Positions 1 through 33,158 of a DNA stretch of 33,158 bases are shown here, one piece after another. Within the stretch, counting starts at the first letter, position 1, and every line of letters starts with the position of its first letter. A program made the translations under genes and the position numbers. The stretch lies in the NCBI GenBank assembly GCA_902826025.1, contig CADEDH010000071.1, positions 1 through 33,158 of the forward strand, given 5' to 3'. Origin of the DNA: an uncultured Actinomycetes bacterium (GTDB lineage Bacteria > Actinomycetota > Acidimicrobiia > Acidimicrobiales > SZUA-35). The notes beneath the pieces are model-generated. The model was given only the letters and a program-made list of their open reading frames with translations. It was not told the DNA's origin and did not search any database.

Positions 1-168
1 TCCCTCCCCACCTGGGACGGCCACCGCCTCGACCACCACTGGATCGCCACCTGCCTGGCCGAAGCCATCGCGACCGCATCGAAGCCCTCGACCCAGACCG
101 AATTTCCCGCGGGAAATCGGGAGGTACCACACCGCGCCCGGGAAGAAGAGGGCGGCTACAGGATGTAG
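1..168 (+). CDS. 3' end of an unrecognised gene (partial)
   Basis: Frame 1 is open from the window edge to a TAG at 166-168, giving about 55 C-terminal residues that begin SLPTWDGHRLDHHWIATCLA. Third codon positions in the first 90 bases are almost all G or C, as in the real genes nearby, which argues that this is coding. I do not recognise the family. The last 20 residues are charged and low in information. The gene converges on the SDR gene on the other strand, and the two overlap by 13 bp. A 16-bp perfect palindrome lies inside the tail. The start and most of the gene lie outside the window. Confidence 0.45.
   Translation, partial: SLPTWDGHRLDHHWIATCLAEAIATASKPSTQTEFPAGNREVPHRAREEEGGYRM
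102..117. repeat. 16-bp perfect palindrome
   Basis: ATTTCCCG is followed directly by its reverse complement CGGGAAAT. It lies in the last codons of the plus-strand partial gene and about 40 bp beyond the stop of the minus-strand SDR gene. With no loop it is a poor intrinsic terminator on its own. A protein-binding site or a small repeated palindrome is equally possible. Confidence 0.5.
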
Positions 169-983
169 TGCTCGCCCGAGGCCCGCACGGTGATGTCGCC
201 GATGGTGATCCCCCACGGTTGGTCTATGGCGTAGAGGATCTGGTCCACCAGATCCTGGGGGGAGATCGACCAATAGGCCATCTCGTCGGCGTCGAGCATC
301 GGGGTCGGCAGCTCGCCCTTGAGCCAGCCCTGGGCGGCGGCCCGGTACTCGTCGTAGTTCGTGCCGACGATGCCGGCCATGGCCCGGCGGTTCACGACCG
401 TGGCGCCCAGCCCCGTGCCGTACACACCACTGGGCCGCACCACGGTCACCTTGATCCGCCCCTGGGCCTCCTGGCGCAGGGTGTCGGACAGCAAGTTCAC
501 CGCTGCCTTGCTCGCCGTATAGATGGCACTGCCGGGCACGGCGTGGTTGCCGTAGATCGAGCTCACGTTGACCACATGCCCCCGACCCTGCCCGATCATG
601 TGGTCGTACACAGCGCTGATCCCGTGCATCACACCCTTGATGTTCACGTCGATGCACCGGCTCCAGGCCTCGGCAGCCTGGGCGTGATCGGCCCAGAAGG
701 CCAGCGGCATGGTGCCGGCGTTGTTGACCAGCACGTCGATACGGCCGAAGGCGTCGACGGCGGCCTCGGCCGCCGCCCGCACCTGGGCCAGCACGGTCAC
801 GTCGGCCCCCACCGCCAGAGCAGCACCGTCGGCGAGGCCGGCCACGGTCTCCTCGGCCGCCGCCGGGTCGAGGTCGACGGCCACGGCCTTCGCTCCCCGG
901 GCCACGCACCCCTGCACCAGCAGGCGCCCGAAGCCGCTGCCGGCCCCGGTCACCAGAACCACCCGATCCTGCAGATGACTCAT
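156..983 (-). CDS. Short-chain dehydrogenase/reductase (SDR)
   Basis: A 275-residue classical SDR, probably a cytoplasmic NAD(P)-dependent alcohol or ketone oxidoreductase. The cofactor motif TGAGSGFG is at residues 12-19, the NNAG motif near 85, and the catalytic Ser...Tyr155-x3-Lys159 triad is intact (YTASK). The start at 983 (MSHLQD) is chosen because the Rossmann strand begins within ten residues. An upstream in-frame extension would only add low-complexity sequence read from the preceding gene. The gene starts 4 nt after the stop of the phosphatase-like gene, so it is probably the last gene of the sugar-transport operon. That suggests a role in oxidising or reducing the imported sugar or polyol, which is inference. 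The substrate cannot be read from the sequence. Confidence 0.88.
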   Translation of the reverse strand: MSHLQDRVVLVTGAGSGFGRLLVQGCVARGAKAVAVDLDPAAAEETVAGLADGAALAVGADVTVLAQVRAAAEAAVDAFGRIDVLVNNAGTMPLAFWADHAQAAEAWSRCIDVNIKGVMHGISAVYDHMIGQGRGHVVNVSSIYGNHAVPGSAIYTASKAAVNLLSDTLRQEAQGRIKVTVVRPSGVYGTGLGATVVNRRAMAGIVGTNYDEYRAAAQGWLKGELPTPMLDADEMAYWSISPQDLVDQILYAIDQPWGITIGDITVRASGEHYIL

Positions 984-987
984 TGGA

Positions 988-1446
988 TCAGCCGGCGAGG
1001 CGGCTCTGCTCGTCGGCCACGAAGGCCCGCCACACCGGGTAGTCGTCGGTGCCCCACACGTCTTCGATGTGGGCCGCCGCCTGGTCCGCTGTCCAGATCC
1101 CCTTGCGCTGGGCATACAGGGCGTAGAACGCGCTCACCCGGTAATTGGCCGCGCAGTGGACGTGGACCACCTTGCCCTCGTGGTCGTCCATGGCGGCCAC
1201 GAAGGCATCCAGGTCGGCTGTGCTGGGGGCGGTGAAGTCGACCGGCAGGTACACATAGGCCAGGCCCTGCCCGGTCACCGCATCGGCCTCACCCGCCACC
1301 GCCCAGTCGCTGTCGTCGGGCATGAGGTTGATCACCGTCTCGTACCCGGCGTCCTTCAAGCCGTCGAGCACTTCGAGGGGCACCGCACCCGAGGTGGTCA
1401 CTCGGCTGTCGATGCGGCGGTAGTTCATCGTTGCCTCGAGGGTCAT
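988..1446 (-). CDS. Protein tyrosine phosphatase-like protein with a CX4R loop
   Basis: A 152-residue protein resembling the small dual-specificity/tyrosine-phosphatase-like family. The expected P-loop region reads VHVHCAANYRVSAF at about residues 94-107. Only four residues lie between Cys98 and Arg103, where the canonical phosphatase loop has five (HCX5R). This looks like a family variant rather than a sequence error, because the frame is open on both sides. Its activity is therefore uncertain. Two starts are possible: ATG at 1446 (MTLEATMNYR) or ATG at 1428 (MNYRRID), the latter with GAGG 5 nt upstream. It sits 15 nt after the ABC ATPase stop and 4 nt before the SDR, so it is in the operon. 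A sugar-phosphate or regulatory phosphatase role is inference. Confidence 0.75.
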   Translation of the reverse strand: MTLEATMNYRRIDSRVTTSGAVPLEVLDGLKDAGYETVINLMPDDSDWAVAGEADAVTGQGLAYVYLPVDFTAPSTADLDAFVAAMDDHEGKVVHVHCAANYRVSAFYALYAQRKGIWTADQAAAHIEDVWGTDDYPVWRAFVADEQSRLAG

Positions 1447-1461
1447 GATGGGTGTTCTCTC

Positions 1462-2280
1462 TCAGCTCGTGAGCTCGGCGATGTCGTCGGGCGTGGTCTC
1501 TTCGGGCCGCTTGCCCAGGATGATCATGGCCAGCACCTCGTCCTTGGTCACGGCGTTCTTGTCGACCGTGCCCACCAGCTGACCCTGGGCCATCACGCTG
1601 ATCCGGTCGGCCAGATCGAACACGTCGTGGATGTCGTGGCTGATCAGGAAGATCCCGATCCCCTCGGCCTTGAGCTGGGTGATCAGTTCGCGCACCTGGG
1701 CCGTCTCGGCCGGGCCCAGGGCGGCGGTGGGCTCGTCCATGATCAGGATCCGGGCGTTGAAGTGGACGGCCCGGGCGATGGCCACCGACTGGCGCTGCCC
1801 ACCCGACAACGACTTCACCGCTGTCTTCAGGTTCTTGAACCGGGGGTTCAACCGGGCCAGCACCTTCTGGGTGGCCGAGGCCATGGCCTCGTCGTCGAGG
1901 GAGCCGGTCTTGGTGCGTAGCTCCCGCCCCAGGAACACGTTGCCGGCGGCGTCGATGTTGTCGGCCAACGCCAGCTTCTGGTAGATCACCTCCACCCCGT
2001 GGGTCCGGGCGTCGCGGGGATTGTGGATCGTGACCGGCTGGCCGTTGATCCAGATCTCACCCGAGTCGGCCGGGTGGGCCCCGGCCAGAGCGTGCATCAG
2101 CGTCGACTTTCCCGCCCCGTTGCCCCCCACCAGCGCCACCACTTCACCGGGGTAGAGGTTGACCGAGACGTCGTCGACGGCGTGGAGGCCGCCGAACGAG
2201 ATCCGGATGTTGCGCAGCTCGCACAAGGGTTGGTCGCCGGCCCGGCCGGCGGGAACGGTGGCGTCGGTCGTATCGGTCAT
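1462..2280 (-). CDS. Sugar ABC transporter ATP-binding protein (single domain)
   Basis: A 272-residue ATPase that would power the adjacent sugar permease on the inner face of the membrane. Walker [10 protein letters not shown] is at 52-60, the Q-loop Gln near 101, the signature LSGGQ at 158-162, Walker B ILIMDEP at 178-184 and the switch His in ISHD at 213-216. Carbohydrate importers of the Rbs/Xyl class usually carry a fused two-domain ATPase of about 500 residues. This one has a single domain, as in FrcA-type systems, and would have to work as a homodimer. The start at 2280 is supported by GGAGAGG 7 nt upstream. It lies between permease and phosphatase-like genes in one operon. The substrate is probably a monosaccharide. 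Confidence 0.92.
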
Positions 2281-2297
2281 GACGATCCCTCTCCCTA

Positions 2298-2327
2298 CTG
2301 TCTCAGGGCCGGCTGTCTCAGGGCCGG
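2298..2327. repeat. Two tandem 15-bp repeats at the permease 3' end
   Basis: The unit CTGTCTCAGGGCCGG occurs twice, back to back. The second copy contains the permease stop codon (2318-2320). The first copy lies in the spacer before the ATPase gene. This looks like a recent small slippage duplication with no obvious function. Confidence 0.8.
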
Positions 2328-3685
2328 CCTGTCTGGATGACGATGGCGGCCAGGGCCACACCGGCGGCCAGGGCCCCGATCACCGTGGTTCGCCGCCGCT
2401 GGCGGACCAGGGCGTCGACGGCCACCGCGGTGACCAGAACGATGCCGACCACGATGTCCTGGGTGGGCGAGTCGATGTTGAGCAGCGACATGCCCGACCG
2501 CAGCGACTGCATCACCACCGCGCCCAGCACGGCGCCGGGGATGGTGCCGATCCCGCCGGAGAACGAGGTACCGCCGATCACGGCGGCGGCGATCACGTCG
2601 AGCTCGTTCTGCACACCGAGGTTGGTGGTGGCCGAGTCGAGGCGGGCCGTCTGGATGGCGGCCGAGATGGCGCACAGCACGCCCATCAGGGCATAGGTGA
2701 GGGTGATGGTGCGGCGGGTGTTGATGCCGCCCAGCTCGGCCGCCTCGGGGTTACCGCCGTAGGCGTACACATAGCGGCCGAACCGCCGCCGCTTGGCCAG
2801 GTAGGTCATTCCCATCGTGACCAGCAGCAGGATCAGCACCGGGTAGGCGATACCCACCGGCTCGCCGCTCACCGGGGAGTCGTAGCCGATGGCGATCAGC
2901 CACACCCCGGCCAGCACCGCCACGCAGGCCCCCACCACGATGGAGGCGTCGAGCCAGAGCGGCCGCTGGGCCAGCTCATAGCGGTCACGGCGCCGGCGGG
3001 CCAACAGCGCACTCACCACGAGGCCGGCGCACACCACGATGGCCACGATCCAGCCCTTGGCCTCGCCCAGCGAACGATCGGGGGCCCCACCCAGGTAACG
3101 GAACGTCTCGTCGAGGGGGGCCAGCGTCTGGCCCTGCTTGCCCCCGGTACGGAAGATCAGGCCCCGCCAGGCCAGGAACCCGCTGAGGGTGACGATGAAC
3201 GCCGGCACCCCCACGTAGGCCACGATGTAGCCCTGGATCACCCCGATGAGCGCCCCCAGCAGGCCACCGACGATCAGGGCCAGGATCCAGGTGTACCAGT
3301 GGGCCCCCGATATCCCGAGCGAGATGTTGATCCCGAAGACCGACAAGATCCCGTCGGTCTGCAACAGGGCCATCGTGTAACCCAGCAGACCCAGCAGGGA
3401 GCCGACCGACAGGTCGATGTTGCGGGTGACGATGATCAGCACCATCCCCGTGGCCATGATCCCGATCGAGGTGCTCTGCACCGACAGGTTCCACAGGTTG
3501 CGGGCGGTGATGAACTTCCCGTCCGAGAGGGCATCGAAGCTGACCCAGATCACCAGGAGAGCGGCGACCATGCCGGCCAGGCGGGTGTCGATCCCGGTGG
3601 AGGCCACCAGATCCCGCACGCTCTGCCGGGGCGGCGGCGCCACGTCCGCCGGTGCCGGAGGTTCGATCGTTCCGACGTCGCTCAT
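2318..3685 (-). CDS. Sugar ABC transporter permease (XylH-like)
   Basis: A 455-residue integral membrane protein of the ribose/xylose permease family (BPD_transp_2). It has many hydrophobic segments, consistent with about 10-12 transmembrane helices, and the family hallmark RNIDLSVGS near residues 88-96. A hydrophilic stretch rich in Arg (near 230) separates the two halves, as in XylH. It would form the channel for the substrate delivered by the binding lipoprotein encoded upstream. The ATG at 3685 has an AGGAAGG ribosome site. It is separated from the binding-protein gene by a hairpin and a LacI-type palindrome, so it may be expressed at a lower level than that gene. Confidence 0.92.
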
Positions 3686-3710
3686 GTGCCTTCCTTCGTG
3701 ACCCGAACCG

Positions 3711-3722
3711 GTAATCGCTTAC
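3711..3722. promoter_or_regulatory. LacI-family-type operator in the SBP-permease gap
   Basis: GTAATCGCTTAC has GTAA/TTAC arms around a central CG, the shape of LacI-family operators of the RbsR/CcpA/PurR kind. It lies 26 bp upstream of the permease start, just past the hairpin. No LacI gene is visible in the window. It is one short palindrome, so the call is moderate. Confidence 0.45.
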
Positions 3723-3727
3723 AAGAC

Positions 3728-3762
3728 GGCTCCCCGGAGGTGTGAACCACCTCCGGGGAGCC
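3728..3762 (-). terminator. Strong hairpin between binding-protein and permease genes
   Basis: A perfect 15-bp stem (3728-3742 with 3748-3762) and a 5-nt loop lie directly after the binding-protein gene on the minus strand. There is only a weak T-rich tail. In this position such a hairpin usually gives partial termination or protects the 3' end of the upstream mRNA, so that binding protein is made in excess of permease. Confidence 0.75.
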
Positions 3763-3808
3763 TCAGATTCTCACAATAAGTTGTCGTCCGCCGGTGGAAC
3801 CGGTGGGA

Positions 3809-4957
3809 TCAGCCGCAGGCCTTCACGCTGCCGGCGGTGACACCCTTGCAAGCGGCGTCCTTGGCGATCCAGCCGGCGTCGATGACCAGGTCCAGGTTGT
3901 CCTTGGTGATCGGCTGCGGCTTGAGCAGGATCGAAGCCACCTCGTTCTTGCCCGGGGTGGTGAACGGGTTGGTGCCCTTCACCTTGGAGGCGTCGGCGTC
4001 CTTGCACAGCTGCACGGCGGCCTCGCCGGCCGCCTTGCCCAGCTCGCGGGCGTCCTTCCAGATGGTCAGCGTCTGGGTGCCCAGCGCCACCCGGTTCAGG
4101 GCCGCCTGATCGGCGTCCTGACCCGAGACCGGCACCTTGCCCGCCAGGCCCTGGGCGTCCAGAGCGGCGATGACGCCGCCCGCCATGCCGTCGTTCTCGG
4201 CCAGCACGGCCTGCACGTCGTTGTCGGCGGCGGTCAGGAACTGCTCGGTGCTGTCCTGGGCGTTGGCCGGATCCCAGTTGTCGGTGTAGGACTCGCCGAC
4301 GATCTTGATGTCGCCCGCCTTCACGGCCTCACCGATGACCTTCTCGTAGCCCTCGCGCAGGAAGTCGGCGTTGGCGTCGGCCTTGTTGCCCTTGATGATG
4401 ATGTAGTTGCCCTTGGGGACCTGCTTGAAGATCTCCTCGGCCTCCAGACGCCCCACCTCGACGTTGTCGAACGTGACGTAGAGGGCGTTCTCGTCCTCGA
4501 TCAGGCGGTCGTAGGCGACCACGGGCACGCCCTGCTCGATGGCGCTGGAAACGGCCGGCTTGATGGCCGTGCCGTCCTGGGCCAGCACGATCAGCACGTT
4601 GGCGCCCTGGGAGATCAGGTTGTCGAGGTTGGTGGCCTGGGTCTCGGCCGACGACTTGGCGTCGTTCGAGATGTACTTGCCGCCCCCGGCCTCGACCGCG
4701 GCCTTGATGGCCGGCTCGTCCCACTTGGCCCAGCGCTCCTCCTGGAAGTTGTTCCAGGACACGCCGACCGTGCACTCGCCCGACGCGCTCTCGCCCGTGG
4801 TGGCTCCGGTGGATTCCTCGGTGGTGGCACCGGTGCCCTCGGTGGTGGCACTGCTGCCCCCACTGACCGTCGTGGTGTCGGTGGCATCGTCGCTGCCACA
4901 GGCCGCCAGCGCCAGCCCGGCAAAGGCCAGCATGGCGGTAGCTCTACGGATTGACAT
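3809..4957 (-). CDS. Sugar-binding lipoprotein of ABC transporter (XylF-like)
   Basis: A 382-residue periplasmic-binding-protein-fold lipoprotein that captures the sugar outside the membrane. The signal peptide MSIRRATAMLAFAGLALAAC ends in a lipobox with Cys20. A Thr/Ser/Glu/Gly-rich linker follows, and then the type-1 binding fold. The mature part resembles D-xylose-binding XylF: a VSWNNFQEERW segment, VVAYDRLI near the hinge, and AENDGMAGG plus SGQDAD in the second lobe. Xylose or a related pentose is the best guess, but the ligand is not proven. The start at 4957 is set by the signal peptide, with a GAGAG ribosome site. It is the first gene of the operon, preceded by a 208-bp divergent promoter region. 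Confidence 0.92.
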   Translation of the reverse strand: MSIRRATAMLAFAGLALAACGSDDATDTTTVSGGSSATTEGTGATTEESTGATTGESASGECTVGVSWNNFQEERWAKWDEPAIKAAVEAGGGKYISNDAKSSAETQATNLDNLISQGANVLIVLAQDGTAIKPAVSSAIEQGVPVVAYDRLIEDENALYVTFDNVEVGRLEAEEIFKQVPKGNYIIIKGNKADANADFLREGYEKVIGEAVKAGDIKIVGESYTDNWDPANAQDSTEQFLTAADNDVQAVLAENDGMAGGVIAALDAQGLAGKVPVSGQDADQAALNRVALGTQTLTIWKDARELGKAAGEAAVQLCKDADASKVKGTNPFTTPGKNEVASILLKPQPITKDNLDLVIDAGWIAKDAACKGVTAGSVKACG

Positions 4958-5165
4958 ACAACTCTCGCTCTCTCCTCGGCAGGCATGTGAGCACGGCGAC
5001 TCGCCTTGCCCGTTTACCGGGGGGTAACTGTAGTCTGACGCCGCTCTGACCGGCGGGGATGCACAGGGGCGCCTCCGAATCGGTATCAATCCGTAACGGA
5101 GCTGTGCAACCGTTCGGGCCCGACGGACGTCTAACACAGTGACGACTCTCGACAGGAGCGGGGCA
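4958..5165. promoter_or_regulatory. Divergent promoter region with small palindromes
   Basis: This gap separates the sugar operon (leftward) from the L,D-transpeptidase gene (rightward). A possible leftward -10, TACAGT, is at 5027-5032. An inverted repeat TTACC-4-GGTAA is at 5014-5027, where a repressor could overlap the transcription start. A second palindrome, TCCGT-A-ACGGA, is at 5090-5100. No convincing -35 was found, so promoter positions are tentative. Confidence 0.35.
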
Positions 5166-6299
5166 ATGGGCAGGACCAGGGCAGGGGCGGCGATCATCGC
5201 TATCGGGCTGCTCGCCACCGCCTGCGGCCAGGGCGGAAGCACCGACGGCGCGGCCGACGGCTCCTCCACCCCCACGGGGGGCGCCACCGCCACCACCGAT
5301 CGAGACGCGTCGGGCGTCACCGGCCGCGAATCCGGGGCCGGCGGCACGGAGGTGTCGACGGGCGACACGGCGGCGGGCTCCACCGCCACCACGGCCGCCA
5401 CCACCACCACCACCACCAGCACCACGGCCGCGCCGGAGACCACCACCTCGGCCACCACCGGGCCTCCCCTCACGCCGGCCAAGGAGGGCGACAAGGGCGA
5501 TGCCGTGCTGGCGCTCCAGCAACGCCTGGCCGACCTCGGGTTCGGCATCAACAACCCCGACGGGTCGTACGGCAAGAAGACGGCGGCGGCGGTGAAGGCG
5601 TTCCAGATGGTGGCCGGGCTGGAGCAGACCGGTGAGGCCGACGCTGCCACGGCGGCCGCCCTCGGCACCTATACCTATACCGGCACCGTGCTCCACGCCG
5701 GCGACGAGGGGCCGGCCGTGGTCGAGCTGCAGAACCGCCTGGCCGGGGGTCCGTTCGATCCGGGCCCGGCCGACGGCAAGTTCGGCACCAAGACGATCGA
5801 GGCGGTGTGGGCGCTTTCGAAGCTGGCCGACCTGCCGGTCGACGACCACTGGGGCCCGCTCGACGAGAAGGCGTGGGAGCTGCTGGCCAGCAACGCCATC
5901 GGCCAACCCACCCAGACCCACACCCAGCGGTGGGTGGAGGTCGACGTGTCGGAGCAGCTGATGAAGGTGTACGACCCGGGCGCCCCCGCCCCGGTCCTGA
6001 TCTCCCACATCTCGTCGGGGAGTGGCCAGCACTGGGAGAACGAGGAGCACAGCGGCAACTCGATCACGCCCAAGGGCAACTTCTCGATCTACAAGCGGAT
6101 CAGCGGGTGGCGGGAGTCGAGCCTCGACATCGGCCGGCTCTACAACCCGCTCTACTTCACCGGCGGCATCGCCCTCCACGGGGCCCTGTCGGTGCCGCTG
6201 TACCCGGCCAGCCACGGCTGCATCCGGGTGCCGATGCACATCGCCGACTACCTACCGGGCGAGCTGCCCAACGGCACCCCGGTGGACGTGCTGGCGTAA
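5166..6299 (+). CDS. L,D-transpeptidase lipoprotein with two peptidoglycan-binding domains
   Basis: A 377-residue exported enzyme expected to form or remodel 3-3 peptide crosslinks in peptidoglycan. The signal peptide ends in LLATAC with lipobox Cys20. A long Thr/Ala/Ser linker follows (about 25-110), including a run of ACC codons. Two PG_binding_1 repeats come next, near residues 112-160 and 180-235. The YkuD catalytic domain is C-terminal, with SHGCIRVP around catalytic Cys352 and the upstream His in LHG. The ATG at 5166 is preferred over the GTG at 5139 because AGGAG lies about 7 nt upstream and the signal peptide then begins correctly. It is transcribed alone, diverging from the sugar operon and converging on an acyl-CoA dehydrogenase. 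Confidence 0.92.
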   Translation: MGRTRAGAAIIAIGLLATACGQGGSTDGAADGSSTPTGGATATTDRDASGVTGRESGAGGTEVSTGDTAAGSTATTAATTTTTTSTTAAPETTTSATTGPPLTPAKEGDKGDAVLALQQRLADLGFGINNPDGSYGKKTAAAVKAFQMVAGLEQTGEADAATAAALGTYTYTGTVLHAGDEGPAVVELQNRLAGGPFDPGPADGKFGTKTIEAVWALSKLADLPVDDHWGPLDEKAWELLASNAIGQPTQTHTQRWVEVDVSEQLMKVYDPGAPAPVLISHISSGSGQHWENEEHSGNSITPKGNFSIYKRISGWRESSLDIGRLYNPLYFTGGIALHGALSVPLYPASHGCIRVPMHIADYLPGELPNGTPVDVLA

Positions 6300-6328
6300 C
6301 CCTCGACGGGATCCTTGATGACGGCCCG

Positions 6329-6344
6329 GGCCTCCACCGAGGCC
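6329..6344. terminator. Weak hairpin between convergent genes
   Basis: GGCCTC-CACC-GAGGCC forms a 6-bp stem in the 55-bp gap between the transpeptidase and acyl-CoA dehydrogenase 3' ends. It is short and has no T tract, so it is at best a weak bidirectional terminator. Confidence 0.35.
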
Positions 6345-6354
6345 GATGCGACGC

Positions 6355-7530
6355 CTAGGAACCGCCGTACTGCCTGATGGCCCGACGGGCCACCACCATG
6401 CGGTGGACCTCGCTCGGACCCTCGTAGATCCGCGACATCCGCAGCCGGGCGGCCAGCACCCCGAACGGCATCTCCCGGGTCATGCCCAGGGCCCCGAAGC
6501 TCTGCATTGCGTGGTCGACCACCTCGGCCGCCATCTCGGTGGCGAACACCTTGAGCATCGAGGCCTCGGTGCGGATGTCCTCGCCCCGGCTGGCCTTGGC
6601 CGCGGCGTCGCGCACCATCAGCCTGGTGGCGTGGATCTTGGTGGCGGCGTCGGCGATCCACCACTGGACGGCCTGGCGGTCGGCCAGCAGCTGGCCGAAC
6701 ACCTCCCGTTGCTGCACGTGCTGGCACATCATCGACAGGGCCCGGCTGGCCATGCCCACGCTGCGGGCCCCGATTTCCAGGCGGCGCACGGTGAGGCGGG
6801 TCTGCATGGGGGCGAACCCCTGGCCCACCTCGCCCAGCCGTTGGCGGTCGTGCAGGCGCAGGTTGTCGATCCGCAGCTCGTAGGTGCGCAGGCCGCCCAG
6901 CATCGGGATCTCCCGCTCCACCTCGAACCCGGGGGTGCCCTTGTCGACGATGAAGGCGGTGATCCCGCCCCGGGCTCCGAGGGCGGGATCGGTGGCGGCC
7001 ATGAGGATGGAGAAGTCGGCCGACGGCACCCGGGAAACCCAGATCTTGCGGCCGTTGATCACCCAGTGGTCGCCGTCGGCCACGGCCCGGGTGCGCATGG
7101 CGGCGGGGTCGCTGCCCGCCTCGGGCTCGGAGATGGCCATGGCCGATTTGGCTATGCCCTGGGCGTAGGGCTCCATGTACTTCTCCCGCTGCTCCGGGGT
7201 GGCCACCTCCATCAGCATGTGGAGGTTGGGCGAATCGGGCGGGAACTGGAACGGGGTGATCGTGCGGGCCAACCGCTCGTGGATGGCCAGCATCACCCGG
7301 GGCGGCAGGGCGGCCCCGCCCACCTCCTCGGGGGCGTCGAGGGCCCACAGCCCGGTCGTACGGCACAGGTCGAGCAGGGGGCGTTCCTCCTCCTCGGTCA
7401 GCTCCAGGGGCTGGCCGGCCGCCTCCCGGGCCAGCACCACCCGCTCCAACGGCATGAGCTGCTCGTCGACGAACCGCTCCACCAGGTCGAGCAGCATCCG
7501 TTCCTCGTCGGAGAACCCGTCGTCGGCCAT
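6355..7530 (-). CDS. Acyl-CoA dehydrogenase family protein
   Basis: A 391-residue FAD enzyme that would introduce an alpha,beta double bond into an acyl-CoA. The family motifs are AISEPEAGSDPAAMRTRA in the flavin-binding region (near 133-150), the substrate/FAD segment GRKIWVSR, and the C-terminal RIYEGPSEVHRMVVARR. The length is typical. The start MADDGF at 7530 is chosen because GGGGG lies 6 nt upstream; in-frame ATGs at 7536 and 7560-7563 are less well placed. It is transcribed alone and diverges from the LLM oxidoreductase gene. The acyl chain cannot be predicted. Confidence 0.9.
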   Translation of the reverse strand: MADDGFSDEERMLLDLVERFVDEQLMPLERVVLAREAAGQPLELTEEEERPLLDLCRTTGLWALDAPEEVGGAALPPRVMLAIHERLARTITPFQFPPDSPNLHMLMEVATPEQREKYMEPYAQGIAKSAMAISEPEAGSDPAAMRTRAVADGDHWVINGRKIWVSRVPSADFSILMAATDPALGARGGITAFIVDKGTPGFEVEREIPMLGGLRTYELRIDNLRLHDRQRLGEVGQGFAPMQTRLTVRRLEIGARSVGMASRALSMMCQHVQQREVFGQLLADRQAVQWWIADAATKIHATRLMVRDAAAKASRGEDIRTEASMLKVFATEMAAEVVDHAMQSFGALGMTREMPFGVLAARLRMSRIYEGPSEVHRMVVARRAIRQYGGS

Positions 7531-7612
7531 CACCATCCCCCTGTCGGTCGAGGCCTCCATCATGGCGCCGGGAACGGGCGCCGTCCGATTCGCCCGACCG
7601 GAGCCGGCGGCC

Positions 7613-7618
7613 TACGTT
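7613..7618 (+). promoter_or_regulatory. Predicted -10 box for the LLM oxidoreductase
   Basis: TACGTT fits the TAnnnT pattern seen at other starts in this window. Transcription would begin near 7625, leaving a leader of about 27 nt that carries the GGGAG ribosome site before the ATG at 7652. Confidence 0.4.
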
Positions 7619-7651
7619 CGATCTCAGGCACTCACCACGGGAGTTAGCACC

Positions 7652-8797
7652 ATGCGCGTCGGCGCCACGATCTTCAACCAGAACTACACCGACTGGGACC
7701 GCTACGAGGCGGAGGAGCGGGGCGAGACGGTGGGGGCCAAGCCCTCGAAGTCGGACCGGCAGATCTTCACCGAGGAGTTGGAGATCGCCCGCATCGCCGA
7801 CGGCACGGGCTTCGACGCCCTGTGGACCATCGAGCACCACTTCACCCCGTACACGATGGTCACCAACCCGCTCCAGTACCTCACCTACGTGGCCGGGATC
7901 ACTTCCAACGTCGACCTCGGCACGATGGTGGTGGTGTTGCCGTGGCACAACCCGGTGCGGGTGGCCGAGGACGTGAACATGCTCGACGCCTTCCTGGGCG
8001 ACGGCCGCGAGGTCATCCTGGGCGTGGGTCGGGGCTTGGGGCGCCGGGAGTTCGGCGGCCTCAACATCGACCAGAACGAGTCACGCTCCCGCTTCGACGA
8101 GAGCCTCCAGGTGCTCAAGCAGCTCCTGTCCACCGGGCGGTGCGACTACCACGGCGAGCACTACCAGATCGACGACCTGCGCCTGCGGCCCCAGCTGGAA
8201 CGGGACCTCACGCCCAACCTGTGGTGCGCCGGCGGCACCCCCGACTCGGTGTCGGTGATCGCCCGCAACAACGTGAACCCGCTGATCATCCCGACCACCT
8301 CGCTCGACCTGTCGCTCCAGACCGCCCGCAGCTACATCGACCAGCGGGCCGCCGCCGGCCACGCCGGCGGAGCCAACACCAAGCTGGCCCTCTGGACCTA
8401 CGTGGCCGAGACCGAAGAGGAGGCCCGGGCCGGGGCCGAGCAGTACATGGTCGAGTACTCGGACTCGGCTCTGCGCCACTACGAGCTGCGGGGCGACCAC
8501 CTGAAGGACGTGAAGGGCTACGAGATGTACGCCGCCACCCAGGCGGTGCTCTCGAAGGACGCCTCGCCGTTCCTGCGGGGCTTCGTCGACTCCCATCCGT
8601 GGGGCACGCCCGATCAGACGATCAAGCGGGCCACCGAGCTGGCCGAGGCGTTCGGCACCAACGAGATCATGTTCATCTTCAAGTACGGGTCGATGCCGAT
8701 CGAGAAGGCGGCCAAGAGCATGGAGCTCTTCGCCCGGGAGGTCATGCCGGCGCTGAAAGAGCTGAAACCTGCTCCGCTGGAGCCGGTGGCGGCCTGA
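7652..8797 (+). CDS. LLM-class (luciferase-like) flavin-dependent oxidoreductase
   Basis: A 381-residue member of the bacterial luciferase-like monooxygenase family, a TIM-barrel enzyme using reduced FMN or F420. It begins MRVGATIF, typical of the family. It has EHHFTPY near residue 60, LGTMVVVLPWHNPVRVAED in the barrel core and LGVGRGLGRREF after it. Substrate and cofactor (FMN or F420) cannot be decided from the sequence; F420 would suit an actinobacterium. The ATG at 7652 follows GGGAG; the longer open frame upstream is noncoding-like. The last 56 bp overlap the 3' end of the alcohol dehydrogenase gene on the other strand. Confidence 0.9.
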   Translation: MRVGATIFNQNYTDWDRYEAEERGETVGAKPSKSDRQIFTEELEIARIADGTGFDALWTIEHHFTPYTMVTNPLQYLTYVAGITSNVDLGTMVVVLPWHNPVRVAEDVNMLDAFLGDGREVILGVGRGLGRREFGGLNIDQNESRSRFDESLQVLKQLLSTGRCDYHGEHYQIDDLRLRPQLERDLTPNLWCAGGTPDSVSVIARNNVNPLIIPTTSLDLSLQTARSYIDQRAAAGHAGGANTKLALWTYVAETEEEARAGAEQYMVEYSDSALRHYELRGDHLKDVKGYEMYAATQAVLSKDASPFLRGFVDSHPWGTPDQTIKRATELAEAFGTNEIMFIFKYGSMPIEKAAKSMELFAREVMPALKELKPAPLEPVAA

Positions 8798-9983
8798 GGG
8801 CGGGGTCGAACACCACCTTGATGGCGCCATCGTCTTTGCGCTGGAACATGCGGTAGGCGTCGGCCGCCTGATCCAGCGGGAGGCGATGGGTGGCCAGATC
8901 GTCGACCCCCAGCGGGTCGGCGCCGTCGCTCAGCAGGGGCAGGATCTGGTCCACCCAGGCGTGCACGTTGGCCTGACCCATACGGAGCTGGATCTGCTTG
9001 TCGAACAGGGTCATCATCGGCATGGGATCGACCATGCCGCCGTAGACGCCGCTGATCGACACCGTGCCGCCCCGGCGGACGGCGTCGATGGCGTCGTGGA
9101 GCACGCTCAGCCGGTCCACGCCCACCCGCTCGGTCAGGGCGGCCGCCACCTTCGACGGCAGCAGTCCGGCCGCCCGCTGGGCGGTGGCCGCCGCCAGGTT
9201 CCCGTGGGCCTCCATGCCAACGGCGTCGATCACCGAGTCGGGCCCCCGACCCGCCGTGTACTCCCGGAGCTGGTTCACCACGTCGCCCTCGGTGGCATCG
9301 ATGGGGATGATCCCATGGCGGTGGGCCATCGACAGGCGCTCCGGCACCCGGTCGATGCCCAGCACCTGACCGGCGCCCCGGTGGCGGGCGATGCGGGCCG
9401 CCATCTGGCCGATGGGGCCGAGGCCGAACACGGCCACGGTGCCGTTGGGGGGCACGTTGGCGTACTCCACGGCCTGCCAGGCGGTGGGCAGCACGTCGGA
9501 CAGGAACAGCCAGCGCTCGTCGGGCGTGCCGTCGTCGGGCACCTTGATCGGGCCGAAGTGGGCCTGGGGCACCCGCAGGTACTCGGCCTGCCCGCCCGGC
9601 ACCTGGCCGTAGAGCTTGGTGTAGCCGAACAGGGCGGCGCCCTTGTTCTCGGCGGTCACCTGGGTGGTCTCACACTGGGAGTGCAACGAGCGGCTGCACA
9701 TGAAGCACGAACCGCACGAGATGTTGAACGGCACCACCACCCGATCGCCGGGGGCGATGTGGGTGACGGCCGACCCCACCGCCTCCACGATCCCCATCGG
9801 CTCGTGGCCCAGGATGTCGCCCGGCTCCAGGAACATCGTGAGCACCTCGTAGAGGTGAAGGTCAGACCCGCACAGGGCAGTGGAGGTGATCCGGATCACG
9901 GCGTCGGTGGGGTCGACGATCGTGGGGTCGGGCACCTCCTCCACTCGGACGTCGCGGTGGCCCTGCCAAGTGACTGCACGCAT
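8742..9983 (-). CDS. Zinc-dependent alcohol dehydrogenase
   Basis: A 413-residue medium-chain dehydrogenase, NAD(P)-dependent and cytoplasmic. The catalytic zinc ligands are in ALCGSDLHLYE and GHEPMG. The structural zinc site is CX2CX2CX7C (SCGSCFMC...C). The Rossmann motif is GLGPIGQMAARIARH. The length and inserts resemble glutathione-independent formaldehyde dehydrogenase and related enzymes, but the substrate is not settled. The start at 9983 (MRAVTW) is the usual family start; the 20 upstream in-frame residues are unlikely to be translated. The C-terminal tail after VVFDPAL is Pro/Ala-rich and is encoded where the gene overlaps the convergent LLM gene, so the last 18 or so codons may be a recent extension. 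Confidence 0.9.
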   Translation of the reverse strand: MRAVTWQGHRDVRVEEVPDPTIVDPTDAVIRITSTALCGSDLHLYEVLTMFLEPGDILGHEPMGIVEAVGSAVTHIAPGDRVVVPFNISCGSCFMCSRSLHSQCETTQVTAENKGAALFGYTKLYGQVPGGQAEYLRVPQAHFGPIKVPDDGTPDERWLFLSDVLPTAWQAVEYANVPPNGTVAVFGLGPIGQMAARIARHRGAGQVLGIDRVPERLSMAHRHGIIPIDATEGDVVNQLREYTAGRGPDSVIDAVGMEAHGNLAAATAQRAAGLLPSKVAAALTERVGVDRLSVLHDAIDAVRRGGTVSISGVYGGMVDPMPMMTLFDKQIQLRMGQANVHAWVDQILPLLSDGADPLGVDDLATHRLPLDQAADAYRMFQRKDDGAIKVVFDPALRPPPAPAEQVSALSAPA

Positions 9984-10029
9984 GGGCGCGCCGCTACCCC
10001 CGGGTCCGGCGGCCCAAACGGTGGGCCGG

Positions 10030-10035
10030 TAGCGT
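10030..10035 (+). promoter_or_regulatory. Predicted -10 box, leaderless start of the 10042 gene
   Basis: TAGCGT is followed by six bases and then ATG at 10042. This is the TAnnnT-N6-ATG arrangement of leaderless actinobacterial transcripts, and the same spacing recurs at four other genes here. Confidence 0.4.
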
Positions 10036-10041
10036 GGCGCC

Positions 10042-10204
10042 ATGACGGAGCCAACACCCGACCTCGACGGCTTCTACCGACGGTTCACGGCCTGGGGCGA
10101 GCGGCCAGACCGTGTGGTTCTACAACTCGCTCGTGTTGCGCCCGGCGGCGGCCGCCGCCGTGGCCAGCATGCTCGCCTCCGTCACCGGTTCCAGCGACAG
10201 CTGA
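10042..10204 (+). pseudogene. Small frame-disrupted gene or remnant
   Basis: A leaderless-type ATG at 10042 opens MTEPTPDLDGFYRRFTAWGE. In that frame the downstream codons then look unnatural. From about 10100 the next frame (codons offset by one base) has normal GC3 bias and reads SGQTVWFYNSLVLRPAAAAA and on to a TGA at 10202-10204. The simplest reading is one gene of about 54 codons with a one-base frameshift, either a real lesion or an assembly error. I do not recognise the family; it may be the joined ends of a larger deleted gene. If instead no shift occurred, the frame from 10042 would run to 10236 and overlap the NADAR gene. Confidence 0.4.
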
Positions 10205-10207
10205 CCA

Positions 10208-10765
10208 TCAGGCCAGGCGGGAACGGGCCTCCATGAGGGCGAAGCCCAGCAGGTTGAGGCCCCGCCAGGTCTCGGGGTTGGCGGCGGCGGGGTCGTCGCC
10301 GGTGAGGCCGATGCCCCAGATGCGGTCGACGGGGCTGGCTTCCACCAGGACCCGGCTGCCGGTGCCGACGAGATAGCCCCGCAGGTCGGGTGAGGAACCG
10401 AACTTGGCTTCCGAGCCCCGAGCCACGATGTCGAACCGGTGCTCCCGCCACGTGGCGTCGTCGTAGCCCCGGACCGTCCGCCCCAGGTTCTTGGCCTGGG
10501 CCGGCGACGGCGCGGCCAGGATCTCGCCCGCCGCCTCGTGGTCGCCGAACAGTCGCGCCTTGCCCACCATCATCCAGTGCTCGGCCGTGGCGAACCGCTC
10601 CCCGTCGACCTCGAACGGCGACGGGAACCACTGGCTGAGCACATGGGGGCCGACGGCACCCGACGCCGGCGCGGTGTGCCCCCAAAAGAAGAGGTACTTC
10701 AGTCGCCGTCCCTGCCGGGCCGCCACCACCAGTTGCGCCACTGAGCGGATCGCGTGATCAGGCAT
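10208..10765 (-). CDS. NADAR (YbiA-like) family protein
   Basis: A 185-residue protein of the NADAR/YbiA family. Members include an N-glycosidase acting on riboflavin-pathway intermediates and enzymes that remove ADP-ribose from nucleic-acid bases. The conserved pattern is clear: FFWGHT near 26-31, LSQWFPSPFEVDG near 43-55, AEHWMMVGKA at 61-70, AKNLGR, then WREHRFDI. The ATG at 10765 has GGAGGAG upstream and overlaps the end of the DUF4291 gene by 8 bp, so the two are translationally coupled. It is the last gene of the four-gene operon controlled from the NrtR-type promoter region. Which substrate it cleaves is unknown; the neighbours favour an ADP-ribose adduct over riboflavin metabolism. 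Confidence 0.88.
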   Translation of the reverse strand: MPDHAIRSVAQLVVAARQGRRLKYLFFWGHTAPASGAVGPHVLSQWFPSPFEVDGERFATAEHWMMVGKARLFGDHEAAGEILAAPSPAQAKNLGRTVRGYDDATWREHRFDIVARGSEAKFGSSPDLRGYLVGTGSRVLVEASPVDRIWGIGLTGDDPAAANPETWRGLNLLGFALMEARSRLA

Positions 10766-11393
10766 CGCTGGTCTCCTCCACTCCGATGAGGCGGGCCAAG
10801 TCGGCAGGTAGAGGGTACGGCTGCTCGGGCGGCAACAGGGCACCGGCCTGGTCGAGGTCGCCGGCGGCCACGGCGGTGCCGATGGCGTGGGCCAGCGGGG
10901 TGACGTCGTGGACGGCCACGATCCACTCGTCCACGTACCGGCGGACGGCCTCACCCGACAGGCCGATCTGGATCGAACGGTGGTCGAGGGCACGGAACCG
11001 GAGATCGCGCTCGGGGTCCCACTGGATCCGGACGGGAAGCGACCGCAACTGGGCTCGCCACTGCTCCCGATCGGCGCCGCTGGCGGTGTGGGTGCTGAGG
11101 CTGGCGTGGCCGAGGGCCCACTCGAAGCCGGAGCGGGTCAGGTCGAGGGCCAGCACACGGGTCTGGCCGGCGTCCTTGGCCGCCCAGCCGCACCGGTAGA
11201 GCATCCACCGGAACGAGGGCTTGATCCACGTCATCCGGCTGCGTTTGAACGGCGGCGACACGAACGTGCCGCGGGCCAGGGCGGCGTCGGCGATCTCATC
11301 GCTGTAGGCCTGGTAGACCCGGATCGTGTCGGCGTCGAAGGTGGCCCGGATCTGCCGGTACGGGACGGCAGCGACGGGCGGTCGGGTGGTCAT
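10758..11393 (-). CDS. DUF4291 family protein
   Basis: A 211-residue protein matching the DUF4291 pattern: PYRQIRATFDADTIRVYQAY at 11-30, then RMTWIKPSFRWMLYRCGWA at about 53-71. The function of the family is not established to my knowledge. No signal peptide or transmembrane segment is seen, so it is probably cytoplasmic. ATG at 11393 is preferred because GAGG lies about 9 nt upstream and the family's conserved region starts soon after. Its gene overlaps the NADAR gene and lies 85 bp after the NAD-kinase-like gene on the same strand. That makes a link to NAD or ADP-ribose chemistry likely, perhaps as the partner that attaches what NADAR removes; this is inference. Confidence 0.82.
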   Translation of the reverse strand: MTTRPPVAAVPYRQIRATFDADTIRVYQAYSDEIADAALARGTFVSPPFKRSRMTWIKPSFRWMLYRCGWAAKDAGQTRVLALDLTRSGFEWALGHASLSTHTASGADREQWRAQLRSLPVRIQWDPERDLRFRALDHRSIQIGLSGEAVRRYVDEWIVAVHDVTPLAHAIGTAVAAGDLDQAGALLPPEQPYPLPADLARLIGVEETSDA

Positions 11394-11478
11394 GGCGACG
11401 ACCTCCTGATTCGGGCGGCGGTGATGGAACGACGATGATGACACGGCCCGGCGGGGCGGCGGCTGTCGGCCCCGGCCC

Positions 11479-12372
11479 TCACGTCGCCACCACCAGGCGG
11501 AGGCGGACGGGGGCGACGCCCACCGTCAGGCGCTGGCCCCAGGTGAGGGCGAGCGCATCGGCCTCGATCCCGTCGCCGAAGCACACCAGCTGGTCCGACT
11601 CGGCCGTCAGCGTCAACTCCTGGCCCGGGGCCAGCAGACCCTCGGTGAGATCGCAGCCGGTGGCGGGCGACGGCCACGCCTCCCGGACGCACCAGCACAG
11701 GGAGGGGGCGGTCGGGCCGGGCAGGGGGAGCGCGCTACGCCGCTCCTGCCAGGCCGACCGCAGCCAGCCGGTGGCCCCGGTACCGGTGCCGGCCAATACC
11801 CCGGACGACGACTGCCGCTCCCGGGCCTCACCGGCGGTCAACACGTAGCGGGCCGACTGGTGGGTGGGCTGGCCGACATAGACCTCGTTGAGGGCCCGCA
11901 GCACCTGGCCGTCGTCGGTGGTGGCCTGGACCATCGTGCGCTCCTCCACCACCGCGGCCCCTTGGGCCAACGCCGGGAGCAGGGCGGCGACGGCGCCCGG
12001 GCCGTGGGGCACCAGCACCCCGGGGTACAGGCCGGGACGGGGATTGACGCCGACCACGGGCTGGCCGGCCAGGTACTTGGCGGCGTTGGCCACCAGGCCG
12101 TCCTGGCCCACCACCACCAGCACGTCCTCCGGGCCGAACAGGAAGCGGGCCAGGTCTTCCCGCTCCACCGTGGCCCGGCGCCAGTCGGGCGGGACGGCCT
12201 CGCCCACCACGGCCACCGCCTCGGCCTGGGCCTGGTGCCCGGCCGCCACCTCGGCCAGGGAGCGGCCCCGGGCCTCGAGCACGAAGCTGGCCTGCTGGCG
12301 AGTGCCGAACCGGTCGAGGAGGAGGTCGAGCTCCGAGCGGCGGTAGACGATCACGGCCCGGGGCGCCAGCAT
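11479..12372 (-). CDS. Divergent NAD-kinase-like protein
   Basis: A 297-residue protein of the ATP-NAD kinase fold. Three family regions are recognisable. The GGDG motif appears as GQDG at 89-92, keeping the catalytic-type Asp91. It is followed by [19 protein letters not shown], which matches the usual strand after that motif. The NE pair is in LNEVYVG at 161-167, and TGTGATG at 196-202 replaces the usual PTGSTAY segment. The Gly-to-Gln change and the altered third motif mean it may have another substrate or serve as a sensor. Its ATG shares one base with the SPFH stop (TGATG), with GGGAGGTGATC just upstream, so translation is coupled. It is probably not the housekeeping NAD kinase. Confidence 0.78.
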
Positions 12373-13430
12373 CAGCGATCACCTCCCGCCGGCCCGACGG
12401 CCGGGGTCGGGGTTGGGACCGGGGCCGGCGTCGGCGCTGGCTCGGCAAGGCGTGCCAGCAGTGGGGTCAGGAGGTCGGGCGTGACCGTAAGGTGGCTGAT
12501 CTCGGGCAGGTTGGCGGCCAGCTCCCGAAGGGACAGACCGAGCAGGGTGGTGTGGTCGAGGTCGGCGTAGGCGGCCAGCCGGGCCGCTTCGGCCTCACCC
12601 TCAGCCCGGCCGGTCAGCCGGGTGGCGTCGGCCGAGGCGGCGGCGCTGACCCGGCGCTGCTCGGCGGCGGACTCGGTGGCGATCCGGTCGGCCGCCGCCT
12701 TCTCGGTGGCCTGACGGCGGGCGTTGGCCCCCCGCTGGGCCACCAGCTCCTCCTCCCGCCGAGCCAGCTCGATCTGGCTCTGGAGCTCGTTCTCGCCGAT
12801 GGCTCTCTCCCGCTCGACAGCCAGGGCCCGGCGCTCGTAGGTGGCCCGGTCGGCCTCCTGCTGCACCTGTTCCCGGGTGCCGGTCTGCAGAGCTCGCTCC
12901 ATCTCCGGGTCGGCCCGCACCGCCACCACCCGCACGTCCGTCATGGCCAGACCCCGTTCGGTGAGCCGGGGATCGTCGGCCAGCACCGCGGCCACCCGGT
13001 CCCGGAGCGGCCCCACCCCCTGGGCCAGGGCGTCGGCCATGGCCCGGGCGGCCAGGTGCTCCAGCACCGGCTGCTGAACCAGCTCGACCAGCAGACCACC
13101 CAGCACCTCCAGGGGCTCGGAGCGCCACTGGCCGGTCTCGGGGGCGATGTCGAAGTCGATGCGGGTGGCGGCCAGCACCGGATCGGTCACCCGGTAGGTG
13201 ACCGTGGCCTGCACGGTGACGTCCTGGAAGTCGACGGTGCGGGCGTGGACCAGCACCGTCTGCTCCCGGTCGTCGAGGGGAACCTCGGCCAGGGCGGCCG
13301 CCCGGGGCCGGAACCAGAAGGCAAGGCCCCGACCGGCGTGGCGGGGGTGCCCGTTACGCCAGTGCTGGACGTGCACGGTGGCATCGGAACGCAGGTGGCT
13401 CAGAAAGGGGTACTTCGTTATGTGGGCCAC
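12372..13430 (-). CDS. SPFH/band-7 domain protein without a membrane segment
   Basis: A 352-residue protein. Residues about 30-195 form an SPFH (stomatin/prohibitin/flotillin) domain, for example [21 protein letters not shown] long charged heptad-like coiled coil follows, about 190-270, rich in Arg, Glu and Ala. The tail is Pro/Thr-rich ([14 protein letters not shown]). Most SPFH proteins start with a transmembrane anchor; none is visible here, so this may be a soluble oligomeric scaffold. The start is GTG at 13430, with GGAGGAGG about 6 nt upstream. It is the first gene of the minus-strand operon, and its predicted -10 and -35 lie inside the two NrtR-type operators. It may scaffold the enzymes encoded behind it. 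Confidence 0.85.
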
Positions 13431-13449
13431 GATGGCCTCCTCCAGATCT

Positions 13450-13470
13450 TTATCGTCGATCTGACGATAA
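13450..13470. promoter_or_regulatory. Operator 1 of a matched pair (NrtR-type candidate)
   Basis: TTATCGTC-N5-GACGATAA is a perfect 8-bp inverted repeat. It covers the predicted -10 of the leftward SPFH operon (TATCGT, 13464-13469) and is centred at 13460. Confidence 0.75.
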
Positions 13471-13492
13471 CGGAGCTGACCCTTATCGTCAA
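13464..13492 (-). promoter_or_regulatory. Promoter of the SPFH-NADAR operon
   Basis: On the minus strand, TTGACG (13487-13492) is followed after exactly 17 bp by TATCGT (13464-13469). Transcription would start near 13457, leaving a leader of about 27 nt with the GGAGG ribosome site before the GTG. The -35 lies in operator 2 and the -10 in operator 1, so bound regulator would block this promoter. Confidence 0.65.
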
Positions 13493-13504
13493 GTTGACGA
13501 ATAA
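13483..13504. promoter_or_regulatory. Operator 2 of a matched pair; also holds a rightward -35
   Basis: TTATCGTC-N5-GACGA repeats operator 1, here with a perfect TCGTCAA-G-TTGACGA core and TAA displaced by one base. Its centre is 33 bp from the other, about three helical turns. TTGACG at 13494-13499 can act as -35 for the regulator gene, with TACCAT (13519-13524) as a weak -10 and a 19-bp spacer. This implies autoregulation. Confidence 0.7.
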
Positions 13505-13531
13505 GGCCATGGCCCGGCTACCATGCCGGCG

Positions 13532-14242
13532 ATGGAGTCGCCGTTCATCATCGCCGTCGCCGTGGACCTGGTGATCCTCACGGTGCACGACGGGGCCCTG
13601 GAGGTGCTGCTCGTCACCCGGGGGATCGAGCCCCATCGGGGCCGACTGGCCCTCCCCGGCGGGTTCGTGCTGCCCGACGAGGACCTGGCCGGCGCCGCCA
13701 GCCGGGAGCTGGCTGAGGAGACAGGGCTCACCGGCCTCACCGTCCACCTGGAGCAGCTCGCCACCTACGGCCACCCCGGACGGGACCCCCGGGGCCGGGT
13801 GGTGGCGGTGGCCCATCTGGCTCTGGTGCCGAACGCCGGCACCCCGGTGGCCGGTTCCGACGCCGCCGACGCCCGGTGGTACCGGGCCGAACCCTTGCTC
13901 CAGGGCCGCAACCGCCTGGCCTTCGATCATCGCCGCATCCTGGCCGACGGGGTGGACCGGGCCCGGGCCAAGCTGGAGTACTCGCCCCTGGCCGCCGCCT
14001 TCTGCCCGCCCCCGTTCACGATCGCCGAGCTACGCCGGGTCTACGAGGCGGTGTGGGGCACCACGCTCGATCCCCGGAACTTCCACCGCAAGGTCACCGG
14101 CACTCCAGGTTTCGTCGAGCCCACCGGGGCCACCACCAACCGCCAAGGGGGCCGGCCGGCCCAGCTCTACCGGCGGGGATCGGCCACCGTGCTCCATCCG
14201 GCCATGCTCCGACCCGCCGAGGCCGCCCCGCCCGCCCCGTAG
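13532..14242 (+). CDS. NrtR-type Nudix transcriptional regulator
   Basis: A 236-residue protein with an N-terminal Nudix domain and a C-terminal winged helix. The Nudix box is complete (GX5EX7REUXEEXGU, residues 44-66), so it may still hydrolyse ADP-ribose-like compounds. The C-terminal part, FTIAELRRVYEAVWG then LDPRNFHRKV, is characteristic of NrtR regulators, which sense ADP-ribose and control NAD metabolism genes. It diverges from the four-gene operon with two inverted repeats between, so it is the likely repressor of that operon and of itself. Start: ATG at 13532 would be the first base of a leaderless transcript; ATG at 13523 in the same frame is the alternative. No clear ribosome site precedes either. 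Confidence 0.85.
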   Translation: MESPFIIAVAVDLVILTVHDGALEVLLVTRGIEPHRGRLALPGGFVLPDEDLAGAASRELAEETGLTGLTVHLEQLATYGHPGRDPRGRVVAVAHLALVPNAGTPVAGSDAADARWYRAEPLLQGRNRLAFDHRRILADGVDRARAKLEYSPLAAAFCPPPFTIAELRRVYEAVWGTTLDPRNFHRKVTGTPGFVEPTGATTNRQGGRPAQLYRRGSATVLHPAMLRPAEAAPPAP

Positions 14243-14304
14243 GGGGGGATGAGCAGGACCACCCAGAAGCCCGAAAGATGTACGACGGCGAGCAGCCCAG
14301 TGTC

Positions 14305-14344
14305 TAGTCTCCGGCGCCGAGCAAGTGACGTGAGACGGCGTCAC
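14305..14344 (+). promoter_or_regulatory. Possible promoter and palindrome before the small lipoprotein
   Basis: TAGTCT (14305-14310) is a TAnnnT -10 candidate. The inverted repeat GTGACG-8-CGTCAC at 14325-14344 lies in the predicted leader just upstream of the AGGAGG ribosome site. It could be an operator or an mRNA hairpin. Confidence 0.35.
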
Positions 14345-14359
14345 AGGAGGGATGAGACC

Positions 14360-14641
14360 ATGAACACGACGATGACCCGCGCCCTGGGTCCGGTGCTGGC
14401 CGGCCTGAGCCTGGTGGGCCTGGCCGCCTGCGGCGGCGGCTATGAACGCCAGGACGCAGTCGACGAACTCGTCGAGGGCGGCTTCACAACCGAGCAGGCC
14501 ACCTGCATGATGACCGAGCTCGAGACGTCGATCGGCACCGACCGCCTGGGCGACCGCAGCTTCCTCGGCTCGGAGGAGCTGACGGCCGAAGAGGAGGCAG
14601 CGGTCACCGACGCCACGCTCAAGTGCCTCGTCGGCTCGTGA
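14360..14641 (+). CDS. Small lipoprotein of unknown function
   Basis: A 93-residue exported protein. A hydrophobic signal peptide ends in the lipobox GLAAC, with lipidated Cys near residue 25. The mature part of about 68 residues is acidic and has two further cysteines (TCMM and KCLV), which could form a disulfide. It shows no recognised domain. The ATG is supported by AGGAGG about 8 nt upstream and by the signal peptide. It converges on the candidate selenoprotein gene, the two stops being 13 bp apart. Confidence 0.75.
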   Translation: MNTTMTRALGPVLAGLSLVGLAACGGGYERQDAVDELVEGGFTTEQATCMMTELETSIGTDRLGDRSFLGSEELTAEEEAAVTDATLKCLVGS

Positions 14642-14654
14642 CGGCCTCCCGCCG

Positions 14655-15785
14655 TCACAGCGTCTTGGGGTAGTACTGTCCGGGGGCGAGGCGGGCCACG
14701 TCGGCGTCGAAGTTCGACTCGAACGGCCAGTCGGCCTCCTCCCCGGGCAGCGGCACCTGGGACAGCCGGCCCATCTCACCGCCCACCCGCTCGTTGCCCA
14801 CCAGCGACCAGGCCTGGCGCTTGTAGGTCCAGTTGTCGGGCTGGAGGCGGTGACAGGCGTTGAAGTGGCGGATCGCCGCTTCCCGGTGCCCGGCCCGCCA
14901 CAGGTGGTTGGCCAGCTCGAAGTGGGCGGCGGCGGCCGACACCCGGGGCAGGCGGGGTTGGCTGGCAGCCACCACCTCGTCGGGGCTGAGGACGTGGGGG
15001 CTGTCGTCCCCCCGCCGGGCCCAGTCCCTCAGGGCCTCGGCGTAGCCGTCGCGGGTCTGACCCGAGCCGAGCTGCGTCATGAGGTCCATGGGCGGCGTCT
15101 CGCCGGCGGCGATCGCCGCCTCCCGGGCCTCGGCCGCCAGGCGGGCCCGCTCGGCCAACCGCTCAGCCAGCGCCTCGGGGTAGGCGGCGGGCCCCGGCCA
15201 CCCCGGCTCGGGCGGACGCACGATCATCCCCTGCTCGTCGATCCAGATGACGTTGGGGATGTTGACCACACCGAACAGCGCGTCGAGCTGGTGGGTGGGA
15301 TCGACCAGCGACGGGTGCTCGGGCCGAGCCGCCTCGATGAACTCCCGTGACGCCTCGGGACCGCTCAGCTCCAGGGAGACGGTGACGATCTCGACACCCA
15401 GCGGGTGGAGTTCGACGCGCAGCGCCTGCCAACCTGGCAGGTCGAAGCGGCAGCCTCAATACGGGGCCCAGGCGACGAGCACCACCTTCTGGCCCCGCAA
15501 CGACGACAGCCGCCATGGGCGTCCGTCGAGGTCGGCCAGCTCCAGCTCGGGCGCCTCGGCGCTCACCAGGGCCCGGCCGGTGACCGACTCCGGGCCGACG
15601 GCCCACAGACCGTGCGCCGGCTCCTCCACCACGGCCATGCCCAGCCGAGCGGCGGCGTCGGTGAGGCTGAAGCCGCCGGGCAGGGGCAGGCACAGGTCGC
15701 CCTTGCACGCCCCCTCGGGCTTGATCTCCCAGCCGGTGTCGGCGTGGAAGCGGGCCGGGCTGACGTCGAGAGAATCCACGAGCAT
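14655..15785 (-). CDS. Redoxin-family protein, candidate selenoprotein (in-frame TGA)
   Basis: A thioredoxin-fold protein of 376 residues if the TGA at 15456-15458 is read as selenocysteine. Residues about 75-200 are the redoxin domain: LRGQKVVLVAWAPY, then TGA (residue 110), then GCRFDLPGWQ, giving Sec-Gly-Cys where homologues would carry Cys-Gly-Cys. The fold continues in the same frame with VEIVTVSLEL and a typical NIPNVIWIDEQG segment. The C-terminal third (about 260-350) has TPR-like helices. Codon bias is unbroken across the TGA, unlike a decayed gene. A hairpin with a GGU loop follows the TGA. Likely role: thiol or peroxide redox chemistry in the cytoplasm, since no signal peptide is seen. 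Start ATG 15785 has no clear ribosome site and may be leaderless. The alternative is a nonsense mutation or a sequencing error. Confidence 0.75.
15425..15441 (-). promoter_or_regulatory. Candidate bacterial SECIS hairpin
   Basis: Read on the minus strand, CCTGCCA-GGT-TGGCAGG forms a perfect 7-bp stem with a GGU loop. It begins 14 nt after the in-frame TGA. Known bacterial SECIS elements lie immediately downstream of the UGA, within the coding region, with a G in the first positions of the apical loop. The E. coli formate dehydrogenase element also has a GGU loop at nearly this distance. A bulged U like that of E. coli is not evident. Confidence 0.7.
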
Positions 15786-15807
15786 CACACGATCATCGCA
15801 CCCGGAG

Positions 15808-15813
15808 TAGGGT
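15808..15813 (+). promoter_or_regulatory. Predicted -10 box, leaderless start of the SDR at 15820
   Basis: TAGGGT is followed by six bases and the ATG at 15820. Only 34 bp separate this gene from the divergent selenoprotein candidate, so no room exists for long leaders. Confidence 0.4.
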
Positions 15814-15819
15814 CGGTCC

Positions 15820-16662
15820 ATGGACACGACGACCAGGGATGTCGCCGTGGTGGTGGGGGCCACGTCGAAGTGGCAGGCCGATGGCCGCAACACCCTGCTG
15901 GCCCACGGCCATGCGATCGACGACAGCGATCTGCCGCCCGGCGCCCGTTGGGGCATCGGCGGGGCGGTGGCCCAGAAGCTGGCGGCCGAGGGCTGCCGGG
16001 TGGTGCTCACCACCCGCACCGCGGCCAACGCCGCCGGGCTGGAGGCCCAGATCCGGGCCGACGGGGGTGAGTGCATCACCGTCGAGCTCGACCTCGTGTC
16101 GGAGGATTCGGTCAAGGCGGCGTTCGCCAGCATCCGGGCCGCGGTGGGTGACCCGTCGATCGTCGTCTACAACGCCGGGTACCTCGAAGGGCGCGACCTG
16201 CCCCCCGAGATGGAGTTGCTGGAGCACATTCCCACCGAGCTGTTCGACACGGCCCAGCACATCGCCAGCCGGGGCCCGTTCCTGGTGGCCAAGGAGGTGC
16301 TGCCGGCGATGCGGGAGGCAAGGCGGGGCACGGTGCTGTTCTCCAACAACGCGGCGTCGCTGCGGGGCCGCAAGCGCTACACCGGCCAGTCGCTCTACTA
16401 CCCCCGGGTGCTGATGCGGACCCTGGCCCAGGTGCTCACCGAGGAGTACTCCGAGCACGGCGTCCACGTGGCCAACGTCGTGATCGACGGCCTGATCGAC
16501 TCCCCCGGCACCCGGGCCCTGCCCCTGGCCCAGAAACACCCGGAGCTGGTGATGAACCCGGAGAAGCTGGCCGAGGCCTTCTGGTACCTGCACTCCCAGG
16601 ACCGCTCGGCCTGGACCCACGAGCTGCAGCTCACCCCGTATCCCACCAAGCCCAGCTACTGA
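15820..16662 (+). CDS. Atypical SDR-family oxidoreductase
   Basis: A 280-residue Rossmann protein related to short-chain dehydrogenases. The usual TGxxxGIG loop is split: VVGAT at 11-15 and GIGGAVAQKLAAEG from 45 are separated by about 29 residues rich in polar residues and Pro. NAG is present in VVYNAGYLEG. The region expected to hold the Ser-Tyr-x3-Lys triad reads FSNNAASLRGRKRYTG and QSLYYPRVLMRTLAQ, with no Lys four residues after either Tyr. It may therefore bind NAD(P) without standard SDR chemistry, or use another base. The start is leaderless, with TAGGGT 6 nt upstream. It diverges from the selenoprotein candidate, which may hint at shared regulation. Confidence 0.85.
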   Translation: MDTTTRDVAVVVGATSKWQADGRNTLLAHGHAIDDSDLPPGARWGIGGAVAQKLAAEGCRVVLTTRTAANAAGLEAQIRADGGECITVELDLVSEDSVKAAFASIRAAVGDPSIVVYNAGYLEGRDLPPEMELLEHIPTELFDTAQHIASRGPFLVAKEVLPAMREARRGTVLFSNNAASLRGRKRYTGQSLYYPRVLMRTLAQVLTEEYSEHGVHVANVVIDGLIDSPGTRALPLAQKHPELVMNPEKLAEAFWYLHSQDRSAWTHELQLTPYPTKPSY

Positions 16663-16721
16663 TCACCCAGGCCGGTCGGCTGTCACCCGGGCCGAGCGGC
16701 AGTCACCCGGGCCGGTCGGCC
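16662..16721. repeat. Three tandem 20-bp imperfect repeats between convergent genes
   Basis: Units at 16662-16681, 16682-16701 and 16702-16721 share the pattern GTCACCCGGGCCGGTCGGCC with a few changes. The third copy encodes the last residues and stop of the thioesterase-like gene; the first begins in the SDR stop codon. They look like slippage copies of a gene end. Confidence 0.75.
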
Positions 16722-17518
16722 ACCACACAGGTCTGGCTGCCGACGGCCAGCAGCACGCCGGCGTCGGTCCAGGCCCGGCCGGTAACGTGGGCGATGCCAT
16801 CAGTAAGCGAGTCGAGGGTCAGCTCGGCCAGCACCCAGGGGGTGGCCGCCCGGTCGACCACCCGGACGGTGTTGTCGAGGCTGGACCCGAACACCGGGCG
16901 GCCGAGGGCAGCGCTGAGGGCCATGGGCACGAAGTCGAGCACCACGGCCACCAGGGCCGGGTCGCCCTGGTCGGCCAGCTCGTCGGTGCGGAACCACCAC
17001 CGGCTGGTAGCGGGATCGTCGCCGGGCCCAGTCGGGACCGAGCGCCCGTCGAAGCGGGGCCGCAGGCCGCCCGTACCCGAGGGCGGCTCGACCGGTGGGC
17101 AGCGGTCGGGTGACGGAGCGAGCGGCATGGTGCCAGTGCGGAGACGCCCGTCGGTGGCGGGCCGGGCCCCGAGAGCGGCCTGGAAGGTGAGCACGTCGGC
17201 GTCGCCCACCCGGGCCACCACCGTGGCTTGGGCGATGTTGCGTCCCTCGATCAGCCGGTCGATCTCGAAGCGGAGTTCGTCGGGCGGCCGGCAGGCGGCC
17301 AGGAACTGCCCGGTGATCCAGGCCAGAGGTCGACCGGTGGCCCGCTCCAGCCCGGCGATCACCGCCCCCAGGGCACAGCCGCCGAACAGGCCGCCCCGGC
17401 CACCGGTGAGCTCCGGCACGAGGGGCTGGGACCAGCGGCGAGGATCGTCGGTGCTCCAGCGGACGTTGAGGAACCGCTCCACGGCGGCCCGGGAGTCGGG
17501 TGGGGTGAGGGCTGGCAT
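16703..17518 (-). CDS. Acyl-CoA thioesterase-like (double hotdog) protein
   Basis: A 271-residue protein resembling TesB/hotdog acyl-CoA thioesterases, which hydrolyse acyl-CoA to free acid. The N-terminal half contains GGLFGGCALGAVIAGLERAT and the strand segment WITGQFLAACRP. The C-terminal half repeats the fold, with LDFVPMALSAALG and SLDNTVRVV, a pattern seen in this family. The start at 17518 (MPALTPPD) is chosen because upstream in-frame sequence is not protein-like; there is no strong ribosome site. It lies 83 bp after the membrane protein gene on the same strand, with a hairpin between, so it is probably a separate unit. The last codons lie in a tandem-repeat array. Confidence 0.72.
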   Translation of the reverse strand: MPALTPPDSRAAVERFLNVRWSTDDPRRWSQPLVPELTGGRGGLFGGCALGAVIAGLERATGRPLAWITGQFLAACRPPDELRFEIDRLIEGRNIAQATVVARVGDADVLTFQAALGARPATDGRLRTGTMPLAPSPDRCPPVEPPSGTGGLRPRFDGRSVPTGPGDDPATSRWWFRTDELADQGDPALVAVVLDFVPMALSAALGRPVFGSSLDNTVRVVDRAATPWVLAELTLDSLTDGIAHVTGRAWTDAGVLLAVGSQTCVVADRPG

Positions 17519-17557
17519 CGGGGAAGGTTGGCACACGAACTTGACCGCTGCGACCGA

Positions 17558-17583
17558 CACCCGTCCCGCCGTCAGGACGGGTG
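17558..17583 (-). terminator. Terminator hairpin after the membrane protein gene
   Basis: CACCCGTCC-8-GGACGGGTG forms a 9-bp perfect stem 18 bp past the stop of the 17602 gene. It would end the multicopper oxidase operon. No long T tract follows, as is common in GC-rich actinobacteria. Confidence 0.6.
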
Positions 17584-17601
17584 CCGGCCGCAGCAGCCGG
17601 G

Positions 17602-18279
17602 TCAGGTGACGGCGAGCTGCCGGTCGGAGGTGCCCGAGGACGAGGGAGCCGTCCGTCGGGAACCGCCGATCCAGAGCTGGCCACCCCGGAACGCCACCAC
17701 CCACAGCACGATCACTGCGTTGGCGATGAGGGTGACGATCGAAGCCACGGTGCCGCCCCGCACATGGGTGGCGAGGGTGCGCCGCCGGCTCTCGCAGGTG
17801 GTGCACACCGAGATGGTGTAGGTGCCGGGCGAGGAGGCTTCGGCCGCCGACTCGCCAACGAGCCCGGCGGTCTGGGCTGCCGTGCGTTCGATGCGGGCCG
17901 ACTGGAAGCGATAGTCGTAGGCGGCGCTGCCCGCCACCTCGGCCACACCGACGATGGAGGTGGCGGCGATCATCGTCACCAGGGTGCTGGCATAGAGCAG
18001 CCGGCGGAACCTCGAGTCGGCGAACCACCAGCGGGCCAGCGCCACCGCCGCCAATACGGCCAACACGTGAACCGGCACGACGGCGGCCGAGATCGTGAGC
18101 CACCGCCGGAACGGGTCACCCACCCGCTCGGCCGCGCCGACTGCGCCCTGGAGGGAGATGACGATGAAGCCGCTGGCCAACGCCGACAGCACGGCTATGG
18201 GAATGACGGTCAGCAACGAGACCTGGAGGCGGCGCCGCACGGCGGCGGGCGCCTGAAAGAAGACCGATGACGGGCGCAT
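17602..18279 (-). CDS. Integral membrane protein of unknown function
   Basis: A 225-residue protein with four likely transmembrane helices: near residues 20-42 (LLTVIPIAVLSALASGFIVI), 62-85, 92-115 and 182-200. A loop of about 60 residues between helices 3 and 4 contains SVCTTCESRRR, a CxxC pair that might bind metal or form a disulfide. No family is recognised. Its ATG shares a base with the stop of the multicopper oxidase (TGATG), so the two are translationally coupled and probably act together. A role as membrane partner, or in copper or electron handling for the oxidase, is inference. Confidence 0.75.
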   Translation of the reverse strand: MRPSSVFFQAPAAVRRRLQVSLLTVIPIAVLSALASGFIVISLQGAVGAAERVGDPFRRWLTISAAVVPVHVLAVLAAVALARWWFADSRFRRLLYASTLVTMIAATSIVGVAEVAGSAAYDYRFQSARIERTAAQTAGLVGESAAEASSPGTYTISVCTTCESRRRTLATHVRGGTVASIVTLIANAVIVLWVVAFRGGQLWIGGSRRTAPSSSGTSDRQLAVT

Positions 18280-20531
18280 CAGGGCGTGATCTCCCAGCCG
18301 AACATCATGGCGTGGTCTTCGTGGGCCAGGTTGTGGCAGTGGGCCACGTAGGGGCCGACGAAGTCACGGAAGCCGCGGTAGATGATCACCGACTCCCCCG
18401 GATCGAGGGCGATGATGTCCTCCCGGGTGCCGTCCTCCGGATGCCACTTGTCGGGCTTGACCACCGACTTGCCGTTGCGCATGACCGTGCGGTGCTCCTC
18501 CTGATGGATGTGCATGGGGTGCACCCACCCACCGCCGCCGTTGCGGACCTCCCACAGGTTGAAGCTGCCCACCTTCTGCTGGGCCAGCGGAGTCTTGCCC
18601 GCCTTGTTCCTGAGGCTGGTAACTGGCGTCGTCGGGTCGAACGGCTGGCCGTTGACCAGCCACTCGATCTCGCCCCCGGCTCCGCCCCGTTCGACCTCGA
18701 AGATCAGCCGGTTGTCGAGCAGAGTCGTCCAGTTCGAGGGCAGCGGCGGGGTTGGGCGCATGGCGGCGGGGATGCGGGAGTTGTCGACCGGGGTGTCGTT
18801 CCCGTCGATGACGAACTTCAGCATCGGCACCTTGTAGTCGGGGTCGATCCCGTCCCGGGTCGAGGAGTCCCACATCCGCCCGTCGCGCATCTTCATGACG
18901 TTGGTGACGTAGATCTCGTCGCCGTTCGAGGTCGGTGTGCCGTCCTGGTACTTGGTGAAGTCGATGATCACCTCGCGTCGCTTGCCCGGCCACAGCTCGA
19001 ACGAGTTGCGCGTGACGGGGGCCGGCAGCAGGCCACCGTCACCGGCGATCTGCACGAACTTCATGCACTGCTCGCCGTCCGGGATCCGCCACTGGCCCTG
19101 GAGCTCGTCCTCGATGTAGCCCAGCGATGCTGCGCTTTTCGGGCCCTCGGTCGAGGCCATGAGTTTGAACTCGTAGATGCGGGCGATCGAGGCGTCGAGG
19201 AACCGGAACCGGTACTTGCGCCGCTTCACGTGCAGCACGGGGTAAGCGGTGCCGTTGACGGTGAAGACGTCCCCCACGAACCCGTGGTTGGGGAAGTGCT
19301 TGAAGAACGTCTTGCCCCACCATTCCGGATGGGCCTTCGGGTTGTCGGCCCCGGGGAAGGCGTTCTCGTTGTCGTGCATGTCGTGGTGGACGGTCACACC
19401 GTCGTCGAGGCGGCAGTCGTAGAACGCCAGCGGGATGTCGTAGTCGACGTCGAAGGTGCCGTCGGCCCGGGGCGGAGTGCGCACGCCGGGGAGGCGCAGG
19501 CCCTTGGTCTCGTCGCCCATGTCCATCTTCCCCTTGGGGTCGTAGATGGGGTACAGGCCGACCATGCCCTTGTAGACGTTGGAGCCGGTGTGGTCCATGC
19601 GATGGTCGTGGAACCAGAAGAAGCTCTGCTTCTCGTCGTCGCGGCCACCGGCCGGCCAGTTGAGGTACAAGTTGTCGCACCACTCGCCCGGCCGGTAGCC
19701 ATGCCAGCGGGGCCCGTACTTCATCGTGTAGTGGGGGTTCCCGTCGCTCTCCGGCGCCGTGTGGGCGTTGTGGAGATGGGTCAAGAAGGACCGGTCGGGC
19801 GCCCCGAAGTCCTGGAAATCGAGGTTGTCGGGGTTCTGATCGAGCTTGTTCACGAACCGCACGAGCACCGGGCGGCCGTACTCGGCATTGATCATCGGGC
19901 CGGGGAACTGGCCGTTGAACGCCCACACCGTGCTCAGCGGCAACGCCCGTTGGGTACCGGCGGGGTAGGTGTTGCCCTCGCCGTCGAACGACTCCGCCGG
20001 CTGGCCGAGAGCGTTGATGGGCAGGACCTTCGAGCTCGTGAAGGAATGGGTCCCCATCTTCACCTCGATCTTGTACAAGATCGGGTCGGGGTAGCCGACC
20101 TTCGGGTTCGAGGGCCACAGCTGGTGCCGCTCGTTGCCGATCGAGTTCTGCTGGCCGACGCCGGGGCCCGGAGGGTTCGATCCGAACTCCGACAAGGGAG
20201 TGGGCCGCAGCGCCCGCGGGATCGGCAGCTCGTCGCTGAACGGCGACAGGATGAGCGGGCTGGTGGGGAAGTTTTCGGTGTAGATCGTGCCGGCCCAGGC
20301 GATCGAGGCGGCGTCGACCACCCCGTCGGGGCTCAGGAGCCCCCGGTTCTGCAGGCTGGGAACGATGACGCTCCGGGCGGTGTCGAAGGCGTAGAGGGCG
20401 CTACCGGCGGCGCTCAGCTTCAGCAGGGTCCGCCGGTTCAGCCGGGCGAAGTTGCCGAGTGTGCTGGCCGCAGGGACCGTTGCCTCGGGGGAGACCTCGG
20501 ACGGCGAGGCCTCGCTGACGATGGGGGTCAT
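18279..20531 (-). CDS. Tat-exported multicopper oxidase
   Basis: A 750-residue oxidase of the CotA/bilirubin oxidase/phenoxazinone synthase type, coupling one-electron oxidation of a phenol, metal or similar donor to reduction of O2 to water. All copper motifs are present: THLHNAHT near 250, WFHDHRMDH near 305, HPMHIHQEEH near 667 and HCHNLAHEDHAMM near 737. The twin-arginine signal RRTLLKLSAAGSALYAF starts near residue 33, after a 30-residue leader, so it is folded before export. The substrate (manganese, copper or an organic compound) cannot be told. Start ATG 20531 has GGGAG 11 nt upstream. It forms an operon with the membrane protein downstream. Confidence 0.93.
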   Translation of the reverse strand: MTPIVSEASPSEVSPEATVPAASTLGNFARLNRRTLLKLSAAGSALYAFDTARSVIVPSLQNRGLLSPDGVVDAASIAWAGTIYTENFPTSPLILSPFSDELPIPRALRPTPLSEFGSNPPGPGVGQQNSIGNERHQLWPSNPKVGYPDPILYKIEVKMGTHSFTSSKVLPINALGQPAESFDGEGNTYPAGTQRALPLSTVWAFNGQFPGPMINAEYGRPVLVRFVNKLDQNPDNLDFQDFGAPDRSFLTHLHNAHTAPESDGNPHYTMKYGPRWHGYRPGEWCDNLYLNWPAGGRDDEKQSFFWFHDHRMDHTGSNVYKGMVGLYPIYDPKGKMDMGDETKGLRLPGVRTPPRADGTFDVDYDIPLAFYDCRLDDGVTVHHDMHDNENAFPGADNPKAHPEWWGKTFFKHFPNHGFVGDVFTVNGTAYPVLHVKRRKYRFRFLDASIARIYEFKLMASTEGPKSAASLGYIEDELQGQWRIPDGEQCMKFVQIAGDGGLLPAPVTRNSFELWPGKRREVIIDFTKYQDGTPTSNGDEIYVTNVMKMRDGRMWDSSTRDGIDPDYKVPMLKFVIDGNDTPVDNSRIPAAMRPTPPLPSNWTTLLDNRLIFEVERGGAGGEIEWLVNGQPFDPTTPVTSLRNKAGKTPLAQQKVGSFNLWEVRNGGGGWVHPMHIHQEEHRTVMRNGKSVVKPDKWHPEDGTREDIIALDPGESVIIYRGFRDFVGPYVAHCHNLAHEDHAMMFGWEITP

Positions 20532-20535
20532 GATG

Positions 20536-20555
20536 AGTACTGCTCCCTAGTACTG
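20536..20555. repeat. Direct repeat upstream of the multicopper oxidase
   Basis: AGTACTG occurs at 20536-20542 and 20549-20555, a 13-bp period, in the leader just before the oxidase ATG and around its ribosome site. AGTACT is itself palindromic. It may be a regulator site, for example for a copper-responsive factor, but the family is unknown. Confidence 0.4.
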
Positions 20556-20717
20556 TTTTTTCTCCTTGGTGGTGAATGTCCGGACCCGAGGGGCCGGTCT
20601 GTCGGCTCGCTGCACGCACTGGCAGTTGCGTATCGCCCAGCGTTGTTCCGAATCAGGCGATGGCTTCCGCCACCGCCCCACGGCCCCCTGCCCCGGGGCC
20701 AGAAAGGGACGACGAGA

Positions 20718-20749
20718 CCCCGTTCCGGCGGGGCAGCGCCGGAACGGGG
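20718..20749 (-). terminator. Terminator of the large repeat-protein gene
   Basis: CCCCGTTCCGGCG-6-CGCCGGAACGGGG gives a perfect 13-bp stem 25 bp past the stop of the 1593-residue protein. The rest of the 242-bp gap up to the oxidase gene (20556-20717) holds no other feature that I can support. Confidence 0.75.
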
Positions 20750-20773
20750 GTCGTCGACCCAGAAGTCAGCGGA

Positions 20774-23700
20774 TCAGGTCCGCGTGCCCCGGAGAAATGC
20801 GCTCTGGGTGCCGTTCGAGGCGTTGCTCAGCACGTTCAACTGGACCGCGTAGCGCTGGTTCCGTGTGCCAGCACCGGGGGTGAAGGTCACGGTGATCTTG
20901 CACTTCCCACCGGCTGCGATGTTGTTGCAGTTGTGGGTGGCCGTGAACTTCAACGGGTTCGGAGCGTTGGGCGCCAGCACCGGGTTCGTCACCGTCTGGT
21001 TCACGAACTGGAGGGCCGGAGCCCCGATCAGGCTGAGCGGAGCGGTGCCGGTGTTGGTCACGTTGATCGTGGTCGACTTGCTTCCACCGGCCCCGGTGCT
21101 CATCGTGATCGGCGCCGTCGCCGTGCCGGTGGGTGTCATCGAGATCACCGGCGAGACGCCGGTGCCGGTGAGCGCCACCGTCACGTTGCCCCGGAGGGGG
21201 TCATCGGAGTTGATGGTCAGCGTGGCCGACTTGGCTCCGTTGGACACCGGGGCGAACCGAACGGTGATCGTGCAGGTGTTGCCTGGCCCGGGAGCCCCCG
21301 GGACCGGAGCGGCGCAGCCGTTGACGACGGTGAAGCTCGAGGCTCCGGCACCGCTCAGGAGGGCGGAGTTGACCGCCAGATCAGCATTGCCGGTGTTGGT
21401 GACGATCACTGTCTGGGGCCCGCTCGTGGTGGTCACGTTCTGGTTCCCGAAGGCGATGCTCGTCCTCGACAGGTTGATCTCCGGAGTTCCGACCTCGGTT
21501 GCGGTGCCGGCCAGCGAGACGACGATGGGTGACCCCAGGCCGCTGTGGGCGATGGACAGCGTGGCTGCCTTGGCCCCCACAGAAGTGGCAGCCGGAGCGA
21601 ACGCCACGTTCACCGTGCAGGTCTGATCCTGCTCCAGCGAGGTGGCCGAGCCACAGGTGCCGGCCGGGGGGACGCTGAGCGAGAAGTCACTGGCGTCGGC
21701 CCCGGAGAGGATGACCGCCAGCGAGTCGACGGCGTCGGGCGACAGGTTGGTCAGCGTCACCGTCTGGTTGGCGCCGGTCGTGCCCTGGCCCTGGGGACCG
21801 AAGTCGATGGCGGTCTTGTTGGCCACCACCGGCCCGGCCATGCGACCCGAGACGAGGAACTGGTCGGTGCTCACGTCGGCCAGGCTGCCGCCGACGACCT
21901 CGAAGTAGTTCACCGGCTCGGTGCCCGGCCCCTCGGGTCGGTAGATCGAGCCCACCACGCTGTGGAAGGTCCGGGCGTCACCGAGGTAGCCGGCCGGGGC
22001 CTGGGGGCCCTCGTTCGGATCCCAGCGGAGGAAGCCGTTGGCGAGGAGGGTGCTGCCCACCACGTTGGGGACGTCGGTGGTGGAGCGGATTACGCCCTCA
22101 CCGTCGCTGGTGAGCGTCGAGGTGCCGTAGGGGTGGACGAACTCGTAGGTCGTGTTGGCGCACAACCCGTCGGCGTTGATCCGAACCCGGGCGAACATGA
22201 TCTGCTGGCCGGCCAGCGGGGTGCCGGTGCCGAAGGTGCCCTCGAGGGCCACCCGCAGGAACGCCGTGCCTCCGTCGCCGCCGCCGCCGGCGCAGGCGCC
22301 GTCAGCGGGGACGATCAGGGGCTCGGAGTCCACCAGCGAGTAGAAGAACTCGCTGGGGAAGTTGCCGGGGAACGACAGCGGGTTGGCCGGGTTGTAGCCC
22401 CCGTCGCCCAGCACCACACAGTTGGGGTCCTGGGGGTTGCCGGGGTCGTAGCACGGCTCCAGCCGAACGCCGTTGTTGTCGCCGAAGTAGTCGGGGAAGC
22501 CAGCGGCGTTGTTGGTGGCGGCCGCCAGCGGCGTGGCCGTCGAACCCCGACCGTCGAGCGGCACCGACACCACGGGGATGGCGGCGACGTTGCTCGGGAT
22601 GTCGAGGCTGGCGGTGTGCTTACCGGCGGCGCCGGGGGCGAAGGCCACGTCGATCACGCAGTCGGCGTCCACCGGCACCGGGTCGAGGCAGCCGTTCACC
22701 AGGGTGAAGTTGGCAGCACCGGGCCCGGAGATCGAGGGCTCGCCCACGATCAGCAGGGCGGAGCCGCCCTCGTTCGACACCCGGATCGACTCCGAGGCAC
22801 TCACCTCACCCACGTGGAGGTCGGCAAAGGAGGCGGCCGGGGGGTCCACCGAGATGGCCGGTTCGCCCACGGCGGCGCCGCCGATGCCGCTGAGCGGCAC
22901 CCGCAGCGGGTTGTTGAGCCCGCCGTGGTTGAGGAGCAAGTTGGCGACGCGGGTGCCGTTGGCCTGCGGGGTGAAGGTGACCCTCACCTCGCAGCTGTCG
23001 CTCGGGTTGATCGACAGCGGGTCGAGCGTCTGCCCGGCGCAGCCGTCGTTGGTGATGGCGTAGTCGCTCGTCGGCAGGCCGGTGGGGCCGGCCAGCGTGG
23101 CGTTGGCGACCGTGACCGGGGCGAGGCCGTCGTTCGTGAAGGTGACGGTCTGCTCGGGGCTCGTGGTGAGCAGTTCCACCACGCCGAAGCTCAGCGACGG
23201 CGGCGTGGCCATCACCGGGCCGACCAGCCTGCCCATCACGGTGAACTGGGTGGTCTCACCGATGACGTCGGTGCCCTGCTCGATCCGGAAGTAGTTGGCC
23301 GGATCGGTCTCGCCCACAGCGATGTAGGGGGCGCCGGTGACCGGGGCCGGGAGGTTGGGATCGCCCAGGTACCCCGGAGGGGCGTTGACCTGGCGGAGGA
23401 AGGCGCCGAGTACCGGGCTGGCCAGGGCCTCGGCGAAGTTGCAGTCGAACGTGCCGAGGGGAGCGCAACCCACGTCGCTGGTGGCGGCGTTGCGGCGCAC
23501 CCCGCCGGCGGCGTCGGTCGTCACGTCGAACTCACCGTAGGGGTGGGTGATGTGGTACGTGGTGTTGGCGCACAGACCGCTCGTCACCACCAGGCGGATC
23601 CGGCCGAACACCATCTGATCGCCGTCCGCCGGGGCGCCGCTACCGAAGGCGGCCTCGTCAGCGAAGCGGATGAAGGCTCGACCTGGCTCCGAAGCACCAC

Positions 23701-25555
23701 AGCCCGGCGTGTCGATGATGTCCGACTCCGCCATGTAGTAGAAGTACTCCTCGGGGAAGTTCTGGTAGTCGGGCAGAGCCGAGATGGCGCCCCCGGTGTA
23801 GAAGTCATCGGGCAGGACGATGCAGAAGGGATCGTTGGGGTCGAGGCACTCACCCAGGCGGACACCGTTCTCGTCCTGGTACCACAGGGGGAAGCCGGTC
23901 TCGGGGTTGATCCCGTCAGGCCCCAGGCCGTCGGGGCCGGTGGACACGGCGGCCACGCCGCCGGTGCCGGTGGCATCGAGGGTCACCTCGACCGGACCGC
24001 CCGAGGTGTTGGCCGACACCTTGAGGGCGGCGGCGTAGGCGTGGCTGTGCAGCGGCTGGAAGCCGACGCTGAAGGTGCAGGTGTCGGTGCCGGTTGCGGG
24101 CACGAACACGCCCTCACAGGTGTTGTTCACCACCCGGAAGGCCTGGCGGTCCTGGCTGTCGAACGAGCCGGTGACGTTGATGAACTCGAGGTTCGTCACC
24201 TGCAGCGGAGCGTCGCCGGCGTTGGTGATCGTGACCGTCTGCGATTGGCTGAGCAGCCCCACCCGCACCGCACCGAAGCTCAGGGCGGTCGGGTTGACGA
24301 CGAGCGCCGGCTCCTCGCCGACGTTGCTGCCGGTGCCCTGCACCGCCACGGTGAGCGGGGAGTGGGGCCGGGGGTTGGTGCCGTCGGTGAAGGCGATGGA
24401 GATGGTGCCTGTGCGCAGACCGGTGGTGCTGGGCGAGAACGTCACCCGGATGTCGCAGGTCTCGTCGAGCGCCCGCACCAGGCCGGCCGCGCACGATGAC
24501 GCGGGGGTCACCGTGAACTCCGGGTTGGAGCTGGCGACGCTGGCGATCGTGGTCGGGTCGGCGTCGACGTTGGTGATCGTGATGGTTCGCTCGTTGGAGG
24601 TGGTTGCCATCTCCTGCCCACCGAAGTCGAGCTTCGGGGTGGACGACACGAGCGGGCCGGCGAGGCGACCCTGGACGGTGAACAGGTTGGTCGACGCCAC
24701 CTGGGTGCTGGTGTTGTCGAGGATGGTGAACACGTTGTTGATGCCGCCCACGATCGGGTGCAGCACCGTGTTGTCGCCGCCCAGGTACCCGGGGTCGGCC
24801 AGTGGGTTCACCGCCGGGTCCCACCGCAGGAAGCCCTGGGTGAAGATCGGGCTGCCCGTGGCCTGGCCGAAGTTGCAGGGCGACGTGGGGGTGGGCACAC
24901 AGCCGATGTCGACCGTGCCCACCGTCGACGGGATGCTGCCGTCCTCGGTGGTGGTCAGCGTGGTCTGCCCGTAAGGGTGGATGAAGATGTAGGCCTGGTT
25001 GGGGCAGAGGCCGCCCCGCACGGTCACCCGCACCCGGGCGAACACCATCTGCTCGCCCGGTACCGGAAGGTCATTGGCGAAGGCGCCTTCCACCGCGGTG
25101 CGCACCGAGGCCTGGCCCGGGTTGGCCGCCAGTGGGTTGGTCGCACCCACGCACCCCGGGGTGGCGATCCGGTCCGACTCGGCCACGTGATAGAAGAACT
25201 CGTCGGGGAAGTTGCTCGGGAACGACAGCGGCTGGAGCGGGTCGTACACCCCGGGGGTCGGGAGCAGCGTGCAGTGGGCGGTGTCGGCCGGATCGAGACA
25301 GGTGTCGACCCGCACGCCGCTCGAATCCTCGTACCAGGTGGGGAACCCGTACTCGTCGCGGCTGGCGCTGGCGGCGGGCCCGGCGGCCTCAGCCGGCGTG
25401 ATCGGGAAAGGAACCGCCACCAGTGCCGTGAGCACGCTGAGGAGGCCTACGACCGTCGCGATCGGTCGATTGAGAAGCGAGCGATGGAGCCTTCTGGCTC
25501 CCCGCCCGCGAGAAACTTGCGCCCTGCGACGCGCAAGCCCGCACCCGGTTGTCAT
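20774..25555 (-). CDS. Large secreted protein: triplicated novel module plus choice-of-anchor D domains
   Basis: A 1593-residue protein. The signal peptide lies near residues 27-57 (LNRPIATVVGLLSVLTALVA, then AEAA). The body has a regular plan. A roughly 200-residue module begins near 68, 555 and 1019, marked by GFPxWYxDxxGVR, CxDPxxxxC, FPxEFFY, and ANTTYxxxHPYG segments. Each module is followed by two ASPM/SPD-2/Hydin-type (choice-of-anchor D) immunoglobulin-like domains, near 307 and 423, 788 and 907, 1248 and 1367. One more follows from about 1470. I do not recognise the module as a named family. No C-terminal anchor or LPxTG is seen, so it is released or held non-covalently. Start ATG 25555 has AGGAGGG upstream and matches the signal peptide. 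A surface or extracellular structural role is inference. Confidence 0.88.
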   Translation of the reverse strand: MTTGCGLARRRAQVSRGRGARRLHRSLLNRPIATVVGLLSVLTALVAVPFPITPAEAAGPAASASRDEYGFPTWYEDSSGVRVDTCLDPADTAHCTLLPTPGVYDPLQPLSFPSNFPDEFFYHVAESDRIATPGCVGATNPLAANPGQASVRTAVEGAFANDLPVPGEQMVFARVRVTVRGGLCPNQAYIFIHPYGQTTLTTTEDGSIPSTVGTVDIGCVPTPTSPCNFGQATGSPIFTQGFLRWDPAVNPLADPGYLGGDNTVLHPIVGGINNVFTILDNTSTQVASTNLFTVQGRLAGPLVSSTPKLDFGGQEMATTSNERTITITNVDADPTTIASVASSNPEFTVTPASSCAAGLVRALDETCDIRVTFSPSTTGLRTGTISIAFTDGTNPRPHSPLTVAVQGTGSNVGEEPALVVNPTALSFGAVRVGLLSQSQTVTITNAGDAPLQVTNLEFINVTGSFDSQDRQAFRVVNNTCEGVFVPATGTDTCTFSVGFQPLHSHAYAAALKVSANTSGGPVEVTLDATGTGGVAAVSTGPDGLGPDGINPETGFPLWYQDENGVRLGECLDPNDPFCIVLPDDFYTGGAISALPDYQNFPEEYFYYMAESDIIDTPGCGASEPGRAFIRFADEAAFGSGAPADGDQMVFGRIRLVVTSGLCANTTYHITHPYGEFDVTTDAAGGVRRNAATSDVGCAPLGTFDCNFAEALASPVLGAFLRQVNAPPGYLGDPNLPAPVTGAPYIAVGETDPANYFRIEQGTDVIGETTQFTVMGRLVGPVMATPPSLSFGVVELLTTSPEQTVTFTNDGLAPVTVANATLAGPTGLPTSDYAITNDGCAGQTLDPLSINPSDSCEVRVTFTPQANGTRVANLLLNHGGLNNPLRVPLSGIGGAAVGEPAISVDPPAASFADLHVGEVSASESIRVSNEGGSALLIVGEPSISGPGAANFTLVNGCLDPVPVDADCVIDVAFAPGAAGKHTASLDIPSNVAAIPVVSVPLDGRGSTATPLAAATNNAAGFPDYFGDNNGVRLEPCYDPGNPQDPNCVVLGDGGYNPANPLSFPGNFPSEFFYSLVDSEPLIVPADGACAGGGGDGGTAFLRVALEGTFGTGTPLAGQQIMFARVRINADGLCANTTYEFVHPYGTSTLTSDGEGVIRSTTDVPNVVGSTLLANGFLRWDPNEGPQAPAGYLGDARTFHSVVGSIYRPEGPGTEPVNYFEVVGGSLADVSTDQFLVSGRMAGPVVANKTAIDFGPQGQGTTGANQTVTLTNLSPDAVDSLAVILSGADASDFSLSVPPAGTCGSATSLEQDQTCTVNVAFAPAATSVGAKAATLSIAHSGLGSPIVVSLAGTATEVGTPEINLSRTSIAFGNQNVTTTSGPQTVIVTNTGNADLAVNSALLSGAGASSFTVVNGCAAPVPGAPGPGNTCTITVRFAPVSNGAKSATLTINSDDPLRGNVTVALTGTGVSPVISMTPTGTATAPITMSTGAGGSKSTTINVTNTGTAPLSLIGAPALQFVNQTVTNPVLAPNAPNPLKFTATHNCNNIAAGGKCKITVTFTPGAGTRNQRYAVQLNVLSNASNGTQSAFLRGTRT

Positions 25556-25636
25556 TGGATTCTTTTCCCTCCTGGGCGTCGTCTTAGCGCCCAATCCACC
25601 TTGATGACCAGGGTCCACCACCCTTGGCCACACGCC

Positions 25637-25665
25637 GTTATACTGGCGCGTCTCGGAAAGTTCAA
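25637..25665 (-). promoter_or_regulatory. Promoter of the large secreted protein
   Basis: On the minus strand TTGAAC (25660-25665), a 17-bp spacer and TATAAC (25637-25642) make a good sigma-70-type promoter, unusually close to consensus for this window. Transcription would start near 25630, about 75 nt before the ATG at 25555. The rest of the 212-bp gap serves the rightward BKACE gene, where only the GGGGG ribosome site is clear. Confidence 0.65.
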
Positions 25666-25767
25666 ACCTCAAAGCTGTTTGACGCCGGGTTTGGGCAGTT
25701 CTGCTCGCCGGCCCTGGGTCGCTAGTGTCATTTGGGTGACGCAGTAGCCGCGACCAGGGGGAACAGC

Positions 25768-26655
25768 ATGAACGAGCAGCCGGTAATCATCGAGTGCGCC
25801 ATCAACGGGGTGGGCCGCAAGGAGCGCAATCCGCACATCCCCCGCTCGCCGGGAGAGGTGAAGAGCGACAGCCTGGCCTGTCTCGACTCCGGGGCGGCCA
25901 TCATCCACGCCCACAACTCGAGCATCCGCCTCGTGGGCCAGGACGCGGTCGACGACTACGTGGCCGCCTGGCGCGACATCCTGGAGGAGCGGCCCGACAC
26001 CCTGTGGTATCCCACCGGCGTGGTGGCCAGCTCCACCGAGGATCGCATAGCGCACCACGAGCTGCTGGCCGATCTGGGGCTCATCCGCATGGCGTATGTC
26101 GACCCGGGATCGACCAACACGGGCTGGGCCGACGAGGACGGCCTACCGGTGGGCTCGCCCTACATCAACACCTACGACCACATCCGGGCCGCCTTCGAGC
26201 AGTGCGAGCGGCGGCGGCTGGCCCCCGCCATCGCCATCTACGAGCCGGGCTGGCTCAACACCACGCTGGCCTACCACCGGGCCGGGCGGCTCCCGGCGGG
26301 GGCGATGGTGAAGCTGTACTTCGGCGACGAGTGGGGCCTGCTGGGCCGGAGCCGGGGGGTGAGCTTCGGCCTGCCCCCCACGGCCAACGCCCTGCTGGCC
26401 TACCTCGACATGCTGGAGGGGTCGGGCCTGGCGTGGTCGGTGTCGGCCTGGGGCGGCGATCTCATGCACTCGCCGGTGGCCCGCATGGCTGTGGAGTTGG
26501 GCGGGCATCTCCACGTGGGCTTGGAGGAGCACTTCGATCCCGGCCGCCAGCCCACCAACGGGGAGCTGGTGGAGGAAGCGGTGGCCCTGTGCCGCGAGGT
26601 GGGCCGGCCCGTCGCCACCTGCGCCCAGGCCGCCGACATCCTCGGCGTCCCCTAG
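25768..26655 (+). CDS. BKACE family (3-keto-5-aminohexanoate cleavage enzyme-like)
   Basis: A 295-residue TIM-barrel enzyme of the beta-keto acid cleavage family (DUF849), which condenses a beta-keto acid with acetyl-CoA and splits it to acetoacetate and a new CoA ester, using a divalent metal. The metal-ligand pair is in IIHAHNSS near residues 46-53. Also visible are LWYPTGVVASS, LPPTANALLAYLDML and the C-terminal HLHVGLEEHFDP segment typical of the fold. The family acts on many different keto acids and this member's substrate is unknown. The ATG at 25768 has GGGGG about 7 nt upstream. It is probably monocistronic, converging on the TetR gene. Confidence 0.9.
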   Translation: MNEQPVIIECAINGVGRKERNPHIPRSPGEVKSDSLACLDSGAAIIHAHNSSIRLVGQDAVDDYVAAWRDILEERPDTLWYPTGVVASSTEDRIAHHELLADLGLIRMAYVDPGSTNTGWADEDGLPVGSPYINTYDHIRAAFEQCERRRLAPAIAIYEPGWLNTTLAYHRAGRLPAGAMVKLYFGDEWGLLGRSRGVSFGLPPTANALLAYLDMLEGSGLAWSVSAWGGDLMHSPVARMAVELGGHLHVGLEEHFDPGRQPTNGELVEEAVALCREVGRPVATCAQAADILGVP

Positions 26656-26845
26656 CGTCCCTGCTCCCGCTCTCGTGGTGGGACCTAAGACCCTGTCGGA
26701 CCCGGGGTGGTCGGGGGTCTGCTGAATCCATGCGTGTCGGTACCACCATCATCTGCCGCCCGCACACGGCCACGAACTGTCGTCGACCCCCAGCGCTCGT
26801 CCCGGTGGCGCTGTGGGTCGGCGGCACAGCTCGGGTCGGTATCGC
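26656..26845. other. Convergent gap with a possible LLM-gene remnant
   Basis: This 190-bp gap lies between the BKACE and TetR 3' ends. An ATG at 26730 begins MRVGTTII, very like the start of LLM-class oxidoreductases (compare MRVGATIF at 7652). The sequence then runs into unrelated, low-quality codons and through the end of the TetR gene. It may be the stub of a deleted gene, or chance. Confidence 0.25.
26785..26819. terminator. Hairpin between convergent genes
   Basis: GACCCCCAGCGC and GCGCTGTGGGTC pair over 12 bp with one mismatch around an 11-nt loop. It lies 26 bp past the TetR stop and could end transcription from either side. Confidence 0.55.
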
Positions 26846-27502
26846 TCAGCCCGACGCAGAGCCAGCAGCCAGCAGCAGGTTGGCCAGCTGGGCGGCGACC
26901 GCGCTCACCGCCGGGCCCTCGGGGTCGAGTCGCGTCTGAAGGGCGGTGCCATTGGCCGCCGCGATCAGCAGCGAGGCCATGGCCTCGGGCTCGATCCAGG
27001 CCGCCACCGCCCCGTCGCTCACCAGGACCCGGATCACGGCGGCCAGTCGCTGCCGCAGATGGATCATGAGCTGCCGGCCGCGCTCGGCCAGCGGGCTGGG
27101 TCCGCTTCCCAGCACCAGTGCGTCGAGATAGAGCGGCACGTCGTCGGCCGACCGCTCCAGCTCGGCCGTGAGGTCGCGCAGCGCCCCCATGAGGCGGATG
27201 ACGGGCGGCCCGTCGGCTTCCAGACCGTCCAACACCGGGGCCAGCCGCCGCTCCAGATCGCCGAAGACGGCCTCGGCCACCAACGCATCCTTGGAGCCGA
27301 ACCAGTAGGTGATGGCGGCCAGGTTGGCTCCGGCGGCGGCGGCGATCCGGCGCGACGTCGCACCGGCCACACCGTGGGCCCGTGCCGTGTCGAGCGCTCC
27401 CTGCACGAGGGCGGCCCGGGTGGCGGCGTCGGCCTCGTTGCCTTGCCCCGCCGAGCGGGCCCGTCGCTGGCCGGTCGGCTGCTGTTGGTCGCCGTCGGTC
27501 AT
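26846..27502 (-). CDS. TetR-family transcriptional regulator
   Basis: A 218-residue repressor-type protein. The N-terminal helix-turn-helix is clear: VAGATSRRIAAAAGANLAAI then TYWFGSKDALVAEAV, about residues 45-80. The C-terminal ligand domain is divergent, as usual. The start MTDGDQ at 27502 is chosen because GGAG lies 5 nt upstream; GTG at 27520 is less likely. A perfect inverted repeat at 27527-27542 lies between it and the divergent DUF2071 gene, so it probably represses itself and the DUF2071-acyl-CoA dehydrogenase-hydratase group. The ligand may be an acyl-CoA, judging by those genes; that is inference. Confidence 0.88.
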   Translation of the reverse strand: MTDGDQQQPTGQRRARSAGQGNEADAATRAALVQGALDTARAHGVAGATSRRIAAAAGANLAAITYWFGSKDALVAEAVFGDLERRLAPVLDGLEADGPPVIRLMGALRDLTAELERSADDVPLYLDALVLGSGPSPLAERGRQLMIHLRQRLAAVIRVLVSDGAVAAWIEPEAMASLLIAAANGTALQTRLDPEGPAVSAVAAQLANLLLAAGSASG

Positions 27503-27526
27503 CTCACTCCGGCCTTCCACTGTCCG

Positions 27527-27542
27527 TCATACATTCGTATGA
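27527..27542. promoter_or_regulatory. Probable TetR operator
   Basis: TCATAC-ATTC-GTATGA is a perfect 6-bp inverted repeat in the 62-bp divergent gap. It is AT-rich against the background and ends 9 bp before the -10 of the DUF2071 gene, a good site for repression of both genes. Confidence 0.65.
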
Positions 27543-27551
27543 AACCCATGC

Positions 27552-27557
27552 TACCCT
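27552..27557 (+). promoter_or_regulatory. Predicted -10 box, leaderless start at 27565
   Basis: TACCCT is followed by seven bases and ATG at 27565. The operator overlaps the region where -35 would lie. Confidence 0.45.
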
Positions 27558-27564
27558 GGCGATC

Positions 27565-28371
27565 ATGGCCACCGCGTCTCCCACTGCCGCCCCGCACCGG
27601 GACAACCCCATCGTGTCGCCCACCTGCCCCTTCGACGTACCGCATCCCACGATGGTGCACGAATGGAACCGGCTGACCTTCCTCCACTGGCCGGTCGACC
27701 CCGACCAGATGCAGGCCATGCTCCCGCCCGGCCTCACTGTCGACACCTGGGACGGCCAGGCCTGGGTGGGCCTCGTGCCGTTCCTGATGGTGGTCCGCCC
27801 GCCCCAGGGTCGGGCCGCCGTGCCCTGGCTCTCCCGCTTCTGCGAGACCAACGTGCGCACCTACGCCACGGCGGCCGACGGCAGCCGGGGTGTCTGGTTC
27901 CTGTCGCTCGACGCCGCCCGCCTCCCCGCCGTGGCCACGGCCCGGGGGGCCTACGGTCTGCCCTACTTCTGGTCGGCCATGCGCCACCAGGAGATCGGCG
28001 ACACCGTGAGCTACACCTGTATCCGCCGCTGGCCTGGGCCCCGCCACGCCACCTCCCGGGTGCGGGTACGGGTGGGCCGTCCCCTGGCCGACAGTGAGCT
28101 CACCGGGTTCGACCATTTCCTCACCGCCCGATGGCGGCTCTACATGCACCGGCCCCTCCTGCACGTGCCGGGTCGGCCGGCGCCCCTGCGCTACGCCCTG
28201 GCCCAGCACGACCCGTGGGCCCTCCATCGGGCCACCGTGGTCGACCTCGACGACGGCCTGGTGGCGGCGGCCGGCCTCGATGTCAGTGGCGACCCGATCG
28301 TCCACTGGTCGCCCGGCACCACCGTGCGCATCGGCCTGCCCCGACCCGTCCCCGAATTCTTGGGAGCCTGA
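27565..28371 (+). CDS. DUF2071 (YqjF-like) family protein
   Basis: A 268-residue protein of the YqjF/DUF2071 family, whose fold resembles acetoacetate decarboxylase. The conserved WNRLTFLHWPVDPDQMQAML near residues 33-52, the LPPGLTVDTWDGQAWVGLVP block and ETNVRTYA are all present. No enzymatic function is established for the family that I know of. It has no signal peptide. The ATG at 27565 appears leaderless, with TACCCT 7 nt upstream. It is divergent from TetR and probably the main target of that repressor; the acyl-CoA dehydrogenase starts 38 bp after it. Confidence 0.85.
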   Translation: MATASPTAAPHRDNPIVSPTCPFDVPHPTMVHEWNRLTFLHWPVDPDQMQAMLPPGLTVDTWDGQAWVGLVPFLMVVRPPQGRAAVPWLSRFCETNVRTYATAADGSRGVWFLSLDAARLPAVATARGAYGLPYFWSAMRHQEIGDTVSYTCIRRWPGPRHATSRVRVRVGRPLADSELTGFDHFLTARWRLYMHRPLLHVPGRPAPLRYALAQHDPWALHRATVVDLDDGLVAAAGLDVSGDPIVHWSPGTTVRIGLPRPVPEFLGA

Positions 28372-28397
28372 GCTGCGCACAGCGCCGCTCAGGCTCC

Positions 28398-28403
28398 TAC
28401 GTT
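28398..28403 (+). promoter_or_regulatory. Predicted -10 box, leaderless start at 28410
   Basis: TACGTT is followed by six bases and ATG at 28410, so the acyl-CoA dehydrogenase may have its own promoter as well as read-through from the DUF2071 gene. Confidence 0.4.
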
Positions 28404-28409
28404 CAGGGG

Positions 28410-29723
28410 ATGGCAGCAGGGGGAACAAGCCAGCACGACGACGTCGAAGCGGTGCGAGCCGAGGCCCGACACTTCTACGCCACCCAATGGGACCCCGATC
28501 GCACGGTGGCCGACTGGTACGACACACTCGTCCGGTCGGGCTGGGGCTACCCGGCCTGGCCCATCGCCTGGTCCGGGCGGGGTCTCAGCCCCCGGGCCGC
28601 CCGGGCGGCCCGGGACGAACGACGGGCCACCGGCGCCCTCGGCCCTCCGTCGGGCATCGGGCCCACCCTGCTCGCCCCCATGCTGTTCGCCCACGGCACC
28701 CCGGAGCAGACCGGCCGGTTCATCGAGGCCATGACCCTGGGCAACCAGACCTTCGCCCAGATGCTGTCGGAGCCCGACGCCGGCTCCGACCTGGCCGGGG
28801 TACGCACCCGGGCGGAGAACGACGGCGACGAGTGGGTGATCACGGGATCCAAGATCTGGACCTCCAACGCCGGCTCGGTCGACTACGGCATGCTTCTGGC
28901 CCGCACCAACTGGGACGTTCCCAAGCACGCCGGCCTCACGTTCTTCCTCATCCACCGGGACCAACCGGGGGTGGAGGTGCGGCCCCTGCGCCAGATGACG
29001 GGCGACGCCAAGTTCAACCAGGTGTTCTTCGACAACGCACGAGTGCCGGCGGCCGACGTGCTGGGCGACGTCGACGAGGGCTGGGCCGTCACCCGCACCT
29101 TCCTGGCCCACGAGAAGAACTCCTACAACCCCGACGCCCACGAGGGTGGCCCGTTCGGCAAGGTGATCGGCGACATGGCGGCCGGCGCCTTCATCGAGCA
29201 CCTGAAGCGCCAGACCACCACGTCGGCCCAGGGGCGGGGCATCGGCTCGGTGTTGGCCGACCTCGTGGCGCAATTCGATCAGGGTGACGACCCGCTGGTG
29301 CGCCAGGCCCTGGCCCGCCTCCACACCACCCGCCAGACGATGACGTTCACCAACCAGCGGGTCAAGGCCAGCCGATCAGGATCGGGGGGAGCCAGCCCGG
29401 CCGCACCGGCCCCCGGGGTGGAGGCGGCCGGGTCCAAGCTCACGGTGTCGGCCCTGACCCGGGCCCAACGGGATCTGGGCCTGGCCGTGCAGGGCCCCTA
29501 CGGGATGCTCACCGGCGACGACGCCCCCGCCGGCACCTTCCAGTACTTCGCCCTGTCCACCCCCGCCCTGTCGATCGCCGGCGGCACCGACGAGATCCAG
29601 CGCAACCACCTGGGGGAGCGGGTGCTGGGGCTGCCGTCGGAGCCCAGCCCCGAACGCACCGTCCCGTTCAAGGACCTGCCCGCCTCGGCGGCGGCTGCGA
29701 CCCGGCCGGGCGACCCGAAGTAG
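28410..29723 (+). CDS. Acyl-CoA dehydrogenase family protein
   Basis: A 437-residue FAD-dependent dehydrogenase for acyl-CoA thioesters. Motifs are MLSEPDAGSDLAGVRTRA near 116-133, GSKIWTSNAG near 147, QMTGDAKFNQVFFDNARVPA near 198-217 and the C-terminal GGTDEIQRNHLGERVLG. An Ala/Pro/Gly/Ser-rich segment near 325-345 separates two C-terminal helices and is probably a flexible insert. The length is a little above the family norm of about 390. ATG at 28410 is preceded by TACGTT at 6 nt and by a GGGG run. The enoyl-CoA hydratase follows at once, its -10 box overlapping this stop, which fits consecutive beta-oxidation-type steps. Confidence 0.9.
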   Translation: MAAGGTSQHDDVEAVRAEARHFYATQWDPDRTVADWYDTLVRSGWGYPAWPIAWSGRGLSPRAARAARDERRATGALGPPSGIGPTLLAPMLFAHGTPEQTGRFIEAMTLGNQTFAQMLSEPDAGSDLAGVRTRAENDGDEWVITGSKIWTSNAGSVDYGMLLARTNWDVPKHAGLTFFLIHRDQPGVEVRPLRQMTGDAKFNQVFFDNARVPAADVLGDVDEGWAVTRTFLAHEKNSYNPDAHEGGPFGKVIGDMAAGAFIEHLKRQTTTSAQGRGIGSVLADLVAQFDQGDDPLVRQALARLHTTRQTMTFTNQRVKASRSGSGGASPAAPAPGVEAAGSKLTVSALTRAQRDLGLAVQGPYGMLTGDDAPAGTFQYFALSTPALSIAGGTDEIQRNHLGERVLGLPSEPSPERTVPFKDLPASAAAATRPGDPK

Positions 29724-29726
29724 TGT
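29721..29726 (+). promoter_or_regulatory. Predicted -10 box, leaderless start at 29734
   Basis: TAGTGT overlaps the stop codon of the preceding gene and is followed by seven bases and ATG at 29734. Confidence 0.4.
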
Positions 29727-29733
29727 CCGACCC

Positions 29734-30624
29734 ATGGACTACGAGCTGATCATCTACGAGGTGCGGGACGGCGCCGCCCACATCACCCTCAACCGACCGG
29801 AGAAGCTCAACGCCCTGTCACAGCAGGTGCTGGAGGAGCTGAACCACGCCCTGTGGGAGGCCGACGACGACACGGCGGTACACGCGGTGGCCATCAAGGG
29901 CGCCGGCCGGGCCTTCTGCGCCGGCTACGACCTGGCCGCCGTCCGGGGGTCGAACGAGCGCGACGGCAAGGTGTACCGCTCCAACCGGACCTTCGACGAC
30001 GACCTGTGGCAGCTGGAGAAGGCCCAACGGCTGCGCATGGTGCTGTTCGACATGCACAAGCCGACGATCGCCCAGGTCCACGGCTACTGCCTGGCCGGTG
30101 GCACCGACATCGCCACCCTGTGCGACATGGTGATCGTGGCCGACGACGCCCGCATCGGTTTCCCCCCGGCCCGGGACCTCGGCGTGCTCCCCAACCAGAT
30201 GTGGCTCTACCACATCGGCCCCCAGTGGGCCAAGCGTCTCCTGCTCACCGGCGACACCATCACCGGGGCCGAGGCGGCCCAGCTCGGCCTGGCCCTCAAG
30301 GCCGTACCCCTGGCCGATCTGGAGGGCGAGGTGAACCAGCTGCTGGACCGGATGGCCAAGATCGACGCCGACCTGCTCACGGCGAACAAGCGGATCGTCA
30401 ACATCGGCCTGGAGCTGATGGGGGCCCGCACCCTGCAGCGGCTGGCGGCCGAGATGGACGCCCGGGGCCACCTGGCCGCCTCGGCCGCCGAGTTCCGGCG
30501 CACAGCCAAGGAACAGGGGTTGCGGGCGGCATTGACCGAGCGGGACGCCAAGTTCGGCGACGGGCGGGCCCGGGTCAACGGCCCGGAGAAGCGCGACGCC
30601 AACGGCCGCCTGATCGACGGGTAG
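29734..30624 (+). CDS. Enoyl-CoA hydratase/isomerase family protein
   Basis: A 296-residue crotonase-fold protein. Hydratase members add water to trans-2-enoyl-CoA. The N-terminal oxyanion segment is GAGRAFCAGYDL at 56-67, and the second reads YCLAGGTDIATLCD near 118-131. In classical hydratases the catalytic Glu lies in AGGGCE, and here that position is Asp125. The second Glu region reads FPPARDLGVLP, without the usual Glu. So it may be an isomerase, hydrolase or other crotonase member, not a standard hydratase. It follows the acyl-CoA dehydrogenase in the same direction. The start at 29734 is set by the family N-terminus and the leaderless spacing. Confidence 0.85.
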   Translation: MDYELIIYEVRDGAAHITLNRPEKLNALSQQVLEELNHALWEADDDTAVHAVAIKGAGRAFCAGYDLAAVRGSNERDGKVYRSNRTFDDDLWQLEKAQRLRMVLFDMHKPTIAQVHGYCLAGGTDIATLCDMVIVADDARIGFPPARDLGVLPNQMWLYHIGPQWAKRLLLTGDTITGAEAAQLGLALKAVPLADLEGEVNQLLDRMAKIDADLLTANKRIVNIGLELMGARTLQRLAAEMDARGHLAASAAEFRRTAKEQGLRAALTERDAKFGDGRARVNGPEKRDANGRLIDG

Positions 30625-30667
30625 CGCGGGTAGGGAACGCGACGTCGGCGGGCGACACTGTGTGACC

Positions 30668-31567
30668 ATGACGAGGTCCCGGGGCAAGGGTTCGCGGTGG
30701 GTGGCCGGAGTGGCCGCCCTGGCACTGGCGGTGGTGGCCTGCGGGAGCGACGACACCTCCAGCCCCTCCACCCGGACAGGCTCCAACGCCTCACTCGAGA
30801 ACGCGGTGGTGGTCGTGGCCAACAGCCCCGACACCCTCACCACCCGGGGCGACCAGCGGGTGATGGTGGCCCTGCTGGGCGACGGGCCGTCGCAGTTCCT
30901 GGGCGGAGCGGACGTGCCGGCCACGTTCCAGTTCGAGTCGGAGGACTCCTCCATCGTCGACGAGGTGCAGGGCACGTGGCTCACCGCCACCGGCGCCACC
31001 CTCGGGCTGTACGTGACCCACTACACCTTCGACACCCCTGGGATCTGGGCCATCCGGCTCAAGGGCGGCGACGACCAGTCGCTGGCCACCGTCAACGTGA
31101 CCGACGACTCAGCCGTGCCCGAGGTGGGCGACCCCGCTCCCCCATCGCAGACCATGACCGCCGCCGGCGCCGACGACCTGGCCACGATCTCAACCGACCC
31201 CGACCCCGACCCCGCCTTCTACCAGCTCTCGGTGGCCGACGCCATCAACAGCGGCAAGCCGACCGTGATCGCCTTCGCCACCCCCGCCTTCTGCCAGACC
31301 GCGCTGTGCGGGCCCACCATGGACATCGTGAAGGACGCCCTGGCCCAGCGAACCGACGTGCAGGTGGTGCACGTGGAGCCCTACGACATCGCCAAGGCCA
31401 AGGCCGGCGACCTGGTGCCGATCGATGCCATGACCGAATGGAACCTGGCTACCGAGCCCTGGGTGTTCGTGGTGGGGGCTGACGGCAAGGTGGCCGCCTC
31501 GTTCGAGGGCATCTTGGGCGAGGACGAGTTGGTGAAGGCGGTCGACGCCGTCACCGGCGCCGCCTGA
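30668..31567 (+). CDS. Thioredoxin-fold lipoprotein with CX4C
   Basis: A 299-residue exported protein. The signal peptide ends in the lipobox VVAC with Cys25. A beta-rich domain (about 45-145) resembling an immunoglobulin or FixG-like fold precedes a thioredoxin-like domain (about 160-295) containing VIAFATPAFCQTALCGPTMD. The cysteines 209 and 214 are spaced CX4C, not CX2C, so reductant or disulfide activity is uncertain. The conserved strand EPWVFVVGADGKVAASFEG supports the fold. ATG at 30668 is used; GTG at 30662 in the same frame is possible. No strong ribosome site is seen. It stands alone before the envelope genes. Confidence 0.82.
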   Translation: MTRSRGKGSRWVAGVAALALAVVACGSDDTSSPSTRTGSNASLENAVVVVANSPDTLTTRGDQRVMVALLGDGPSQFLGGADVPATFQFESEDSSIVDEVQGTWLTATGATLGLYVTHYTFDTPGIWAIRLKGGDDQSLATVNVTDDSAVPEVGDPAPPSQTMTAAGADDLATISTDPDPDPAFYQLSVADAINSGKPTVIAFATPAFCQTALCGPTMDIVKDALAQRTDVQVVHVEPYDIAKAKAGDLVPIDAMTEWNLATEPWVFVVGADGKVAASFEGILGEDELVKAVDAVTGAA

Positions 31568-31613
31568 TCCGGGCCCACCGCCGGGTGATCCCCCTCCTGG
31601 TCCCCGGCGCCAG

Positions 31614-31619
31614 TATGCT
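31614..31619 (+). promoter_or_regulatory. Predicted -10 box before the 31687 gene
   Basis: TATGCT, preceded by CAG, is a good -10. Transcription would begin near 31626 and leave about 60 nt before the GTG start, including the GAGGAGGAGA ribosome site. The 119-bp gap shows nothing else. Confidence 0.4.
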
Positions 31620-31686
31620 GGGTTCGCCGGGTGGAGTTTCCGATGTCCGTGCCGCGCCCCGCCGGGTGTGGTGAGGAGGAGAAACT

Positions 31687-31977
31687 GTGAACAAGAAGTG
31701 GGTCTACCCGGCCCTCCTGACCTTCCTGGTGTTCTTCGTCCTGTCGAACCCGGAGACGGCGGGGCCTCAGACACGCACGTTCTTCGGCTGGATGGGCGAA
31801 CAGGTGGACGCCGTGGGCACCTTCCTCGATGGGGTCTTCGACGACACGCCGAGCAGTGGCGATGGCGGTACCAGCGGCGGCGGTACCAGCACCACCATCC
31901 CGCCCGGCGGCACCCCGACCGACGGCTTCAGCACCCTGGGGGTGCCGGTGCCCGATCCGGCGGCCCGGCCGGTCTAG
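31687..31977 (+). CDS. Small single-pass membrane protein
   Basis: A 96-residue protein. One transmembrane helix lies near residues 6-20 (VYPALLTFLVFFVL), followed by a short amphipathic stretch and a Gly/Ser/Thr/Pro-rich tail predicted to lie outside. No family is recognised. The GTG start is supported by a strong GAGGAGGAG ribosome site. It is 15 bp upstream of the PH-domain membrane gene in the same direction, probably cotranscribed. Confidence 0.75.
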   Translation: MNKKWVYPALLTFLVFFVLSNPETAGPQTRTFFGWMGEQVDAVGTFLDGVFDDTPSSGDGGTSGGGTSTTIPPGGTPTDGFSTLGVPVPDPAARPV

Positions 31978-31992
31978 CGGGGGACGGCGGCG

Positions 31993-32739
31993 GTGGCGAG
32001 CGTCGGGCAGACGACGCTGGCGGGGCTGTTCAGCCCCCTCGACATCCGAACGGTGCTGGTGGGCGACGAGGCCGTCTACTACGCCGACCGCCAGCACTGG
32101 GCGGCCATGGCCCAGCCCGTGTACCAGACCTTCGTGTTTCTCGTGCTGGTGGTGTGGCTCGTGGGCCTCGAGAGCGGAGTGAGCACCAGCGGCGGCTACC
32201 AGCAGGTACTGCTTCTCATCCTGGTGGGGGCGGCCATCCACGCCGCTCTGCTCGTGCTCAACGGCAAGGACATCGTGTCCCACCTGGCCGTCGACCCCTT
32301 CTCCAACGCCAGCAAGGGCCCCAGCCGGGTGGCCCGCTTCGCCGTCGCCGGGGTGCTGGGCCTCATGTTCTACCGGCTCGGCCTCCAAGGCGGAGGGATC
32401 ATCGTCGTCTTCCTCGTGATCAGCCGCCTCATCTCGATCCTGGCCCGGTGGGCCTTCTACGAGCGCCGCTACGTCACGAGCAAGCGCCTGATCGAGTCGG
32501 GCGGCTTCTTCGGCTCCCGCATCAGCTCGATGCCCCTGACCCGGGTGACCGACTTCAGCTACCACCGCACGATCCCGGGCGAGCTGCTGGGTTACGCCTC
32601 GATGCGGATCGAGACCGCCGGCCAGGACCAGGCCCTGGGCACGGTGCGCTACATCGCCAACTCGGAGAACTTCTACTCGGTGCTGGTGGCCCTGAGCGCC
32701 CCACCGGCTCCGGGCAAGCCGCCCGTGCTCGACTGGTAG
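31993..32739 (+). CDS. Membrane protein with bacterial PH domain
   Basis: A 248-residue protein. An N-terminal stretch of about 45 residues with VLVGDEAVYYADRQHW is followed by three to four transmembrane helices (near 50-65, 72-90, 112-127, 130-150). A C-terminal bacterial pleckstrin-homology (bPH2, YdbS-type) domain is recognised by YERRYVTSKRLIESGGFFGSR and SSMPLTRVTDFSYHRTIPGE. Members are membrane-associated with no set enzymatic role. The start is GTG at 31993, with a GGGGGA sequence upstream. It follows the small membrane gene closely and is ended by a hairpin at 32745-32795. Confidence 0.82.
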   Translation: MASVGQTTLAGLFSPLDIRTVLVGDEAVYYADRQHWAAMAQPVYQTFVFLVLVVWLVGLESGVSTSGGYQQVLLLILVGAAIHAALLVLNGKDIVSHLAVDPFSNASKGPSRVARFAVAGVLGLMFYRLGLQGGGIIVVFLVISRLISILARWAFYERRYVTSKRLIESGGFFGSRISSMPLTRVTDFSYHRTIPGELLGYASMRIETAGQDQALGTVRYIANSENFYSVLVALSAPPAPGKPPVLDW

Positions 32740-32744
32740 GCAGG

Positions 32745-32795
32745 CCCCAGGGGCCGGGTAGACCCGGCCGGGGGCAGCGCAGACCCGGCCTGGGG
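32745..32795 (+). terminator. Terminator hairpin after the PH-domain gene
   Basis: CCCCAGGGGCCGGGT (32745-32759) can pair with ACCCGGCCTGGGG (32783-32795), a 13-bp stem with a 2-nt bulge. A competing inner pairing, GGCCGGGT with ACCCGGCC at 32752-32769, also exists, and ACCCGGCC is duplicated. Confidence 0.55.
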
Positions 32796-32806
32796 CCGTT
32801 GCCCGC

Positions 32807-32812
32807 TAGGTT
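32807..32812 (+). promoter_or_regulatory. Predicted -10 box for the last gene
   Basis: TAGGTT would start transcription near 32819, leaving about 27 nt that carry GGGGAAGG before the GTG at 32846. Confidence 0.4.
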
Positions 32813-32845
32813 GGGAGCCACGTTCTCTCACCGGGGAAGGATCAC

Positions 32846-33158
32846 GTGACGACCGGCTTGGGCAGCGACAACCCCCGGCGCCGGCCTGCCCGGTGGCTGC
32901 TCGTGCCCCTCACGGTGGGGTTGTTCGCCCTGATCGGGATGGCGATCTCGGCCGAGGACCGGCAGCGGACGGAGCAGGACACGGTATCGGTGGGCGCACC
33001 CTCGGGGGGCGCGTCGGACGAGCAGATCCCGGCGGCCGGGGCCGGGGCCGCCGCCGACCCTCCCCCCGACGGCGGCATCAGCAGCGACACCACCACCTCC
33101 ACCAGCGCCCCGTCGTACGGGGAGGCCGGGGCCGAGCAGGCCGCCGGCGACGACAGCG
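32846..33158 (+). CDS. Membrane-anchored extracytoplasmic protein (partial)
   Basis: Open to the window edge, 104 codons seen. A positively charged start (NPRRRPARW) precedes one hydrophobic segment, WLLVPLTVGLFALIGMAI at about residues 17-34, which may be a signal anchor. The visible remainder is acidic and rich in Ala, Gly, Pro, Ser and Thr, a typical linker of a surface protein. No domain is reached. The GTG start is supported by GGGGAAGG about 6 nt upstream. Confidence 0.7.
   Translation, partial: MTTGLGSDNPRRRPARWLLVPLTVGLFALIGMAISAEDRQRTEQDTVSVGAPSGGASDEQIPAAGAGAAADPPPDGGISSDTTTSTSAPSYGEAGAEQAAGDDS

Follow-up and report, generated by a model that had tools for sequence, protein, structure and literature searches.

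The window analyzed here, the whole 33,158-nucleotide stretch from an uncultured Acidimicrobiales bacterium, raises the question of whether an in-frame TGA is a stop or a codon for selenocysteine (Sec). On the minus strand, positions 15785 to 14655 form a single redoxin/TPR frame of 376 codons, the sole interruption of which is a TGA at 15458 to 15456. The complete coding sequence (14655 to 15785, minus strand; 376 residues including Sec110) matches the NCBIfam model NF041054; it starts with ATG at 15785 to 15783 and ends with a TGA stop at 14657 to 14655, both on the minus strand. Translated from 15785 to 14655, the protein reads MLVDSLDV...LVAWAPY-U-GCRFDLPGWQALR...YYPKTL, where U is residue 110 counted from the ATG and the surrounding codons are GCC TGG GCC CCG TAT TGA GGC TGC CGC (AWAPYUGCR). 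The initial annotation, which gave no strand, had described the TGA as the only break in a redoxin-like frame, lying at the place of the catalytic Cys and followed by Gly-Cys. This description proved accurate for the minus strand, where the gene lies and where the motif is WAPY-U-GC.

We then asked whether this gene belongs to a known family. NF041054 matched it with 446.9 bits (cut-off, 300) over profile positions 1 to 351 of 354. This model (WAxxUGC_long, "ResA-like WAxxUGC motif-containing protein") is an equivalog model of the full-length architecture, and its name itself carries U at the position in question; the motif WAxx-U-GC is present in the window's gene as WAPY-TGA-GC, TGA being the codon for U. 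We found no essential difference from the family: the gene is a typical member, and the relatives of its genome within the taxonomic family are Acidimicrobiales. The tables of the GOS survey of ocean metagenomes already included UGC-containing Prx-like selenoproteins in 2008 (PMC2398784), UGC-containing Prx/TlpA-like selenoproteins are listed in a review (PMC9312934), and another review (PMC13188914) lists a "UGC-containing TlpA disulfide reductase family protein." Examples of the UGC-containing Prx/TlpA-like type given in the reviews are MBL6689828.1 and MDE0950781.1. These published proteins (pfam00578 or cd02966) share the Pfam domain and the Sec-Gly-Cys with the gene studied here, and they may be the same as its long, TPR-carrying form. 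A literature search on the motif name WAxxUGC returned no papers. The suggestion that the Sec form of this redoxin/TPR protein might be undescribed was wrong, since NF041054 covers the full-length architecture and publications have dealt with UGC-containing Prx/TlpA-like selenoproteins from 2008 at the latest. This is very probably a real selenoprotein gene, but one of an already known family.

Reading TGA as Sec depends on a dedicated machinery, and the initial annotation had proposed a search for selA, selB, selC, and selD in the same genome. All four are present in the host genome (6.87 Mb, 96% complete, 162 contigs). A tRNA-Sec with a TCA (UCA) anticodon scored 65.6 bits, over the Rfam cut-off; only RF01852 matches above the cut-off were called and their anticodon then read, as matches below it turn up in all control genomes. 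SelB (270 bits) adjoins SelA (401 bits). SelD (371 bits; C52:16496-17413) contains one in-frame TGA of its own, and the host SelD is probably a selenoprotein too.

Mechanical ORF calling split the gene into two pieces, 15456 to 16133 (with an upstream ATG extension) and 14655 to 15269, as had been predicted for a standard gene caller. This split is what would be expected of two genes, the first coding for a short N-terminal protein that stops at the TGA and the second, downstream, for a TPR protein with an internal GTG as its start. However, the redoxin domain would then be severed at the active site, the frame is uninterrupted in seven homologues with TGC or TGT, and the AlphaFold2 model of the whole protein (with Cys in place of Sec) folds as one, with a mean pLDDT of 94.3. 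We consider the chance of two separate genes to be negligible.

The TGA could also be a nonsense mutation or a miscalled base in an ordinary Cys redoxin gene, a reading that a single genome, assembled in 162 contigs, could not exclude by itself. Among 85 distinct relatives covering the site in register, all carry either a Sec-type stop or Cys at this column (TGA in 77, TAG in 1, and TGC/TGT in 7). The TGA is thus common to 77 distinct relatives from many genomes, across genera and phyla, with both flanking domains conserved, and a pseudogene or sequencing error is accordingly extremely improbable. In the same taxonomic family, 30 of 39 genomes had a match over the cut-off, and each of the 36 above-cut-off copies contained exactly one TGA. 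A complete or partial SelA was found in all 30 gene-bearing genomes, and the three genomes of this family without a SelA match have no above-cut-off copy. Phylum-wide, 10 of 246 genomes carried a copy over the cut-off. A further locus, additional to the 85 sequences, is the Rubrobacter marinus copy, which has TGA at the site and frame shifts on either side and is a pseudogene or a sequencing error.

The Cys homologues anticipated at this position were indeed found (7/85), and the replacement residue is always Cys. These forms come from five Frankia, Pseudomaricurvus, and one Burkholderiales metagenome-assembled genome. A SelA match is missing in three of the seven genomes and present in four Frankia. 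Sec is therefore not obligatory for the family; in these four Frankia, which combine Cys, a broken stem, and a SelA match, Sec was lost or never gained in this gene while SelA was present.

The stem in question belongs to a bacterial SECIS hairpin, CCUGCCA-GGU-UGGCAGG, at 15425 to 15441 on the minus strand; its stem is shared by 76 distinct sequences, among which synonymous changes compensate each other. This perfect hairpin of 7 bp, with its GGU loop, 14 nucleotides past the TGA, had already been noticed, and we located it at 15441 to 15425. Its place shortly after the UGA and the G in its apical loop agree with what is expected of a bacterial SECIS element. We also considered thermodynamic stability as evidence but dropped it, as the folding energy of the 44-nucleotide stretch was ordinary (z = -0.78) and not distinctive. 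What speaks for the hairpin is its conservation, together with the compensatory changes.

With position 0 set at the T of TGA, the six stem pairs from 17:33 (outer) to 22:28 (inner) are preserved in 99 to 100% of the 76 distinct Sec sequences. The peptide DLPxWQ largely fixes four of these six pairs, however, so codon-level evidence outweighs conservation alone. The C-G pair formed by the Leu and Gln codons became T-A in four sequences through two synonymous changes (CTG...CAG to TTG...CAA), and it is T-G in two. Furthermore, within the hairpin Pro is encoded only by CCC or CCA, Gly only by GGG or GGT, Val only by GTG, and Leu only by CTG or TTG, whereas outside it the same genes use CCG (42%), GGC (54%), GTC (46%), and CTC (39%). 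Thinning to 24 divergent sequences, a crude correction for relatedness, left this pattern without exception as well. The apical triplet is GGU, GGG, or GUG across the family, and it is coupled to the preceding codon in 76 of 76 sequences, CCA or TCA occurring with GGT and CCC with GGG or GTG. The GGU loop of the window's gene, closed by an A-U pair, is thus one of two coupled loop types. Judged from these codons, the hairpin RNA is under constraint. The stem is broken in the Cys forms of Frankia and Pseudomaricurvus; the Burkholderiales Cys form keeps the stem sequence, but with CCG, a codon absent from all Sec forms.

A frame that is open under any readthrough would also fit insertion of another amino acid at the TGA, such as Trp, by suppression or a change of code. 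The homologues do not agree with this, as they replace the residue always by Cys, and the gene's own terminal stop is TGA. Additional evidence came from a copy with TAG at the Sec position in Geodermatophilus sp. TF02-6, which prompted a search of its taxonomic family (99 genomes). The gene was present in 4 of the 99 genomes; all four copies use TAG for Sec and have the same hairpin after it, and all four genomes encode a tRNA-Sec over the cut-off with a CTA (CUA) anticodon, which ARAGORN names tRNA-Pyl because of that anticodon. The TAG codon is therefore found exactly where the anticodon is CUA, and readthrough with a residue other than Sec is very unlikely. UAG-encoded Sec is already known in the Geodermatophilaceae, where a passage of PMC5330540 names formate dehydrogenase, UGSC proteins, and an AhpC as genes with it. 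The four relatives found here likewise combine TAG with a CUA tRNA-Sec, but the WAxxUGC family is not among the genes listed in that passage, and the window's gene itself uses TGA. This is a natural control, in which the choice of stop codon for Sec goes with the tRNA-Sec. The family also offers a clean experiment of nature: a UGA codon is matched by a UCA anticodon and a UAG codon by CUA, both versions retain the hairpin, and most Cys forms lack it.

Overall, the sel genes of the genome, the Cys/Sec homologues, and the conserved downstream hairpin strongly support the reading of TGA as Sec, and on Sec the call made from the raw sequence was right. Of the findings named beforehand as refuting it, neither a genome lacking selB/selC nor homologues with a residue other than Cys or Sec at this position turned up. 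The gene is almost certainly an NF041054 selenoprotein gene, in which the UGA at 15458 to 15456 would be decoded as Sec by the host SelA, SelB, SelD, and tRNA-Sec(UCA), directed by the hairpin 14 nucleotides downstream, to give a predicted thioredoxin-fold oxidoreductase.

What might this oxidoreductase do? Residues 78 to 192 (15219 to 15563, minus strand) form an AhpC-TSA/redoxin domain with a ResA/TlpA-like thioredoxin fold (PF00578, 6e-14). A sequence search of the PDB returned ResA/TlpA-like proteins, and in a fold search with the AlphaFold2 model ResA was the best solved match (TM of about 0.74 by target length). The Bacillus thiol-disulfide oxidoreductase ResA shares the thioredoxin fold (PRK03147 ResA model, 7e-13). 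However, its active site is CxxC, whereas the UGC site has one spacer residue instead of two, and the matched ResA chains, of about 140 residues, leave two regions uncovered. The score of the gene against the ResA subfamily model (NF002854/PRK03147) was below the cut-off (48.8 versus 170 bits). The first uncovered region is the N-terminal domain (15564 to 15785, minus strand), which was modeled with confidence and carries the Cys pair C27 and C32 in a nearly invariant GACKGDxCVPL motif. The second is a C-terminal helical, TPR-like region with a near-invariant RLQPDNWTYKRQAW (14808 to 14933, minus strand), seen in the alignment and in the model; its match to PF07719 (TPR_2) was weak, at 22.1 bits against a gathering score of 27. 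In an alignment of 35 sequences, C112 never varies, position 110 holds Sec or Cys throughout, and C27 and C32 are nearly invariant.

In thioredoxin folds, the attacking Cys directly precedes a helix. In the AlphaFold2 model, residue 110 sits immediately before the first long helix (residues 111 to 129), and Sec110 would be the attacking nucleophile, with Cys112 as its putative selenenylsulfide partner. The most likely function is that of a selenenylsulfide/thiol oxidoreductase, and the Sec-Cys pair may cycle in thiol-disulfide exchange or peroxide reduction. The N-terminal CxxxxC pair may pass electrons on, with the TPR-like tail as a possible binding site for a substrate or partner. By eye, no N-terminal signal is evident, which would suggest a cytoplasmic location. 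No conserved partner gene emerged from a coarse clustering of neighbors across loci, which was dominated by overlapping spurious frames, and a plasmid search gave no match to the gene. In Acidimicrobiales and their relatives, the family may thus serve a selenium-dependent redox function. We regard as rather doubtful a bolder proposal in two parts. According to the first, the N-terminal CxxxxC pair, the UGC site, and the TPR tail would form a relay within one molecule that acts on a dedicated partner, making the long WAxxUGC protein a selenium-dependent redox system of its own; according to the second, its UAG form in the Geodermatophilus group, with its CUA tRNA-Sec, would be a so far unreported addition to the UAG-Sec set.

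Several genomes (G002, G004, G005, G006, G014, and G029) are listed for double or divergent copies; some have two above-cut-off copies and some a divergent form of about 170 bits, which also contains an in-frame TGA. Shorter matches occur as well, for example, at G004:C87:65-928 and G022:C361:1629-2219. Finally, the plus strand of the window encodes, at 14360 to 14641, a small predicted protein with a lipobox-like LAAC motif, convergent with the selenoprotein gene.
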